DNA of 64,000 nt from Streptomyces griseoviridis (lineage in GTDB: Bacteria > Actinomycetota > Actinomycetes > Streptomycetales > Streptomycetaceae), in assembly GCF_005222485.1 (NCBI RefSeq), contig NZ_CP029078.1, forward strand, positions 5,855,501 through 5,919,500, read 5' to 3'. The notes beneath the pieces were generated by a model that was not told where the DNA came from, did no database searches, and was given only the letters and a program-made list of their open reading frames with translations. This document shows, piece after piece, positions 1 to 64,000 of this stretch. Each line of letters starts with the position of its first letter. Positions within the stretch are counted from its first letter, which is position 1. Made by a program: the position numbers and the translations under genes.

Positions 1-520
1 CCTCGTCGTAGCGGAACCAGCGCAGATCGAGTGACTCGTCGCTGATCGCCTCGACCGCGCCGGGCGGCGCGAGGACGGCGTACTGGACGTCCAGGTGCCA
101 GTGGCACGGCGCCGGGATCGCGTGCCGGTCGAGCCGCACCGGGCCGCCCGGCAGCAGCGTCAGCCCCGCGACCCCCGACTCCTCGGTGGCCTCGCGCAGC
201 GCCGCCGCCGCCACGGACGGGTCCTGCGGCTCGCAGTGGCCGCCCATCTGGAGCCACATCCGCAGCTTCCTGTGCAGGGTGAGCAGGACCCGCCCCCGCG
301 CCGGGTCGATCACCAGGGCGCTGGCCGTGAGGTGTCCGGCCTCGCACGCCTTCCACATGGCGTCGGGGTGCGCCGACAGATGGTCGAGGTAGGTCTGCCG
401 CAGCGCCTCCTGGGCTGATCGGTCCCGCTCGTCCCCGCCGGTCCGATCGGCCTGGTCAGGCCCCTGCGTCCGGCTCCCGTACCCCTTCAGGACGAGGATC
501 GCGTCGTCGTGCAGGCTCAC
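1..520 (-). CDS. NUDIX hydrolase, C-terminus cut by window edge
   Basis: The gene is read leftwards from a GTG at 520 and runs off the window, so the last residues are missing. Translation gives a NUDIX fold: an N-terminal segment, then a strand and loop ending in MGGHCEP followed by the helix core REATEESGV, which carries the metal-binding glutamates. The family hydrolyses nucleoside diphosphates linked to another moiety; the substrate cannot be told. Its GTG overlaps the stop of the upstream metalloprotease gene in a GTGA, which suggests translational coupling and a shared transcript. Confidence 0.85.
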   Translation of the reverse strand, partial: MSLHDDAILVLKGYGSRTQGPDQADRTGGDERDRSAQEALRQTYLDHLSAHPDAMWKACEAGHLTASALVIDPARGRVLLTLHRKLRMWLQMGGHCEPQDPSVAAAALREATEESGVAGLTLLPGGPVRLDRHAIPAPCHWHLDVQYAVLAPPGAVEAISDESLDLRWFRYDE

Positions 521-1989
521 TCGCCGTCGTCGCCCTTGCTGTCGCCCTTGCTGTCGCCCTTGCCGTCGCGGGGGGTGCCGTCGGTGGGGTCGTCGCCCTC
601 GGCAGCGTCCTTCTTGCGCAGGTCGGGCCTGTCCGCCGCCTCGCCGAGCATCTTGTCCAGCTCGGAGAAGTCCAGCTGCTCGCGGTGGACGAAGCCGTCC
701 GGGTCGTCGAGGTCGGAGGCGGTCGGCAGCATGTCCGGGTGGGCCCACAGGTTGTCCCGGCCGTCGACCCCGCGCGCGTCCGTGAGCGACGCCCAGAGCC
801 GGGAGGCGTCCCGCAGCCGGCGCGGACGCAGTTCGAGGCCGATCAGCGTCGCGAACGTCTGCTCCGCGGGGCCGCCGCTCGCCCGGCGCCTGCGCAGGGT
901 CTCGCGCAGCGCGTCGGCGGACGACAGACGCGGCTTCGCCGCCGCGTGCACCACCGCGTCCACCCAGCCCTCGACGAGCGCGAGCGCCGTCTCCAGACGG
1001 GCCAGGGCCGCCTTCTGCTGCGGGGTGTCCTCCGGCTGGAACATGCCCTGCTGAAGGGCGTCCTGGAGCTGCTCCGGGTTCTGCGGGTCGAACTGGCCGA
1101 CCACGTCCTCCAGCTTGGCGGTGTCGACCTTGATGCCGCGCGCGTAGCCGTCGACCGCGCCGAACAGGTGCGAGCGCAGCCACGGCACATGCGCGAAGAG
1201 ACGCTGGTGGGCCGCCTCGCGCAGGGCGAGGTACAGCCGCACCTCCTCCTTGGGCACGCCCAGGTCCTTGCCGAACGCCTCGACGTTCACCGGCAGCAGC
1301 GCGGCCTTCCCGGCCGGGGTGAGCGGCAGGCCGATGTCGGTGGAGCCGACGACCTCGCCCGCGAGCACGCCGACGGCCTGCCCGATCTGGGTGCCGAACA
1401 TGGCGCCGCCCATGGAGCGCATCATGCCGATCAGCGGGCCCGCCATGGCCTGCATCTCCTCCGGCAGGACATCGCCCATCGCCGCGCCGACCCGCTCGGC
1501 GACCGGGTCGACCAGCTCCTGCCAGGCCGGGAGGGTCGCCTCGACCCACTCCGCGCGCGACCAGGCCACCGCGGAGCCCGCGCCCGACGGCAGGGACGTC
1601 GCGTCGTCGAGCCAGAGGTCGGCCAGGCGCACGGCCTCCTCGACGGCGGTGCGCTCGGCGGGGCCGACGCTCGCGTCCTTGGTGCCGTCCGACGTGCCCT
1701 GCGCGACCGTCTGGCGGGCGATCTGCTTGGCCATGTCCCAGTTCACCGGGCCGCCCTCGTAGGAGAGCATCTGGCCCAGCTGCTGGAACGCGGCGCCCAG
1801 GTCGGTGGGGTTCAGGGAGCCGAACATCGCGGCGAGCGGGTTGTCGCCGCCCCCGGCGCCGGCCGGCCCGAATCCGAACGGATTGGCCGGTCCCTGACCA
1901 CCACCGCCCTGCTGGTCCTTCTTCTTGCCCTCGTCGCCGTCTTCCGGCTCCTCCGGCGGAAGGCCGAATCCGAATGGGGTGTCACTCAC
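517..1989 (-). CDS. Zinc-dependent metalloprotease, DUF2342 family
   Basis: 490 aa. The N-terminus (about residues 1-50) is low complexity, Gly/Pro/Asp rich with NPFGFG segments. The body is helical and contains EAAHQRLFAHVPWL, the region where this actinobacterial family has its predicted zinc-binding histidines. The C-terminus is acidic with repeated GDSKGD units. The family is annotated as a putative zinc-dependent hydrolase; no substrate is established. It heads a two-gene unit with the NUDIX gene (GTGA overlap) and is divergent from the SDR gene at 2182. The start is the first ATG, just before the conserved MSDTPFGFG. Confidence 0.85.
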   Translation of the reverse strand: MSDTPFGFGLPPEEPEDGDEGKKKDQQGGGGQGPANPFGFGPAGAGGGDNPLAAMFGSLNPTDLGAAFQQLGQMLSYEGGPVNWDMAKQIARQTVAQGTSDGTKDASVGPAERTAVEEAVRLADLWLDDATSLPSGAGSAVAWSRAEWVEATLPAWQELVDPVAERVGAAMGDVLPEEMQAMAGPLIGMMRSMGGAMFGTQIGQAVGVLAGEVVGSTDIGLPLTPAGKAALLPVNVEAFGKDLGVPKEEVRLYLALREAAHQRLFAHVPWLRSHLFGAVDGYARGIKVDTAKLEDVVGQFDPQNPEQLQDALQQGMFQPEDTPQQKAALARLETALALVEGWVDAVVHAAAKPRLSSADALRETLRRRRASGGPAEQTFATLIGLELRPRRLRDASRLWASLTDARGVDGRDNLWAHPDMLPTASDLDDPDGFVHREQLDFSELDKMLGEAADRPDLRKKDAAEGDDPTDGTPRDGKGDSKGDSKGDDGE

Positions 1990-2129
1990 GGGATTCCTCG
2001 GCTCCTAGGGCCGCCGGTTGGCTCCGACGGCACGACTGCCCGATAACACCACCCAGCGTAGACACCGCGCGCGGTTCGGGCCTCGGTGCTCCGCCGACTC
2101 GTGGCCTGCGGCAGGATGGATGCCACCTG

Positions 2130-2156
2130 GTACGGACGCGTCACTCGGGTCCGTAC
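2130..2156. promoter_or_regulatory. 8-bp inverted repeat in a divergent intergenic region
   Basis: GTACGGAC and GTCCGTAC are perfect inverted arms separated by 11 bp. The dyad ends 25 bp before the GTG of the SDR gene and lies about 140 bp upstream of the metalloprotease start. Position and symmetry suit an operator; a transcript hairpin is also possible. No regulator is known to me. Confidence 0.35.
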
Positions 2157-2181
2157 TGAAGACAACCGCTGGAGACGCCCG

Positions 2182-3294
2182 GTGAGTTCCCCAGATCCTC
2201 AGGTTCGCGCAGCGCGAAACGAGTCAACCCGTCCCGCCTCGCGCGGGCCCGTCGTCGCGGTCACGGGCGCCGCGTCCGGAGTCGGAGCACTGCTCACCGA
2301 GCGGCTCGCCGCCTCGGACGAGGTCAAGCAGGTCATCGCGATCGACGAGCGGCGCGGCGACTGCGCGGCCGCCCAGTGGCACATCCTCGACGTCCGCGAT
2401 CCGGCCATCGCGGAGAAGCTGCGTGGCGCCGACGTGGTCGTGCACCTCGCGCTCGACCTCGACCTGGAGACCGACTCCGCCGCCCGGACGGCCTACAACG
2501 TCCGGGGGACGCAGACCGTGCTGACGGCCGCCGCGGCGGCCGGCGTCCACCGGGTCGTGCTGTGCACGTCCGCGATGGTCTACGGGGCGCTCCCGGACAA
2601 CGAGCTGCCGCTGTCGGAGGACGCGGAGCTGCGCGCCACGGCCGAGGCCACCGGCGTCGGCGACCTCCTGGAGATCGAACGGCTGGCCCGGCGTGCCCCT
2701 CGGGCGCACCCCGGGCTCAATGTGACGGTGGTCCGCCCCGCCGTCCTCGTCGGCGGCACCGACACCGCGCTGACCAGGTACTTCGAGTCGCCCCGGCTGC
2801 TGGTGGTCGCCGGTTCGCGGCCCGCGTGGCAGTTCTGCCACGTCGAGGACCTGTGCGGCGCCCTGGAGTACGCCGTCCTGGAGAAGGTCGACGGCGAACT
2901 GGCCGTCGGCTGCGAGGGCTGGCTCGAACAGGAGCAGGTCGAGGAGCTGAGCGGCATCCGGCGCATGGAGCTGCCGTCGGCGGTCGCCCTCGGGGCCGCG
3001 GCCCGGCTGCACCGGATCGGTCTGACGCCGTCCCCCGCCGGTGACCTCGCCTACACGATGTACCCCTGGGTGATCAGCGGGAGCAGGCTGCACGACGCGG
3101 GCTGGCGGCCCCGGTGGACCAACGAGGAGGTGCTCGCGGAGCTGCTCGCGGAGGTCTCGGGGCGGCACACGGTCGTGGGACGCCGGCTCGGCCGCAAGGA
3201 CGCGACGGCGGCGGGCGCGGCCGGTGCGACGGTGGCGCTGCTGGGCGCAGCGGCCGTGGTGCGGCGGGCCCGCAAGGCCCGGCGCCGGATCTGA
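2182..3294 (+). CDS. SDR-family NAD-dependent epimerase/oxidoreductase
   Basis: 370 aa from GTG 2182, preceded by GGAGA at 2171; the frame is open further upstream but without support. An N-terminal Rossmann fold has VTGAASGVG (TGxxGxxG dinucleotide loop) and an acidic AIDER after the second strand, favouring NAD. CTSAMVYG corresponds to the Ser/Tyr active-site strand of extended SDRs, but a lysine four residues after the Tyr is not seen, so catalysis may be atypical. Residues near 345-362 form a hydrophobic helix followed by a basic RRARKARRRI tail, suggesting C-terminal membrane anchoring. Substrate unknown. Confidence 0.8.
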   Translation: MSSPDPQVRAARNESTRPASRGPVVAVTGAASGVGALLTERLAASDEVKQVIAIDERRGDCAAAQWHILDVRDPAIAEKLRGADVVVHLALDLDLETDSAARTAYNVRGTQTVLTAAAAAGVHRVVLCTSAMVYGALPDNELPLSEDAELRATAEATGVGDLLEIERLARRAPRAHPGLNVTVVRPAVLVGGTDTALTRYFESPRLLVVAGSRPAWQFCHVEDLCGALEYAVLEKVDGELAVGCEGWLEQEQVEELSGIRRMELPSAVALGAAARLHRIGLTPSPAGDLAYTMYPWVISGSRLHDAGWRPRWTNEEVLAELLAEVSGRHTVVGRRLGRKDATAAGAAGATVALLGAAAVVRRARKARRRI

Positions 3295-3405
3295 ACCCGC
3301 GCGCGCGGGCGGGGCCGCTCCTGTAGGAGGCTCCAAGCGCGCACGCGCGCGTGCCGGGCGAACGTCGTATTCCGGGGTGTCGGACCGGTGAGGCACGATG
3401 GAGCC

Positions 3406-3864
3406 ATGGCACCCACCGACCATCCCGGCGAGCAGGCCGCCGACGACCCCGTCAAGCTGATCGCCGTCCGCGAGAGCCCGCTCTCCGTCGACGAGGTGTT
3501 CCGGGCCGTCGGGGACGCCGCCGCGGGCGGGACCGCGCTGTTCGTGGGCACCGTGCGCAACCACGACGGCGGCGCGGGTGTGGACCGGCTCGGCTACTCC
3601 TGCCACCCCGCCGCCGAGGCCGAGATGCGGCGGATCGCCGAGAAGGTCGTCGCCGAGTACCCGGTGCGCGCCCTGGCCGCCGTCCACCGGGTCGGTGACC
3701 TCGTCGTCGGGGACCTCGCGGTGGTCGTCGCCGTCTCCTGCCCGCACCGGGGCGAGGCGTTCGAGGCGTGCCGGAAGCTGATCGACGACCTCAAGCGCGA
3801 GGTGCCCATCTGGAAGCACCAGACGTTCTCCGACGGCACGGAGGAGTGGGTCGGCGCCTGCTGA
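3406..3864 (+). CDS. moaE: Molybdopterin synthase catalytic subunit MoaE
   Basis: 152 aa. MoaE transfers sulfur from MoaD thiocarboxylate to precursor Z, making the dithiolene of molybdopterin. Family features: GGTALFVGTVRNHDGG near the N-terminus, PHRGEAFEACRKLIDDLK in the middle, and VPIWKHQTFSDGTEEWVG at the end, holding the conserved active-site lysine of the PIWK motif. Length is normal. I chose ATG 3406 over the in-frame GTG at 3388 because it directly precedes the protein-like N-terminus. No moaD lies alongside, so the partner must be encoded elsewhere. Confidence 0.9.
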   Translation: MAPTDHPGEQAADDPVKLIAVRESPLSVDEVFRAVGDAAAGGTALFVGTVRNHDGGAGVDRLGYSCHPAAEAEMRRIAEKVVAEYPVRALAAVHRVGDLVVGDLAVVVAVSCPHRGEAFEACRKLIDDLKREVPIWKHQTFSDGTEEWVGAC

Positions 3865-4062
3865 TGCGGTTCCCCCCTCCGGTTGCGTAACCGCACCCCG
3901 GGTCGGAGCGTTGTCAGTGCGGATGGTTAATCTGCTGATCAGTCAGTTGTCTGTGATGATCCGCACGCACCTGTCCGCGCTCGCCCGTCCGCGCCCTCGG
4001 TGGCTCCCGGGCGAGCCTGTCCGCACACAGGTGTCCGCGTTCGTCTGGGTCGGGAGGTCGGC

Positions 4063-4227
4063 ATGGCGGCACTCGTCTGGTTGTTGATCCCACTGGTCGC
4101 CGCGGTCGGTGCCGGTCTGTGGGGGAGCTGGGCCAACCGCACCCGCAGGGCCCGCAGCGACGGCCCCGAGCTGGACGGCTACGCCCGCTTCCGGGCGGCC
4201 ATGGAGAAGTCCCACACCGGCACCTGA
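4063..4227 (+). CDS. Small single-pass membrane protein
   Basis: 54 aa. ATG 4063 follows GGGAGGT with good spacing. Residues 2-20 form one hydrophobic helix (LVWLLIPLVAAVGAGLW), followed by a basic stretch and an amphipathic tail ending ARFRAAMEKS. It sits 51 bp upstream of the PDZ/Lon-like gene on the same strand and may share its transcript. Function unknown; coding status rests on the ribosome binding site, codon use and clear membrane topology. Confidence 0.7.
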   Translation: MAALVWLLIPLVAAVGAGLWGSWANRTRRARSDGPELDGYARFRAAMEKSHTGT

Positions 4228-4278
4228 CGGACGTGGGGCTGACGGTGCGCCGACAGCTCCGTCCCGTACTGTCTTCGC

Positions 4279-5370
4279 ATGCCACGCCGCACCGCGACGA
4301 TGCTCGCCTCCACCCTGATGCTGATCGCGCTCCTGTGCGCGGGTGTGCTCACCCCCGTGCCGTACTCGGAGATGTCACCCGGGCCGACGGTGAACACCCT
4401 CGGGGACCACGACGGCGAACCGGTGCTCCAGATCTCCGGGCACAAGACGTACCCGACCAGCGGTCACCTGAACATGACGACCGTGCGGGTCACCAGTGCC
4501 GACTACCGCATGAACCTCGTCGAGGCGGTCTACGGCTGGCTCGCCCACGACAACAAGGTCGTGCCGCACGACACGCTCTACCCGGACGGCAAGACCGAGG
4601 AGCAGTCCACCCAGGAGAACGCCGAGGAGTTCAGCCAGTCCCAGGAGAGCGCCAAGGTCGCCGCCCTGAAGGAGCTGGACGTCCCGGTGCGGTCCTGGGT
4701 GATCGTCTCCACCGTCGTCAAGGGATCGCCCGCCGAGGGCAAGCTGCACGCCGGTGACGTCATCAAGGACGTCGACGGGACGGCCGTCAAGGAGCCCGCC
4801 GACGTCGCCAAGCTGGTGACCAAGCACAAGCCGGGCGAGAACGTCGTCTTCACGATCGTGCCGGCCAAGGAGCAGGCCGACGCCGAGAAGGAACAGCGCG
4901 AGACGGCCAGGACCGAGGAGATCACCGTCAGGACGGCGGCCTCCGACGACGGCGGCACCGAGCGGGCCGTCGTCGGGATCTCCGCCGGGACCGACCACAC
5001 GTTCCCGTTCACCATCGACATCAAGCTCGCCGACGTCGGCGGCCCGAGCGCGGGACTGATGTTCGCGCTCGGCATCTACGACAAGCTCACCCCCGGCAGC
5101 CTCACCGGTGGCGCGTTCGTGGCCGGCACCGGCACGATCGACGACGACGGCAAGGTCGGGCCGATCGGCGGCATCGAGATGAAGACGGTCGGCGCGCGCG
5201 ACAAGGGCGCCCAGTACTTCCTGACGCCCGCCGACAACTGCGCCGCCGCGGCCGAGGACACCCCGCACGGCCTCACCCTGGTCAAGGTGAAGACCATCGG
5301 CGACGCCCTCGGCGCCCTGAAGGACATCCGCGCCGGGGACACCGCCGACCTGCCGAAGTGCGGCACGTAG
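4279..5370 (+). CDS. YlbL-type PDZ and Lon-like serine protease
   Basis: 363 aa. An N-terminal membrane helix (about 5-27) is followed by an extracytoplasmic region, a PDZ domain (about 130-215) and a Lon (S16) proteolytic domain (about 235-355). The catalytic dyad is visible: Ser257 in GGPSAGL and Lys302 in GIEMKTVGA, with spacing as in Lon. Such proteins are membrane-anchored proteases acting outside the membrane; in Bacillus YlbL belongs to the DNA-damage/cell-division response, but the Streptomyces role is not shown here. The gene converges with the PPA1309-type gene, leaving 16 bp. Confidence 0.88.
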   Translation: MPRRTATMLASTLMLIALLCAGVLTPVPYSEMSPGPTVNTLGDHDGEPVLQISGHKTYPTSGHLNMTTVRVTSADYRMNLVEAVYGWLAHDNKVVPHDTLYPDGKTEEQSTQENAEEFSQSQESAKVAALKELDVPVRSWVIVSTVVKGSPAEGKLHAGDVIKDVDGTAVKEPADVAKLVTKHKPGENVVFTIVPAKEQADAEKEQRETARTEEITVRTAASDDGGTERAVVGISAGTDHTFPFTIDIKLADVGGPSAGLMFALGIYDKLTPGSLTGGAFVAGTGTIDDDGKVGPIGGIEMKTVGARDKGAQYFLTPADNCAAAAEDTPHGLTLVKVKTIGDALGALKDIRAGDTADLPKCGT

Positions 5371-5386
5371 CCGGCCGGGCGAGGCC

Positions 5387-5932
5387 CTAGTCCTCGAACG
5401 TCGCCGCCAGCGCCTGCGCCAGACCCGGTACCAGGTCCGCGCCCGTGAGCACCTCCGTCGGGGTGTCCTTCTCGCGCAGCCGGACCGCGGAGTCGCGGCC
5501 GCCGTCGCGCAGCGCCGCGACCGTCATCCTGACCTCCTGCCGCTCCGGGTGCGCGGCCACCCACTTCGCCAGCTTCGCCTCGTTCAGACCCTGGGGGACC
5601 TGCGCCTCGGCGGACGGCGGCAGCATCAGCCGCTCCACCGTGAGCGCGCAGCCGACCACCGCGTCGGGCCAGGCGATGGTGGCGAGGAACTCGTCGAGCG
5701 GCTTGCCCGCGGGGATCTCCTCCTGCTCGATCGGGGTGAGGGCGGCGGCCTCCCGCTCCTCGTCGGCCAGACCGAGCTGGGCCGCGAGGCCGGGTTCCTG
5801 GACCCGCAGCCGTGCGGTGTCGACGAGGGCGAAGAGGCGGGCGGGCTGGTCCCAGCCGAGGCCGGAGGCGTACTCGTCGATCTCGAGTACCGCCCGGGTG
5901 AGCGGGTTCGCCGCCATGGGAGTGTTGGACAT
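5387..5932 (-). CDS. PPA1309-family conserved actinobacterial protein
   Basis: 181 aa from ATG 5932. Soluble, alpha/beta, without membrane segments. It carries the conserved core ATIAWPDAVVGCALTVERLMLPP and a C-terminal VRLREKDTPTEVLTGADLVPGLAQALAATF. I recognise the actinobacterial family by its usual place next to the UPF0182 gene, but no biochemical function is known. The frame is open to 6217 without a supporting start; MSNTP fits family length. Divergent from the UPF0182 gene. Confidence 0.75.
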   Translation of the reverse strand: MSNTPMAANPLTRAVLEIDEYASGLGWDQPARLFALVDTARLRVQEPGLAAQLGLADEEREAAALTPIEQEEIPAGKPLDEFLATIAWPDAVVGCALTVERLMLPPSAEAQVPQGLNEAKLAKWVAAHPERQEVRMTVAALRDGGRDSAVRLREKDTPTEVLTGADLVPGLAQALAATFED

Positions 5933-6083
5933 GGTCACAATCCTGCCTCGTTCCCGCCCGGAATCGGGAACCGAGTAAGCGGTGAGTAAGTTGCATAGGT
6001 GTGGGCCCACGATGACGGGGGGCCACGGGAGGTCCTCGAAAACGCGGGCCTGACGGATCGACAGCGAACCACGAGGTGCCACC

Positions 6084-9038
6084 TTGGCTTTCCAGATGCC
6101 GGACCGCGGCGGAGGCCCGACGGGGCCACGGATCAGAGTCGGCCGCCCGTCCCGGCGGGCCCGGACCCTGCTCATGACACTGGGCGTCCTTGCCGTGCTC
6201 GGCATGGCGTTCACCATGTTCGCGGGCTTCTGGACGGACTGGCTCTGGTACCGGTCGGTGAACTACTCCTCGGTCTTCACCACCACGCTCTGGACCAAGA
6301 TCGGCCTGTTCTTCGTCTTCGGCCTGCTGATGGCCGTCGCGGTCGGCTTCAACGTCTGGCTCGCGCACCGGCTGCGTCCGCCGCTGAGCGCCATGTCCAT
6401 GGAGCAGCAGAGTCTGGACCGCTACCGGATGGGCGTCGCGCCCTACAAGAAGTGGCTGCTCCTCGGGATCACCGCGCTGGTGGGCCTGATCGCGGGTGCC
6501 TCGGCCGCCGGTCAGTGGCGGACCTGGCTGATGTGGGTCAACGGCGTGCCCTTCGGACAGAAGGACCCGCAGTTCCGGCTCGACGTCTCGTTCTACGCGT
6601 TCGACCTGCCCTGGTACCGGTTCCTGCTGGGCTTCGGGTTCGCCGCCGCGATCCTCTCGCTGATCGCCGCCGCGCTCACCCACTACCTGTACGGCGGGCT
6701 GCGCGTGACGTCCCCGGGCGCGCGCGCCACGGCCGCCGCCACCGGCCATCTGTCGGTGCTGCTCGGCATCTTCGTCGCCCTCAAGGCGGTCGCGTACTGG
6801 CTCGACCGGTACGGACTCGCCGTGAAGTCCAGTGACTTCAAGGCGACGGACAACTGGACCGGTCTGCGGTACGTCGACGCCAACGCCTATCTGCCGGCCA
6901 AGACGATCCTGTTCTGCATCGCCGTGATCTGCGCGGCGCTGTTCTTCGCCACCCTCTGGCGGCGCACCTGGCAGCTGCCGGTGATCGGCTTCGGCCTGAT
7001 GGTCCTCTCGGCGATCCTGATCGGCGGGCTCTACCCGGCGATCGTCCAGAAGTTCCAGGTCCAGCCGAACGAGCAGGCCAAGGAAGCCCCGTACGTCAAC
7101 AAGAACCTGAAGGCGACGCGCGAGGCCTACGGCATCGACGACGCGCAGGTCACCGAGTACTCGGGCACCGGCAGCACCAAGGACAAGACCAAGCTGCGCG
7201 ACGACGTGGACTCCACGGCGAGCATCCGCATCCTGGACCCGAACATCGTCTCGCCGACGTTCCAGCAGCTCCAGCAGATCAGGAACTACTACGCGTTCCC
7301 GACCAACCTGGACGTGGACCGGTACAGCAAGGACGGCAAGGACCAGGACACCGTCATCGGTCTGCGCGAGCTGAACCTGAACGGCATCCCGAAGAACAAC
7401 TGGATCAACGACCACTTCCGCTACACCCACGGATACGGCGTGGTCGCCGCCAAGGGCACCACGGCCGACGCCGAGGGCCGGCCCGTCTTCACCGAGTCCG
7501 ACCTGCCGTCCAAGGGTGACCTGGGCGACTACCAGCAGCGGGTCTACTACGGCGAGAAGACCACCACGTACTCGATCGTCGGCGGTCCCCAGAAGGAGAT
7601 CGACTACTCCGACGACAGTGGTGAGAAGACCACGAGCTACCAGGGCAAGAGCGGCGTCAGCCTGTCGAGCCCGGTCAACCGGGCCGCGTACGCGCTGGCG
7701 TTCAGCGAGCCGCAGATCCTGTACTCCGGTGCCATCGGCGAGGGTTCGCGGATCCTCTACAACCGCACCCCCAAGGAGCGCGTGGAGGCGGTCGCCCCCT
7801 GGCTGACCATCGACGGCGACGCCTATCCCGCCGTCGTCGGCAACAAGATCCAGTGGATCGTCGACGCCTACACGACGACCAACGGGTACCCGTACGCCTC
7901 GCGGACCACGCTCGGTGACACCACGGCCGACTCGCTGACCGCGACGAACAACTCCCGTGCGGTGGTGGCCCAGCAGAACCAGGTCAACTACATCCGCAAC
8001 TCGGTGAAGGCGACCATCGACGCGTACACCGGCGAGGTCAAGCTCTACCAGTGGGACACCAAGGACCCCGTCCTGAAGACGTGGATGAAGGCCTTCCCCG
8101 GCACGGTGCAGTCCAAGAGCGCCATCTCCCCCGGCCTGATGGACCATCTGCGCTACCCGCAGGACCTGTTCAAGGTGCAGCGCGAACTCCTCACCCGCTA
8201 CCACGTCAAGGACGCGCAGACGTTCCTGTCCGGCAGCGAGGTGTGGCAGGTGCCGGACGACCCGACCAACAAGTCGGGCAACGCGGTGCCGCCGTACTAC
8301 CTGAGCATGAAGATGCCGGACCAGAAGGCGCAGGCGTTCTCGCTCACGACGACGTTCACGCCCAACGGCCGTGACAACCTGAGCGCGTTCATGTCGGTCG
8401 ACGCGGAGGCGGGCACCAGCGACTACGGCAAGATCAGAATCCTGAAACTGCCGACCAGCACCACGGTCAACGGTCCCAAGCAGGTCCAGAGCCAGTTCAA
8501 CTCCGAACAGGACATCGCCGAATCGATCAAGCTGCTCAAGGGCGGCGACTCCGACATCGAGTACGGCAACCTGCTCACCGTCCCGCTGGACGGCGGACTG
8601 CTCTACGTCGAACCGGTCTATGTGCGCGGTGGCGGGCTCAAGTACCCGCTGCTGAGAAAGGTGCTGGTGACCTACGGAGGCAACACCGCCTTCGAGGACA
8701 CCCTGGACCAGGCGCTCGACAAGGTCTTCGGCACCCAGGACACCGGGACGTCGCCTCCTGACGACGACACCACCACCAACCCGCCGCCGACGTCCGAGAA
8801 CCCGACGGTCCAGGGCGCGCTCGAAGACGCCCAGAAGGCGTTCGACGCGGGCCAGGACGCCCTGAAGAAGAACGACTGGGAGGCGTACGGCAAGGCCCAG
8901 AAGGACCTTGAGGACGCGCTCAGGCGGGCCGAGGACGCGCAGAACGCCGCCGACAAGAAGAAGCCGAGCGGCGGCGGCGAGGCGAGTCCGAGCCCCAGCG
9001 GCTCACCGAGCGCCAGCAGAAGTCCGAGCAGCGCCTGA
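6084..9038 (+). CDS. UPF0182 family large membrane protein
   Basis: 984 aa. Seven or so hydrophobic helices fill residues 25-330, then a large extracytoplasmic domain of about 550 residues, then a low-complexity Ser/Pro/Gly tail after a helical, coiled-coil-like segment near 900-955 ([19 protein letters not shown]). The family is widespread in actinobacteria and has no established function. The start is a TTG with GAGG seven bases upstream; an ATG four codons later is the alternative. A TTG start and low-complexity C-terminus are common in this family. Confidence 0.9.
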
Positions 9039-9118
9039 CGGCCGCCGGTCGGGCGGCCCCTGACCGGGACGCTGATCAACTGCCCCCCCCGCGCCGTGGT
9101 ACGGTTGCAACACAACGG

Positions 9119-9192
9119 CGCGGGGTGGAGCAGCTCGGTAGCTCGCTGGGCTCATAACCCAGAGGTCGCAGGTTCAAATCCTGTCCCCGCTA
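9119..9192 (+). tRNA. Initiator tRNA-fMet (CAU), copy 1
   Basis: 74 nt, full cloverleaf with anticodon CAT in CTCATAA. Initiator identity is visible: a C1/U72 mismatch at the acceptor end, three consecutive G:C pairs next to the anticodon loop (GGG/CCC), and an A11:U24 pair in the D stem. CCA is not encoded. Identical in sequence to the copy at 12087. Confidence 0.97.
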
Positions 9193-9197
9193 CTGAA

Positions 9198-9236
9198 GTC
9201 GAAGGCCCGGATCCTTAAAGGATCCGGGCCTTCGAC
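9198..9236 (+). terminator. Terminator after tRNA-fMet copy 1
   Basis: Perfect 17-bp stem (left arm starts GTCGAAGGCCCGG) with loop TTAAA, starting 5 bp after the tRNA. No T run follows, as is usual in Streptomyces. Confidence 0.85.
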
Positions 9237-9398
9237 ATGTGCGAACGCATGTCCCGAGATGGGGAGACGGCCGCGCCGACGTGGGGAGTTGGCGAAGACG
9301 TGTTTGACTTGTCGTTCTGTGGGCATGTCGACAAAACGCTGTAGTGACCCTACTGGCTGCGGTATACCAGGTGTACCCGGGTTGCAGGTGGTGCGACG

Positions 9399-11273
9399 AT
9401 GGACGTTATGGGGGACAAGGCAACTCTGTTCGAGAGCGGGCGATTTGTGCAGCCCTCCGGGCGGGACGATGCCGTGGAAGCCGCGGAGGAGGCCGCCGAG
9501 GAACTTCGTCAGCGACTCGCCGCGGAAGCGGGTGACGTCGACGCGATGAGCGTCCTCGGCGCCATGCTGCTGCGCCGCGGCGACCTCGACGGAGCCGAGC
9601 CGCAGCTCCGGGCCGCCACCGCGGCCGGCGACCGGGCCGCGGCCAACAACCTCGGAGTCCTCCTCCACCAGCGCGGATACCCCGACGAAGCCGCCGGCTG
9701 GTGGCGGATCGCGGCCGTCGCCGGATCGGCCGCCGCCGCCCACGCCCTCGGCCGCCACCACCGCGAGCGCGGCGACGAACCCGCCGCCGAGTACTGGCTG
9801 CGCCAGTCCGCCGAACAGGGCCACGCGCTGGGCGCCTACGCCCTCGCCGACCTCCTCGAACACCGCGGTGACCCGGGCGCCGAGACATGGCTGCGCGCCT
9901 CCGCCGAACGCGGCCACCGGGAAGCCGCCTACCGGCTGGCCCGCGCCCTCGACCGCAAGTCCGCCCTCGCGCAGGGCGCCGGCCGGGAGATCATGACCAG
10001 GGGCGCCCGCGCCGACCGCGGCACCGGCGCACCCCGCGCGAAGGCGACCGCGCGCGCGGTCCGCCCGGCCGACGAGGCAGAGCAGTGGTACCGGCAGGCC
10101 GCCGCGCGCGGACACCAGCGGGCCGCGCTGCACCTCGGCGCGATCCTGGAGAAGCGCGGCGAACTCAAGGAGGCCGGGCGCTGGTACCTGACCTCCGCCA
10201 AGGACGGCGACGCGCGCGCCGCCTGCGCCCTCGGCTTCCTGCTGCGCGACGCGGGCGACTCCGAGAGCGCCGCCGTCTGGTGGCTGCGGGCCGCCCAGGA
10301 GGGCGACGGCAACGCCGCGAACGCGCTCGGCGCGCTGCACGCCGAACGCGGCCAGAACCAGACCGCCGAACGCTGGTACCGGGCCGCGATGGACGCGGGC
10401 GACGACAACGGCGCCTACAACCTCGGGCTCCTCTGCGCCGAGCAGGGCCGCACCGCGCAGGCCGAACAGTGGTACCGGCGCGCCGCCTACGCCGGCCACC
10501 GGGAGGCGGCCAACGCGCTGGCCATCCTGCTTCTGCAGGGCGGTGACGCGACGGGCGCCGAGCCGTGGTTCTCGAAGGCGGCCGAGGCCGGCAGCGTCGA
10601 CGCGGCCTTCAACCTCGGCATCCTCTTCGCCGGGCGCGGCGAGGAGGCGTCCGCGCTGCGCTGGTACGAGCGGGCCGCCGTTGCCGGGCACACCGAGGCG
10701 GCGTTGCAGGTCGGCATCGCGCGGCTGCGGGCCGGTGACGAGTCCGACGCCGAGCGGTATCTGCGATGGGCGGCGGGAGGCGGCAACGCGGAGGCCGCGT
10801 ACCGGCTCGCCACCGTCCTCGACGCGCGGCGCCCGCCGGAGTCCGCGCACGAGCTGGGGGAGATCGTCCACCAGAAGACCGAGTGCGAGGAGTGGTACGA
10901 GCGGGCCGCCTCCCAGGGGCACCGGCGTTCCCAGGTGCGGGTCGGGATGCTGGCCGCCGCCCGCGGTGACGTCGTCGAGGCCGCCCGGTGGTACCGGGAG
11001 GCCGCCGAGGCCGGGTCGCGCAACGGCGCGTTCAACCTGGGGCTGCTGCTGGCCCGGGAGGGGAGCGAGCCCGAGGCGGCCGTGTGGTGGACCAAGGCGG
11101 CCGACGCGGGCCACGGCCGGGCGGCGCTGCGGCTCGCGCTCGTGTACGCGCGCCGCGGAGAACTGGCGGAGGGCCAGCGCTGGGCCTCGCGCGCCGTCGC
11201 GCTCGGCCCGCCCGAGGTGGGCGAACGCGCGGGCCGCCTGCGCGACGCACTCCGAGAGGAACTCTCGGCCTGA
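9399..11273 (+). CDS. Sel1/TPR repeat protein
   Basis: 624 aa built almost entirely of helical pairs of about 36 residues. Repeat signature: A..LG.LL..RGD...AE.WYR.AA..GH..A, with WYRQAAARGHQRAALHLG and WYRRAAYAGHREAANALA as clear copies; about 14 repeats can be followed. A non-repeat linker near 185-225 is basic and Ala/Arg rich. Such solenoids are protein-protein scaffolds; the partner is unknown. No signal peptide. ATG 9399 has a weak GCAGGTGG upstream; ATG 9408 is an alternative. Flanked by two identical tRNA-fMet genes. Confidence 0.88.
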   Translation: MDVMGDKATLFESGRFVQPSGRDDAVEAAEEAAEELRQRLAAEAGDVDAMSVLGAMLLRRGDLDGAEPQLRAATAAGDRAAANNLGVLLHQRGYPDEAAGWWRIAAVAGSAAAAHALGRHHRERGDEPAAEYWLRQSAEQGHALGAYALADLLEHRGDPGAETWLRASAERGHREAAYRLARALDRKSALAQGAGREIMTRGARADRGTGAPRAKATARAVRPADEAEQWYRQAAARGHQRAALHLGAILEKRGELKEAGRWYLTSAKDGDARAACALGFLLRDAGDSESAAVWWLRAAQEGDGNAANALGALHAERGQNQTAERWYRAAMDAGDDNGAYNLGLLCAEQGRTAQAEQWYRRAAYAGHREAANALAILLLQGGDATGAEPWFSKAAEAGSVDAAFNLGILFAGRGEEASALRWYERAAVAGHTEAALQVGIARLRAGDESDAERYLRWAAGGGNAEAAYRLATVLDARRPPESAHELGEIVHQKTECEEWYERAASQGHRRSQVRVGMLAAARGDVVEAARWYREAAEAGSRNGAFNLGLLLAREGSEPEAAVWWTKAADAGHGRAALRLALVYARRGELAEGQRWASRAVALGPPEVGERAGRLRDALREELSA

Positions 11274-11347
11274 CGGGACACGGCCCGCGAGGGCGGGCGC
11301 GGGCCGGGGGCTGATCCGGAGGCCGGGATCGGGACCGTTCGCTGATG

Positions 11348-11643
11348 TCCCGCCCCGCCCCCCGTCGTCCGATCCCGGCCACGGCCCAGGTCGCTCGTCG
11401 GCGCTGGGGCCGGGATCGCCCGCCGGGTCGGGGGTCGGACCGGTTCCGCGTCCGGCTGTCGCCTACGGTCGGCGGGCCCGGACGGCCCGCAGCGGCCGGC
11501 CGCACGGCAGACGGGCCCGAGGCCGCTCGCCGGGCCGACTCGCGTTCCGTTGCCCGATCCTGGCGGCCGGCCCGAACCCGTCCACCAGTCTCCCGCCCCG
11601 CCCCCCGTCGTCCGATCCCGGCCACAGTCCAGGTCGCTCGTCG
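11348..11643. repeat. 53-bp direct repeat pair, 243 bp apart
   Basis: Copies at 11348-11400 and 11591-11643 match at 51 of 53 bases; both begin TCCCGCCCCGCCCCCC and end TCGCTCGTCG. They occupy most of the 401-bp gap between the TPR gene and the ABM gene, the second copy ending 31 bp before the ABM start. I see no gene in the gap; open frames through it are Arg/Pro-rich GC artefacts. Confidence 0.85.
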
Positions 11644-11674
11644 AAGTCGGGTGTGGGTCCGGCAGGATGGGCTC

Positions 11675-11992
11675 ATGAGCGTAGTCAAGATCAACGTGCT
11701 GACCGTTCCCGCCGAGCAGCGGGAGACCCTGGAGAAGCGCTTCGCGTCGCGCGCCGGTGCCGTCGAGAACTCGGACGGGTTCGAGTGGTTCGAGCTGCTC
11801 CGGCCCGTCGAGGGGACCGACGACTACCTGGTGTACACGCGGTGGCGTGACGAGGAGTCGTTCCAGGCGTGGATGGAAGGACCGATGAAGGCGGCCCACC
11901 AGGGCGGCGGCGACCGTCCGAAGCCCGCGGCCGCCGGCTCCACGGTCTGGTCCTTCGAGGTGGTCCAGCAGGCGGCGCCCAAGGGCGCGTAG
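11675..11992 (+). CDS. Antibiotic biosynthesis monooxygenase (ABM) domain protein
   Basis: 105 aa, a single dimeric alpha/beta-barrel ABM domain: MSVVKINVLTVP first strand, EQRETLEKRFASRAGAVENSDGFEWFELLRP, then DDYLVYTRWRDEESFQAWM. Relatives include heme-degrading and quinone monooxygenases as well as proteins without known catalysis; no family-specific residue lets me choose. ATG 11675 has GGCAGGA upstream. The frame is open for 330 bases before this start, but that part is the repeat region. Confidence 0.8.
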   Translation: MSVVKINVLTVPAEQRETLEKRFASRAGAVENSDGFEWFELLRPVEGTDDYLVYTRWRDEESFQAWMEGPMKAAHQGGGDRPKPAAAGSTVWSFEVVQQAAPKGA

Positions 11993-12086
11993 CCGGTACG
12001 GGCCCCCTCTCCGACCTCGTTCGCAGGGTCCGCCCCGAAGCGATTTGCCTCCTGCCTCACCCATCACGTAACGTTCAGTTCATCGA

Positions 12087-12160
12087 CGCGGGGTGGAGCA
12101 GCTCGGTAGCTCGCTGGGCTCATAACCCAGAGGTCGCAGGTTCAAATCCTGTCCCCGCTA
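12087..12160 (+). tRNA. Initiator tRNA-fMet (CAU), copy 2
   Basis: Identical to the copy at 9119 over the tRNA and six following bases (CTGAAG), then unrelated. Same initiator marks: C1/U72 mismatch, GGG/CCC at the anticodon stem, A11:U24. CCA not encoded. Confidence 0.97.
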
Positions 12161-12167
12161 CTGAAGG

Positions 12168-12210
12168 CCGAGGGCCGGAACACGGATCACATCCGTGTTC
12201 CGGCCCTCGG
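12168..12210. terminator. Bidirectional terminator between tRNA-fMet and ABC operon
   Basis: Perfect 20-bp stem with a 3-nt loop (CAC), left arm beginning CCGAGGGCCGG. It sits 7 bp after the tRNA and 5 bp after the stop of the leftward ABC operon, so it can serve both. Confidence 0.88.
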
Positions 12211-12215
12211 TGTTG

Positions 12216-13358
12216 TCAGGGGCGGTGGCCCACCGCCTCCGCGTAGTAGCTGCGGTCCACCGTTCTCGACTCCGGCAGCGGGCGGGCCCGGCCCGTCGCC
12301 CCCTGTGCCGCGTACGCCTCCTGGAGCCGCCCGGTCGTCCCGGCCCTGATCTCCCAGTCCACGCGCAGCGACGGCGTCGCCCTGAGCGTCCGTTCGTCGA
12401 TCTTCGTGAGGCGGGAGAGGTACGTCACGAACGCCGGGTCGGACTTGTAGTCGGCCCCGAAGTACGTGTCGACGGTGCGCAGGTAGGCCCGCATCAGGGC
12501 GACGCCCGCGTCCACGTCGTCGCGCAGCAGCGACCGCCCGTACAGCAGGCCGCCCAGCGGTTCCCCCAGGGGCTGGCCGCCGAGGAACGCGTAGCCGGGG
12601 TCGCCGTCCACCGTGCGCCAGACCGGGTCGAGGAGCCACGCCGAGTCGACGCCGCCGTTGCGCAGGGCCGTCAGGACGTCCGCCGAGCCCAACTGGTGGT
12701 ACCGGATCCGGTCGAGGCCGCCCCCGTGCCTCTTGAGCGCCCGTTCCATCGGGTACGCGATCACCGACCCCTTGCCGATCATCGTGCCCAGTGAGCGTCC
12801 CGCCAGCCGGACCCCCGCCGCCGTCTCGCCGTCCCGCAGCCGTGCCCACAGGCCGCTCCTGGACTCCGGGTCGGGGGAGAAGTTGCCCGCCACCCACCTG
12901 ATGTTGAAGCCGCCCCTGATCCCGTTCATGACCGCCGCCTCGGGGGCCGCCCAGAGCGCGTCGATGTCGCCGCCCGCCAGCAGCGGCAGCGCGTCGGGAG
13001 TCGGCAGCACCTTCAGTGTCACCTTCAGCCCCTCCTTCTCGAACTCGCCCTTGTCGAGGGCCACTTCGAGGGGCGCCACATATTCGGCGCTCAGGGTGCC
13101 GGTCGCGATGGTCAGCTTCCTCCGGGTCGTCAGGCGGTGCGGCGCGGGGGTGCCGGGCGCGCAGCGGGCCGGTGCGCGGGTCGGCGACCGGTCGGCGGGG
13201 TCCGTCCACGACCTCGCCGCGCACCCCCGTACCGGGGTGACGGTCCGGCCGGCCGCGCCCGGGGCGGCCCCGTCGTCGCGCGGGGCGGAGCAGGCGGCCG
13301 CGGTGAGGAGGGTCACGGCGAGCGCGAGCGCGGGGGTGACGCGCGGGCGGCTTCTCAT
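12216..13358 (-). CDS. ABC transporter substrate-binding lipoprotein (SsuA/NMT1-like)
   Basis: 380 aa. A signal peptide with lipobox LLTAAACS places it as a lipoprotein. The mature part begins with a poorly conserved Arg/Pro-rich linker (about 25-75), then a periplasmic-binding-protein-like II fold: KLTIATGTLSAEYVAPLEVALDKGEFEKEGL is typical of nitrate/sulfonate/taurine binders. The ligand cannot be told from sequence. ATG 13358 overlaps the permease stop by 4 bp (ATGA). Last gene of a three-gene operon. The Cys-rich linker before the fold is odd (RGCAARSW, ARCAPG). Confidence 0.88.
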   Translation of the reverse strand: MRSRPRVTPALALAVTLLTAAACSAPRDDGAAPGAAGRTVTPVRGCAARSWTDPADRSPTRAPARCAPGTPAPHRLTTRRKLTIATGTLSAEYVAPLEVALDKGEFEKEGLKVTLKVLPTPDALPLLAGGDIDALWAAPEAAVMNGIRGGFNIRWVAGNFSPDPESRSGLWARLRDGETAAGVRLAGRSLGTMIGKGSVIAYPMERALKRHGGGLDRIRYHQLGSADVLTALRNGGVDSAWLLDPVWRTVDGDPGYAFLGGQPLGEPLGGLLYGRSLLRDDVDAGVALMRAYLRTVDTYFGADYKSDPAFVTYLSRLTKIDERTLRATPSLRVDWEIRAGTTGRLQEAYAAQGATGRARPLPESRTVDRSYYAEAVGHRP

Positions 13359-14218
13359 GTCCGGGTCCTCCCGCTGTCCCTCGGCGACCAGGGCGTCAGC
13401 AACCGGCCCAGCAGCCGGACCAGTTCGGAGAAGACGACGCCCAGGAGCGCCACGCAGACGATGCCCGTGAACATCACGTCGTTCTCGAACAGGGCGCGCG
13501 AGTCGAAGATCAGATGGCCCAGGCCGTCCGTCGCGGCGATCTGCTCCGACGCGACGATCACCAGGACCGCGACCCCGGCCGCGATCCGCGCCCCGACCAG
13601 AACCTCGGGCAGCGACGCGGGCAGCAGGACATGGCGGAACATCTGCCACGGGGAGGCGCCGAAGACCCGGCCGGCGTCCCGGTGGCCGGCCGGGACGGCC
13701 AGCACCGCGGACATCGTCGAGATCCACACGAAGAAGAAGACGGTCGCCGCCACCAGCGCCACCTGCGGGCCCTCGCCCAGCCCGAACATGTTGAGGAAGA
13801 CCGGCAGCAGCGCCAGCTTCGGGACCACGTACAGGGCGTCGAGGAGCGGTTCGAGGGCCGCCCTGACCAGCGGGAGCGATCCCATCAGCAGGCCGAGCGC
13901 GTAGCCCGCGGCGGTGCCGATCGCGTAGCCCGACAGGACCCGGCCGAGCGTCGCCCGCACGTCGGGCCACAGCTCGCCCGCGACGGCCCGGTCCCAGCCG
14001 TCGGCCGCGATCGTGGACGGCGCGGGGTAGACGCGGTCGTCGATCCAGCCCCGCGCGGCGGCCAGTTGCCACAGCAGCACCAGCGCCAGCGGCACCGCGA
14101 GGGCCAGCGAAAGCTCTACGGTCCTGCGACGGCGGTGGGCGCGCGCCGGGTCCAGTTCGGCCGGGCCCGGCCGGCGGACCAGGACCGATTCGGGCCGGTC
14201 GGTCAGCAGCGCGCTCAT
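13355..14218 (-). CDS. ABC transporter permease (SsuC/TauC-like)
   Basis: 287 aa. Six predicted membrane helices from about residue 38, with the binding-protein-dependent transport signature around AGRVFGASPWQMFRHVLLPASLPEVLVGARIA, the EAA-like loop that docks with the ATPase. Same family as aliphatic sulfonate and nitrate permeases. Linked to both neighbours by ATGA overlaps, so ATPase, permease and binding protein are translated from one message. Confidence 0.92.
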   Translation of the reverse strand: MSALLTDRPESVLVRRPGPAELDPARAHRRRRTVELSLALAVPLALVLLWQLAAARGWIDDRVYPAPSTIAADGWDRAVAGELWPDVRATLGRVLSGYAIGTAAGYALGLLMGSLPLVRAALEPLLDALYVVPKLALLPVFLNMFGLGEGPQVALVAATVFFFVWISTMSAVLAVPAGHRDAGRVFGASPWQMFRHVLLPASLPEVLVGARIAAGVAVLVIVASEQIAATDGLGHLIFDSRALFENDVMFTGIVCVALLGVVFSELVRLLGRLLTPWSPRDSGRTRT

Positions 14219-14982
14219 GCCGGGACCGCCTCCTCGCGCAGCAGATCCCACAGTTCGCCCTTGAGCGCGGTGAACTCGGGGGCGGTGCGGACGGCGCCGG
14301 TGCGGGGGCGCGGGAACGGCGGGCGGCGCTCGGCGATGATCCGGCCGGGGCGCGCCGACATCACCAGGACGCGGTCGCCGAGGAGCAGCGCCTCCTCCAG
14401 GCTGTGCGTGATGAAGAGGGTGGTGGTGCGGGTGGTCTGGGTGAGGTCGAGCAGCTCGTCCTGGAGGATCGTGCGCAGTTGGGCGTCGAGGGCCGCGAAC
14501 GGCTCGTCCATCAGCAGGAGTTCGGGCTCCACCGCGAGGGCTCGGGCGATCGCCACCCGCTGCCGCATGCCGCCGGAGAGGGTCGCCGGGTAGGCGTCCG
14601 CGAACCCGGTCAGCTCCATGCGGGCCAGCCAGGCGGCGGCGCGCGCGTCGGCCTCCCGGCGCGGGACCCGCTGCACGTCCAGGCCGAAGCGGACGTTGGC
14701 GCGGACGGTCTTCCAGTCGTAGATGCCGTAGTCCTGGAAGATCATGGCGGCCGGGCGCGGGCTCGTGGTGCGGATGCGCAGGGCGCCCGTGCTGGGGCGC
14801 AGCAGCCCGGCGGCGATCCGCAGCAACGTGGACTTCCCGCAGCCCGAAGGGCCCACGACACACACGAACTCACCTGTGGCGACGGTGAGTTCGAGCGGGC
14901 CGAGGGCGTCGACGGCGTGCGGTGCGCGGCCGAAGGTCCGGGTCAGACCGGTGGCTTCGAGTGCGGGGCGGGGCTCTCCCAC
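14215..14982 (-). CDS. ABC transporter ATP-binding protein (SsuB/TauB-like)
   Basis: 255 aa. Walker A GPSGCGKST, Q-loop QDYG, ABC signature LSGGMRQR, Walker B LLLMDEPF, D-loop ALDAQ and switch histidine FITHS are all intact. It energises the importer with the permease and lipoprotein that follow. First gene of the operon. The region upstream carries a degenerate tandem repeat rather than an obvious promoter. Confidence 0.93.
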   Translation of the reverse strand: MGEPRPALEATGLTRTFGRAPHAVDALGPLELTVATGEFVCVVGPSGCGKSTLLRIAAGLLRPSTGALRIRTTSPRPAAMIFQDYGIYDWKTVRANVRFGLDVQRVPRREADARAAAWLARMELTGFADAYPATLSGGMRQRVAIARALAVEPELLLMDEPFAALDAQLRTILQDELLDLTQTTRTTTLFITHSLEEALLLGDRVLVMSARPGRIIAERRPPFPRPRTGAVRTAPEFTALKGELWDLLREEAVPA

Positions 14983-15016
14983 GGGGGCTCCTCGCGGAGT
15001 GCGGAAGGTGCGGAAG

Positions 15017-15150
15017 GTGCGGACGGTCGTGCGGAGGGGGTGCGGGCAGTCGTGCGGATGGGGCGGACGGCCGTGTGAAAGGTGCGGGTAGTCGTTCGGG
15101 AGGTGCGGACAACCGTGTGCAAGGTGCGGGCAGTCGTGCGGGAGGTGCGG
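15017..15150. repeat. Degenerate 21-bp tandem repeat upstream of the ABC operon
   Basis: About six imperfect 21-bp units of the form GTGCGGRCAGTC followed by GTGCGGGAG. The period is seven codons, so several frames read as 7-residue repeats (for example LPAPPAR LPAPCTR on the minus strand). The 324-bp gap 14983-15306 otherwise holds the Fur-gene terminator and no gene I can support. Confidence 0.75.
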
Positions 15151-15256
15151 GCAGGGTCCGCACGGGCGTGCGGACAGGAGTGCGGGTGGAGCGGTGAGCG
15201 GTGGGTGGCGTCGACGATATGACGGTGCGTCAGATTCGGGAAGGCCGCGCGCAGCA

Positions 15257-15295
15257 CGAAACCCCGGCCGCCCTCGCGGGCCGACCGGGGTCTCG
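15257..15295 (-). terminator. Terminator downstream of the Fur-family gene
   Basis: Inverted repeat CGAAACCCCGGCCG against CGACCGGGGTCTCG with a short GC loop, about 12 bp beyond the stop of the leftward regulator gene. One or two mismatches in the stem. Confidence 0.75.
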
Positions 15296-15306
15296 GGAAG
15301 GAAGGG

Positions 15307-15723
15307 TTACGCCGTCGCGCAGTTCGGGCAGACGCCCCGGTAGGTCACCTCGACGTCCGAGACGGTGAAGCCGAAGCGCTCCGAGTCGGGGAGGTCGGCC
15401 ATCGGGTTGCCGACCGGGTGGACGTCCTTGATGGCTCCGCAGCGCGCGCAGACCAGGTGGTGGTGGGGCTGATGGGCGTTCGGGTCGTAGCGCTTGGCGC
15501 GCCGGTCGGTGCTGACCTCGAGCACCTCGCCGAGCGAGACCAGCTCGCCCAGCGTGTTGTAGACCGTGGCCCGGGAGATCTCGGGGAGCTTGGCGACGGC
15601 GCGGGAGTGCACCTCGTCGGCCGTCAGGTGGACGTGCTCGCCGTCGAGTACCTCGGCCACGACGCGCCGCTGCGCGGTCATGCGCCATCCGCGTCCGCGC
15701 AGCCGCTCCAGAAGGTCGCTCAT
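15307..15723 (-). CDS. Fur-family transcriptional regulator (PerR/CatR-like)
   Basis: 138 aa. Winged helix (MTAQRRVVAEVL, ADEVHSRA, ISRATVYNTLGELVSLGEV) then a dimerisation domain with HQPHHHLVCARCG and the second pair VCPNCA; the two CxxC pairs form a structural zinc site. The HHHLVC region supplies regulatory metal ligands. It is closest in appearance to peroxide sensors of the PerR/CatR type, but no catalase gene is adjacent, so the target is open. Start chosen at ATG 15723 with GGTGGGCGG upstream; ATG 15735 is also in frame. Confidence 0.88.
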   Translation of the reverse strand: MSDLLERLRGRGWRMTAQRRVVAEVLDGEHVHLTADEVHSRAVAKLPEISRATVYNTLGELVSLGEVLEVSTDRRAKRYDPNAHQPHHHLVCARCGAIKDVHPVGNPMADLPDSERFGFTVSDVEVTYRGVCPNCATA

Positions 15724-15786
15724 ACCGCCCACCATAACAGAGGACGACCAGAATCCGAATGGGTGTGACTTTAGAGCGGATACTGT

Positions 15787-15803
15787 TCTGGACTATGTCC
15801 AGA
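15787..15803. promoter_or_regulatory. Perfect 17-bp palindrome upstream of the Fur-family gene
   Basis: TCTGGAC-TAT-GTCCAGA. It lies 10 bp after the stop of the CBS-domain gene and 63 bp upstream of the regulator's start. It may be an operator (autoregulation) or a short terminator stem. It does not match the usual PerR or Fur box. Confidence 0.4.
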
Positions 15804-15813
15804 GAGCGACGGT

Positions 15814-16203
15814 CTAGAAGGCCAGCGCCCTGACCGGTGCCCAGCAGCGGATGATGTCGCGGACCGAGACGATCCCGGCGGGCTCGCCGCCGTCCAGGAC
15901 CACCAGGTGGCGGAAGCCGCCGTGCGCCATCGTGCGGGCCGCCTCCTCCAGCGTCCAGGTCGGCGACGCGAAGACGACGTTGTTGGTGGTGTGGGCGTGG
16001 GTGGGTTCCGCGTCCGGGTTCTGGCCCCGGCCGACGGAGTTCAGGACGTCCCGTTCGGTGAGGATCCCGATGCCTCCGGCGTCGGGGTCGAGGACGAGGG
16101 CGGCGCCCACCCGGCGCGAGGACATCAGGGTGGCCGCCTGGCGGAGGGTGTGGGCGGGGCCGATGGTGAGGACCACCGTGCTCATGGCGTCGCGGACGAG
16201 CAT
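15814..16203 (-). CDS. CBS-domain pair protein
   Basis: 129 aa made of two CBS motifs: MLVRDAMSTVVLTIGPAHTLRQAATLM...GIGILTERDVL and VVFASPTWTLEEAARTMAHGGFRHLVVLDGGEPAGIVSVRDI. Tandem CBS domains bind adenine nucleotides and regulate other proteins; here no effector domain is attached. Start at ATG 16203, with GGAGGT about 11 bases upstream; the open frame before it has no better start. Same strand as the Fur-family gene and possibly co-transcribed. Confidence 0.85.
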   Translation of the reverse strand: MLVRDAMSTVVLTIGPAHTLRQAATLMSSRRVGAALVLDPDAGGIGILTERDVLNSVGRGQNPDAEPTHAHTTNNVVFASPTWTLEEAARTMAHGGFRHLVVLDGGEPAGIVSVRDIIRCWAPVRALAF

Positions 16204-16351
16204 GGTCTGAAGCCACCTCCTACGAACCGCCGAGACCACTCGGGGTTCACAAGTTCACAAGTGGGGGTCGGCTTCAGAGTGGCAGGCAAAGCGGGGGTCA
16301 ACAAGGGGGCGCGTGGCGCCAATTGAGGGCGCACGCGCTCATTTGTGAGGC

Positions 16352-17152
16352 TCAGGAGCGCTCGTTGAGGTACCCGAGCAGATCGTCGTGGAGCAGCCCG
16401 TTCGACGCGGCCGCGTTGCCGCTGTGCGGGCCCGGACGGCCGTCGAGGCCGGTGAACGCGCCGCCCGACTCGGTGACGATGATCGCGTTGGCGGCCATGT
16501 CCCAGAGCGACAGCTCCGGTTCGGCGCAGAGGTCGACGGCGCCCTCGGCGACCAGCATGTACGGCCAGAAGTCACCGTACGCGCGGGTGCGCCACACCTC
16601 GCGGGTCAGGTCGAGGAAGCCGTTGAGCCGGCCCTGCTCCTCCCAGCCGGTCAGCGACGAGTACGCGAACGAGGCGTCGGTGAGCTTGCCGACGCTGGAG
16701 ACCCGCAGCCGGCTCGCGGAGGTCAGGCTGCGCCCGGTGAACGCGCCGTGGCCCTTGGCGGCCCACCAGCGGCGGCCGAGCGCGGGCGCGGAGACGAGCC
16801 CGACGACGGGCTGGTAGCCGCCCTCGGCCGCCTCCATCAGGGAGATGAGGGTGGCCCAGACCGGGACGCCCCGCACGTAGTTCTTGGTGCCGTCGATCGG
16901 GTCGATCACCCAGCGGCGCGGCCCCGTGCCCTCCACCCCGAACTCCTCCCCGAGGATCGCGTCACGGGGGCGGGCCCGGTGGAGGTGGCCGCGGATGATC
17001 TCCTCGGCCGCGCGGTCGGCCTCGGTGACCGGGGTCATGTCCGGTTTCGTCTCCACCTTGAGGTCGAGGGCCTTGAAACGGTCCATGGTGGCGGCGTCGG
17101 CGGCGTCCGCGAGGACGTGGGCGAGACGCAGGTCGTCGAGATAGTCCGGCAT
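16352..17152 (-). CDS. hisN: Histidinol-phosphatase HisN (inositol monophosphatase family)
   Basis: 266 aa. Metal-dependent phosphatase acting on L-histidinol phosphate in histidine biosynthesis. Motifs: GEEFGVEG, WVIDPIDGTKNYVRGVPVWATLI (metal-binding Asp residues and the DGT loop) and LSLWDMAANAIIVTESGG. Its length and the KNYVRG loop fit the actinobacterial HisN subgroup rather than general inositol monophosphatases, but activity on other monophosphates cannot be excluded. Clear ATG start. Confidence 0.88.
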   Translation of the reverse strand: MPDYLDDLRLAHVLADAADAATMDRFKALDLKVETKPDMTPVTEADRAAEEIIRGHLHRARPRDAILGEEFGVEGTGPRRWVIDPIDGTKNYVRGVPVWATLISLMEAAEGGYQPVVGLVSAPALGRRWWAAKGHGAFTGRSLTSASRLRVSSVGKLTDASFAYSSLTGWEEQGRLNGFLDLTREVWRTRAYGDFWPYMLVAEGAVDLCAEPELSLWDMAANAIIVTESGGAFTGLDGRPGPHSGNAAASNGLLHDDLLGYLNERS

Positions 17153-17269
17153 GGGGGGAACGCTATCCGGCGGATGGATGACGGGGCCACCAGGTGCCCT
17201 TCCGTGGCCTGTCGCCCCCGGCGGGCGCGCGGTTGGCCGAAGGCCGACCCCTCGTGCGGTGCCTGACTC

Positions 17270-17298
17270 TTGACAGTGCCTCCGCGCCCGTCAAATCT
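17270..17298 (+). promoter_or_regulatory. Candidate promoter/operator of the TetR gene
   Basis: A perfect TTGACA at 17270-17275 is followed after 17 bp by AAATCT (weak -10). TTGAC and GTCAA form an inverted repeat with a 15-bp spacer that overlaps this promoter, which suits autorepression by a TetR dimer. Confidence 0.35.
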
Positions 17299-17325
17299 GG
17301 GCGCAGTCCGTTCCCCTGGGAGGCG

Positions 17326-17940
17326 ATGGTGCCTGGAGCGCGGGAGTCCCTGCTCGATGCCGCCTGTTCGGCGCTGGCCCGGCGGCCGTGGGCCACCGTG
17401 CGGATGGTGGACGTCGCCGCCGCGGCCGGCGTGTCCCGGCAGACCCTCTACAACGAGTTCGGCAGCAAGGACGGTCTCGCGCGGGCCCTCGTCAGACGGG
17501 AGGCCGACGGCTACCTCGCCGGCGTCGAACACGCGCTCGCCACCCACAGCGACGCCCGTGAGCGGCTCGCCGCGACCGCCGAGTGGACGGCCGTCAGCGC
17601 CCGCGACAACGACCTGGTGCGGGCGATGCTCACCGGCTGCTGGAGCGAGCGGCTGCCCGCGCCGACGCTCTCCGCGGTGCCGTCGTCCTCCGCCGTGCCG
17701 GCGCAGCGGCGGGCCGACGGGCCGCTGCCCTCGCCCGGCGACCTGGTGGCGATCGTCCGCGACCGGGCCGTGGCGGTCCTCGCGGGCCCCGGCCGGCACC
17801 GCGCCGACACCCACGAACTCGCCCGCTCCTGCGAACTGGTCGTGCGCCTCGCGCTGTCCTGCGTCGCGGCTCCGCCGGGCGGCGGGGACGCGGGCGTGGC
17901 GGAACTGGTGCGCGGGGCCCTGCACCGCCAGGGCGTGTGA
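17326..17940 (+). CDS. TetR-family transcriptional regulator
   Basis: 204 aa. N-terminal helix-turn-helix: RESLLDAACSALARRPWATVRMVDVAAAAGVSRQTLYNEFGSKDGLARAL. The C-terminal ligand domain is divergent and gives no clue to the inducer. ATG 17326 has GGGAGG five bases upstream; the frame is open before it. It converges with the SMR exporter gene, with the 21-bp tandem repeat between them. TetR/SMR adjacency suggests, but does not prove, control of the exporter. Confidence 0.88.
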   Translation: MVPGARESLLDAACSALARRPWATVRMVDVAAAAGVSRQTLYNEFGSKDGLARALVRREADGYLAGVEHALATHSDARERLAATAEWTAVSARDNDLVRAMLTGCWSERLPAPTLSAVPSSSAVPAQRRADGPLPSPGDLVAIVRDRAVAVLAGPGRHRADTHELARSCELVVRLALSCVAAPPGGGDAGVAELVRGALHRQGV

Positions 17941-17997
17941 GCGCCAGGACGCCCGCCCCGGCGCGAGCCGCGAGGGACGCCCGGGGCGCCCGCCCTG

Positions 17998-18081
17998 GTG
18001 CGCCGAACCGGAGATCTGGTGCGCGGAACCGGAGATCTGGTGCGCCCAACCGGAGATCTAGTGCGCCGAACCGGAGATCTG
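17998..18081. repeat. Four 21-bp tandem repeats across the 3' end of the SMR gene
   Basis: Units at 17998, 18019, 18040 and 18061, each starting GTGCGC and ending GAGATCT plus G or A; only one or two bases differ between units. The unit at 18061-18081 encodes the last codons of the SMR gene (QISGSAH). The TAG stop is supplied by the neighbouring unit, where CAG has become TAG. Confidence 0.95.
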
Positions 18082-18381
18082 CAGTCCGATCACGCCCACG
18101 ATGACGAAGCTGATCGAGACGAGTTTCAGGGTCGACACCAGGTCGCCGAGGAAGACCATGCCGTAGATCGCGGTGCCGGCCGCGCCGATGCCGGTCCACA
18201 CCGCGTAGGCCGGGCCGACGTCCAGCTTCTTCAGGGAGAGCGTCAGCAGGCCGAAGCTGCCCAGGGCGAACACGCAGAACGCGACCGTCGGCCAGAGCCG
18301 CGTGAAGCCGTGCGACAGCTTCAGGCAGACGGCGAAACCGGTTTCGAGAATCCCGGCCACGATGACCAGCAGCCACGCCAT
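18058..18381 (-). CDS. SMR-family exporter (SugE/Gdx-like)
   Basis: 107 aa, four membrane helices, an antiparallel dimer drug/guanidinium:proton antiporter. Glu13 (AGILETG) is the proton/substrate residue; Ser42, Tyr59 and Trp62 (YAVWTGIG) match the guanidinium exporter (Gdx) subgroup, whereas position 16 is Phe, so the call to guanidinium is an inference. The C-terminus ends inside a 21-bp tandem array. The leader has a GGCTCGG/CCGAGCC inverted repeat at 18403-18443; I see no guanidine riboswitch core. Converges with the TetR gene. Confidence 0.88.
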   Translation of the reverse strand: MAWLLVIVAGILETGFAVCLKLSHGFTRLWPTVAFCVFALGSFGLLTLSLKKLDVGPAYAVWTGIGAAGTAIYGMVFLGDLVSTLKLVSISFVIVGVIGLQISGSAH

Positions 18382-18467
18382 GTGCGGTCCTCCCGTATGT
18401 CCGGCTCGGTGCGATTATGCACTTGCCACTCCCGTGCCGAGCCAAACAACCCGGGCGACACCGGGGG

Positions 18468-19478
18468 TCAGTCGCCTTCCTTGCGCTCCCGGGTGGCCAG
18501 CAGCCGGCGCAGCGAGTAGAGCCGGGCCGGGTCGGAGTGGCCCTCGGCCACCCAGGCGTCCAGCGCGCAGTCCGGCTCGTCGTGGCTGCACGCGCGCGGA
18601 CAGTTCTCGGTGCCGGGCACCAGGTCGGGGAAGGCGTTGATGACCCGGGACGGATCGATGTGCGCGAGCCCGAACGACCGTACGCCCGGGGTGTCCACCA
18701 CCCAGCCGTCGTCGTCACCGAGGGGCAGCGCGAGGGCCGAGGTGGTGGTGTGCCTGCCGCGGCCGGTGACCGCGTTGACATGGCCGGTCGACCGCCGTCT
18801 GTCCAGCGGCACCAGTGCGTTGACCAGGGTCGTCTTGCCGACGCCCGAGTGGCCGACGAACGCGGTGATCTTGCCGTGCAGATGCTCGCGGACCCGGTCG
18901 GCGGCGCCGCCGGTCTCCAGCTCCTCGCGGCTCGTGACGACGTAGGGGATGTCCAGGTCGCCGTAGAGTTCGAGGAGTTCGTCCGGTGCCGCCAGGTCCG
19001 ACTTGGTCAGCACCAGGAGCGGGGTCAGACCGCCGTCGAACGCGGCGACCAGGCAGCGGTCGATCAGCCGGGGGCGCGGTTCGGGGTCGGCGAGAGCGGT
19101 GACGATGGCCAACTGGTCGGCGTTGGCGACGACCACCCGCTCGAAGGGGTCGTCGTCGTCGGCCGTGCGGCGCAGCACCGACGAGCGCTCCTCGATGCGG
19201 ACGATCCGCGCGAGGGTGTCCTTGTCGCCGGTCAGATCGCCGACGATGGCCACCGTGTCCCCGACCACCGCCGCCTTCCGGCCGAGTTCGCGGGCCTTCA
19301 TGGCCATCACCACCCGGTCCTCGACCAGGCACGTCAGCCGGCCCCGGTCCACGGTGAGGACCATGCCCTCGACCGCGTCCTCGTGCTTGGGCCTGGTGTG
19401 GGTGCGGGGCCTGGTGCCCTTGCGGTGGGGACGGCTGCGGATGTCGTCCTCGTCGGTGTGCTTGCCGTAGCGGCGCAT
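18468..19478 (-). CDS. rsgA: Ribosome small-subunit GTPase RsgA
   Basis: 336 aa. OB-fold N-terminus, circularly permuted GTPase (TKSD as G4, then GHSGVGKTT as G1, later DTPG as G3) and a C-terminal zinc site (CPRACSHDEPDCAL). It checks late 30S maturation. Start at ATG 19478 (MRRYGKHTDEDDIR), 11 bp after the aroA stop; the frame is open into aroA without a better start. aroA-rsgA is the normal Streptomyces arrangement. Confidence 0.93.
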   Translation of the reverse strand: MRRYGKHTDEDDIRSRPHRKGTRPRTHTRPKHEDAVEGMVLTVDRGRLTCLVEDRVVMAMKARELGRKAAVVGDTVAIVGDLTGDKDTLARIVRIEERSSVLRRTADDDDPFERVVVANADQLAIVTALADPEPRPRLIDRCLVAAFDGGLTPLLVLTKSDLAAPDELLELYGDLDIPYVVTSREELETGGAADRVREHLHGKITAFVGHSGVGKTTLVNALVPLDRRRSTGHVNAVTGRGRHTTTSALALPLGDDDGWVVDTPGVRSFGLAHIDPSRVINAFPDLVPGTENCPRACSHDEPDCALDAWVAEGHSDPARLYSLRRLLATRERKEGD

Positions 19479-19489
19479 GGCGGTGGTTC

Positions 19490-20806
19490 CTAGGCCCCGA
19501 GCATCCCGGTCCACAGCTCGGGGAAGTCCGGGAGGGTCTTCGCCGTCGTCGCGACGTTCTCGATCCTGACGCCGTCGACGGCCAGGCCGAGGATCGCGCC
19601 CGCCGTCGCCATCCGGTGGTCCTCGTAGGTGTGGAAGACGCCGCCGTGCAGCGGGCGCGGCCGGATGTGCAGACCGTCCGCGGTCTCGGTGACGTCACCG
19701 CCCAGCTCGTTGATCTCCTTGGTGAGCGCGGCCAGCCGGTCCGTCTCGTGCAGCCGCAGATGCGCCACCCCCCGCAGGGTCGAGGGGGAGTCCGCGAGGG
19801 CGGCGACCGCCGCGATGCCCGGGGTCAGCTCACCCACCTCGCCGAGGTCCACGTCGATCCCATGGACGCGACCCGAACCGGTGAACTCGAGCCCGTACTC
19901 GGTGAGTTCGCAGGAACCACCCATCTCGGTGAAGATCTCCCGCAGCCGGTCGCCCGGCTGGGTGGTGCGCGCGGGCCAGTCGGGCACCACGACCTTGCCG
20001 CCGGTCACCAGGGCCGCCGCCAGGAACGGCTGCGCGTTCGACAGGTCGGGCTCGATCGTCAGGTCGCGGCCGAGCAGCGCGCCGGGCGTCACCCGCCACA
20101 CGTTCGGCTCGCCGCCCGACTCCGGGGTGTCCACCTGGGCGCCGACCGCGCGCAGCATGTCGACCGTCATCCGGATGTGCGGCATCGACGGCAGCGCCGA
20201 CCCGGTGTGCCTGACCTCGACGCCCTGGTTGAACCGGGGGGCGGAGAGCAGCAGCGCCGACACGAACTGGGACGAGGACGACGCGTCGATCGCGACCGGA
20301 CCGCCGTCCAGCGCGCCCCCGCCGTGCACGGTGAGCGGCAGCGCGCCGCGGCCGTCGTCGTCGATCCGGGCGCCCAGCGCGCGCAGCGCGTCGATCACCC
20401 CGTGCAGCGGACGCTCGTAGGACCGCGGGTCGCCGTCGAAGCGGACCGGGCCGTCGGCGAGCGCCGCGACCGGCGGCAGGAACCGCATGACCGTGCCCGC
20501 GTTGCCGACGTCGACGGTGGCGGGACCGTGCAGGCCCGTCGGCAGCACCCGCCAGAACTCGCCCGAACCGTCGGGGCCGACGCCCTCCTCGATGCCGACG
20601 CCCATCGCGCGCAGGGCGCCCGCCATCAGCAGGGTGTCCCGGGAGCGCAGCGGGCGGCGCAGCCAGCCGGGCTCGGAGGCCAGCGAGGCCAGCACCAGGG
20701 CACGGTTGGTGACCGACTTGGACCCCGGCACGTGGACCGTCGCGTCGACGGCTCCGCTCGCGTGCGGGGCGGGCCAGAGGGCGGTGTCTGCGGGGTTCGG
20801 GGCCAT
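19490..20806 (-). CDS. aroA: EPSP synthase (3-phosphoshikimate 1-carboxyvinyltransferase)
   Basis: 438 aa. Joins PEP to shikimate-3-phosphate in the shikimate pathway. Signature segments: [58 protein letters not shown] and [18 protein letters not shown], and [14 protein letters not shown] near the end. Full length. Upstream of rsgA with 11 bp between. Confidence 0.95.
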
Positions 20807-20892
20807 GACCCCACTTTATAAGCAGGCCGCCGGTGGCGTGCCCCCGCGTGCGGGCCGCCGGCGCGCGCCCCGCGCGCCCCCGACGCCGCTGG

Positions 20893-21612
20893 TCACCACC
20901 GCAGCAGCCACCTGCCGCCGCCTATCAGCGCGCACAGGCTCACCGCGTGGAAGAGGAACAGCCAGAGCCCGGCCGGCACGTGCGTCAGCCGCGACAACTG
21001 GTCCGCGTCCGAGTCGCCCGCACCGCCCCGGCGCCGCTTCGCCTGCAGTTCGAACGCCGGCCGCACCCCGCCCACCAGCAGGAACCAGACCACCGCGTAC
21101 GCGAACGCCGCCTGCACCTGCGGTCCCGCCAGCCACGACACCAGCAGGAAGGCGGAGCCGGTGAGGACGACGGTCAGCGCGCCGTACGCGTTGCGGATCA
21201 TCACCAGCATCGCCAGCAGCAGGAGCGTCGCCAGCCACAGCAGCAGCGTGATGCGCCCGGTGCCGAGCAGCGCGGCCCCGCCGAGGCCGAGCAGCGGGGG
21301 AGCGGTGTAGCCGGCCGCCGCCGTGAGGATCATGCCGATCCCGTGCGGCTTGCCCCGGCTGACGGTCAGCCCGCTGGTGTCCGAGTGCAGCCGGATGCCC
21401 GTCAACTGCCGTCCGGTGAGCAGCGCGACCAGACCGTGGCCGCCCTCGTGGGCGATGGTGACGGCGTTGCGCGATATCCGCCACAGCCCGTGCGGGACGG
21501 TCACCGCGAGCGCCGCGACCAGCGTCGCGATCACCACCCACAGATCCGGGTCGGGCTGGGTGCCGACCACCTCGTCCCAGAGCGAGGAGAGCGAGGATGC
21601 GGTGCTTTCCAT
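20893..21612 (-). CDS. M50-family membrane metallopeptidase
   Basis: 239 aa, about six membrane helices. The zinc motif HEGGH (AVTIAHEGGHGLVALL) lies in the second helix, as in site-2-protease-like enzymes; a later Asp/Asn ligand is less clear, so activity is inferred. A cytoplasmic loop AKRRRGGAGDSDADQLSRLTH precedes the last helix. ATG 21612; the open frame continues far upstream antisense to the SRAP gene and is not coding. Divergent from the SRAP gene, with 48 bp between start codons. Confidence 0.82.
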   Translation of the reverse strand: MESTASSLSSLWDEVVGTQPDPDLWVVIATLVAALAVTVPHGLWRISRNAVTIAHEGGHGLVALLTGRQLTGIRLHSDTSGLTVSRGKPHGIGMILTAAAGYTAPPLLGLGGAALLGTGRITLLLWLATLLLLAMLVMIRNAYGALTVVLTGSAFLLVSWLAGPQVQAAFAYAVVWFLLVGGVRPAFELQAKRRRGGAGDSDADQLSRLTHVPAGLWLFLFHAVSLCALIGGGRWLLRW

Positions 21613-21660
21613 ACGGCGAGGGCTCCCGTGGGTGTCGGCGAATCTGGCAGTGTGGCACGT

Positions 21661-22476
21661 ATGTGCGGACGGTATGCAGCGAGTCGTGGGCCCGAGGATC
21701 TCGCGGGAACCTTTGAGGTCGAGCGGTGGGACGCCGAGGACACCCTCGCGCCCGACTACAACGTGGCCCCCACCAAAGAGGTCTACGTGGTCCTCGACCG
21801 TCCCCTCAAGGACGCCGCCGACCCGCGGCCGGTTCGCCAGCTGCGGAAGCTGAGGTGGGGACTGGTCCCGTCCTGGTCGAAGACCCCCGAGGGCGCCGCC
21901 CGGATGATCAACGCCCGCGCCGAGACCGTCCACGAGAAGCCGTCGTACCGGCGCGCCTTCGCCGGCCGCCGCTGCCTCGTCCCGGCCGACGGCTACTACG
22001 AGTGGGTCACCGGACAGCAGGAGCGGGACCTCGAGGTCGAGGGCCGCAGGAAGCGCCCGCGCAAACAGCCCTACTTCGTGCTGCCCGCCGACGGCTCGGT
22101 CTTCGCGATGGCCGGGCTCTACGAGTTCTGGCGCGACCGCACCCTGCCCGACGACCACCCGGCCGCCTGGTGGGCGACCTGCTCCGTGATCACCACCGAG
22201 GCCGAGACCACCCCGCTCGCCGTCGCCCCCGCCGACGGCCCGCACGCCCTCGCCGACATCCACCCCCGGATGCCCCTCATGCTCACCCCGGACCGCTGGG
22301 ACAGCTGGCTCGACCCCGGCCGTACCGACGTCGAGGACCTCCGCGCGCTGCTCGCCCCGCCGCCCGCGGGGCTGATGCGCGCCTACCCCGTCGCGACGGC
22401 CGTCAGCAACGTCCGCAACAACGGCCCGGAGCTGCTGAAGGAGCTGGAGGGCCCCGAAGAGGGCACACTCTTCTGA
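21661..22476 (+). CDS. SOS response-associated peptidase (SRAP/YedK family)
   Basis: 271 aa. Starts MCGRY: Cys2, exposed after Met removal, forms a thiazolidine link to abasic sites in single-stranded DNA. Also present are NVAPT, WGLVPSWS, INARAETV, RCLVPADGYYEW and HPRMP, whose histidine completes the active site. The start is fixed by Cys2. Stop and the next gene's GTG are one base apart. Confidence 0.93.
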   Translation: MCGRYAASRGPEDLAGTFEVERWDAEDTLAPDYNVAPTKEVYVVLDRPLKDAADPRPVRQLRKLRWGLVPSWSKTPEGAARMINARAETVHEKPSYRRAFAGRRCLVPADGYYEWVTGQQERDLEVEGRRKRPRKQPYFVLPADGSVFAMAGLYEFWRDRTLPDDHPAAWWATCSVITTEAETTPLAVAPADGPHALADIHPRMPLMLTPDRWDSWLDPGRTDVEDLRALLAPPPAGLMRAYPVATAVSNVRNNGPELLKELEGPEEGTLF

Positions 22477-22477
22477 C

Positions 22478-23116
22478 GTGAGCACCGAGACCGTGACGAC
22501 GGACGCGGGCGACGCCCGCATCACCTGGCACCCGGCGGGCGCCCCCCGGCTGCTGCTCGCCGTCAGCCATGGCGCCGGCGGCGGCATCGACGCCCGCGAC
22601 CTGCGCGCCCTCGCCGCCGTCCTGCCGGGACACGGCGTGAGCGTCGCCCTCGTCGAGCAGCCCTGGCGGGTCGCGGGCAAGAAGGTGGCGCCCGCGCCGA
22701 AGACCCTGGACCTCGGCTGGCGCGGCCTGTGGCCCGCGCTGGCCGCCACCGGGCTCCCGGTGATCGCCGGTGGCCGCAGCGCGGGCGCCAGGGTGGCCTG
22801 CCGCACCGCCGCCGAGCTGGGCGCGCACGCCGTGCTCGCGCTCAGCTTCCCGCTGCACCCGCCCGGCAGGCCCGAGAAGTCCCGCGCCGCCGAACTGCTC
22901 GGCGCGGGCGTCCCCACCCTCGTCGTCCAGGGCGGCAACGACCCGTTCGGCCGCCCCGAGGAGTTCCCGCCGGGCGACGGCGCCCCCTACCGACTGGTCG
23001 AGGTGCCGTCGGCCGACCACGGGTTCGCCGTGCCCAAGCGGGCCGCCCTCGGCCAGGACGAAGCCGTGACGATCGTCACGGACGCCGTCACCACGTGGAC
23101 CGCGTCACTCACCTGA
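22478..23116 (+). CDS. Alpha/beta hydrolase (dienelactone hydrolase/KANL3-Tex30-like)
   Basis: 212 aa. VSHGAGGG gives the oxyanion region, [10 protein letters not shown] the nucleophile Ser, [10 protein letters not shown] the Asp strand and SADHGFAVP the catalytic His. Length and order match the small Tex30-like hydrolases; the substrate is unknown. GTG start immediately after the SRAP stop suggests co-transcription. Its stop lies 6 bp before the SigR-type promoter. Confidence 0.85.
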
Positions 23117-23121
23117 CGCCC

Positions 23122-23148
23122 GGGAATGTTGCGCGGGCGACGGCTGTT
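23122..23148 (+). promoter_or_regulatory. SigR-dependent promoter (sigRp2)
   Basis: GGGAAT at 23122-23127, 18 bp, then GTT at 23146-23148: exact match to the SigR consensus GGAAT-N18-GTT. It lies 67 bp upstream of the ATG of the long SigR form and fits the known positive autoregulation of sigR-rsrA. Confidence 0.88.
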
Positions 23149-23214
23149 GTGGCGAACAGCGTGCCGATCACCGGCACCGCCGCCACCGGAGTCCACGGAG
23201 AGGAAGTCCGCCGC

Positions 23215-23379
23215 ATGGGTTCGACCATCTGCCCGAGCCGTCACAGCAGCGCTGACCTGGAGTGGACGGTGCTGCACGCGGCGAAGACCACGCCTGTTCG
23301 GGCGGCGGGCGGACCGGATCGTCGTCTATCCTCCGAATCTGGTGGAACCGGTCTCGGTTCCGCCCGGAATCTTGAGGAG
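23215..23379 (+). other. sigR: N-terminal extension of the long SigR isoform (SigR')
   Basis: ATG 23215, with GGAGAGGAA upstream, opens exactly 55 codons in frame before the GTG of the short SigR. A 55-residue extension giving an unstable, stress-induced SigR' is described in S. coelicolor. The extension contains one Cys and is not similar to sigma domains. A candidate -10 (TATCCT, 23327-23332) inside it could serve the basal transcript for the short form. Confidence 0.75.
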
Positions 23380-24063
23380 GTGGGTCCGGTCACTGGGATC
23401 GACGCAGGGACCGACAACGGCCAGGCGGAGCAGCCCGAGGGCCAGGGCACCGGCGCGGAGAGCACCGCGGAGCGCACCGCGCGCTTCGAACGGGACGCGC
23501 TCGCGTTCCTCGACCAGATGTACTCGGCCGCCCTGCGCATGACGCGCAACCCGGCCGACGCCGAAGACCTGGTGCAGGAGACCTACGCCAAGGCGTACGC
23601 GTCCTTCCACCAGTTCCGCGAGGGCACCAACCTCAAAGCGTGGCTGTACCGCATCCTCACCAACACCTTCATCAACTCGTACCGCAAGAAGCAGCGCGAA
23701 CCCCAGCGCTCGGCGGCCGAGGAGATCGAGGACTGGCAGCTCGCCCGCGCCGAGTCGCACATGTCGACGGGTCTGCGCTCCGCCGAGTCGCAGGCGCTCG
23801 ACCACCTGCCCGACTCGGACGTGAAGGCGGCGCTCCAGGCGATCCCCGAGGAGTTCCGCATCGCCGTGTATCTCGCCGATGTCGAGGGCTTTGCCTACAA
23901 GGAGATCGCCGACATCATGGGGACACCCATCGGAACGGTGATGTCCAGGCTGCACCGGGGCCGCCGCCAGCTGCGCGGCATGCTGGAGGACTACGCCCGT
24001 GAGCGCGGGCTCGTCCCGGCCGGTGCCGGAGAGTCGAACGAAGCGAAAGGCTCGGCGTCATGA
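23380..24063 (+). CDS. sigR: ECF sigma factor SigR
   Basis: 227 aa from GTG 23380. Group IV sigma factor directing the thiol-oxidative stress response. Region 2: [36 protein letters not shown] and [22 protein letters not shown]; region 4: [49 protein letters not shown] 23380 lies almost on top of GAGGAGG, so initiation there may depend on another signal, and the longer form from ATG 23215 is equally readable. Overlaps rsrA by 4 bp. Confidence 0.95.
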
Positions 24064-24386
24064 GCTGCGGAGAGCCGCACGAGACGGACTGCGGTGAGGT
24101 CCTCGACCACCTCTACGAGTTCCTCGACAGCGAGATGCCGGATCTCGACCGGGACAAGTTCAAGCAGCACTTCCAGGAGTGCTCGCCGTGCCTGGAGAAG
24201 TACGGGCTCGAAGAGGCCGTGAAGAAGCTGGTCAAGCGGTGCTGCGGACACGACGACGTCCCCACCGACCTGCGCGCCAAGGTCCTCGGCAGGCTCGACC
24301 TGATCCGCTCGGGGCAGGCGGTGCCCGACCACGACGTCACGGCCGCGGCGCCCGCCGCCCCGCAGGAGTCGCAGGGCCTGTCGTAG
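24060..24386 (+). CDS. rsrA: Zinc-containing anti-sigma factor RsrA
   Basis: 108 aa. ZAS-family redox sensor that binds SigR when reduced. Key residues sit at the numbers known for S. coelicolor RsrA: Cys11, His37, Cys41 and Cys44 (HFQECSPC); disulfide formation releases zinc and SigR. Two further cysteines occur in KRCCG. Start ATG overlaps the sigR stop (ATGA), ensuring coupled, near-stoichiometric synthesis. Confidence 0.96.
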
Positions 24387-24398
24387 CCGACCCTGAAA

Positions 24399-24438
24399 AC
24401 CTCCGCGCACCTCCGCACACCTCCGAACACCTCCGCGT
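24399..24438. repeat. Four 10-bp tandem repeats after rsrA
   Basis: Unit ACCTCCGNNN repeated four times without interruption. Directly after it, TCACCCG (24438-24444) and CGGGTGA (24459-24465) form a 7-bp inverted repeat, about 70 bp before the first HD-GYP gene. Confidence 0.8.
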
Positions 24439-24536
24439 CACCCGAACGTGCTAATCGACGGGTGATAAGCCCACATCGTCCCCCCGGGCCGCCCTAGGCT
24501 CCTCACTCCGAGCAGGAGCGGCCGGGGAGGGGCGTG

Positions 24537-25865
24537 ATGGAGGCGGTTCCGGCGGGGGCCCGCGCGTACATCGGCTGCGTGACCCTCGCCGCCCTGTACT
24601 GCCTGATCCCGCTCCCCTCCCTGGACACGCCCTGGTGGGCCGTGCTGCTGACGGCCGTCGTCTACGCCGGCTGCGAGCAGGCCGCCGCCCGCTGGCACGT
24701 CGCCGGCACCTTCTTCCCCGTGCTGCTCGCCGGGGCCTTCCTGCTGCCGCCGCCCGCCGCCGCGCTCGTCCCGGTGCCCGGCGCCCTCTTCCTCCCGGCC
24801 CGCCGCGGCCCCCGCACCGAGCGGCGCGCCTCCGCGACCCGCAGGCTCTGGCGGGCCGCCCAGCTCGCCGTCGCGGTCTGGGCGGCGAGCCGCACCCACT
24901 GGGCGCTCGGCGGCCGGGACGCCGTCGTCTCCTCCGACTTCCCGTACGCGCTCGTCCCCGCCGGGGCCGCCGTCCTCGCCTTCTGCCTGGCGCTGACCGC
25001 CCTCGACGGCGGGATCAGGGCCCTCGCCGAACGGGTGCCCGCCCGCCGCGCCTGGCGCGGCCTGCTCGCGCGCTCCCTCGCCCCGATCGGCGTGCACGGG
25101 CTCGCCGGGCTGATGATGGCCGTCCTGTGGCGCAGCCCCTACGGGCCGGTCGCCGCGCTCCTCGTGCTGCTGCCGATGTGCGTGTCCTGGTGGGCGTTCG
25201 CCCAGTACCACCGCGAACGCGCCGCCCACCAGGCGACCATCAGGGCCCTGGTGCAGGCCGTCGACATCAAGGACGGCTACACCCGCGGCCACAGCGAACG
25301 CGTCGGCCAGGCGTCCATGATGATCGCCCGCGAGCTGGGCATGGACGACGCCCGCGTCGAGGTGCTCCGCTTCGCCGGCATCCTGCACGACGTGGGCAAG
25401 CTCGGCGTCCCCACCCGGCTGCTGCGCAAGGACGGACCGCTGACCCCCGAGGAGCGCCGGGTCATCGAACTGCACCCCGAGTACGGCCACGAGATGGTGC
25501 GCGGCATCGCCTTCCTCGGCGAGGCCCGCGCCGCCGTCCTGCACCACCACGAACGCCTCGACGGCAGCGGCTACCCCTACGGCCTGCTGGGCGGCCAGAT
25601 CCCGGAGTCCGCCCGGGTCGTCGCCGTCGCCGACGCCTTCGACGCGATGACCTCCACCCGCTCCTACCGCCGCGCCAGGCCCGTCCCCGCCGCACTGGAG
25701 GAGCTGAAGCGCTGCGCGGGCGCCCAGTTCGACCCGCACATGGTCACCGCCCTGGCCCGCGCCCTCGCCCGGCAGGGCTGGCACCCCGCCGTCACCGCGG
25801 AGGAACAGCCGGCCCCGGACCCCGCCACCGCGCCCCTCACCAGCGGCCCGAGGGCGGCCCGATGA
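24537..25865 (+). CDS. Membrane HD-GYP domain protein
   Basis: 442 aa. Residues 1-215 hold about six to seven membrane helices; the C-terminal half is an HD-GYP domain: KDGYTRGHSERV, GILHDVGKLGVP, HHHERLDGSGYPYGL and VVAVADAFDAMTS, all metal and GYP residues intact. HD-GYP proteins hydrolyse cyclic di-GMP, so it may link a membrane signal to second-messenger breakdown, although substrate is inferred. ATG 24537 has GGAGG at ideal distance; GTG 24534 is an alternative. Overlaps the next gene by 4 bp. Confidence 0.9.
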   Translation: MEAVPAGARAYIGCVTLAALYCLIPLPSLDTPWWAVLLTAVVYAGCEQAAARWHVAGTFFPVLLAGAFLLPPPAAALVPVPGALFLPARRGPRTERRASATRRLWRAAQLAVAVWAASRTHWALGGRDAVVSSDFPYALVPAGAAVLAFCLALTALDGGIRALAERVPARRAWRGLLARSLAPIGVHGLAGLMMAVLWRSPYGPVAALLVLLPMCVSWWAFAQYHRERAAHQATIRALVQAVDIKDGYTRGHSERVGQASMMIARELGMDDARVEVLRFAGILHDVGKLGVPTRLLRKDGPLTPEERRVIELHPEYGHEMVRGIAFLGEARAAVLHHHERLDGSGYPYGLLGGQIPESARVVAVADAFDAMTSTRSYRRARPVPAALEELKRCAGAQFDPHMVTALARALARQGWHPAVTAEEQPAPDPATAPLTSGPRAAR

Positions 25866-27130
25866 GACGGCGCGCGGCCGGGAGGCGGCTGGTGATGCCC
25901 CGGCCGGCCGTCCTCATCCACGGCAGCGCCGCCCTGCTCGCCGGCTGCTCGCTCGGGGTCGTCCTGTGGACCGGACTCGACGAACGGCCCACCGCGCTCG
26001 CCTTCGGCGTGCTCGTCGCCGTCGGCGAGGCCGGCCGCTGGACCGGCGCCCGGGTCCGCGAGGCCGCGCCCCTCGGCGCGGCGGGCGCCCTGTCCTACGC
26101 CCTGCTCGGCGCCGACGCGGGACGCCCCACCCAGCACGGGGTCCTCCAGGTCGTCGCCGTCGTGCTCGCCGCCTCGCTGCTCGGCGCCGTCCCGCACCTG
26201 GCCCGCGGCCACGGACCCGTCCTCGACCACCTCGCGCGCCGGACACTCACCGTCGCGTTCACCGCCGTCTGCTTCCAACCCCTCTACAACCGGGACCTGT
26301 TCGGCGCCTGGGGCGGCGGCCCCGGCTACCCGCTGCTGCTGCTCGCGCTGCTCGCCCTCACCGCGCTCTGCGACGCCGTGCTCGCCGCCGCCCTCGCCCA
26401 CTCCCGCACCGGCTGGCCCTTCGGACCGCTGCTCCGCGACGAACTGCGTGCCCTGCTCGGCATCGGCTCCGCGGTCTGCGCCACCGGCGCGGTGATGGCG
26501 CTCGCCGTCGCCGTCGTCGGACTGTGGGCGTTGCCCGTGTTCTCGGTGCCGCTGCTGCTCACCCAGCTCTCCTTCCGCCGGTACGCGGCGGTGCGCGCCA
26601 CCTACCGGCAGACCATCGCCTCCCTCGCCCGCGCCACCGAGATAGCCGGCTGCACCCCCGCGGGGCACGCCCGCCGGGTCGCCGAGCTGAGCCGGGCCGT
26701 CGGCCGGGACCTGGGACTGACCCGGGCGGAGCTGCTGGTGCTCGAGTACGCGGCCCTGATGCACGACATCGGCCAGCTGAGCCTCGTCGACCCGGTGCCG
26801 GACGGCGCCACCGCCGAACTGCCCGCGGCCGAGCAGCGCCGCATCGCGCTGCTCGGCGGGGCCGTCGTCCGGCAGACCGGGGTCGACGCGGCGGTCGCCG
26901 TGGTCGTCGAGCGGCAGGCCGACCGCTGCCGGGAGCAGCCCGTCGCCGCCCGGATCGTGCGGGCCGTCAACGCCTACGAGGAGAAAGCGCGCGGCGCCGG
27001 GCCCGGCGGACCCCTCACCGCGCTGGAGGAACTGCGCCTGGCGAGCGCCGGGGAGTACGCGCCGGAGGTCGTCGAAGCGCTGGCCCGGGTCCTGTCGAGG
27101 GACTGTCTGACCGTGCCGTCGGCTGGGTAA
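25862..27130 (+). CDS. Membrane protein with degenerate HD-GYP-like domain
   Basis: 422 aa, start ATG overlapping the previous stop. Topology mirrors the preceding protein: about seven N-terminal helices, then an HD-like domain with GHARRVAELSRAVG and ALMHDIGQLSLV. The second half is degenerate: where the first protein has HHERLDGSGYP this one reads VVERQADRCREQP, so the GYP motif and its metal ligands are lost. Probably a paralogue that has become regulatory and may pair with the active protein; that is inference. Confidence 0.85.
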   Translation: MRRRAAGRRLVMPRPAVLIHGSAALLAGCSLGVVLWTGLDERPTALAFGVLVAVGEAGRWTGARVREAAPLGAAGALSYALLGADAGRPTQHGVLQVVAVVLAASLLGAVPHLARGHGPVLDHLARRTLTVAFTAVCFQPLYNRDLFGAWGGGPGYPLLLLALLALTALCDAVLAAALAHSRTGWPFGPLLRDELRALLGIGSAVCATGAVMALAVAVVGLWALPVFSVPLLLTQLSFRRYAAVRATYRQTIASLARATEIAGCTPAGHARRVAELSRAVGRDLGLTRAELLVLEYAALMHDIGQLSLVDPVPDGATAELPAAEQRRIALLGGAVVRQTGVDAAVAVVVERQADRCREQPVAARIVRAVNAYEEKARGAGPGGPLTALEELRLASAGEYAPEVVEALARVLSRDCLTVPSAG

Positions 27131-27199
27131 CCCATGGGTAAGGAGCGCCCTTCCAGCCGTACGTGGTTGGATGCGAAAGAGACATGAGAAGGGGCGAGG

Positions 27200-28234
27200 G
27201 TGTCCGGGGGCAGCACTGGCCAGCCCACTCCAAGGAACTGGCAGGCGGGAATCGTGAGGATCTTCGGCAAGGGACGGCACCGGCCCTCCGCCTCCTGGCG
27301 GCAGGCCACGGACCGCGCGTTCACCCTGATCGGCGACGGTCGCTACGAGGACGCGGGGGCGCTGCTGACCCGTGCCGCCGACCTGGAGCCGTGGCTGTCC
27401 GAGTCCTGGTTCAACCTCGCCCTGCTGCACAAGTTCCGGCACGACTGGGAGCAGGCGCGCGCCGCGGGGCTTCGGGCCGTCGCCCTGCTCGACCGGGAGG
27501 CCGGGGCGCCCGACTGGTGGAACGTGGGCATCGCGGCCACCGCGCTCCAGGACTGGTCGCTGGCCAGGCGGGCCTGGCAGGCGTACGGGCTGCGGGTGCC
27601 GGGCGGCGCCACCGAGGCCGCCGAGCCGGTCGGCATGGACCTGGGCAGCGCGGCCGTGCGGCTCTCGCCCGAGGGCGAGGCCGAGGTGGTCTGGGGCAGG
27701 CGGCTCGACCCGGCGCGGATCGAGGTGCTGTCCATTCCGCTGCCGTCCTCGGGGCGCCGCTGGGGCGAGGTGGTGCTGCACGACGGCGTCCCGCACGGCG
27801 AGCGCACCACCGGCGCCGGGCACGCCTACCCGGTCTTCGACGAGATCGAGCTGTGGGCGCCCTCGCCGGTGCCGACCTGGGTGGTGCTCCTGGAGGCGGC
27901 GACGGAGGCCGACCGGGACGCGCTGGAGCAACTGGCCGCGGACGCCGGGTTCGCCGCCGAGGACTGGTCGTCGTCGGTACGGCTGCTGTGCCGGATGTGC
28001 TCGGAGTCGCGGATGCCGGCCGACGAGGGCGACGGCGAGCACCTGGACCCGCACGACCACAGCGAGCCGGGGCATCCGGGACCGCTCGGCCACCGCACCG
28101 ACGGGCAGCTGTGGGTGCCGGAGCGGGAGTGCGGGGTGGCCGCGCCGGCGTCACTCGTGCGGGGACTCCTCGACGGCTGGGTCGCCGACAGCCCCGATTC
28201 CCGCGACTGGCGGGACCTGGAAGAGGTCTGCTGA
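27200..28234 (+). CDS. TPR-like protein of unknown function
   Basis: 344 aa. Residues 35-125 form two TPR-like helical pairs (ASWRQATDRAFTLIGDGRYEDAGALLTRAADLEP, then WFNLALLHKFRHDWEQARAAGLRAVALL). The rest is alpha/beta with an acidic His-rich loop (GEHLDPHDHSEPGHPG) preceded by CRMCSESRMP, a possible metal site. Conserved in streptomycetes as far as I recall, with no assigned role. GTG 27200 chosen for its AGGGGCGAG leader; GTG 27254 is an alternative. Confidence 0.75.
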   Translation: MSGGSTGQPTPRNWQAGIVRIFGKGRHRPSASWRQATDRAFTLIGDGRYEDAGALLTRAADLEPWLSESWFNLALLHKFRHDWEQARAAGLRAVALLDREAGAPDWWNVGIAATALQDWSLARRAWQAYGLRVPGGATEAAEPVGMDLGSAAVRLSPEGEAEVVWGRRLDPARIEVLSIPLPSSGRRWGEVVLHDGVPHGERTTGAGHAYPVFDEIELWAPSPVPTWVVLLEAATEADRDALEQLAADAGFAAEDWSSSVRLLCRMCSESRMPADEGDGEHLDPHDHSEPGHPGPLGHRTDGQLWVPERECGVAAPASLVRGLLDGWVADSPDSRDWRDLEEVC

Positions 28235-28346
28235 GGCCGCCGCCGGGGCCGCTGGGCCCCGCTGAGGTGGGTCTACCCTGTATCAGCGACGCACCCCTTT
28301 GTTTCTCGACGCACCCTTAGTTTGTCTAGGAAGGCTCACCGCGGTC

Positions 28347-28997
28347 ATGGCCCAGCAGGACACCGATCAGCAGCACATGGACGTGCTCCCCGTGGACGAC
28401 GAGGGTTTCGTCATCGACACCGAGGACACGGACGAGCGCGAGAGCGCCTGGCGTGAGCGGGGGACCTCACGGCCGATCACGGTCGTCGGCAACCCGGTGC
28501 TGCACAAGGAGTGCAAGGACGTCACCGCGTTCGACGCCGACCTCGACCAGCTGGTCGCGGACATGTTCGCGAGCCAGCGCACCGCCGAGGGCGTGGGCCT
28601 GGCCGCCAACCAGATCGGCGTCGACCTGAAGGTCTTCGTCTACGACTGCATGGACGACGAGGGTGTCCGGCACGTCGGTGTCCTCTGCAACCCGAAGCCG
28701 GTCGACCTGCCGGCCGAGCGGCGCCGCCTCGACGACAGCAACGAGGGCTGCCTCTCGGTGCCGACCGCGTACGCGTCGCTCGCCCGCCCCGACTACGCCG
28801 AGGTGACCGGGCAGGACGAGAAGGGCAACCCGGTCAAGGTGCGCGGCACCGGCTACTTCGCACGGTGTTTGCAGCACGAGACCGACCACCTCTACGGGTA
28901 CCTCTACATCGACCGGCTCTCCAAGCGCGAGCGCAAGGACGCCCTGAAGCAGATGGCCGAGAACGAGCCGCGCTACCCCGTGGTGGCCAACGACTGA
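28347..28997 (+). CDS. def: Peptide deformylase
   Basis: 216 aa. Removes the formyl group from nascent chains. Three motifs intact: [19 protein letters not shown] (Cys metal ligand) and QHETDHLYG (two His ligands and the catalytic Glu). The N-terminus is extended by about 40 acidic residues compared with E. coli Def. Upstream, an imperfect direct repeat beginning CGACGCACCC occurs at 28287 and 28307. Confidence 0.95.
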
Positions 28998-29018
28998 CGT
29001 CCCGCACGTCCCACGCGC

Positions 29019-29058
29019 ACGGCGCCCGGTCGGGTTCACCTTCCCGACCAGGCGCCGT
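29019..29058 (+). terminator. Terminator after def
   Basis: 16-bp stem with one mismatch, left arm ACGGCGCCCGGTCGGG, 8-nt loop, 22 bp beyond the def stop. The remaining 220 bp to the terpene synthase gene holds no further gene. Confidence 0.85.
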
Positions 29059-29278
29059 TCGTATGTAGGTCGTACATTCGATCTGATGTGCGCACCCGTT
29101 GATCCATATTCAGTCACACAAGGGGAGGATCTAGGCGCCGTGGGGTAGTGAATGGAGCAAATCCGTTCCCAGAACGGTCAGTTGTAGTGCTGAATGGGAA
29201 CTGCGGGGATGCGCAACGGCGTGCGCCGGGTACAGCGGGAGGGGCGTACGCCAACTGGCGGCTGAGAGGGGTTTGTTC

Positions 29279-30358
29279 GTGCCTGCTTTCCCATACAGCA
29301 CCACATCGACAGTGACCGCGGTGCCACCCTCACTCTGTCTTCCGGTGATCGAGGCCGCGTTTCCCCGTCAACTGCACCCGTATTGGCCTCGGCTCCAGGA
29401 GAGGACCAGGGCCTGGCTGCTGGAAATGCGGCTCATGTCCGCCGACAAGGTCGCGGAATATGCCGACAGCCTGTGCTACACGGACTTGATGGCCGGCTAC
29501 TACCTGGGCGCCCCCGACGCGGTCCTCCAGGCGATCGCCGACTACAGCGCGTGGTTCTTCGTCTGGGACGACCGCCACGACCGCGACATCGTGCACCGCA
29601 GGCCCGCCGCCTGGAAGCGGCTCAGAGAACGGCTGCACACGGCCCTGGACGCCCCGCGCGACCACCTGCGCCACGAGGACCCCCTGATCGCGGGGTTCGC
29701 CGACGCCATGGTGCGGCTGTACTCGTTCCTGCCCGACAGCTGGAACGACCGCTTCGCACGGCACTTCCACGCGGTGATCGACGCCTATGACCAGGAATTC
29801 CACAACCGCACCGAAGGCGTCATTCCCACCGTCGACGACTATCTCGAACTGCGGCGGCTCACTTTCGCGCACGCGATCTGGATCGACCTGCTGGAACCGA
29901 GCGCCGGATGTGAGCTTCCGGACACCGTGCGGAAACATCCCGAATTCCAGCGGGCGGCCCTGCTGAGCCAGGAATTCGCCGCCTGGTACAACGACCTCTG
30001 CTCGCTTCCCAAAGAAATCGCGGGCGATGAGGTCCATAACCTCGGCATCAGCCTCATAAAACATGAGGAGCTGACTCTCGAAGAAGCGGTCGCCGAACTG
30101 AGGCGGCGGATCGAGCAGTGCATCCAGGAATTCCTGGCCGCCGAACGCGGAGCCTTACGTGTCGCCGACGAGATCGACGACGGCACGGTACGCGGAAAAG
30201 AGATCGCCGACGCGGTGAGAGCCTGCGTCGCGAACATGCGGAACTGGTTCAGTTCCGTCTACTGGTTCCACCACGAGTCCGGCCGCTACATGGTCGACAG
30301 CTGGGACGACCGGTCCACGCCCCCGTACGTCAACAACGAAGCGGCAGGTGAGAAATGA
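29279..30358 (+). CDS. cyc1: (+)-epi-isozizaene synthase (class I sesquiterpene cyclase)
   Basis: 359 aa. Cyclises farnesyl diphosphate to epi-isozizaene, precursor of the antibiotic albaflavenone. The aspartate-rich motif is DDRHD at 97-101 and the NSE motif NDLCSLPKE at 238-246; the C-terminus [27 protein letters not shown] end matches the S. coelicolor enzyme as I recall it. GTG 29279 has GAGAGGGG seven bases upstream; a TTG two codons earlier is possible. Overlaps the P450 gene by 4 bp. Confidence 0.95.
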
Positions 30359-31731
30359 CCGTCGAGTCCGCACAGCCCGAGTCCGGCACGCCGGCCTCCC
30401 CCGAACTGCGTGAACCACCCCTCGCGGGCGGCCGGGTCCCGCTGCTCGGCCACGGCCTGAGACTGGCCCGCGACCCGCTGGCCTTCCTGACCGGTCTGCG
30501 CCCGCACGGCGACATCGTCCGGCTGAAGCTCGGCCCCAAGACGGTGTACGCCCCCACCACCCCGGCACTCACCGGAGCGCTCGCCCTCAGCCCCGACTTC
30601 ATCATCGCGGGACCGCTCTGGGAGTCCCTCGAAGGACTCCTCGGCAAGGAGGGCGTGGCCACCTCGAACGGCCCGCTCCACCGCCGCCAGCGGCGCACCA
30701 TCCAGCCCGCGTTCCGGCTCGACGCGATCCCCGCCTACGGGCCGGTCATGGAGGCCGAGGCGCACGCGCTGACCAGGCGCTGGGAGTCGGGCGAGACCAT
30801 CGACTGCACCGCCGAGTCCTTCCGGCTGGCCGTCCGGGTCGCCGCCCGCTGCCTGCTGCGCGGCCCGTACATGGACCAGTGCGCCGAACGGCTGTGCGAC
30901 GCCCTCGCGACCGTCTTCCGCGGCATGTACCGGCGCATGGTGGTGCCGCTCGGGCCGCTCTACCGGCTGCCGTTCCCGGCCAACCGCGAATTCAACCGGG
31001 CGCTGGCCGATTTGCATCTCCTCATCGACGAGATCATCGCCGAGCGCCGGGCATCAGGTCAAAAGCCGGACGATTTGCTGACGGCATTGCTGGACGCGAA
31101 GGACGACAATGGCGACCCCATCGGGGAACAGGAGATCCACGACCAGGTCATCGCGATACTCACCCCGGGCGGCGAAACCATCGCCGCGACGATCATGTGG
31201 CTGCTCCAGGCACTCGCGGAACACCCGGAACACGCGGACCGCATCCGCGACGAAGTCGAATCCGTCACCGGCGGCCGACCGGTCGCATTCGAGGACGTCC
31301 GCAGGCTCACCCACACCAACAATGTCGTCGTCGAGGGGATGCGGCTCGGTCCCGCCGTGTGGATATTGACCCGGCGGGCGGTGGCCGACACCGAACTCGG
31401 TGGCTATCGCATTCCGGCCGGGGCCGACATCCTCTACAGCCCGTATGCGATCCAGCGCGACCCCAGGTCGTACCCGGACCACCTGGAGTTCGACCCCGAC
31501 AGGTGGCTTCCCGAGCGCGCCAAGGACGTGCCCAAATACGCCATGAGCCCGTTCAGCGTCGGCAATCGGAAGTGCCCGGGAAGCGACTTCTCGATGGCTC
31601 TGCTGACGCTCGTCACGGCCGCGGTGGCCACCAGGTACCGGCTCGAGACCGCGCCGGGCTCCGACGGCACCCCGCACGTGGGGGTCACGCTGCGCCCGCA
31701 CCGGCTGCTGCTGAAGGCGATCCCGCGGTGA
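30355..31731 (+). CDS. cyp170A: Cytochrome P450 CYP170A (albaflavenone synthase)
   Basis: 458 aa. Oxidises epi-isozizaene twice at C5 to albaflavenone. ExxR is E327-R330 (EGMR); heme Cys407 lies in [10 protein letters not shown]; the I-helix reads [13 protein letters not shown]170A1 of S. coelicolor also makes farnesene with a terpene synthase site inside the P450; the required DDxxD is present here as D250-DNG-D254, and a preceding DDLLTALLD resembles the NSE/DTE motif with Glu replaced by Asp. ATGA overlap with the synthase gene shows a two-gene operon. Confidence 0.95.
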
Positions 31732-31750
31732 CGCGCCCGCCGGGCCCGGC

Positions 31751-32713
31751 TCAGGCGATCTCAGGGCACCTGAACGTCCGCCGGTAGGCGTTCGGGGTCG
31801 TGCCCAGGACGCGGACGAACTGGTGGCGCAGCGCGGCCGCGGTGCCGAACCCGGCACGGTCCGCGATCGTGTCCACCGTCTCGTCCGTCGCCTCCAGCAG
31901 CCGCTGGGCCAGCAGCACCCGCTGCCGCAGCAGCCAGCGGTAGGGGGTGGTGCCGGTCTCCTGCTGGAAGCGGCGGGCGAAGGTGCGCGGCGACATGTGG
32001 GCGCGGGCGGCGAGCTGTTCGACGGTCACCTCCCGGTCGAGGTGCCGGTCCATCCACACCAGCACCTCGGCGACGGTGTCGCCCTGCGAGCGCGGCAGCG
32101 GGCGCTCGATGTACTGGGCCTGGCCGCCGTCCCGGTGCGGCGGCACCACCATCCGCCGGGCGATCTTGTTGGCGACCTCGGGGCCCTGTTCCTTGCGCAC
32201 CAGGTGCAGACAGGCGTCGATGCCCGCGGCGGTGCCCGCCGAGGTGATCACCGGGTCCGCGTCGACGTAGAGGACGTCGGGCTCGACCGTCAGCCGCGGG
32301 TAGGCGCGCGCGAGTTCGTCGGCGTGCCGCCAGTGCGCCGCGCACCGCCTGCCGTCCAGCAGCCCGGCGGCGGCCAGCACGAAGACGCCGGTGCAGACGC
32401 TGAGCACCCGCGCCCCGCGCGCCACCCCGCGCCGCAGCGCGTCGAGGAGTTCGGGCGGGAACGCGCGGCTCTCGTAGCGGGAGCCGGCCGGCACGGCGAT
32501 CAGGTCCGCCGTCTCCAGGCGTTCGAGACCGTGCTCGACGTGCAGGGCGAAGCCCGCCCGGGAGGTGAGCCGGGGGCCCTCGCCCGAGGCCACCGCGAAG
32601 TCGTACACCGGCAGTCCGTCGTCGCTGCGGTCGGTGCCGAAGACCTCGCACACCACCCCCAGCTCGAAGGGGTTCACACCGTCCAGGACGACGGCCGTCA
32701 CGTTCCTGAGCAT
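31751..32713 (-). CDS. nrdS: GlxA/AraC-type regulator, NrdS-like
   Basis: 320 aa. N-terminal DJ-1/PfpI-like domain (VLSVCTGVFVLAAAGLLDGRR, with the nucleophile-elbow Cys) and C-terminal AraC DNA-binding domain (EQLAARAHMSPRTFARRFQQETGTTPYRWLLRQRV, second HTH VDTIADRAGFGTAAALRHQFVRVLGTTPNAYRR). From memory the S. coelicolor gene between CYP170A1 and nrdB is nrdS, third gene of nrdABS. Here it is cut off from nrdB by a terminator and a lipoprotein gene. No clear Shine-Dalgarno before ATG 32713. The symbol rests on position and domain only. Confidence 0.8.
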   Translation of the reverse strand: MLRNVTAVVLDGVNPFELGVVCEVFGTDRSDDGLPVYDFAVASGEGPRLTSRAGFALHVEHGLERLETADLIAVPAGSRYESRAFPPELLDALRRGVARGARVLSVCTGVFVLAAAGLLDGRRCAAHWRHADELARAYPRLTVEPDVLYVDADPVITSAGTAAGIDACLHLVRKEQGPEVANKIARRMVVPPHRDGGQAQYIERPLPRSQGDTVAEVLVWMDRHLDREVTVEQLAARAHMSPRTFARRFQQETGTTPYRWLLRQRVLLAQRLLEATDETVDTIADRAGFGTAAALRHQFVRVLGTTPNAYRRTFRCPEIA

Positions 32714-32806
32714 GGAGGCAGTATGCCCCCGCGCTGGCAGTAATTCGAGGGTCTACGGCAGTCCTGCCACTGACGGTAAGGAGCGTCCGGCACGACAGTG
32801 GTGTCC

Positions 32807-32977
32807 ATGGATACCGCACACATCGAAGGACTCATCGGCATGCTGACCGTTCTCGCGATCCTCGCCCTGCTGATCCTGCCGTCCGTGATCGGCGTCGTGC
32901 ACGAGCGCCGCATCGACCGGCAGCTCCGCCGGGCGGCCCGGTGCTACCGGACCACCACCGTCAGCGACCACTCCTGA
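32807..32977 (+). CDS. Small single-pass membrane protein
   Basis: 56 aa, ATG 32807 to TGA 32975-32977. One hydrophobic helix (MLTVLAILALLILPSVIGVV) followed by a basic tail HERRIDRQLRRAAR and a polar end. AAGGAG lies about 20 bases before the ATG, too far for ideal spacing. It is the only rightward gene between nrdS and nrdB, and its end overlaps the convergent lipoprotein gene by 34 bp. Function unknown. Confidence 0.6.
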   Translation: MDTAHIEGLIGMLTVLAILALLILPSVIGVVHERRIDRQLRRAARCYRTTTVSDHS

Positions 32978-33414
32978 AGCCCCGCGCACGAGACCTCGCC
33001 CGCTCCGGTCGGGCAGAGCGGACGGGCCGACGCCAGCCGGGCCGTCCCGGCGGCGACCGCACGGTAGGCGCCCGTCGCGTCGCCCCGCCCGAGCACGAGA
33101 CCGCTGTTGGTGGCCCGCAGCCCGGCGCCGCTCACGGCGAGCGGCTTCCAGGGCCGCGCCTCGCTGCCGTCCAGGTCCACCCTGACCACCCCGCCCACCG
33201 CCACGCACACCGTGCGCCCGCTGTCCCCGGCGCCGAGTTCGGCCGGGGGCGCGCAGCCGCGCGAGGGCGAGGCGGCGCTCGGGCTTCCGCCGACGCTCCC
33301 GCTCCCGGTCGCGGTTCCGGGGCCGCAGCCCGCGAGCAGCAGGCTCAGCGCGGTCAGCGCGAGGGCGGTGCGGGCGGCTGCCGGGCGGCGGAACGTGGGA
33401 CGCGTGGGTCGCAC
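32944..33414 (-). CDS. Putative secreted lipoprotein, unknown function
   Basis: 156 aa from GTG 33414, with GAGGAGG upstream. Signal peptide RTALALTALSLLLAGC ends in a lipobox; the mature protein has a Ser/Gly linker, then a small beta-rich domain with four further Cys (RGCAPP, TVCVAVGG, RPLCPTG, VSCAGLQ) that could make two disulfides. I do not recognise the family. It lies between nrdB and the NrdS-like gene on the same strand. Confidence 0.72.
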   Translation of the reverse strand: MRPTRPTFRRPAAARTALALTALSLLLAGCGPGTATGSGSVGGSPSAASPSRGCAPPAELGAGDSGRTVCVAVGGVVRVDLDGSEARPWKPLAVSGAGLRATNSGLVLGRGDATGAYRAVAAGTARLASARPLCPTGAGEVSCAGLQEWSLTVVVR

Positions 33415-33499
33415 AGGGGCCTCCTCGCCCCTTGGACGTACCCGGACCCACTCCGGATCCACCCCCTGACGCCTCCCGCGGCGCGGGCGGACGCGCGGA

Positions 33500-33524
33500 C
33501 GGCCCGGGGACACTCCCCGGGCCG
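33500..33524 (-). terminator. Terminator after nrdB
   Basis: Perfect 11-bp stem CGGCCCGGGGA with a 3-nt loop, 24 bp beyond the nrdB stop. It would separate nrdAB from the lipoprotein and NrdS-like genes. Confidence 0.7.
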
Positions 33525-33547
33525 CCGGTGATCCACGCGTGGACCGG

Positions 33548-34561
33548 TCAGAACTCCTCGTCGAAGTCGACCGTGCCCTCCACGGCGACCTGGTACGCCG
33601 ACGGACGGCGCTCGAAGAAGTTGGTCAGCTCCTGCACACCCTGCAACTCCATGAAGGAGAACGGGTTCTCCGAGCCGTACACCGGCGCGAACCCGAGCCG
33701 GGTGAGGCGCTGGTCGGCGACGCACTCCAGGTACTGGCGCATCGACTCGGTGTTCATGCCCGGCAGACCCTCACCGCACAGGTCGCGGCCGAACTGGAGC
33801 TCCGCCTCCACGGCCTCCCGCATCATGTCCGTGATCTGCTGCTGGAGCTGGTCGTCGAACAGCTCCGGCTCCTCCTTGCGGACGGTGTCGACCACGTCGA
33901 ACGCGAAGCTCATGTGCATCGTCTCGTCGCGGAAGACCCAGTTGGTGCCGGTGGCGAGACCGTGCAGCAGGCCCCGGCTGCGGAACCAGTAGACGTACGC
34001 GAAGGCACCGTAGAAGAACAGGCCCTCGATGCACGCGGCGAAGCAGATCAGGTTCAGCAGGAAGCGGCGCCGGTCGGCCTGCGTCTGCAGGCTGTCCAGC
34101 TTCTCCACCTCGTTGATCCACTTGAAGCAGAACTCCGCCTTCTCGCGGATCGAGGGGATGTTCTCCACCGCCGCGAAGGCCGCCGTGCGGTCCTCGGGGT
34201 CGGGCAGGTACGTGTCGAGCAGCGTCAGATAGAACTGGACGTGCACGGCCTCCTCGAACAGCTGACGGCTCAGGTACAGCCGCGCCTCGGGGGAGTTGAT
34301 GTGCTTGTACAGCGTCAGCACCAGGTTGTTCGCCACGATCGAGTCACCGGTCGCGAAGAACGCCACGAGGCGGCCGATCAGGTGCTGCTCCTCCGGGGAC
34401 AGCTTCGCCAGGTCGGCGACGTCCGAGTGGAGGTCGACCTCCTCGACGGTCCAGGTGTTCTTGATGGCGTCCCGGTACCGCTCGTAGAAGTCCGGGTAGC
34501 GCATCGGACGCAGGGTCAGCTCGAAGCCGGGATCGAGCAGGTTCTTGGCTTCGCTGGTCAT
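33548..34561 (-). CDS. nrdB: Ribonucleotide reductase class Ia, beta subunit
   Basis: 337 aa. Carries the di-iron tyrosyl radical cofactor. Helical ferritin-like fold with SRQLFEEAVHVQFY, FFYGAFAYVYWFRSRG and RDETMHMSFAF supplying Glu/His iron ligands; the C-terminal tail (VEGTVDFDEEF) docks to NrdA. ATG 34561 overlaps the nrdA stop as TAATG, so translation is coupled. In Streptomyces this oxygen-dependent enzyme is an alternative to the B12-dependent NrdJ. Confidence 0.94.
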   Translation of the reverse strand: MTSEAKNLLDPGFELTLRPMRYPDFYERYRDAIKNTWTVEEVDLHSDVADLAKLSPEEQHLIGRLVAFFATGDSIVANNLVLTLYKHINSPEARLYLSRQLFEEAVHVQFYLTLLDTYLPDPEDRTAAFAAVENIPSIREKAEFCFKWINEVEKLDSLQTQADRRRFLLNLICFAACIEGLFFYGAFAYVYWFRSRGLLHGLATGTNWVFRDETMHMSFAFDVVDTVRKEEPELFDDQLQQQITDMMREAVEAELQFGRDLCGEGLPGMNTESMRQYLECVADQRLTRLGFAPVYGSENPFSFMELQGVQELTNFFERRPSAYQVAVEGTVDFDEEF

Positions 34562-36924
34562 TACTGGCATGCCTCGCAGGACTCGGGGTTTTCCAGGGAG
34601 CAGGCGACGGCGTCGGGCTCTGCGGCCTGCTGGACGGGGACGGTGGCCTGCGCCTGGGCCTGGGCGGCCCGCGCGATCCGGGTCGCCGGACGCGAACGCA
34701 GGTAGTAGGTGGTCTTCAGGCCCGACTTCCAGGCGTACGCGTACATCGAGGAGAGCTTGCCGATGGTCGGCGTCTCCAGGAACAGGTTCAGCGACTGGGC
34801 CTGGTCGAGGTACGGGGTGCGGGCGGCGGCCATGTCGATCAGACCGCGCTGCGGGATCTCCCACGCCGTGCGGTACAGCGCCCGCACGTCCGCCGGGATC
34901 CACGCGAAGTCCTGCACCGAGCCGTTGGCCTCGCGCAGCGCCTCCCGGCTGCGGGCGTCCCAGACGCCCAGCTTCTTCAACTCCTCCACCAGGTAGGAGT
35001 TGACCTGGAGGAACTCGCCTGACAGCGTCTCGCGCTTGAACAGGTTGGACACCTGCGGCTCGATGCACTCGTACACGCCCGCGATGGACGCGATCGTCGC
35101 CGTCGGGGCGATGGCGAGCAGCAGCGAGTTGCGCATGCCGGTGGTGGCGATCCGGGCGCGCAGCGCGGCCCACCGCTCGGGCCAGGTCGGCTCGACGCCG
35201 TAGTGGTCGGGGTGCAGCACACCGCGCGCGGTGCGGGTCTTCTCCCAGGCGGGCAGCGGGCCGTTGCGCTCGGCGAGGTCGGCGGACGCCTCGTAGGCGG
35301 CCAGCATGATCCGCTCGGAGATCCGGGTGGAGAGGGCCTTCGCGCCGTCCGAGTCGAAGGGCAGCCGCAGCTTGAAGAAGACGTCCTGGAGGCCCATGGC
35401 GCCCAGGCCCACGGGCCGCCACTTGGAGTTGGAGCGGCCCGCCTCCTCGGTCGGGTAGAAGTTGATGTCGACGACCCGGTCGAGGAACGTCACGGCGGTG
35501 CGGACGGCCTCGTCGAGGCGCTCCCAGTCGATGTCGCCGTCGGCCACGAACGCGCCGACGTTGATCGAGCCCAGGTTGCAGACCGCGGTCTCGCCGTCGT
35601 CGGTGACCTCCAGGATCTCCGTGCAGAGGTTCGAGGAGTGCACGACGTGGCCCGGCTCGGCCGTCTGGTTCGCGGTCCGGTTGGCGGCGTCCTTGAAGGT
35701 CAGCCAGCCGTTGCCGGTCTGCGCGAGGGTGCGCATCATGCGGCCGTACAGCTCACGGGCCGGCATGGTCTTCTTCGCCAGGCCCGCCGCCTCGGCCTCG
35801 CGGTACACGGCGTCGAACTCGTCGCCCCACAGGTCGACCAGGTCGGGCACGTCCGAGGGGGAGAACAGCGACCACTGCCCGTCGGCGTTGACCCGGCGCA
35901 TGAACTCGTCCGGGATCCAGTGCGCGAGGTTCAGGTTGTGCGTACGCCGGGCGTCCTCACCGGTGTTGTCGCGCAGCTCCAGGAACTCCTCGATGTCGGA
36001 GTGCCAGGTCTCCAGGTAGACCGCGGCCGCGCCCTTGCGCCGGCCGCCCTGGTTGACGGCGGCCACCGAGGCGTCCAGCGTCTTCAGGAACGGCACGATG
36101 CCGTTGGAGTGCCCGTTGGTGCCGCGGATCAGCGAACCGCGGGAGCGGATGCGGGAGTAGGAGAGGCCGATGCCGCCGGCGTGCTTGGAGAGGCGGGCCA
36201 CCTGGTGGTAGCGCCCGTAGATGGAGTCCAGCTCGTCCAGCGGCGAGTCCAGCAGGTAGCAGGACGACATCTGGGGGTGGCGGGTACCGGAGTTGAAGAG
36301 GGTGGGCGAGGACGGCAGGTAGTCCAGGCGGCTCATGAGCCCGTAGAGCGCCGAGACCTCGTCGACCGAGCGGGCGGTGTCGTCCTCGGCGAGGCCGGAG
36401 GCGACCCGCAGCAGGAAGTGCTGGGGCGTCTCGACGACCTTGCGGGTGATCGGGTGGCGCAGCAGGTAGCGGCTGTAGAGGGTGCGCAGGCCGAAGTAGC
36501 CGAAGCGGTCGTCGCCGCGCGGGTCGATCAGCGCGTCCAGGCGGGACGCGTGCACCCGGGCGAACTCCGCGGTGCGGTCGGCGATCAGGCCCTCGCGGTG
36601 GCCGACGGCGATGGACTCGGTGAAGGTCGTGACGCCCTGGGTGGCGGCCTCGACGGCGATGCTGATGGTCAGCAGCCGGGCGGCGAGCCGCGAGTAGGCG
36701 GGGTCCTCCGAGATGAGTCCGGCCGCCGCCTCGGTGGCCAGCTCGCGCAGCTCCGCCTCGTCGGCCCGCGCGGACCGGCCGCGCAGCGCGGAGGCGGCGA
36801 CCCGGCCGGGGTCGGCGTCGGGGAGGTCGGCGGTCAGCTCGGTCAGGGTCCGCAGCAGCGCGGCACCGGGGCCGTCGTTCTCCACCGGGGTGACTGAAGC
36901 CGGGTCGACTGGCGCGATGGTCAC
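34561..36924 (-). CDS. nrdA: Ribonucleotide reductase class Ia, alpha subunit
   Basis: 787 aa from GTG 36924. Reduces ribonucleoside diphosphates. An N-terminal helical region is followed by the ten-stranded barrel: SCYLLDSPLDELDSIY, SSNLCTEILEV (active-site Asn-Cys-Glu), NLGSINVGAFV; the C-terminal redox cysteines are in ESCEACQ. The frame is open into the riboswitch region, but the GTG is preceded by GGGAGAG and matches the expected length. First gene of nrdAB. Confidence 0.95.
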   Translation of the reverse strand: MTIAPVDPASVTPVENDGPGAALLRTLTELTADLPDADPGRVAASALRGRSARADEAELRELATEAAAGLISEDPAYSRLAARLLTISIAVEAATQGVTTFTESIAVGHREGLIADRTAEFARVHASRLDALIDPRGDDRFGYFGLRTLYSRYLLRHPITRKVVETPQHFLLRVASGLAEDDTARSVDEVSALYGLMSRLDYLPSSPTLFNSGTRHPQMSSCYLLDSPLDELDSIYGRYHQVARLSKHAGGIGLSYSRIRSRGSLIRGTNGHSNGIVPFLKTLDASVAAVNQGGRRKGAAAVYLETWHSDIEEFLELRDNTGEDARRTHNLNLAHWIPDEFMRRVNADGQWSLFSPSDVPDLVDLWGDEFDAVYREAEAAGLAKKTMPARELYGRMMRTLAQTGNGWLTFKDAANRTANQTAEPGHVVHSSNLCTEILEVTDDGETAVCNLGSINVGAFVADGDIDWERLDEAVRTAVTFLDRVVDINFYPTEEAGRSNSKWRPVGLGAMGLQDVFFKLRLPFDSDGAKALSTRISERIMLAAYEASADLAERNGPLPAWEKTRTARGVLHPDHYGVEPTWPERWAALRARIATTGMRNSLLLAIAPTATIASIAGVYECIEPQVSNLFKRETLSGEFLQVNSYLVEELKKLGVWDARSREALREANGSVQDFAWIPADVRALYRTAWEIPQRGLIDMAAARTPYLDQAQSLNLFLETPTIGKLSSMYAYAWKSGLKTTYYLRSRPATRIARAAQAQAQATVPVQQAAEPDAVACSLENPESCEACQ

Positions 36925-37060
36925 GTGGGGGCTCTCCCTCGCTCGGCACGGGGGCCTCGAAGAGGGCAGGGGTCGGCCGCGGGCGCACACACGCCGCGTC
37001 CAACCGCCCATTCCGCGAGGCCCGGACGTCTCAGGGCACCCGGACCGGGAGGCCGGGCGC

Positions 37061-37178
37061 ACTGTCGGCAGGTCCTCGGACTGGACGTGCGTACGGCACG
37101 CGGGTACGCGAATGTACGCAAGTACACCGTTGCGGGACAGTTCCGGATTCGCACCGGATTCCCCTGCGGCGACAGCGA
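37061..37178 (-). promoter_or_regulatory. Cobalamin (B12) riboswitch of nrdAB
   Basis: Read leftwards, the leader has the conserved B12 core: GGGGAATCCGGTGCGAATC, then CTGTCCCGCAACGG, then the B12 box AGTCCGAGGACCTGCC (37067-37082). Closing stem P1 pairs CTGTCG with CGACAG. In S. coelicolor a B12 riboswitch represses nrdABS, so this is expected. The GC-rich inverted sequence at about 37021-37060 is a likely expression platform. It ends about 140 bases before nrdA. Confidence 0.93.
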
Positions 37179-37183
37179 GCATG

Positions 37184-37230
37184 AGCATACATCTAGTGCC
37201 GGGCTGCGGTAGCACCCCCAGATGTTGTGT
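37184..37230 (-). promoter_or_regulatory. Two NrdR boxes over the nrdAB promoter
   Basis: Read leftwards, ACACAACATCTGGGGG (37230-37215) and GCACTAGATGTATGCT (37199-37184) resemble the NrdR consensus acaCwAtATaTwGtgt and are separated by exactly 15 bp, the spacing known for paired NrdR boxes. The second box overlaps a TATGCT -10, putting the transcript start right at the riboswitch. Confidence 0.75.
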
Positions 37231-37469
37231 CGTGCCGGTCTCGGAGCGTCAACTCGTAGGTGAGCACAGTGATCTGGCGGGGCCCCCGGAAGCCGCGCGT
37301 CCGGGGGTCGGATGTGCGGGCCGCCGGGTGTCTCGGGAACGCCCCGTGAAGGGCCCTGTGCGCTCGACGCGGGCCCGTCGGGACATCCGTCCGAGGGCGG
37401 CGGCGGGGGCTTCGCGGACGACGGCGAGGGTGCCGGTGCAGCGGCTCGCGGGTGACGGTTCCGGAGCGT

Positions 37470-37510
37470 GACAGCGGGCCGCCGTCCTCCCGGATCGGCG
37501 GCCCGCTGTC
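37470..37510 (-). terminator. Terminator after the symporter gene
   Basis: Perfect 15-bp stem GACAGCGGGCCGCCG with an 11-nt loop, 26 bp beyond the symporter stop. The stretch 37231-37469 between it and the nrdAB promoter holds nothing else that I recognise. Confidence 0.9.
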
Positions 37511-37535
37511 GGTGGTGCGCGGTGCTGGGGGTGTC

Positions 37536-39146
37536 TCAGTGGGTGGAACCCGCCGTCGCCGGGGGCAGTTCGACCTGGACGCCCGGGTCGCCGGCGTCCG
37601 CCGTGTAGTCCTGCGGGCGGGTCTCGTCGACGCCCTCGGGGGCCTTCAGGGCCCGCAGGACGAAGGTGGCGACCACCACGACCAAGGCGTTGAGGGCGAA
37701 CGCGGTCATGCCGATGTAACCGATCTCACCGATGCCGGGGATCTCGTCGGAGGAGCCGCCGAAGTGCTTCTGGGTCGGCGACGCCACCCCGTACGCGGCG
37801 ACCGTGCCGTAGACCATGCCGACCGCCCACCCGGCGAGCAGCGCCCAGCGGTGGCACCAGCGGGTGAAGAGGCCGCCGACCAGGGCCGGGAAGGTCTGAA
37901 GGATCCAGATCCCGCCCAGGAGCTGGAAGTTGATGGCGACCGTCTTGTCCATGGTGAGGACGAACACCAGCGCGCCCACCTTCACCAGCAGCGAGACCAG
38001 CTTGGAGACCCGGGTCTCCTGCTCGGGCGTGGCGTCCGGCTTGATGAAGTCCTTGTAGATGTTGCGGGTGAAGAGGTTCGCCGCCGCGATCGACATGATG
38101 GCCGCGGGCACCAGCGCCCCGATCCCGATCGCCGCGAAGGCCACGCCCGCGAACCAGTCGGGGAACATGTCCTCGAACAGCTGCGGGATCGCCAGCTGTC
38201 CGTTGTCCACCTTCACCCCGGCCGCGATCGCCATGAAGCCGAGCAGCGCCAGCAGGCCGAGCATCAGGGAGTACAGGGGCAGGATCGTGGTGTTGCGGCG
38301 GATCACGTCACGGCTCCTGGAGGAGAGCGTCGCGGTGATCGAGTGCGGGTACATGAACAGCGCCAGCGCGGAGCCGAGCGCCAGCGTGGCGTAGGTCCAC
38401 TGGCCGGCCGCGGGGGGCGCGAGTCCGCCCACGCCCGTCGCGGTGAACTTCGCGTCGGCCTTGGCGAAGATCTCGTCGAAGCCGCCGAGCTTGATCGGGA
38501 TGTAGATGATCGCCACCGCGATGACGATGTAGATCAGCGTGTCCTTCACGAAGGCGATCAGCGCGGGCGCCCGCAGCCCCGAGGAGTAGGTGTACGCGGC
38601 CAGCACGCCGAAGGCGATCAGCAGCGGCAGGTCCTTCACGAACCAGTTGGTGCCGTCGTCGCCGCCCACGCCCATCACGTCGAGCACCGCCTGGATGCCG
38701 ACGAGTTGGAGCGCGATGTACGGCATCGTCGCGAGGATGCCGGTGACGGCGACCGCGAGCGAGAGGCCCTTGGAGCCGAAGCGGCCCCGCACGAAGTCCG
38801 ACGTCGTCACATAGCCGTGCCGGTGCGAGACCGACCAGAGGCGGGGCAGGAAGGTGAAGATCAGCGGGTAGACCAGGATCGTGTACGGCACCGCGAAGAA
38901 GCCGGCCGCGCCCGCCGCGTAGACGGCCGCGGGCACGGCGACGAAGGTGTACGCGGTGTAGAGGTCGCCGCCCAGCAGGAACCAGGTGACCCAGGTGCCG
39001 AACGACCGTCCGCCCAGGCCCCATTCGTCGAGGCTGTGCTCGTTCTCGGCCTTGCGCCAGCGCGCGGCCAGGAAGCCGACGACCGTGACGGCCAGGAAGA
39101 AGAAGATGAAGACGCCGAGCGCGACGCCGTTCACGCCGTCCTTCAT
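37536..39146 (-). CDS. Sodium:solute symporter (MctP-like)
   Basis: 536 aa, about 13 membrane helices, LeuT-like SSS fold. EWGLGGRSFGTWVTWFLLGGDLYTAYTF and ATMPYIALQLVGIQ are the substrate/sodium-site helices typical of monocarboxylate permease MctP and related carriers. The substrate (pyruvate, acetate or lactate class) is inferred from family only. Coupled to the small DUF3311 gene by a 4-bp overlap, an arrangement seen in many actinobacterial members. Confidence 0.9.
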   Translation of the reverse strand: MKDGVNGVALGVFIFFFLAVTVVGFLAARWRKAENEHSLDEWGLGGRSFGTWVTWFLLGGDLYTAYTFVAVPAAVYAAGAAGFFAVPYTILVYPLIFTFLPRLWSVSHRHGYVTTSDFVRGRFGSKGLSLAVAVTGILATMPYIALQLVGIQAVLDVMGVGGDDGTNWFVKDLPLLIAFGVLAAYTYSSGLRAPALIAFVKDTLIYIVIAVAIIYIPIKLGGFDEIFAKADAKFTATGVGGLAPPAAGQWTYATLALGSALALFMYPHSITATLSSRSRDVIRRNTTILPLYSLMLGLLALLGFMAIAAGVKVDNGQLAIPQLFEDMFPDWFAGVAFAAIGIGALVPAAIMSIAAANLFTRNIYKDFIKPDATPEQETRVSKLVSLLVKVGALVFVLTMDKTVAINFQLLGGIWILQTFPALVGGLFTRWCHRWALLAGWAVGMVYGTVAAYGVASPTQKHFGGSSDEIPGIGEIGYIGMTAFALNALVVVVATFVLRALKAPEGVDETRPQDYTADAGDPGVQVELPPATAGSTH

Positions 39147-39406
39147 TCCGCCGCACCCCCCTGCGCGGCGGCGCGGGCGCGCTGCTCACGCTGCCAGAGC
39201 CGGTACGCGGTCATGGTGAGCGCGGTGGAGATCAGCACCCAGGCCATCTGGTACCAGTAGAAGAAGGGGACGCCGATGAACGTCGGGTCCGTCTTCGCGT
39301 ACGACCCGACCCACAGCATCGCCACGAAGGGCGCCACCAGGCAGACCGCGATCACCACCCGGACCGGTGTCACCACCGGTGGTTGCGTCTCCCGAACATC
39401 CGACAT
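39143..39406 (-). CDS. DUF3311 small membrane protein, symporter partner
   Basis: 87 aa with two membrane helices (VVIAVCLVAPFVAMLWVGSY and FFYWYQMAWVLISTALTMTAYRLW), a topology and sequence typical of DUF3311. Members lie directly upstream of SSS symporter genes and are thought to be accessory subunits. ATGA overlap with the symporter. The first gene of a two-gene unit. Confidence 0.88.
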   Translation of the reverse strand: MSDVRETQPPVVTPVRVVIAVCLVAPFVAMLWVGSYAKTDPTFIGVPFFYWYQMAWVLISTALTMTAYRLWQREQRARAAAQGGAAE

Positions 39407-39508
39407 ACCGCGGCTCCGTCCCCTGGCTGCGAATAGCTGCGAACCCGCACTTCACGTGCGCAATGCGCAGGCAATCTAGGTCACGGTGTCAGAGCTGCGG
39501 AAGACCCC

Positions 39509-39530
39509 GTCGGCATATCGGTATGCCGAT
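39509..39530. terminator. Small hairpin after dasR
   Basis: TCGGCATA-TCGG-TATGCCGA: 8-bp stem, 4-nt loop, 41 bp beyond the dasR stop and 103 bp upstream of the DUF3311 start. It may terminate dasR or be an operator for the symporter unit. Confidence 0.45.
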
Positions 39531-39570
39531 TCGGTGAAGGAACGGACGGTCGTGCGAAATGTGAACTCTG

Positions 39571-40485
<915 letters not shown>

Positions 40486-40601
40486 TCAAGTGGTCTACCG
40501 GGAGCGCCCCCGGAAGCGGCCGGATTTTCGAGGGCTTCTTACTTAAAGGTTCCTGCATATGTAGGTCCCATAACGGCTGGTCGGAGCCTATTCGGCCACC
40601 C

Positions 40602-40630
40602 TTGACACGCTTCTTGGTCTGGGCCAAGCT
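40602..40630 (+). promoter_or_regulatory. Candidate dasA promoter
   Basis: TTGACA at 40602-40607, 17 bp, then CAAGCT. The predicted start of transcription falls at or just before the dre at 40637, so DasR would block it. The -10 is weak. Confidence 0.45.
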
Positions 40631-40636
40631 CCCCCT

Positions 40637-40652
40637 ACTGGTCTACACCATT
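40637..40652. promoter_or_regulatory. dre upstream of dasA
   Basis: ACTGGTCTACACCATT; 13 of 16 bases match the consensus. It lies 93 bp before the dasA start, at the predicted transcription start. Confidence 0.88.
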
Positions 40653-40744
40653 GGTCCAGGTCCCGGCTCCACGGGCGGTACGTATGTCGACGACGGACAC
40701 CGCGGGGAGGCAGGGGGGTTTGTGGCATCCCTGAGGAGGATGGC

Positions 40745-42025
40745 GTGAAGCGCAAGCTGATAGCCGCGATCGGTATCGCGGGCATGATGGTCTCCATCGC
40801 GGCATGCGGGGACAGTGACAAGGGCTCGGACAAGCAGGGCGCGGACGCCAAGGAGCTGACCGTCTGGCTCACCGTCGACGCTCAGAACAACTGGCCCGAC
40901 CTGGTGAAGGCCGCCGACGCGGCGATCACCAAGAAGCACCCCGGCATCAAGATCAACCACGAGTACTACGGCTGGCCGGACAAGAACACCAAGCTCGACG
41001 CGGTCCTCGCCACCGACAAGGCGCCGGACGTCGTCGAGATGGGCAACACCGAGATGCTCGGCTACATGGTCAAGGGCGCCTTCGCGCCCCTCGACACGGC
41101 CAAGTTCGACAACTCGTCCGCCTGGCTCGACGGCCTCAAGGCCTCGGTGACCTACGAGGACAAGACCTACGGCGTCCCGTACTACGCCGGCGGCCGGGTC
41201 GCCAACTGGCGCAAGGACGTGTTCGCCGCGGCGGGCGTCAAGACGCCCCCGAAGACGTACGCGGAGCTGACCGCCGCCCTGGACAAGGTCCAGAAGAAGG
41301 AGGGCGACAAGTTCTCCGCCTGGTACCAGCCCACCCGTGACTGGTACGCGGCCATGTCCTTCGTCTACGACGCCGGCGGCGCCATCGCCAAGGAGGAGGG
41401 CGGTCAGTGGAAGGGCAGCCTCTCCTCGCCCGAGTCCCTCAAGGGCCTCGGTGAGTTCAAGAACGTCGTCGACAAGTACATGCACGGCGACAAGACCAAG
41501 GACGAGTCCGACCGCTACATCGTGTACGGCCAGGGCAAGTCGGGCATGATCTTCGGTGCGGCCTGGGAGGGCGCGACCTCCGCCGACCCGAAGAACGACA
41601 AGACCGGCAAGCTCAAGGACAACCTCGAGAACTTCGTGATGCCCGGCCCCTCCGGCAAGAACATGCCGGTCTTCCTGGGCGGTTCGGACCTCGCGGTGCC
41701 GGTCAAGTCCAAGGCGCAGGAAGTCGCCGCCGAGTGGATCAACGCCTTCACCGGTCCCGCCGGACAGAAGGCCCTGATCGCCAAGGGCAACCTGCCCAAC
41801 AACAAGACCGACCTCGCGACCCTCAAGAGCGACCCGGCGACGGCGGTCCCGGCCACCGCGGCCGAGTCCAACTGGTTCGTCCCGATGGCGCCCGGCTGGG
41901 GCCAGGTCGAGAAGGCCCAGGTCCTCCAGACGATGCTCCAGAACATCGGCACCGGCAAGAAGTCGGTCGAGGACGCCGCGAAGGAAGCGGACGCCGCGAT
42001 CGACAAGGTCATCAACACCAAGTGA
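40745..42025 (+). CDS. dasA: Chitobiose-binding lipoprotein DasA
   Basis: 426 aa. Extracellular solute-binding protein (family 1) of the N,N'-diacetylchitobiose ABC importer. Signal peptide with lipobox SIAACG. Mature protein has the two-lobed binding fold; Trp-rich sugar-contact stretches include HEYYGWPDKNTKLDAVLA and AGGRVANWRKDVF. GTG 40745 follows TGAGGAGGA at optimal spacing. Followed by a strong hairpin that would reduce read-through to dasBC. Confidence 0.95.
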   Translation: MKRKLIAAIGIAGMMVSIAACGDSDKGSDKQGADAKELTVWLTVDAQNNWPDLVKAADAAITKKHPGIKINHEYYGWPDKNTKLDAVLATDKAPDVVEMGNTEMLGYMVKGAFAPLDTAKFDNSSAWLDGLKASVTYEDKTYGVPYYAGGRVANWRKDVFAAAGVKTPPKTYAELTAALDKVQKKEGDKFSAWYQPTRDWYAAMSFVYDAGGAIAKEEGGQWKGSLSSPESLKGLGEFKNVVDKYMHGDKTKDESDRYIVYGQGKSGMIFGAAWEGATSADPKNDKTGKLKDNLENFVMPGPSGKNMPVFLGGSDLAVPVKSKAQEVAAEWINAFTGPAGQKALIAKGNLPNNKTDLATLKSDPATAVPATAAESNWFVPMAPGWGQVEKAQVLQTMLQNIGTGKKSVEDAAKEADAAIDKVINTK

Positions 42026-42029
42026 CGCG

Positions 42030-42063
42030 AGGCGGGACCCCGTCCACCGACGGGGTCCCGCCT
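42030..42063 (+). terminator. Attenuator-like hairpin between dasA and dasB
   Basis: Perfect 15-bp stem AGGCGGGACCCCGTC with a 4-nt loop, 4 bp after the dasA stop. Typical of ABC sugar operons, giving excess binding protein over permease. Two near-identical 18-bp stretches beginning CGTGGGACC follow at 42066 and 42107. Confidence 0.85.
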
Positions 42064-42151
42064 TCCGTGGGACCTGTACGACCGCCAGGGCGGGAGGTAC
42101 GGGGCTCGTGGGACCCGTACGACCTGATGAGGGACCGCTGAGGAGCGCGCG

Positions 42152-43141
42152 ATGAGTGCCGCAGACACCACCACCCCCGCCAAGGTGCCGCCACCGCGGC
42201 AGGCACCGCCACCGCCCGCCGCCGGGAAGCCGCGGCGCGCGAGGACCCCGGGCGGCGCGACGACCACTCCGTGGCTGCTGCTCGCCCCCTGCCTGCTGAT
42301 CCTGGCGCTGGTCCTCGGCTATCCGCTGTTCCGCCTGCTCAGCCTCTCCTTCCAGAAGTTCGGGCAGTCCCAGCTCTGGGGCTTCCAGCCCGCCGAGTGG
42401 GTCGGCTTCGACAACTTCACCAAGGTGCTCGGGGACGGCGAGTTCTGGCAGGTCGTGCTGCGCACGATCGTCTTCGCGGCCGGCTCGGTCGTCTTCACCA
42501 TGGTGATCGGCATGCTGGTCGCGCTGCTCCTGCAGCGGGTCTCCGGCTGGGTCAAGACCCTGATCAACATCGTGCTCGTGGCCAGCTGGGGCATGCCGAT
42601 CATCGTCGCCACCACCGTCTTCAAGTGGCTGTTCGACGCCGACTACGGCATCCTCAACGCGCTGCTCAGCAAGCTCCCCGGCGTCGAGATGATCGGCCAC
42701 AACTGGTTCGCCAGCGGGCCCCAGGGCCTGGCCGTGATCATGCTGCTGGTGATCTGGGGCGCCGTCCCGTTCGTGGTGATCACCCTCAGCGCCGGCCTCA
42801 CCCAGGTACCGGCCGAACTGGAGGAGGCCGCCCGGCTCGACGGCGCGGGCGCCTGGGGCGTCTTCCGGTACGTCACCCTGCCCATCCTCAAGCCGATCAT
42901 CGTGATGCTCACGACCCTGTCGGTCATCTGGGACATGGGCGTCTTCCCGCAGGTCTTCGTGATGCGCAACGGCCATCCGGAGGCGGAGTTCCAACTCCTC
43001 ACCACGTACTCGTACGACCGTGCCTTCGTGGTCAACGACTACGCGCAGGGCTCGGCGATCGCCCTCATCACCGTGCTGCTGCTGCTCGGTGTCGTCGCCG
43101 TCTACATGCGTCAGATGCTGAAGATCGGAGACGTCGAATGA
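42152..43141 (+). CDS. dasB: Chitobiose ABC permease DasB
   Basis: 329 aa. Pro-rich cytoplasmic N-terminus (about 1-38), then six membrane helices with the EAA loop ELEEAARLDGAGAWGVFRYVTLPILKP. MalF-like permease. The ATPase is not encoded here; in Streptomyces the shared ATPase MsiK serves the Das system. Start ATG 42152; a gap of 126 bp with a hairpin separates it from dasA. Overlaps dasC by 4 bp. Confidence 0.93.
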   Translation: MSAADTTTPAKVPPPRQAPPPPAAGKPRRARTPGGATTTPWLLLAPCLLILALVLGYPLFRLLSLSFQKFGQSQLWGFQPAEWVGFDNFTKVLGDGEFWQVVLRTIVFAAGSVVFTMVIGMLVALLLQRVSGWVKTLINIVLVASWGMPIIVATTVFKWLFDADYGILNALLSKLPGVEMIGHNWFASGPQGLAVIMLLVIWGAVPFVVITLSAGLTQVPAELEEAARLDGAGAWGVFRYVTLPILKPIIVMLTTLSVIWDMGVFPQVFVMRNGHPEAEFQLLTTYSYDRAFVVNDYAQGSAIALITVLLLLGVVAVYMRQMLKIGDVE

Positions 43142-43992
43142 GTGCCGTGACCGCCCCGGGCGCCGCACGCGCGCCCCGGAAGTCGAAGCTCGGCTGGAAC
43201 GTCCTCGGGCTGCTGGTCTTCGTCGTCGCAGGATTCCCGGTCTACTGGATGCTGAACACGGCGTTCAAGCCGGCCAAGGACGCCATCGACCCCGACCCGA
43301 GCCTGCTGCCGTCGTCCCTGACGCTCTCCAACTTCAGCCGCGCGCTGGACATCGCGGACTTCTGGGGCCCGGTCGGACGGAGCCTGATCGTCTCCCTCTC
43401 GGTGGTCGCGATCGGCGTCTTCGTCGGGCTGCTGGCCGCGCTCGCCATCTCCCGGTTCGCCTTCCGCGGCCGGAAGATCGTGATCGTCGGCATCCTGGCG
43501 GTGCAGATGATCCCGCTGGTCGCCATGATCATCCCGGTCTTCCTGCTCCTCAACGACCTGGGCCAGTACGACAAGCTCACCGGCCTGATCATCACCTATC
43601 TGACCTTCATCCTGCCCTTCACGGTGTGGACGCTGCGCGGCTTCATCGTCAACATCCCGAAGGAGCTGGAGGAGGCGGCCATGGTCGACGGCTGCAGCCG
43701 CACCGGCGCGTTCATCCGGGTGGTCTTCCCGCTCCTCGCCCCCGGAATGGTCGCCACCTCGGTGTACGGCTTCATCCAGGCGTGGAACGAGTACCTGTAC
43801 GCCCTCATGCTGCTCAGCCAGAAGAACCAGACGGCGACCGTCTGGCTCGGCAACTTCACCACCAAGCACGGCACCGAGTACGCCCCGATGATGGCGGGCG
43901 CCACCATGATGGCCCTGCCGATCGTCGTCCTCTTCCTCCTCGTCCAGCGCAAGATGGCCGCGGGCCTCACCGCGGGCGCCGTGAAGGGATAA
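43138..43992 (+). CDS. dasC: Chitobiose ABC permease DasC
   Basis: 284 aa, MalG-like permease with six helices and EAA loop KELEEAAMVDGCSRTGAFIRVVFPLLAPG. ATG 43138 overlaps the dasB stop (ATGA). The frame is open through dasB in another phase and is not coding there. Ends 9 bp before the GH3 gene, so dasB, dasC and dasD probably form one message. Confidence 0.94.
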   Translation: MSAVTAPGAARAPRKSKLGWNVLGLLVFVVAGFPVYWMLNTAFKPAKDAIDPDPSLLPSSLTLSNFSRALDIADFWGPVGRSLIVSLSVVAIGVFVGLLAALAISRFAFRGRKIVIVGILAVQMIPLVAMIIPVFLLLNDLGQYDKLTGLIITYLTFILPFTVWTLRGFIVNIPKELEEAAMVDGCSRTGAFIRVVFPLLAPGMVATSVYGFIQAWNEYLYALMLLSQKNQTATVWLGNFTTKHGTEYAPMMAGATMMALPIVVLFLLVQRKMAAGLTAGAVKG

Positions 43993-44001
43993 CGCCCCCC
44001 G

Positions 44002-45519
44002 ATGACGACATTCGCCAGCGGCACCGACACCCTGACGCGGGACGCGCTCACCGTTCTCCAGCCCGGCTTCACCGGCACCACCGCCCCCGACTGGCTGCTG
44101 CGCCGGCTCGGTGAGGGCCTCGCCTCCGTCGGACTCTTCGGCCGCAACATCGCATCACCCGAGCAACTGGCCGCGCTGACCGCCCAGTTGCGCGCCGAAC
44201 GGGACGACGTCCTGGTCGCCATCGACGAGGAGGGCGGCGACGTCACCCGCCTCGAAGTGCGCGCCGGGTCCTCCTACCCGGGCAACCACGCCCTCGGTGC
44301 GGTGGACGACCCCGAGCTGACCCGCGAGGTCGCCCACGACCTCGGCCGACGGCTCGCCGCCTGCGGGGTCAACCTCAACTGGGCGCCCTCCGCCGACGTC
44401 AACTCCAACCCCGACAACCCGGTGATCGGGGTCCGCTCCTTCGGCGCCGACCCCGCCCTGGTCGCCCGGCACACCGCCGCCTACGTCACCGGGCTCCAGG
44501 CCGCGGGCGTCGCCGCCTGCACCAAGCACTTCCCCGGCCACGGCGACACCGCCACCGACTCGCACCACGCGCTGCCCCGCATCGACGTGGGCCCGCGGGA
44601 ACTCGCGGAGCGCGAACTCGAGCCGTTCCGCGCGGCCATCGCGGCCGGCACCCGCGCGGTGATGAGCGCGCACATCCTGGTCCCGGCGCTCGACCCGGAC
44701 CTCCCGGCGACCCTCTCCCGCCGCATCCTCACCGGCCTGCTGCGCGAGGAACTCGGCTACGACGGCCTGATCGTCACCGACGGCATGGAGATGCAGGCCA
44801 TCTCCGCGACCTACGGCATCGAACGCGGCAGCGTTCTCGCCATCGCCGCGGGCGCCGACGCGATCTGCGTGGGCGGCGGCCTCGCCGACGACGACACGGT
44901 CCGCAGGCTGCGCGACGCCCTGGTCACCGCCGTCCGCACCGGCGAACTCGCCGAGGAACGCCTCGCCGAGGCGGCGGCCCGGGTACGGACGCTCGCCACC
45001 TGGACGACGGCCGAGGCACCCCGGGGCGCGACTCCGGGCGGGCCGGTCTCCGACGTCGGCCTGCGGGCGGCCCGGCGGGCGCTGCGGATCACGGCGGCGG
45101 ACGCGGGACCGGACGCCACCCCCTTCACCCCGCTCACCGCACCGCCCTACGTCGCCGCCCTCACCCCCGTCGCCAACATCGCCGTCGGCGACGAGACCCC
45201 GTGGGGCGTGGCCGCGGAACTGCTCCGGCTGCTCCCCGGCACCGGGACCGGCAGCTTCTCCGGCGACGACGCCGGCCGCGACGCCCTGGAGGCGGCCGGC
45301 CCCCGTCGCGTCGTCGCCGTCGTCCGCGACGAACACCGGCATCCGTGGATGGCGTCGGCCCTCGACACCCTGCTCGCGGCCCGCCCGGACACCGTGGTGG
45401 TCGAGATGGGCATCCCGCAGGCTCCGCCCCGAGGCGCCCTGCACATCGCCACCCACGGAGCGGCCCGGGTCTGCGGCCGCGCGGCGGCGGAGATCATCGC
45501 GGGCGCGGAGCAGGCGTGA
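44002..45519 (+). CDS. dasD: Glycoside hydrolase family 3 beta-N-acetylglucosaminidase
   Basis: 505 aa. No signal peptide, so intracellular: it probably splits imported chitobiose to GlcNAc. NagZ-type GH3 marks: IDEEGGDVTRL, KHFPGHGDTATDSHHALP (Lys-His-Phe and the Asp-His dyad for acid/base catalysis) and nucleophile Asp260 in LIVTDGMEM. A C-terminal domain of about 170 residues extends beyond minimal NagZ. Position directly after dasC supports the das role; a role in peptidoglycan recycling is the alternative. Confidence 0.9.
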   Translation: MTTFASGTDTLTRDALTVLQPGFTGTTAPDWLLRRLGEGLASVGLFGRNIASPEQLAALTAQLRAERDDVLVAIDEEGGDVTRLEVRAGSSYPGNHALGAVDDPELTREVAHDLGRRLAACGVNLNWAPSADVNSNPDNPVIGVRSFGADPALVARHTAAYVTGLQAAGVAACTKHFPGHGDTATDSHHALPRIDVGPRELAERELEPFRAAIAAGTRAVMSAHILVPALDPDLPATLSRRILTGLLREELGYDGLIVTDGMEMQAISATYGIERGSVLAIAAGADAICVGGGLADDDTVRRLRDALVTAVRTGELAEERLAEAAARVRTLATWTTAEAPRGATPGGPVSDVGLRAARRALRITAADAGPDATPFTPLTAPPYVAALTPVANIAVGDETPWGVAAELLRLLPGTGTGSFSGDDAGRDALEAAGPRRVVAVVRDEHRHPWMASALDTLLAARPDTVVVEMGIPQAPPRGALHIATHGAARVCGRAAAEIIAGAEQA

Positions 45520-45546
45520 CAACGTAGTCGACCGCAGGACGACGGA

Positions 45547-45569
45547 AGGCGACCGCCCGGCGGTCGCCT
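45547..45569. terminator. First hairpin between dasD and nagB
   Basis: AGGCGACCGC with a CCG loop, 10-bp perfect stem, 28 bp after the dasD stop. Confidence 0.65.
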
Positions 45570-45614
45570 CCCCCCTGACGACGGGCGCGCACCGCCGCCG
45601 TCACACCCCCTGAA

Positions 45615-45659
45615 CGCGGAAGGCGCCGGCCCCCCTCACCGGGACCGGCGCCTTCCGCG
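45615..45659. terminator. Bidirectional terminator between dasD and nagB
   Basis: CGCGGAAGGCGCCGG and its complement form a 15-bp stem with a 15-nt loop, between two convergent genes, 6 bp from the nagB stop. Confidence 0.85.
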
Positions 45660-45664
45660 CGTGC

Positions 45665-46450
45665 TCAGATGCCCTGCCACTCCGGCTTGTTGACGTAGGT
45701 GTGGCGGAAGTAGTCCGCGAGCTTGAGCTTGGACGCGGCGGCCTCGTCGACGACGACCGTGGCGTGCCCGTGCAACTGGAGCGCGGAGGCCGGGCAGACG
45801 GCGGCCACCGGACCCTCGACGGTCGCCGCGACCGCGTCGGCCTTGCCCTCACCGGTCGCGAGCAGCACCAGGTGCCTGGCCTCCAGGATGGTGCCGATGC
45901 CCTGGGTGATGACGTGGTGCGGGACCTGCGCCAGATCGCCGTCGAAGAAGCGCGCGTTGTCGATCCGGGTCTGCTCGGTCAGCGTCTTGATGCGGGTGCG
46001 GGAGACGAGGGAGGAGCACGGCTCGTTGAAGCCGATGTGCCCGTCCGTGCCGATCCCGAGGATCTGGAGGTCGACGCCGCCCGCCTCGGCCAGCGCCCGG
46101 TCGTACTCCTCGCAGGCGGCCCGCACGTCCTCGGCGGCGCCGTCCGGGCCCAGGAAGGCGTCCATGCCGATGGACAGCCGGTCCAGCACCTCGCGGCGCA
46201 GTACCGAACGGTAGGACTCGGGGTGGTCGGCCGGCAGCCCGACGTACTCGTCGAGCTGCGCGATCCGCGCCCGCGTGGTGTCCACGGCACCGGAGCGCAC
46301 CTTCGCCGCCAGCGCCTGGTAGACGGGCAGCGGCGTCGAACCGGTGGCCACCCCGAGCAGGGCGTCGGGCTTGCGCCGCAGCAGCTGCGCCAGGGCGTCG
46401 GCGATCAGCTCGCCGCCCGCCGCGGCGTCCGGGACGATGACAACTTCCAC
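45665..46450 (-). CDS. nagB: Glucosamine-6-phosphate deaminase
   Basis: 261 aa. Converts GlcN-6-P to fructose-6-P and ammonia, the last step of GlcNAc catabolism and the one that removes DasR's inducer. Motifs: LGVATGSTPLPVYQAL, ARIAQLDEYVGLPADHPESYR, LQILGIGTDGHIGFNEP (catalytic Asp/His). Converges with dasD. A dre lies 55 bp upstream. Confidence 0.95.
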   Translation of the reverse strand: MEVVIVPDAAAGGELIADALAQLLRRKPDALLGVATGSTPLPVYQALAAKVRSGAVDTTRARIAQLDEYVGLPADHPESYRSVLRREVLDRLSIGMDAFLGPDGAAEDVRAACEEYDRALAEAGGVDLQILGIGTDGHIGFNEPCSSLVSRTRIKTLTEQTRIDNARFFDGDLAQVPHHVITQGIGTILEARHLVLLATGEGKADAVAATVEGPVAAVCPASALQLHGHATVVVDEAAASKLKLADYFRHTYVNKPEWQGI

Positions 46451-46504
46451 GCTGGTCCTGCCGATCTGAGGGGACGGTCCACGCGGACGGTCCGGAGAGG
46501 GCTA

Positions 46505-46520
46505 TGTGGTTTAGACCAAT
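46505..46520. promoter_or_regulatory. dre upstream of nagB
   Basis: TGTGGTTTAGACCAAT, a DasR palindrome with core GGTTTAGACC, 55 bp before the nagB start. Confidence 0.85.
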
Positions 46521-46829
46521 CTAACAGAATTGACTCCGACGGCCCAGGTGCGAGCGGGTGGGAGAAGGGGAGGGGCGAGCCGTGCCCGGCCGGTGTCGGC
46601 CGTCGAGATCGGCCGCTCCGACCGGTCCCACGGGCGAGGCGCACGGGTTAGGCTGCGGGAAGGATGCTAGGGCGTCCACGTAGTTGCGGCGCGGGCGTCC
46701 GGGTATGCCCCACGGTGTCCTGGCGGCGGCGGAGCGCCCGCGGTGATCCGCTCGCACCGGGGCGGGCGCGGCGGCGACGGAGCGCCGAAAGCGCCAACAA
46801 CAAACACAGTCCCACGCATGGACACGCGT

Positions 46830-46845
46830 AGTGGTCTAGTCCACA
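46830..46845. promoter_or_regulatory. Additional dre upstream of the PdtaS-like kinase
   Basis: AGTGGTCTAGTCCACA, one of the best dre matches in the window. It lies 252 bp before the kinase start and 380 bp before nagB, in a 647-bp gap (46451-47097) in which I see no convincing gene. Confidence 0.8.
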
Positions 46846-47097
46846 ATCGTAGAAGTGGCCTCGCAACGGCCACAGACGCACAGCTTCCGCCTTCCCCGCA
46901 CAGGAGGGCGGACCGAGGACCCGGAGCTCTCTGCCCTGACTGCCCCGGATCCTCATCCTTCGGCCGACCGGGACCGCACACCCCACGGCCGATGCTGCTC
47001 CGGGCTGCGGTGCCGGGAGGGTTGAGGGTCCCTCCCAGGCGCCGCGGCCCGCGGGTGTCCCGAGGGGCCCCGCAAACCGGGAGGTACGCTCCCTTCC

Positions 47098-48573
47098 GTG
47101 CCCTCCATGAACGAACTGGTCCGCCAGCACACCGCCCTAGACGACTCCGACCTGGAGTGGCTGCATCTGCTGGTCTCGGAGTGGCAGTTGCTCTCCGACC
47201 TCTCCTTCGCCGACCTGGTCCTGTGGGTCCCCACCCGCGACGGCACCCGGTACGTCTCGGTCGCCCAGATGCGCCCGAACACCGGGCCGACCTCCTACCA
47301 GGACGACATGGTCGGCCATCTCGTCCCGCGCGGCCGGCGCCCCATGCTCGACGCCGCCCACGACGAGGGCCGGATCGTGCGCGAGGGCGACCCCGAATGG
47401 CGCGAGGAAGTCCCGGTCCGGGTCGAGTCGATCCCGGTACGGCGCGAGGGCCGGGTCCTCGGGGTCATCGCCCGCAACACCAACCTGCTCACCGTGCGCA
47501 CCCCGAGCCGTCTGGAACTGACGTATCTGCAGAGCGCGTCCGACCTCGCGCAGATGATCGCGGCCGGCTCGTTCCCGTTCCCGAACCAGCAGATGGACAT
47601 GGACGCGGCCCCCCGGGTCGGCGACGGCCTGCTCAGGCTCGACGCGGACGGCGTCGTCCAGTACGCCTCCCCGAACGCGCTCTCCGCCTACCACCGGATG
47701 GGCCTCGCCTCCGACCTGGTCGGCCAGCACCTGGGTGTCACGACCGCCGAACTCGCCCCGACCCGGGGGCCGGTGGACGAGGCCCTGGCCAAGCTCGCCA
47801 GCGGCTGGGCGCCCCGCGAGTTCGAGATCGAGGCGCACGACGGGGTGATCCAGTTCCGGGCGATCCCGCTCAAGCCGAAGGGCACCCGGATCGGTTCGCT
47901 CGTGCTGCTCCGGGACGTCACCGAACTGCGGCGCCGCGAACGCGAGTTGATCACCAAGGACGCGACCATCCGGGAGATCCACCACCGGGTCAAGAACAAC
48001 CTCCAGACGGTCGCAGCCCTGCTGCGGCTCCAGGCCCGCCGTATCGAGTCCGACCGCGGCCGTGAGGCGCTGGAGGAGGCGGTACGGCGGGTCGGCTCGA
48101 TCGCCATCGTCCACGAGACGCTGTCTCAGAACCTGGACGAGCGGGTGGAGTTCGACGAGATCGCCGACCGGGTGCTCGCGATGGTCGCCGAGATCTCGCC
48201 CGGCAAGGTCACCGGCCGGCGTACCGGGCGGTTCGGCATCCTGGACGCCGAGGTCGCCACCCCGCTCTCCATGGTGCTGACCGAGATCCTCCAGAACGCG
48301 CTGGAGCACGGCTTCGGCGAGGGCGAGACCGGGACCGTCGAGGTGTCGGCGGTCCGTGGCGGCACCTCGAAGGAGGCCCGCCTGCTGGTCACCGTCCAGG
48401 ACGACGGCGTCGGCCTGCCCGAGGGGTTCGACCCGCACACCGCGGGCAACCTCGGCCTCCAGATCGTACGGACGCTGGTGGAGGGCGAGTTGGGCGGGAC
48501 GTTCGACATGGTGCCCGCGCCCGGCCGGGGGACCCGGGTGATCCTGGACGTACCGGTGCGGGCCAACAAGTAG
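47098..48573 (+). CDS. PdtaS-like sensor histidine kinase
   Basis: 491 aa. An N-terminal GAF-like domain (about 1-160) and PAS domain (about 175-280) precede a HisKA_2/HWE-type kinase: phospho-acceptor in EIHHRVKNNLQTVAALLRLQARR, N-box LTEILQNALEHG and G-box DDGVGLP, GNLGLQIV. No membrane segment, so a cytosolic sensor. The mycobacterial homologue PdtaS is encoded beside whiB1, and here wblE follows, so synteny supports orthology. The response regulator PdtaR is not adjacent. GTG 47098 chosen; ATG 47107 possible. Confidence 0.9.
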   Translation: MPSMNELVRQHTALDDSDLEWLHLLVSEWQLLSDLSFADLVLWVPTRDGTRYVSVAQMRPNTGPTSYQDDMVGHLVPRGRRPMLDAAHDEGRIVREGDPEWREEVPVRVESIPVRREGRVLGVIARNTNLLTVRTPSRLELTYLQSASDLAQMIAAGSFPFPNQQMDMDAAPRVGDGLLRLDADGVVQYASPNALSAYHRMGLASDLVGQHLGVTTAELAPTRGPVDEALAKLASGWAPREFEIEAHDGVIQFRAIPLKPKGTRIGSLVLLRDVTELRRRERELITKDATIREIHHRVKNNLQTVAALLRLQARRIESDRGREALEEAVRRVGSIAIVHETLSQNLDERVEFDEIADRVLAMVAEISPGKVTGRRTGRFGILDAEVATPLSMVLTEILQNALEHGFGEGETGTVEVSAVRGGTSKEARLLVTVQDDGVGLPEGFDPHTAGNLGLQIVRTLVEGELGGTFDMVPAPGRGTRVILDVPVRANK

Positions 48574-48585
48574 GACGCGGAAAGC

Positions 48586-48652
48586 GTCGACTCACCGACG
48601 GCGGCAACTCCCCGACAACGTCAACTCACCGACAGTGTCAACTCCCCGAAAA
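48586..48652. repeat. Four degenerate ~17-bp tandem units
   Basis: Units built on GTCAACTCMCCGACA follow one another from the end of the kinase gene to the terminator. No coding function seen. Confidence 0.6.
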
Positions 48653-48691
48653 CGAAAGGCCCCGGACCTCTTGGAGGTCCGGGGCCTTTCG
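48653..48691. terminator. Terminator between kinase and wblE
   Basis: Perfect 18-bp stem CGAAAGGCCCCGGACCTC with TTG loop; flanked by A's on one side and a CTTTTTC tract at 48702, so it can work for either direction. Confidence 0.92.
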
Positions 48692-48814
48692 CTCGTTGCT
48701 GCTTTTTCGCTAAGCGTAAGCGCATCGGGGTACTGCGCGCTGCGGCTCGGGGGCGGGAGATGCGTACTCGCTGTACGCGCCGCCAAGCTCAGGCTGTGTA
48801 CGGGGTGGATGTGG

Positions 48815-49072
48815 TCAGGCGGAAGCCTGACGAGCCCTGTTGCGGGCGGCGCGGCGCTTCATGGCACGGCGCTCGTCCTCGCTGAGACCACCCCAGACGC
48901 CGGAGTCCTGGCCGGACTCAAGCGCCCACTGCAGACACTGCTCGATAACCGGGCAGCGACGGCAGACGGCCTTGGCTTCCTCGATCTGCAGCAGCGCAGG
49001 ACCGGTGTTGCCGATGGGGAAGAAGAGCTCGGGGTCTTCCTCGCGGCAAACGGCGTTGTGACGCCAGTCCAT
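48815..49072 (-). CDS. wblE: WhiB-family protein WblE (WhiB1 orthologue)
   Basis: 85 aa. [4Fe-4S] WhiB-like regulator binding region 4 of the principal sigma factor. Cluster ligands Cys9, Cys37, Cys40 and Cys46 are present, followed by GVWGGLSEDERR and a basic tail. It is the WhiB1/WblE type by its short N-terminus and neighbourhood beside a PdtaS-like kinase. AAGGAGAGG precedes ATG 49072 well. The leader is long. Confidence 0.95.
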   Translation of the reverse strand: MDWRHNAVCREEDPELFFPIGNTGPALLQIEEAKAVCRRCPVIEQCLQWALESGQDSGVWGGLSEDERRAMKRRAARNRARQASA

Positions 49073-49116
49073 GGCTGCTACCTCTCCTTGGTATTACGTG
49101 CAAGTTGCTTGTGAAT

Positions 49117-49130
49117 GTGAACGCTTTCAC
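49117..49130. promoter_or_regulatory. CRP-like palindrome in the wblE leader
   Basis: GTGAACGCTTTCAC, a GTGA-N6-TCAC dyad 45 bp upstream of the wblE start. Mycobacterial whiB1 is controlled by a CRP-family protein at a comparable palindrome. The 319-bp gap 49073-49391 also contains an A8 tract (49291-49298 as T's on the plus strand) and no gene. Confidence 0.5.
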
Positions 49131-49391
49131 GAATCCCTCAACAAGTGAAGGGCCTACCGCCAGGTTCCCTGGTGTGGTCCTGTGTTTCGAAGAGGGGTTC
49201 CGGTGATCTGTGGAGGCTGGTGTTGCGGGCCGTCCCGATCGCCACGTAGAGACTCGCAAACCTCAGCGGCGGATACAACCCCTTCTGGAAAGTTTTTTTT
49301 GATTCCTCGGTGTCGACTAGGTCACAGCCGTACTTCCATGGGGTGGACCCTGGCCTAAACGTTCGAGTGAAAGGACTTTGGCCTTTTCTGC

Positions 49392-50360
49392 TCACACAAT
49401 CACACGCAGTGCACGGCGTACGCCTGTGAACGTCACGCTTCTGCGCAGTCCGAGGTGGTCGCCGTCCATCTGGAGGGGGAGGGGGGCCTTCGAATGCAAG
49501 GTGAACTGGTCCAGGTCGTGCAGGGCCACCGCATGCCTGCCATGGGGTCCCCGGTCGGGGGACGAAGTGAGCAATTGTGTGGCATACCGGGCAACCGCCA
49601 CGGTCGACATGCGGCTGAGACCCACTACGTCGAGCCCGGTATCGAACGAAGCCTTAGGCGCGGCGTACACCGGACGATTGCCCAGATACGTCCACGGCGA
49701 GGTGTTGCAGATTATGGAGAGCACCAGATCGGTCACGGGATCGGCCCCCGGACGCTCCAAAGTGATAGTCCCCTGGCGGCGGTTGGGCTCCTGGAGGAAC
49801 TGGCGCATGACCTGACGGAGATAGAGCGCGTGCGTGGATTTCTTGCCGCGCTCGCGCTGTTGTTCCACTCGCCCGACCACACCCGCGTCGAATCCGAGAC
49901 CCGCGCAGAAAGTGAACCAACGGGCGGGCGCCGCCTCGTCGTCGGTACCCGGGGTGCCTTCGGCCCGCCCCATTCCCACCGTGCGTTCGCTGTTCTCACG
50001 CAGCGCGTCCAGCAGGGCGCCGGTCGCCTCGACCGCGTCGTTCGGCAGGCCGAGCGCGCGGGCGAAGACGTTCGTGGAGCCGCCGGGCACCACCGCGAGG
50101 CGCGGCAGCCGCTCGGGGTCGGGGCCCGCGTGCAGCAGACCGTTGACCACCTCGTTGACCGTGCCGTCGCCGCCGAGGGCCACCACCAGGTCGATGTCGT
50201 CGCTGTCCGCGGCGTGCCGGGCGAGGTCGCGCGCGTGCCCCCGGTACTCGGTGGTGATCGCCTCCAGCTTCATCTCGCTGGCGAGCGCGTGGATCAGGAC
50301 ATCGCGCGTACGTGCGCTTGTGGTGGTTGCCGCCGGATTGACCACGAGGAGTGCACGCAT
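49392..50360 (-). CDS. Diacylglycerol/lipid kinase (DAGK catalytic domain)
   Basis: 322 aa. LVVNPAATTTSARTRDVL start and GGDGTVNEVVNGLL, the nucleotide-binding signature of the DAGK/YegS/sphingosine kinase family; VVPGGSTNVFARALGLP follows. Substrate lipid unknown. ATG 50360; the open frame upstream overlaps the opposite-strand membrane protein gene and has no start signal. Confidence 0.88.
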   Translation of the reverse strand: MRALLVVNPAATTTSARTRDVLIHALASEMKLEAITTEYRGHARDLARHAADSDDIDLVVALGGDGTVNEVVNGLLHAGPDPERLPRLAVVPGGSTNVFARALGLPNDAVEATGALLDALRENSERTVGMGRAEGTPGTDDEAAPARWFTFCAGLGFDAGVVGRVEQQRERGKKSTHALYLRQVMRQFLQEPNRRQGTITLERPGADPVTDLVLSIICNTSPWTYLGNRPVYAAPKASFDTGLDVVGLSRMSTVAVARYATQLLTSSPDRGPHGRHAVALHDLDQFTLHSKAPLPLQMDGDHLGLRRSVTFTGVRRALRVIV

Positions 50361-50486
50361 GCGTTGCAGGTTACCTACTGGGTGGTACCCGGCACAGGCC
50401 GAGGTAGGGATCGGGTAAGAGGTGACGGCGTGAGCCTCGCCACGGACGGCCCCGGGCGCCGCGCCGCCGACGGCTACCCTGCTCAG

Positions 50487-50978
50487 GTGACCAGTGAGCC
50501 GAACCCCGCCACCGAGGACCCCGCCGTCCGCTCCGCCGACCGCCGCCCGCGCCGGCTGACGTACGCCGCCGCGCTCGCCGCGCTGGAAGGGGTCGCGCTC
50601 GTCGTCGGCGGCGCGTGGATGCTCGTCGGGGGCCTCACCGGGGAACCGGACGACCGCCGCTCCGCCGTCACCGGCGGGATCACCCTGCTCGCGCTCGCGC
50701 TGCTGCCGCTGCTGGCCGCCCGCGGGCTGCTGGGGCTGCGCGGCTGGAGCCGGGGGCCCGCGGTGATCACCCAGATCATGGCGCTGCCGGTCGCCTACAC
50801 CCTGCTCCAGGCCGACAGCGTGGCCATCCCCGCCGGGATCGTCCTCGGGATCGTCGCCGTCGTGGCGCTGGCGCTGCTGCTGCACCCGGAGACGAACCGG
50901 GCCCTCGGCATCCGAGGGCCCGGGGCCGCGAGCGACGACGCGAAGCGCGGCGAGGAGCAGCGCGGCGCCGGGAAGTAG
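50487..50978 (+). CDS. Four-helix membrane protein, unknown function
   Basis: 163 aa from GTG 50487. Polar N-terminus of about 25 residues, four hydrophobic helices between 28 and 138 (YAAALAALEGVALVVGGAWM, ITLLALALLPLLAARGLLGL, VITQIMALPVAYTLL, IPAGIVLGIVAVVALALLL) and a charged tail. Family common in streptomycetes as a putative integral membrane protein; no function known. Converges with sigH. Confidence 0.75.
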   Translation: MTSEPNPATEDPAVRSADRRPRRLTYAAALAALEGVALVVGGAWMLVGGLTGEPDDRRSAVTGGITLLALALLPLLAARGLLGLRGWSRGPAVITQIMALPVAYTLLQADSVAIPAGIVLGIVAVVALALLLHPETNRALGIRGPGAASDDAKRGEEQRGAGK

Positions 50979-50999
50979 ACCGCCGCGGCGGGCGCGGGG

Positions 51000-52082
51000 C
51001 TACTCCTCGACGAGGAGCTTCTCCCGCAGCTGCGCCAGGGTCCGCGCGAGCAGGCGCGACACATGCATCTGCGAGATGCCGACCTCCTGGGCGATCTGCG
51101 ACTGCGTCATGTTGCCGAAGAAGCGCAGCAGCAGGATCCGCTTCTCCCGGGGCGGCAGATCCTCCAGGAGCGGCTTGAGGGACTCGCGGTACTCGACGCC
51201 TTCGAGCGCCTCGTCCTCCGCGCCCAGGGTGTCCGCGACGGCCGGGGACTCGTCGTCGGTGTCCGGCACGTCGAGGGAGAGCGTCGAGTAGGCGTTGGCC
51301 GACTCCAGGCCCTCGAGGACCTCCTCCTCCGAGATCGCCAGCTTCTCGGCGAGTTCGTGGACGGTGGGGGAGCGGCCGTGCTGCTGGGAGAGTTCCGCCG
51401 TCGCCGTGGTGAGCGCCAGCCGCAGCTCCTGGAGCCGGCGCGGCACCCGCACCGCCCAGCCCTTGTCCCGGAAGTGCCGCTTGATCTCGCCGACGACCGT
51501 CGGTGTCGCGTACGTCGAGAACTCGACCCCGCGGTCCGGGTCGAAGCGGTCCACCGACTTGATCAGACCGATGGTGGCGACCTGGGTGAGGTCGTCCAGC
51601 GGCTCGCCGCGGTTGCGGAAGCGGCGGGCGAGGTGCTCGACGAGCGGCAGATGCATCCGCACCAGCCGGTTGCGCAGCTCCGCGTACTCCGGGCTGCCGT
51701 CCCGCAGGCCCCGCAGCTCGATGAACAGCGCCCGCGCCCCACTGCGGTCGTGCACGTCGTGATGGGTGGCCGGCGGCGCGGCCGGTGGAGCCTGCTGCTC
51801 GTCTCGCTGGTGCTCGCTCATCGTCCCGCCCGTTGTCCTTCGCTGAGCTCTCGCCTCCGGGCGGACCGGTGAGACTCCGTTCCGCCCGTCCGGGGGCGCG
51901 CTCAGCGAGGCGCCTTCCCCCTCCCGTCCCCCGTCGTCCTGCGGGTGCGGGCGGGCCTGCTCGGGGATGCCGGTCACGCCGTCGACGGCGTCCCCCGTGC
52001 GCCGGGAACCGTCTGTGCCGTCGGCCGGTGGTTCCCGGGTGCCGCGTTCTTCGTCACGCACCGGCCCTTCCCCTGTCCTCAC
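51000..52082 (-). CDS. sigH: Stress sigma factor SigH (SigB/SigF family)
   Basis: 360 aa from GTG 52082; the sigma domains occupy the last 260 residues: LVRMHLPLVEHLARRFRNRGEPLDDLTQVATIGLIKSVDRFDP (region 2), a region 3, and LPPREKRILLLRFFGNMTQSQIAQEVGISQMHVSRLLARTL (region 4). The first 87 residues are disordered. GTG 52082 overlaps the stop of the anti-sigma gene (GTGA); ATG 51821 (MSEHQRDEQQ) would give 273 aa. S. coelicolor SigH is known to occur in several sizes, so both may be used. Acts in osmotic stress and development. Confidence 0.85.
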   Translation of the reverse strand: MRTGEGPVRDEERGTREPPADGTDGSRRTGDAVDGVTGIPEQARPHPQDDGGREGEGASLSAPPDGRNGVSPVRPEARAQRRTTGGTMSEHQRDEQQAPPAAPPATHHDVHDRSGARALFIELRGLRDGSPEYAELRNRLVRMHLPLVEHLARRFRNRGEPLDDLTQVATIGLIKSVDRFDPDRGVEFSTYATPTVVGEIKRHFRDKGWAVRVPRRLQELRLALTTATAELSQQHGRSPTVHELAEKLAISEEEVLEGLESANAYSTLSLDVPDTDDESPAVADTLGAEDEALEGVEYRESLKPLLEDLPPREKRILLLRFFGNMTQSQIAQEVGISQMHVSRLLARTLAQLREKLLVEE

Positions 52083-52492
52083 GCCGGCCCGGGTCCCGCG
52101 CCGCGCTGTTTGTAGAGGCTGATCGAAACGGTCTTGTCGTCGTCCACCGCGGAGGAGACCTTGCCTGCCAGGGCGGACAGGACCGTCCAGGCGAAGGTGT
52201 CGCGGGACGGGGCGTGGCCGTCGGTGGTCGGCGCCGAGACGGTGACCTCCAGCGAATCGTCGACCAGTCGGAAGACACAACTGAGCACCGAGCCGGGCAC
52301 GGCCTGCTGGAGCAGGATCGCGCAGGCCTCGTCCACCGCGATGCGGAGGTCCTCGATCTCGTCGAGGGTGAAGTCCAAACGGGCCGCGAGGCCGGCCGTG
52401 GCCGTACGCAGCACCGACAGGTAGGCACCCGCGGCCGGCAGCCGGACTTCCACGAAGTCCTGGGTCGCGGGCTCGCCTGCGATCTGGGACAC
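52079..52492 (-). CDS. prsH: Anti-sigma factor of SigH (RsbW-like kinase fold)
   Basis: 137 aa, HATPase-type anti-sigma factor: VEVRLPAAGAYLSVLRTATAGLAARLDFTLDEIEDLRIAVDEACAILLQ contains the N-box region (DEACAILL). It probably sequesters SigH (PrsH/UshX in S. coelicolor). GTG 52492 has a strong GGAGG at five bases; an in-frame ATG 52630 would add 46 residues and has no good ribosome binding site. Translationally coupled to sigH. Confidence 0.85.
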   Translation of the reverse strand: MSQIAGEPATQDFVEVRLPAAGAYLSVLRTATAGLAARLDFTLDEIEDLRIAVDEACAILLQQAVPGSVLSCVFRLVDDSLEVTVSAPTTDGHAPSRDTFAWTVLSALAGKVSSAVDDDKTVSISLYKQRGAGPGPA

Positions 52493-52753
52493 CCTCACCT
52501 CCAAGGTGGTACAAGCTTTTCGGGGCCGGGGGTCGCCCCCCGGGGTTGACGCGATGAGTGGTTCAGCGGTGACGCTATCGCGCTCCGAACTGTCCTGTCC
52601 CCAGGACCCCATCCCCTTGCCGTCACTCATAGTAAACCTATGAATACGCTCCGTGGCTAGGGGGTCTGCGGGCCCAATTGGGAAGAGCGCGCGCCGGGTT
52701 GACGTACCCAGCCGTCGGACGGTCGAACCGTCCTGAAGCGGAGTCGCCCCGGC

Positions 52754-53014
52754 TCACACCAGGACGTGGTCCACGAAGCACCAACGCCAGCTCTCGCCCG
52801 GCTCGAACGTCCGCATCACGGGGTGACCGGAATCCTTGTGGTGGCCGGTGGCGTGCTGTCCTGGCGAGGAGTCGCAGCAGCCGACGTGACCGCAGGTGAG
52901 GCACAGCCGCAGCTGGACCGGGTGGGTGCCCTGCGCCAGACACTCGGGGCACGTCTCGTTCAGCGGGACGGGTTCCGGGTGCGGCAGCGCGTCGGCGTGC
53001 GTGCACTGTTTCAT
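52754..53014 (-). CDS. UBP-type zinc-finger protein
   Basis: 86 aa consisting of one UBP zinc finger: CTHAD, CPECLAQGTHPVQLRLCLTC, GHVGCCDSSPGQHATGHHKDSGHPVM and a final W-rich strand. Cys and His ligands are all present. Bacterial members have no ubiquitin to bind and no known function. Divergent from the antiporter gene. Between it and the anti-sigma gene (52493-52753) I see a short CATAG/CTATG repeat at 52628-52642 and no gene. Confidence 0.88.
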   Translation of the reverse strand: MKQCTHADALPHPEPVPLNETCPECLAQGTHPVQLRLCLTCGHVGCCDSSPGQHATGHHKDSGHPVMRTFEPGESWRWCFVDHVLV

Positions 53015-53076
53015 GATTGCCAGATTACGACCCCCGCGGGGACGACCGCGCGGAAAGACGAGGGCGGGCGAGGACG

Positions 53077-54672
53077 ATGGACGTGATGCCACTGCTGCTG
53101 CTGGTGGCGGGGAGCGCGGCGGTGGCCGCGGCGGCCCGGCGCACACCGGTGCCCGCACCCCTGCTGCTGGTCGCGATCGGCCTGATCGTGTCGTACATCC
53201 CCGGGGTGCCCGACTACACCCTCGACCCGGAGATCGTGCTGCCCCTGGTGCTGCCGCCGCTGCTGTACACGGCGGCCACCGACAGCTCCTACCTCGACCT
53301 CAGAGCCCAGCTGCGGCCCGTCGCGCTGCTCTCCGTCGGGTACGTGCTGTTCGCGACCCTCGTGGTCGGCTGGGCCGCCTACCGGATCGTGCCCGGCCTG
53401 TCGCTGACGGCGGCCCTGGTGCTCGGCGCCGTGGTCGCGCCGCCCGACGCCGTCGCCGCCACCGCGATCGCCCGCCGGGTCGGCCTGCCCTCCCGGGTCA
53501 CCACGATCCTCCAGGGCGAGTCCCTGGTGAACGACGCCACCGCGATCACCGCCTACCGGGTCGCGGTCGCGGCGGCCGTCGGCGAGGGCGCCACCTGGGC
53601 CGGCGGCATCGGCGAGTTCCTGCTCGCGGCGTTCGGCGGTGTCGGCATCGGACTGGTGCTGATGGTGCCGCTGCACTGGCTGCGCACCCGCCTCAAGGAG
53701 GCGCTGCTCCAGAACACCCTCTCCCTGCTCATCCCGTTCGTCGCCTACGCCGCCGCCGAGCAGGTGCACGCCTCCGGTGTCCTCGCCGTCGTCGTCGTCG
53801 CGCTCTGGCTCGGCCACCGCGCGTGGGAGGTCGACTTCGCGACCCGCCTCCAGGAGGAAGCCGTCTGGAAGATGGTCGCGTTCGTCCTGGAGTCCGCGGT
53901 CTTCGCCCTGATCGGCCTGCAACTGCCGATCGTCCTCAAGGGCCTCGGCGCCTACCAGGGGCTCAGCGCGGCCTGGTACGCCGTCGCCGTCTTCCTGGTT
54001 GTCGTCGCGGCCCGCTTCGTCTGGGTCTACCCGGCGACCTTCCTGCCCCGGCTGCTGTCGGCCCGCATCCGCAGGCGCGAGGAGAGCCCAGGCTGGAAGG
54101 GCCCCTTCGTCATCGGCTGGGCCGGCATGCGCGGCGTGGTCTCGCTCGCCATCGCCTTCTCGATCCCGGTCGAACTCCACGACGGCGCCCCCTTCGACGG
54201 CCGCAACCTGATCCTCTTCCTGACGTTCACCACCGTCATCGGCACCCTCGTCGTCCAGGGCGTCACCCTGCCCACCCTGATCCGGCTCCTGAAGCTGCCC
54301 GGCCGCGACACCCGGGCCGAGACGCTCGCCGAGGCCAACGCCCAGGCGCAGGCGTCCCGGGCCGCCGAACAGCGGCTCGACGCACTCCTCGCGGACGAAC
54401 GCAACGCCCTCCCGCCCCCGCTCGCCGACCGGCTGCGCACCGTACTCGAACGCCGCCGCAACGCCGTCTGGGAACGCCTCGGGCAGGTCAACCCGGTCAC
54501 GGGCGAGACCGCCGACGACGTCTACCGCAGGCTGTCGCGCGAGATGATCAGCTCCGAACGCGCCGTCTTCGTGAAACTCCGCGACGCCCGCTACATCGAC
54601 GACGAGATGCTGCGCACCCTCCTCAGACGCCTCGACCTGGAGGAGGCGGCGGCGTACCGGGAGACCATGTGA
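53077..54672 (+). CDS. CPA1-family Na+/H+ antiporter
   Basis: 531 aa. About 12 membrane helices over residues 1-420, then a cytoplasmic helical tail. VVAPPDAVAATAIARRVGLP and GESLVNDATAITAYRVA contain the ion-binding Asp residues of NhaP/NHE-type exchangers; GWAGMRGVVSLAIAFSIP is the conserved later helix. Likely cytoplasmic pH or sodium control. ATG 53077 chosen; the frame is open 60 bases upstream. Confidence 0.9.
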   Translation: MDVMPLLLLVAGSAAVAAAARRTPVPAPLLLVAIGLIVSYIPGVPDYTLDPEIVLPLVLPPLLYTAATDSSYLDLRAQLRPVALLSVGYVLFATLVVGWAAYRIVPGLSLTAALVLGAVVAPPDAVAATAIARRVGLPSRVTTILQGESLVNDATAITAYRVAVAAAVGEGATWAGGIGEFLLAAFGGVGIGLVLMVPLHWLRTRLKEALLQNTLSLLIPFVAYAAAEQVHASGVLAVVVVALWLGHRAWEVDFATRLQEEAVWKMVAFVLESAVFALIGLQLPIVLKGLGAYQGLSAAWYAVAVFLVVVAARFVWVYPATFLPRLLSARIRRREESPGWKGPFVIGWAGMRGVVSLAIAFSIPVELHDGAPFDGRNLILFLTFTTVIGTLVVQGVTLPTLIRLLKLPGRDTRAETLAEANAQAQASRAAEQRLDALLADERNALPPPLADRLRTVLERRRNAVWERLGQVNPVTGETADDVYRRLSREMISSERAVFVKLRDARYIDDEMLRTLLRRLDLEEAAAYRETM

Positions 54673-55099
54673 GTCCGGCTCCTCCCCCTCCATCCCGCCG
54701 GCCGTCTCTGCTCGTGACAGAAGCGCGGTTCGGGCCTCCTGCCCCGTCGATCAGGGGCTCGGGCGCGGGGAATCCGCAGGCGGCTGCGGGACCGCGGGAG
54801 ATACCTCGCCGACCTGTTGGCCGAGGCCGACGGGCTGCTGCGCGAGGCCGTTGGGCTGCTGCCCGAGGCCGGTGGGCTGCCGGTCGGCCACTGGGAGACG
54901 GTCGGCTACTGGGAGTCGGTCGGCCACTAGGAGGCGGACGCACACCGGGAGACGGTCGTCGTCGGCCGGGAGCTGTCCGTCGAGCATGCCGACCGGCCGC
55001 GTCCACGCTGACTGGCCGGCTCGCTGCTCGAACTGGCGCCGACGCACGATCCCGACGGGTCCCCGGCCCGGGTGCTGACCACGCAGCCGCCGCGCACCT

Positions 55100-55742
55100 G
55101 TGTGGCCGCGTGCGCGGCGCACGCTCGGGCGGACGGGCTGTCCCCGGGCGCCGATCGTGGGGACGATTCGGCCGAAAACCCTCCATCCGACGACCCGTAC
55201 GGAAGGCGGTGTACGGACGCTCTTTCCGGAGGCGTTTCGCCTGCCGAGACGCTTCCGGCGGCCCGCCTGCGGACGGCCCGGTCGGCGGAGACCCTCCCGA
55301 ACTCCTGGTGGAGGAAGCGGAAGCCGCCCCGCGTTGCGTCAGCCGGCACCGCCTGGTCAGTCTGTTCGGCGACGCCGACGAGCGCGGCGTGCGGGTGCGT
55401 GCTCTCGGCCAGCGCGTCACCGGGGAGTCCTGGAACTCGAACTGCGCGCCGGGAGGGCCTACTTCACCGGAACCGCGCGCTGCTCGAAGGGTGGCTGAGG
55501 TCGGTCGACCTCGCGACGGCCCCGATCACCCGCACGGCCCGGATTCGGGGGCGCGGAACACCCCGAGACGCCCGTCACCCGGCACAACCTCGCCCAGTTC
55601 CGCGCGGACGCGGGGCCGCACGGAACGCGCCGCGGCCGAGTTCGAGGCGCCGCTCGCCGACCGGCGGCGCGTTCTCGGCGACGACCACCCGAAGACCGAC
55701 AACACCCGGCGGGCGTCGGCCGAACCGCGGGAGCAGGGCATC
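55100..55742 (+). pseudogene. Decayed TPR (kinesin-light-chain-like) gene remnant
   Basis: No intact gene fills 54673-55740. On the plus strand, TPR-like text can be followed across frames: ELELRAGRAYFTG near 55435, NRALLEGWLR at 55471, EHPETPVTRHNLAQFRADAG from 55556, then after a frameshift AAAEFEAPLADRRRVLGDDHPKTDNTRRA from 55629. HP.T..TR.NLA and RR.VLG.DHP.T are the hallmark of actinobacterial TPR/NB-ARC proteins. The 5' part (54673-55099) is too degraded to assign. It ends where the PLP-enzyme gene ends. Confidence 0.5.
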
Positions 55743-56826
55743 ACTCCGCGAACGGCGCCCCGGTGATCACCGCGGCCACCGTCGTCCCGCGCGGGAAGGC
55801 GCCTTCCTCGGTGAGGGCGAGGAGCCCGTACAGCAACTTGGCGACATAGAGACGTTCGACGGGGACGCCGTGCCGGTCCTCGAAGTCCGCCGCGAACGCG
55901 TCGAGAGCGGGCGGCACGCGCGCGTAGCCGCCGAAGGCGAACCGGTCCTCGACGCTCCACGCCCCGACCCGATGGCCGAACGCCGCCTCCTGGAGGGCCG
56001 CCGTGTCCCGGCCGAGGAAGCCGCCCCCGAGGACCGCGACGCCCAGCGCGCGCTGCTCCCGGCCGAGCCCCGCGGCCAGCCCGGCCAACGTCCCGCCGGT
56101 GCCGCAGGCGACCCCGACGACGTCCGCGTGGCCGCGCAGCTCCGCACCGAGCGCACGGCAGCCGCGCACCGCGAGGGCGTTGCTGCCGCCCTCCGGGACG
56201 ACGTACGCGCGCGTGGCGTCCGCGGCGCGCAGCACGGCCGCGAGCGTCGCGGGTTCGGGCAGGCGCCGGTAGGTCGAGCGGTCGACGAAGCGCAGCCGCA
56301 TGCCGTCGGCAGCGCACCGGGCCAGGGACGCGTTGAGCGGCCGGTCGACCAGCTCCTGGCCGCGCACCACACCGACCGTGGGCAGCCCCAGGAGGCGGCC
56401 GGCGGCGGCCGTGGCGCGCAGGTGGTTGGAGTAGGCCCCGCCGAACGTGACGACGGTACGGCCGGCCGCGGCGGCGAGGTTCGGCGCCAGCTTGCGCCAC
56501 TTGTTGCCGACCAGGTCCGGCTGGATCAGGTCGTCCCGCTTGACGAGCAGCCGCACCCCGTACCGCTCGAACCGCCCGTCCGTCAACTCCCGCACCGGCG
56601 ACGGAAGCCGGGGGCGGAGGACGGAGCGGGGATCGAGGGCGGGGTGGGAGCCGTGAGCGGCGTGGGGTTCGAGGGCGGCGACGGGATCGCGGGGATCACC
56701 GGGATCGCTGGGAACCATGGGCCTGCTGGGACCGCTGGAACCGCTGGGGCCTTCAGGAGCGGTGTGGCCTGTGGGGTCGCGAGCGTCGGCGGGGTCGAGG
56801 GGATCGAAGGGGGCGCTGCCGGTCAC
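55741..56826 (-). CDS. PLP-dependent ACC deaminase/D-cysteine desulfhydrase-like enzyme
   Basis: 361 aa. Fold-type II PLP enzyme: LVKRDDLIQPDLVGNKWRKL carries the PLP lysine, TFGGAYSNHLRATAAAGR the phosphate/carboxylate loop and ACGTGGTLAGLAAGL the PLP phosphate loop. Activity on D-cysteine or ACC is not distinguishable. The first 65 residues are low complexity (PSDPGDPRDPVAAL) and may be a mis-extended start; a later start near residue 65 is possible. Confidence 0.82.
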   Translation of the reverse strand: MTGSAPFDPLDPADARDPTGHTAPEGPSGSSGPSRPMVPSDPGDPRDPVAALEPHAAHGSHPALDPRSVLRPRLPSPVRELTDGRFERYGVRLLVKRDDLIQPDLVGNKWRKLAPNLAAAAGRTVVTFGGAYSNHLRATAAAGRLLGLPTVGVVRGQELVDRPLNASLARCAADGMRLRFVDRSTYRRLPEPATLAAVLRAADATRAYVVPEGGSNALAVRGCRALGAELRGHADVVGVACGTGGTLAGLAAGLGREQRALGVAVLGGGFLGRDTAALQEAAFGHRVGAWSVEDRFAFGGYARVPPALDAFAADFEDRHGVPVERLYVAKLLYGLLALTEEGAFPRGTTVAAVITGAPFAE

Positions 56827-57000
56827 GTTCCCATTGTGACCTGCGAGGTCCGGGCAGGAACGACCGCGGACGCCCCCCGCCCCGCCAGGTCGCCTCGACC
56901 GCCCCTGACGGGCCCGTGGGGGCCCTCCCGCGCGCTTCCCGAGCCCCGGGACCGCCGTCCCCCGCCGACCCGAGTCACCCGGAGCAGGCCCCCCCCCGAC

Positions 57001-57092
57001 CTACCCGTGTCACTTCAGCCGGCCCCGGACCCGCCCGTGTCACTTCAGCCGGCCCCGGACCCCCGCCCGCGTCACTTCAGTCGGTCCCGGAC
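57001..57092. repeat. Three tandem 30-32-bp repeats of the amidase 3' end
   Basis: Units 57001-57030, 57031-57060 and 57061-57092 share GTGTCACTTCAGCCGG or a close variant and end in CCCCGGAC or TCCCGGAC. The unit at 57061 contains the last codons and TGA of the amidase gene; the other two are copies lying beyond the stop. Confidence 0.92.
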
Positions 57093-57662
57093 CCGGCCGC
57101 GCATCCACGCCATCGTGAAGCCGCGCGGGTCGACCTTGCCCGGCTGCCACTCCAGATGACCGATCACCGACCGCTCCGTCCAGCCGTGGTGGCGGCAGAC
57201 GGCCGCGGCGACCTGCTCGATCGCCTCCAGCTGCGCCTGCGGCCAGGGGTCCTTCCCGTCGCCGAGGTTCTCGCACTCGAAGCCGTAGAAGTGCGGGTTC
57301 CCGTCGGTGTTCGACTCGTTCTCGGGCGGCAGCGCCTTCTCCGCGATGACCGCGCGCAGCACGTCGTCGTCGCCGAGCCCGGCGTGGTTGGCGCGGCCGT
57401 AGCCGACCAGGTGGACCTTGCCGTCCTTGGTGATGACGCCGTGGCAGAGCGGGCCCGGCAGATCCTCGTGGCCGTCCCGGCAGAGCGTGACCGTCTTCGC
57501 GGTGCCGCTCGTCACCGTGTGGTGGATCATCACGCCGTGCACGGGACCCCACGGCCCCTTCTCGTTGCGGTTGTGGTGCTGCCAGTCGCCGACCTCGACG
57601 ACGGTGACGCCCTCGGCCTTGAGGGCGCGCAGGAACGTGCCCGCGGACATGGGTGAGGCCAT
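57072..57662 (-). CDS. Peptidoglycan N-acetylmuramoyl-L-alanine amidase
   Basis: 196 aa, amidase_2/PGRP fold. Zinc ligands: MIHHTVTSG (His), and GHLEWQPGKVDP (His and later Asp/Cys position), with NHAGLGDDDVLRAVIAE and FYGFECENLGDGKD between. No signal peptide is evident from ATG 57662; an in-frame ATG 57785 would add 41 basic residues that are also not a signal. It may be phage-derived or act in cell-wall turnover. GGGGCGG precedes the chosen start. The gene's end lies in a tandem repeat. Confidence 0.85.
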   Translation of the reverse strand: MASPMSAGTFLRALKAEGVTVVEVGDWQHHNRNEKGPWGPVHGVMIHHTVTSGTAKTVTLCRDGHEDLPGPLCHGVITKDGKVHLVGYGRANHAGLGDDDVLRAVIAEKALPPENESNTDGNPHFYGFECENLGDGKDPWPQAQLEAIEQVAAAVCRHHGWTERSVIGHLEWQPGKVDPRGFTMAWMRGRVRDRLK

Positions 57663-57992
57663 GACCGCCCCTTTCTTCCGTGCTGCGACGACGGCCGTCG
57701 TGCACGGCCGCTCGTACCGCTGCTTGTACCGGAAGGAGACCGTCCGCATGCCTTGTTCGGACCGCGTGCGACTCGATCCGGACATCAGGTGGCGGGGGAG
57801 TGGGGGAGTTCGGCCTGTTTGGGTGGATGCGCGAACCCCCGGGGACGCTGATCATGCCCCGGTCGGAGGTGGTCCATTCCCGCTCTTTCGGGTAATAGCA
57901 TCAGCACGCTCCGTGATGAAAGGGTTGCCCGTGAGCACGTTGATGCGCCGGAGCGCGAAGGCGTCGGCGTTGACAGGGAGGGCAATTCTCAT

Positions 57993-59399
57993 ATGTCGGT
58001 AGGCGAAGAGGTCCGTACGGAGCAGGACAAGCCGCAGCAGAGCCTCGGCACTGCCGCCGCGCGGAACCTGGCCACCACGACCAAGTCCGCGCCGCAGATG
58101 CAGGAGATCAGCTCGCGCTGGCTGCTGCGCACGCTGCCGTGGGTGAATGTGCAGGGCGGCGCGTACCGGGTGAACCGGCGCCTCACCTACACCGTGGGGG
58201 ACGGCCGCATCACGTTCGTGAAGACCGGCGACCGGGTCGAGGTCATCCCGGCGGAGCTGGGCGAGCTGCCCGCGCTGCGCTCCTACGACGACGAGGAAGT
58301 CCTCGCCGAACTGGCCCAGCGGTGCAGGCAGCGGGAGTTCGCCCCCGGGGACGTGATCGTCTCGGACGGCACCCCGACCGACGAGGTCTACCTGCTCGCC
58401 CACGGCCGGGTGGAGCGGGTCGGTACCGGCCCCTACGGTGACGAGGCGGTCCTCGGAGTCCTCGCCGACGGCGCCTACTTCGGCGAGGCCGCCCTGCTCT
58501 CCGACGACGCCGTCTGGGAGCACGGCGCCCGCGCGGTCACCGCCTGCACGGTCCTCGCCCTCTCCCGTCAGGACGTCCAGCAGATCGCGGAGCGCTCGGA
58601 CTCCCTGCGGGACCACCTGGCCGCGGTCCGCGCGATCCCGGAGCAGAGCACCAACAAATACGGTGAGAAGGCCGTCGACCTCGCCGCGGGCCACAGCGGC
58701 GAGCCCGACATCCCGCACACCTTCGTCGACTACGAGGCCCGCCCCCGCGAGTACGAACTGAGCATCGCGCAGACCGTCCTGCGCATCCACTCGCGCGTCG
58801 CCGACCTCTACAACCAGCCGATGAATCAGACCGAGCACCAGTTGCGGCTCACCGTCGAGGCGTTGAAGGAGCGCCAGGAGCACGAGCTGGTCAACAACCG
58901 GGAGTTCGGGCTGCTCCACAACTGCGAGTACGACCAGCGCCTCCAGCCGCACGACGGTGTGCCCAGCCCCGACGACCTGGACGAGCTGCTCAGCCGGCGG
59001 CGCGGCACCAAGCTGCTGCTCGCCCACCCGCGCGCGATCTCCGCGATCGGCCGCGAGTTCAACAAGCGCGGACTGGTGCCCGAGACCATCGACGTGGCCG
59101 GCAACCGCATCCCGACCTGGCGCGGGGTGCCGATCTACCCGTGCAACAAGATCCCGGTCACCGAGGCCCGCACCACCTCGATCATCGCCATGCGTACCGG
59201 CGAGGCCGAGCAGGGCGTGATCGGCCTCCACCAGACGGGTCTGCCGGACGAGATCGAGCCGAGCCTGTCCGTGCGCTTCATGGGCATCAACGAACAGGCG
59301 ATCATCAACTACCTGGTGACGGCCTACTACTCGGCCGCCGTCCTCGTGCCGGACGCGCTCGGCGTGCTGGAGAACGTCGAGATCGGCCGCTGGAGGTGA
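57993..59399 (+). CDS. Family 2B encapsulin shell protein
   Basis: 468 aa. An N-terminal arm ([19 protein letters not shown]) is followed by an HK97-fold shell domain interrupted by a cyclic-nucleotide-binding-like domain (about residues 95-215: [38 protein letters not shown]). The rest ([47 protein letters not shown] and onward) is the encapsulin shell typical of family 2. The shell protein assembles into hollow protein particles. The next gene encodes its cargo. GGGAGGG precedes ATG 57993. The 330-bp gap to the divergent amidase gene holds no other gene I can support. Confidence 0.92.
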
Positions 59400-59511
59400 C
59401 GTTTTTGCACCTCGGAGCCGTGTTCCCGCCCGCACGGGCGGGTACATCTCCGTCGTACACGTCCGGCGGTGGTCCGGGCGCGGTGTCCGAGCGCTGTCCG
59501 AGGGAGACCCC

Positions 59512-60576
59512 ATGGCCGAGCTGACGGCGGAGGCACAACCCCTGGAAGGATCCGAGGCGACGGCGATCCTGGAGCGTGCCCGCGCCGTCGTCGACCCGGA
59601 GATGCGGGCCGCCGTCGACTCACTGCCCGGCTCCCTCCGCAGGATCGCCCGCTACCACTTCGGCTGGGAGCACGCGGACGGCACCCCGGCGGACGGCAGC
59701 GCGGGCAAGGCGATCCGTCCCGCGCTGGTCCTCACCGCGGCCGGCGCCCTCGGCGGCTCGCGGGCCAGGGAACGGGCGGTCCGGGCAGCGGTGGCGGTGG
59801 AGCTGGTCCACAACTTCACCCTGCTGCACGACGACGTCATGGACCGGGACCCCACCCGCCGCCACCGGCCCACCGCGTGGACGGTGTTCGGGGACGCCGA
59901 CGCCATCCTCGCGGGCAACGCCCTCCAGGCGCTGGCCCTGCGGCTGTTCGCGGAGGACCCGCACCCGGCGTCCGCGCAGGCCGCCGTCCGGCTCACCGAG
60001 TGCGTCATCGAGCTGTGCGCCGGACAGCACGTCGACACGGCGATGGAACTCCGTTCGCCGACGGACGTCTCCCTCGCCGAGGTGCTGACGATGGCCGAGG
60101 CCAAGACGGGCGCGCTGCTCGGGTGCGCCTGCGCGCTGGGCGCGCTGTACGCGGGCGCGGACCACGAGGACGTGGAGGCGCTGGACGCGTTCGGCCGGCA
60201 GGCCGGGCTCGCCTTCCAGCTCATCGACGACGTGATCGGCATATGGGGCGATCCGCACCGCACCGGCAAGCCGGCCGGCGCGGATCTCGCGGCCCGCAAG
60301 AAGTCCCTGCCGGTGGTGGCCGCGCTCACCTCCGGCACCCCGGCCTCGGCGGAGCTGGCCGAGCTGTACGCGCTGCCCTGTGTCGAGGGCGACCAGGAGG
60401 CGGTGGAGCGGATCGCGCTGGCGGTGGAGCGGGCCGGCGGCCGGGACTGGGCGCAGGTCGAGGCGGCCGACCGGATGGCCCGCGCGATGCAGGAACTGTC
60501 CCGCGCCGTTCCCGAACCGGAGTCCGCCGGCGGCCTGTTGGCGCTCGCGGAGTTCGTGACCCGGCGCAGCAGCTGA
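59512..60576 (+). CDS. Polyprenyl transferase, encapsulin cargo
   Basis: 354 aa. Trans-isoprenyl diphosphate synthase: GKAIRPAL for IPP binding, first Asp-rich motif DDVMDRD at 107-113 and second DDVIGIWGD at 239-247. Product chain length cannot be read safely. The first 35 residues are not part of the enzyme fold and probably act as the loading segment for the neighbouring encapsulin. Linked to the shell gene by 112 bp on the same strand. Polyprenyl transferases are one of two known cargo types of family 2B shells. Confidence 0.92.
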   Translation: MAELTAEAQPLEGSEATAILERARAVVDPEMRAAVDSLPGSLRRIARYHFGWEHADGTPADGSAGKAIRPALVLTAAGALGGSRARERAVRAAVAVELVHNFTLLHDDVMDRDPTRRHRPTAWTVFGDADAILAGNALQALALRLFAEDPHPASAQAAVRLTECVIELCAGQHVDTAMELRSPTDVSLAEVLTMAEAKTGALLGCACALGALYAGADHEDVEALDAFGRQAGLAFQLIDDVIGIWGDPHRTGKPAGADLAARKKSLPVVAALTSGTPASAELAELYALPCVEGDQEAVERIALAVERAGGRDWAQVEAADRMARAMQELSRAVPEPESAGGLLALAEFVTRRSS

Positions 60577-60660
60577 GAGGTTCCAGGGGGTACGGAGTCC
60601 CCGAAGTCACCGAGGCCGCGCGGACCTGACCCCGCGCGGCCGTCGGCGGCCTCGGCCCGG

Positions 60661-60695
60661 CGGGTCCCGCGCATCCCCACGATGCGCGGGGCCCG
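60661..60695 (+). terminator. Terminator after the encapsulin cargo gene
   Basis: 15-bp stem with one G-T pair, left arm CGGGTCCCGCGCATC, loop CCCAC, 84 bp beyond the stop. Confidence 0.85.
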
Positions 60696-60711
60696 TCCAC
60701 ATGAATGGGAC

Positions 60712-60742
60712 CTCAACCCCCTTGCATTGCAGAGGGGTTGAG
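60712..60742. promoter_or_regulatory. 31-bp near-perfect palindrome upstream of the DUF952 gene
   Basis: CTCAACCCCCTTGCA-T-TGCAGAGGGGTTGAG, two mismatched positions in 15-bp arms. It lies 161 bp before the DUF952 start and 17 bp after the terminator. A strong operator or transcript hairpin; regulator unknown. The 326-bp gap 60577-60902 otherwise holds the terminator only. Confidence 0.55.
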
Positions 60743-60902
60743 CGCGAGGCAGACGAGGACCGCATGCCGTGGCGGCGAGGGACGACGGAAAGCCGCGCTC
60801 AGAAACCCGACACTCATCGACGTCCGCGCCGCCTGCCCGCCTGCCCGCGAAGTGCTCGCCGGGGAATGGTGGTCCCGACGCCGAGGCTCGTACGGTGGCC
60901 CC

Positions 60903-61277
60903 ATGCCTGAACCCACCCCCACCCCGGACCCCTCCCTCACCCCCACCCCCGACCCCACCACCCCCATCCTTCACCTCACCGAACGCGTCCTCTGGGACGA
61001 GGCTCGCGCGCGGGGCGTGTACGAGATGTCCACCCGCGGGCGCACCCTCCAGGAGGAGGGCTTCGTGCACTGCTCCACCGCCGCCCAACTCCCCGCCACC
61101 GCAGCCACGTTCTACGCCGACCTGGACGATCTGGTGGTGCTGGTCATCGACCCGGCGCTGCTCGGCGTGCCCGTCAGGTACGAGGCGGCGCGGCCCGGCG
61201 GGGAGGAGTTCCCGCACGTGTACGGGCCGATCCCGGTGGCCGCTGTGGTGGAGGCGCGGGCGTGGCCGCAGGCATGA
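60903..61277 (+). CDS. DUF952 protein
   Basis: 124 aa. Pro/Thr-rich start (PEPTPTPDPSLTPTPDP), then a DUF952 domain: HLTERVLWDEARARGVYEMSTRGRTLQEEGFVHCSTAAQLP and EEFPHVYGPIPVAAV. The family has an ART-like fold and no established activity. ATG 60903 chosen at the start of the protein-like sequence; the frame is open upstream. Confidence 0.85.
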   Translation: MPEPTPTPDPSLTPTPDPTTPILHLTERVLWDEARARGVYEMSTRGRTLQEEGFVHCSTAAQLPATAATFYADLDDLVVLVIDPALLGVPVRYEAARPGGEEFPHVYGPIPVAAVVEARAWPQA

Positions 61278-61290
61278 GCGGTGGGCCGTC

Positions 61291-62037
61291 TCAGCGGGCG
61301 GCCGGCAGCCCGCCGGTCTCCGGGTCGCGGCCGGTCAGGCAGTAGGTGCCGGCCGCGGGGTCGCGCATGACCGTCCAGCGGGGGTGACGGGCGACGACGC
61401 GGGCACCGAGGCGTTCGTGCGCGGCGCGGGTCGCCTCGACGTCGGCGCAGGCGAGGTCGGGATGGGCGCCGCCGGGACCGTCGTCGTCCAGGCGTTGGAG
61501 CAGGACGCGTACCGGGAATCCGGGCGGCGGGGCGAGCACCCGGAACTCGGGGCGCGAGCCGGCGCGGGACTCCCAGTCGGGCAACAGGGCGCTCCAGAAG
61601 GCGACTTCGGCGTCGAAGCGGGACGGGGGAACGTCGAGGCAGATCTGGTCGAGACGGGTGCCGTGCACGACGGGCGCCCGCACCGCCTCCCCGTTCCACT
61701 GCACCGCGCACCACGGCTGCCCGCCGGGCGACCGCAGGACGACCAGCGACCCCGCGTCGAGGACCACCTCGGCGCCGAGCCGCACCGCGTCCCGCGCGAA
61801 GCCGCCGACGTCCGTCACACACAGGTCGAGATGGGCACCGCCGGGCCCCGAGAGCACGCCCTGCGCCTTCACCGAGGCGTCGCCGCTCCCGGCCAGCAGG
61901 GTGGTGAACTCGCCGCGCTCGCCCCGGAGTTCGGACAGCGTCGTGCCCGTGACGGCGGTCCAGAAACGGTGAGCGGGCCCGGACAGCGCGGCGGGCCGGT
62001 CGAGGAGGACGTACGCCCACCGCGGCGCCGGGCTCAC
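61291..62037 (-). CDS. VOC-family protein with two glyoxalase-like domains
   Basis: 248 aa. Two betaalphabetabetabeta modules: the first (about 1-110) begins AHRFWTAVTG, the second (about 125-240) LDQICLDVPPSRFDAEVAFWSALLPDW and ends ARHPRWTVMRDPAAGTYCLTGR. Metal-site residues are not all clear. Function unknown. GTG 62037 overlaps the stop of the preceding VOC gene by 4 bp. Confidence 0.85.
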   Translation of the reverse strand: MSPAPRWAYVLLDRPAALSGPAHRFWTAVTGTTLSELRGERGEFTTLLAGSGDASVKAQGVLSGPGGAHLDLCVTDVGGFARDAVRLGAEVVLDAGSLVVLRSPGGQPWCAVQWNGEAVRAPVVHGTRLDQICLDVPPSRFDAEVAFWSALLPDWESRAGSRPEFRVLAPPPGFPVRVLLQRLDDDGPGGAHPDLACADVEATRAAHERLGARVVARHPRWTVMRDPAAGTYCLTGRDPETGGLPAAR

Positions 62038-62447
62038 GCGGCCCGCTCCATGAAGCGCAGCAGGTTGCCCGCGGGGTCGCGGAACGCGCAGTCCCGGACC
62101 CCGTACGGCTGGTCCATCGGCTCCTGGAGCACGTCGGCGCCGGACTCCCGCACCCGCTGGAACAGCGCGTCGCAGTCGGCGGTGGAGAAGATGACGCCGC
62201 GCAGCATGCCCTTGGCGAGGAGCCGGCTCAGCGCCTCCTTGTCGGCGGGCGAGGCGTCCGGGTCGGCGCCCGGCGGCTCCAGCACGATCTCCACGTCCGG
62301 CTGCGAGGGCGAGCCGACGGTCACCCAGCGCATGCCCTCGAAGCCGACGTCGTTACGGATCTCGAGCCCGAGGACGTCCCGGTAGAAGGCGATGGCCTTG
62401 TCGTGGTCGTCGACGGCGAGGAAACAGGTGCGCAGGGCGATGTCCAT
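62034..62447 (-). CDS. VOC-family (glyoxalase/bleomycin resistance-like) protein
   Basis: 137 aa, one VOC domain: FLAVDDHDKAIAFYRDVLGLEIRNDVGF, VEIVLEPPG and GVRDCAFRDPAGNLLRFME, the last carrying a typical metal-ligand Glu. Substrate unknown. Co-transcribed with the double-VOC gene by GTGA overlap, and with the AraC regulator 26 bp upstream on the same strand. Confidence 0.88.
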   Translation of the reverse strand: MDIALRTCFLAVDDHDKAIAFYRDVLGLEIRNDVGFEGMRWVTVGSPSQPDVEIVLEPPGADPDASPADKEALSRLLAKGMLRGVIFSTADCDALFQRVRESGADVLQEPMDQPYGVRDCAFRDPAGNLLRFMERAA

Positions 62448-62473
62448 GGCTCCAGGCTAGGACCTGCCGCTGG

Positions 62474-62893
62474 TCACGACCCGTCGTCCGGTCGCCGGGG
62501 GCGGCGGCTCGGCCGGGTGAAGCGGCGGGTCACACAGGGCGGGATCAAGGAGCCCGCCTCGTGCGAGCGGGCCCGGTAGGCGCTCGGGGTCTCGCCGACC
62601 AGCTCCGTGAAGCGGGAGCTGAAGGAGCCGAGCGAGGTGCAGCCGACCGCGAGGCAGACCTCCGTCACCGACAGGTCGCCCCGACGCAGCAGCGCCTTGG
62701 CGCGCTCGACCCGGCGGGTCATGAGGTAGCCGTACGGGGTCTCGCCGTACTCCGCGCGGAAACTGCGCTGGAAGTGGCCGGGCGACATCAGGGCGGTGCG
62801 GGCCAGCTCCGGCACGTCCAGCGGGAGGGCGTACTCCCGGTCCATCCGGTCCCGCGCCCGCCGCAACCGCACCAGATCCTCACGGTTCACCAC
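62474..62893 (-). CDS. AraC-family transcriptional regulator
   Basis: 139 aa, essentially only the DNA-binding domain: ELARTALMSPGHFQRSFRAEYGETPYGYLMTRRVERA and VTEVCLAVGCTSLGSFSSRFTELVGETPSAYR. No sensing domain, which is unusual but typical of regulators that sit with VOC genes. GTG 62893 start. Probably controls the two VOC genes it precedes. The 277-bp gap to the methyltransferase has no gene. Confidence 0.88.
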   Translation of the reverse strand: MVNREDLVRLRRARDRMDREYALPLDVPELARTALMSPGHFQRSFRAEYGETPYGYLMTRRVERAKALLRRGDLSVTEVCLAVGCTSLGSFSSRFTELVGETPSAYRARSHEAGSLIPPCVTRRFTRPSRRPRRPDDGS

Positions 62894-63170
62894 CCTGCCA
62901 GGATCGCACGACCACCACGGATGGCGCGCCCCGCCCGGGGGAAGGCTTCGCCCGGGGCTCGCGTCGTGCGGGGACGGGCTGGCTCCCCGGAGCTGCGGAC
63001 AACGTCAGACGCAGGCCGGCCGGCGCCGCGGGCCGGGGCGGCGGTGTCGACCGGGGAGCTGGGCTGCCCGCAGTACGGTGGGGCCGCGCGGGCCGCACAT
63101 CCAGGTGAACGACTCCACACCCGACCGCCCTCGCGGCCGTCCACGCCGCTTGCTCACCGGAGCCGCCGAC

Positions 63171-63989
63171 ATGACCGAGCAGTCCGCCGCACACGCCGCC
63201 GCCGTCACCGACCGGGCCCGCCTCGCCGGAAGCGCGTACCGCAGCGACCGGGAACTCGCCGCCCGCCAGTCGCTCTACCGCTGGCAGACGCCCCGGCACG
63301 ACCTGCCCGGCATCGTCGCGGGGCAGCTGAGCGGTGTACGCGGGCGCGTGGTCGAAGTCGGCTGCGGCAACGGCACGTTCATCCAACGGCTCCGCGCCGA
63401 CCGGCCCGATCTGGCCCTGCTCGGCCTGGACATCTCCGCGGGCATCCTCGCCCGGGTGCCCGGCCCGGTCGCCGTGGCGGACGCCACCCGCCTGCCGCTG
63501 GCGCCCGGGAGCGCCGACGCCGTCCTGGCGCTGCACATGCTGTACCACGTCCCCGACATCCCCCGGGCGGTCAGCGAGCTGTCCCGAGTGGCCACGCCTG
63601 ACGGGCTGGTGATCGCCTCCACCAACAGCCGCCGGGACAAAGCCGAACTCGACGACCTGTGGCGGCGGGCCGCAGGCGATGTCCTCGGCACCGGGCAGGG
63701 CCCGGCCCGGATCTCGCTCAGCGCCCGCTTCTTCCTGGAGGACGCCCCGGGCTTCCTGGGGGAGGAGTTCAGCCGCGTGGAGACGATCGAACTGCCCGGC
63801 ACCGTCACGGTCCGCGACCCCGAGCCCGTCATCGCGCACCTGGCCTCCTACCGCGCCTGGGCCGACCAGCACGAGGCGCCCTTCGACGCCACGATCGAAC
63901 GGGCCCGCACGATCGCGTCCGACCACATCGCCCGCCACGGAACCTTCACGGTCACCTGCTTGAGCGGCGTGCTTGTCTGCCGTCGGTGA
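63171..63989 (+). CDS. Class I SAM-dependent methyltransferase
   Basis: 272 aa. Motif I VVEVGCGNGTF, LGLDISAGIL (acidic ribose contact) and VAVADATRLPLAPGSADAVLALHMLYHVPD, typical of the Methyltransf_11 fold. Substrate unknown. ATG 63171 chosen; the frame is open upstream through the AraC gene's antisense without a start signal. Complete, ending 11 bp before the window end. Confidence 0.88.
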   Translation: MTEQSAAHAAAVTDRARLAGSAYRSDRELAARQSLYRWQTPRHDLPGIVAGQLSGVRGRVVEVGCGNGTFIQRLRADRPDLALLGLDISAGILARVPGPVAVADATRLPLAPGSADAVLALHMLYHVPDIPRAVSELSRVATPDGLVIASTNSRRDKAELDDLWRRAAGDVLGTGQGPARISLSARFFLEDAPGFLGEEFSRVETIELPGTVTVRDPEPVIAHLASYRAWADQHEAPFDATIERARTIASDHIARHGTFTVTCLSGVLVCRR

Positions 63990-64000
63990 GGGGCCGGTGT

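Follow-up and report, generated by a model that had tools for sequence, protein, structure and literature searches.

Polyprenyl transferase (PT) systems of the encapsulins were surveyed by Andreas and Giessen in 2021 (PMC8346489), and the part of that survey on which we draw counts 900 PT operons, 888 of them actinobacterial, together with 165 systems that have both a cyclase and a PT. The same part describes the PTs with a disordered N-terminal domain of 50 to 100 residues, records cyclases resembling geosmin synthase (GS) in family 2B operons, and proposes GPTGLGTSAAR as the consensus of a loading motif. For Cyanobacteria and Deltaproteobacteria, the portion of PMC7251104 used here links geosmin synthase to "cnb" genes. 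A 2025 paper gives, in the excerpt available to us, closed particles about 28 nm in size for relatives of the shell studied here. For the insertion domain of one relative, the same excerpt gives the fold of a cyclic-nucleotide-binding domain (CBD) that does not bind cyclic nucleotides and may have another ligand. The family, the pairing, the name of the cargo, the clusters with both cyclase and PT, and the geosmin-cnb clusters are already known.

Here we describe a gene pair of this kind in the window, by which we mean the whole 64,000-nucleotide stretch of DNA under analysis. The pair is a classic example of a family 2B PT encapsulin, of a kind already known, and is itself one of hundreds; the partner question is what could matter. 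Our best explanation, put forward tentatively and at nearly even chances, is a compartment for terpenoid precursors, composed of a T=1 family 2B shell and a co-operonic prenyl-diphosphate synthase, with a cyclase partner that is probably of the geosmin-synthase type and unlinked.

The shell protein and its inserted domain

Both open reading frames of the original prediction were found at the coordinates it gave (Table 1). The shell scores 770.8 bits (cut-off 400; E 5e-232) against NF041163, the profile of family 2B encapsulin shells, over model positions 1 to 450 of 450, and in Pfam it matches PF00027 (72 bits) followed by PF19307 (452 bits). The full-length profile match with an HK97-type capsid domain, and the CBD (PF00027) inserted ahead of the HK97 core, place it in family 2B. 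It is the sole 2B shell above the cut-off in the host genome, a single contig of 8.96 Mb, where two other matches lie far below (41 and 20 bits). The original prediction of a family 2B shell with a cyclic-nucleotide-binding-like insertion is confirmed, for a family that already has a name in NCBIfam and in published work; a missing HK97-fold prediction had been named beforehand as an observation that would refute it, and the fold is predicted by PF19307.

Table 1. Coordinates of the features discussed, numbered from the first nucleotide of the window
Feature	Position	Strand	Basis or remark
Family 2B encapsulin shell protein, 468 aa	57993..59399	+	NF041163; PF19307 + PF00027; PDB matches 9bhu, 9bix, 9bje
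Shell N-arm segment SLGTAAAR, residues 17-24	58041..58064	+	L[GSA]TxAAR in 58/61 shell rows
Inserted CBD-like domain, residues 114-201	58332..58595	+	PF00027
W175, near-invariant Trp beside the CRP-arginine column	58515..58517	+	Trp in 58/61 shell rows
HK97-fold part of the shell, residues 216-466	58638..59390	+	PF19307
Short-chain prenyl-diphosphate synthase, IdsB kind, 354 aa, putative cargo	59512..60576	+	NF041169; PF00348; 3nf2
Synthase N-terminal tail MAELTAEAQPLEGS, residues 1-14, sole part outside the enzyme fold at the N-terminal end	59512..59553	+	
First Asp-rich motif DDVMD, after HNFTLLH (Phe at -5)	59830..59844	+	Alignments
Second Asp-rich region DDVIG	60226..60240	+	Alignment; last Asp replaced by Gly
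Epi-isozizaene synthase, nearest PF19086 match	29273-30358		723 bits, cut-off 675

The top three PDB sequence matches of the shell (9bhu, 9bix and 9bje) are full-length at 639 to 675 bits, with 9bhu the best (E 5e-202) and all entries below these three under 300 bits. Their PDB names are generic; we take them to be family 2B encapsulin entries, and 9bhu to be the 2-methylisoborneol shell, the linked cargo of which is presumably a cyclase. By analogy with solved relatives, a one-component 2B encapsulin such as this would form a T=1 shell of the HK97 type. The segment SLGTAAAR in the N-arm of the shell resembles, in word shape, the cyclase motif GPTGLGTSAAR.

Cyclic-nucleotide binding involves an Arg of the phosphate-binding cassette. 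We aligned the insert with a protein of this genome that we call CRP-like from a match to its CBD part and by eye. In this one alignment, where column placement is approximate, the CRP-like Arg column is occupied by Val174 in the shell with W175 directly after it, and the CRP-like protein has Arg one column ahead of W175 and a gap at the W175 column; the cassette Arg of a functional CBD is thus absent from the shell. The positions after the Trp are commonly E, Y/F, T, A/V and R, and here include H177 (3 of 61 shell rows) and G178 (1 of 61). A cyclic nucleotide is therefore the less likely ligand, and we regard the insert as a divergent domain that probably has a different ligand, or no ligand. 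These observations also bear on an older view, from the EshA literature, that would make the protein mainly a nucleotide regulator or sensor beside which the synthase is incidental. The presence of a CBD-like insert agrees with that view, but the shell-family match extends over the full model, the nearest PDB sequences are those of 2B encapsulins, Val stands in the CRP Arg column with a conserved Trp alongside, and cyclic-nucleotide binding is reported to be lacking in a relative (2025 paper, in the excerpt available). We consider a regulator very improbable.

The shell gene is paired with a prenyl-diphosphate synthase gene

The synthase scores 489.3 bits (E 6e-147) against NF041169 (family 2 encapsulin nanocompartment cargo protein polyprenyl transferase), above the curated cut-off of 450, and its gene adjoins that of the 2B shell, 112 bp downstream on the same strand. 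Both properties are those of a family 2 PT cargo, and the polyprenyl transferase originally predicted beside the shell stands, under a name already in NCBIfam and in print. The protein also matches PF00348 and PDB entry 3nf2, a putative polyprenyl synthetase (E 5.7e-77). Among 120 of 6546 public relatives, those named by NCBI mostly carry the NF041169 cargo name, and the remaining names are polyprenyl synthetase or geranylgeranyl diphosphate synthase. The names of the closest proteins suggest that the host is a Streptomyces.

F102, D107, D108 and D111 are invariant across 30 synthase homologs, and the second Asp-rich region reads DDLLG or DDILG in a paralog from the same genome and in four other aligned relatives. 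The residue at position -5 to the first Asp-rich motif bears on chain length. Phe at this position, with the short first Asp-rich motif, would point to a C15 to C20 product, and the fold and motifs suggest an enzyme that forms FPP or GGPP from IPP and an allylic diphosphate. A C15 product would fit geosmin and a C20 product would not. In ten IdsB-like synthases near geosmin-type cyclases the residue at -5 is Phe in seven, Tyr in one and His in two, and in one synthase near a cyclase of the 2-MIB type it is Trp; the two sets share no near-identical sequences, and they are too few to decide between FPP and GGPP from this residue.

The pairing of shell and synthase is far above chance. In a sample of 150 genomes of the genus, the cut-off is exceeded by a shell in 147 and by NF041169 in 114, and at the 30 best-scoring NF041169 loci from these genomes (a best-scoring, not a random, set) the shell lies upstream on the same strand in every case. 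Among 56 picked genomes with a single shell, the synthase is downstream on the same strand in 55, with a gap between profile matches of 93 to 614 bp (median 221); among the 55, G612 has a partial synthase match, which scores under the cut-off. In the exception, G463, a geosmin-synthase-type cyclase lies 89 bp from the shell. In a shell tree of 61 rows, 58 of them different, the 28 PT-linked shells, including that of the window, form one clade (SH-aLRT 100), and the eight GS-linked rows fall outside it. All 28 have a PT in the flank, so shell and synthase have been kept together.

A scan of 57700-60750 for promoters and terminators yielded nothing exceeding shuffles. Two neighboring genes are not counted as part of the system: a DUF952 gene, found at 5 of 30 PT-centered loci, and an amidase gene, which may still belong, found at 6 of 12 loci centered on PT-linked shells (flanks of 1.5 kb in both cases). 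These counts leave out loci at which the gene could not have shown up or which are not linked to a PT.

The original prediction of an extra, non-enzymatic N-terminus shrinks to 12 to 14 disordered residues on comparison with 3nf2, the paralog and an AlphaFold model. Enzyme homology starts at residue 15 against both 3nf2 and the paralog and at residue 13 in the IdsB model; the Pfam domain starts at residue 64, but residues 15 to 63 are nevertheless enzyme. The AlphaFold model (30-row alignment; mean pLDDT 86.8) predicts helix from residue 14, and pLDDT falls below 50 only at residues 1 to 12, counting stretches of three or more. Homolog tails are 12 to 75 residues long (median 33; n = 119 including the window's synthase), and only one is shorter than the 14 residues found here. 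The tail length of the paralog is unusable for comparison because of doubt over its start codon, for which the nearer candidates are 1, 13, 16 and 37 residues ahead of where the alignment begins. The synthase accordingly lacks a disordered N-terminal domain of 50 to 100 residues. Since the NF041169 model needs no long disordered N-terminus, the PT label stands and the argument for loading is weaker.

Conserved adjacency suggests that the synthase is retained by the shell, inside it or at its surface. The synthase might instead be a cytosolic, co-transcribed precursor enzyme beside a shell that loads only motif-bearing cyclases. The very short tail is in keeping with this, as is the motif LGT[SA]A or TGLGT, present in 0 of 120 synthase homologs whereas the cyclases bear it; the survey (PMC8346489), in the part used here, likewise detected no targeting motif conserved among these PT enzymes. 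Against a cytosolic enzyme, adjacency to the shell is near-universal in the picked genomes, and 72 of 120 close homologs open with a peptide like MAEFMTE, followed by a variable linker, that could be a tag. The window's synthase starts MAELTAE, outside this pattern, and has no such linker. On balance we hold it unlikely that the synthase is not cargo.

An unlinked geosmin-synthase-type cyclase

PF19086, the one general cyclase family with which the whole genome was searched, has four places in it: the two halves of one two-domain protein, an epi-isozizaene synthase, and one elsewhere. The original prediction that no terpene cyclase lies next to the pair holds locally by this family, the nearest match being the epi-isozizaene synthase 27.6 kb upstream. 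We do not adopt a direct link between that enzyme and the shell, as it is missing from 25 of the 56 picked genomes, all of which have the shell and a geosmin-type cyclase. Where both are on one contig they are about 21 to 35 kb apart, which fits a conserved chromosome order.

The two-domain cyclase (6916351-6918450) lies 1.0 Mb from the shell. Against NF041168 (family 2 encapsulin nanocompartment cargo protein terpene cyclase) it scores 1156.8 bits, below the cut-off of 1200, which is passed in only 9 of the 150 genomes of the genus; we call it geosmin-synthase-type because it has two cyclase domains and carries the motif, and claim no proven NF041168 membership. Between the two domains it carries APTGLGTSAV, close to the proposed loading consensus. 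A motif-like word, by a loose pattern, occurs in 15 of 15 phylum-sample cyclases and in 78 of 80 of the named collection. Rule-based placement over 71 cyclase loci puts a linker motif in 56 and a C-terminal motif in 47; another 11 rows, each holding at least one such word, lacked the two anchors needed for placement, and 4 loci have no linker word, one of them no such word at all.

Synteny was read from the best 80 of 573 cyclase loci, with a query from a genome outside the genus. These loci come from Actinobacteria, Cyanobacteria, Myxococcota and one gammaproteobacterium, with Streptomycetaceae set apart by record title. Outside Streptomycetaceae, a 2B-like shell lies within 600 bp of the cyclase at 40 of 45 loci (at one of the other five, L201, the record stops 688 bp past the cyclase), and a prenyl-diphosphate synthase lies within 4 kb as well at 22 of 45. 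By group, the synthase-bearing loci number 17 of 22 in other actinobacteria, 5 of 18 in cyanobacteria, 0 of 4 in myxobacteria and 0 of 1 in the remainder; of the 22 with a synthase, 7 share 50% identity or more with one of three queries. In Streptomycetaceae the shell is near the cyclase at only 3 of 35 loci from the same best 80, and 3 of the 32 without a close shell have a one-sided flank under 500 bp.

The cyclase-bearing genomes outside the genus in the phylum sample have cyclase, shell and synthase contiguous in three of three cases, in varying order, with genes of the MEP pathway near two of these modules (IspH and DXS beside one, IspG near another). Within the genus, no such prenyl synthase was found in the 18 to 19 kb analyzed at the locus of the GS-linked shell in G463, G043, G086 or G531. 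The place of the cyclase is known for 33 of the 56 single-shell genomes: in 14 it is on the same contig at least 0.89 Mb away, in 18 on another contig, and in one (G463) adjacent. Shell, synthase and cyclase thus constitute a recurring module that is split in Streptomyces.

These patterns bear on the freestanding function of the original prediction, in which the synthase, inside its shell, would produce a linear isoprenoid diphosphate for a purpose of its own, with no cyclase. That inference from the missing neighbor is weak because the module is common elsewhere (22/45 and 3/3) and the cyclase here is merely unlinked, and we do not regard it as the best one. In its favor are the absence of a PF19086 cyclase within 27 kb, the separation of the PT-linked shell clade from the GS-linked shells, unlinked cyclases as the rule in Streptomycetaceae (32/35 loci), and retention of the cyclase in genomes without the PT-linked shell. 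The shell and prenyl synthase near the cyclase at 17 of 22 other actinobacterial loci, and the loading motif retained by the unlinked cyclase of this genome, tell against it, and we judge a freestanding compartment improbable.

Co-occurrence of cyclase and shell was scored at E of at most 1e-100 in order, genus and phylum samples that overlap in part. The order sample (n = 245) has 235 genomes with the cyclase and 239 with the shell: none has the cyclase without the shell, four have the shell without the cyclase, and six have neither (Fisher p 7e-10). In the genus sample (n = 150, shell by cut-off) 146 have both, one the cyclase only, one the shell only and two neither; in the cyclase-only case (G102) the cyclase is a fragment at a contig start in a draft of 1420 contigs. 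The phylum sample (n = 296) has the shell in 15 of 15 cyclase-bearing genomes and in two more without the cyclase. As a control, epi-isozizaene synthase is present in 0 of 10 cyclase-less genomes versus 31 of 56 picked ones (p 0.001), and in 0 of 6 shell-less genomes versus 31 of 60 (p 0.03); since this control cyclase is missing likewise, lineage or genome reduction explains part of the association.

A pairs test was based on a tree of the synthase paralog from 40 genomes, among them five of the six shell-less ones (G437 has no paralog match); with its long branches it is a poor species tree. On it the shell label changes five times and gives three independent pairs on supported branches, and the cyclase follows the shell in about 1.8 of the three and never does the opposite, a result that is not significant with so few pairs. 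NF041169 above the cut-off is missing from 36 of the 150 same-genus genomes, 34 of which retain the cyclase, so that the cyclase does not need the PT-linked shell everywhere; 33 of these 34 bear some other 2B shell. We read the cyclase-shell association as real, only partly specific, and with any 2B shell.

Under our best explanation, the compartment would feed a terpene cyclase encoded elsewhere, and the likeliest partner in this genome would be the motif-bearing geosmin-synthase-type cyclase. Against it count the absence of the cyclase motif from the synthase, the 14-residue tail, the dispensability of the PT-linked shell for the cyclase, and the 4 of 239 shell genomes in the order sample that have no geosmin-type cyclase. 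A more specific proposal, which we rate as somewhat unlikely, is that where the PT-linked shell is the sole 2B shell of a Streptomyces it acts as a shared geosmin compartment: FPP would come from the neighboring synthase, geosmin synthase, whose gene is roughly 1 Mb distant or farther, would be loaded in trans through GxGTSA, the split module would still function, and another 2B shell would substitute where the PT-linked one is missing. Judging from the motif words, the interdomain GxGTSA of the cyclase may dock in place of the shell N-arm LGT[SA]AAR, a form of mimicry.

Most of the geosmin-synthase-type genes of Streptomycetaceae examined have no linked shell, and the same cyclase is found next to one in other Actinobacteria, Cyanobacteria and Myxococcota. 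Should these two orphans, shell and cyclase, prove to be partners, it would become possible to test what a very common Streptomyces shell does, and family 2B would offer a case of cargo loaded from distant loci. A proposal that the PT-linked Streptomyces shell serves an unlinked geosmin synthase by loading in trans was not found in the accessible part of the open-licence PMC literature, and the literature searched offered no purpose for PT encapsulins without a neighboring cyclase.

Relation to known systems

The PT encapsulin systems of Andreas and Giessen, in the part of PMC8346489 used here, likewise have a CBD-insert shell beside a PT in Actinobacteria, matching NF041163 and NF041169. Their PTs have 50 to 100 disordered N-terminal residues, and the window's PT has 12 to 14.

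The proteins of 9bhu, 9bix and 9bje are homologous to the window's shell over its full length, with the same domain order; the electron microscopy and ligand facts behind our best explanation belong to relatives and not to this shell. The cargo linked to 9bhu is a cyclase, whereas the putative cargo in the window is a prenyl synthase. Among relatives of that synthase, 3nf2 and the paralog (G000:C1:7707442-7708455) belong to the same enzyme subfamily. The paralog is 47% identical to it from residue 15 on, scores 403 bits against NF041169, below the cut-off of 450, and is not beside the only shell of the genome.

The geosmin synthase-shell clusters (geoA and cnb), as far as the portion of PMC7251104 used here describes them, have a shell of the same family, often with a prenyl-diphosphate synthase near. 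They differ in that their cyclase is linked, whereas in the window's genome it is unlinked, and GS-linked shells fall outside the PT-linked clade to which the window's shell belongs.

Prenyl synthases beside geosmin-type cyclases

The module formed by a geosmin-type (two-domain, geosmin-synthase-type) terpene cyclase, a family 2B encapsulin shell and a prenyl synthase seems to have acquired its synthase on more than one occasion, since in Planotetraspora, Nonomuraea and Sinosporangium (10 loci) a different prenyl synthase, with only 29-34% identity and the motif CHAGLLIHDD, occurs with the cyclase and the shell. In the two-shell cluster of locus L176, the cyclase matches NF041167 (537 bits), the model for the other type of cargo, and we infer that it is of the 2-MIB type; the prenyl synthase there has Trp five residues before its first Asp-rich motif. 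The second 2B-like shell of locus L172, which shares a contig with a geosmin-type module, is more divergent (42% identity), and the aminotransferase class V protein beside it is probably a cysteine desulfurase.

Features of the window and of comparison loci (L numbers)
Feature	Position	Remarks
Epi-isozizaene synthase and P450	29273-31731	NF045483, 723 bits (synthase); NF051859, 831 bits (P450)
N-acetylmuramoyl-L-alanine amidase-like gene	57072-57785	Divergent from shell; PF01510
Shell N-arm word SLGTAAAR	58041-58064	Likeness to GPTGLGTSAAR
Trp175 and following positions, shell ligand region	58515-58526	Conservation among 2B shells
Second 2B-like shell and aminotransferase class V protein	L172:2472-5439	
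Two shells, methyltransferase, cyclase of other cargo type, prenyl synthase	L176:2528-9775	
Different prenyl synthase	L180, L181, L182, L192, L209, L226, L229, L240, L251, L252	

The shell protein

In the ligand region of the cyclic-nucleotide-binding-like insert, Trp175 is conserved across 2B shells, and the Y/F-T that usually follows is replaced by H177 and G178 in the window's shell. Its N-arm carries a word similar to the motif by which geosmin-type cyclases are proposed to be loaded.

Neighboring genes

The amidase-like gene is present in the 1.5-kb flank of 6 of the 12 shell-centered loci with a polyprenyl transferase gene nearby. The P450 gene, which overlaps the epi-isozizaene synthase gene by 4 bases, matches the model of the bifunctional albaflavenone monooxygenase/terpene synthase (NF051859); these two genes make up the albaflavenone pair and lie 27.6 kb upstream of the shell gene.
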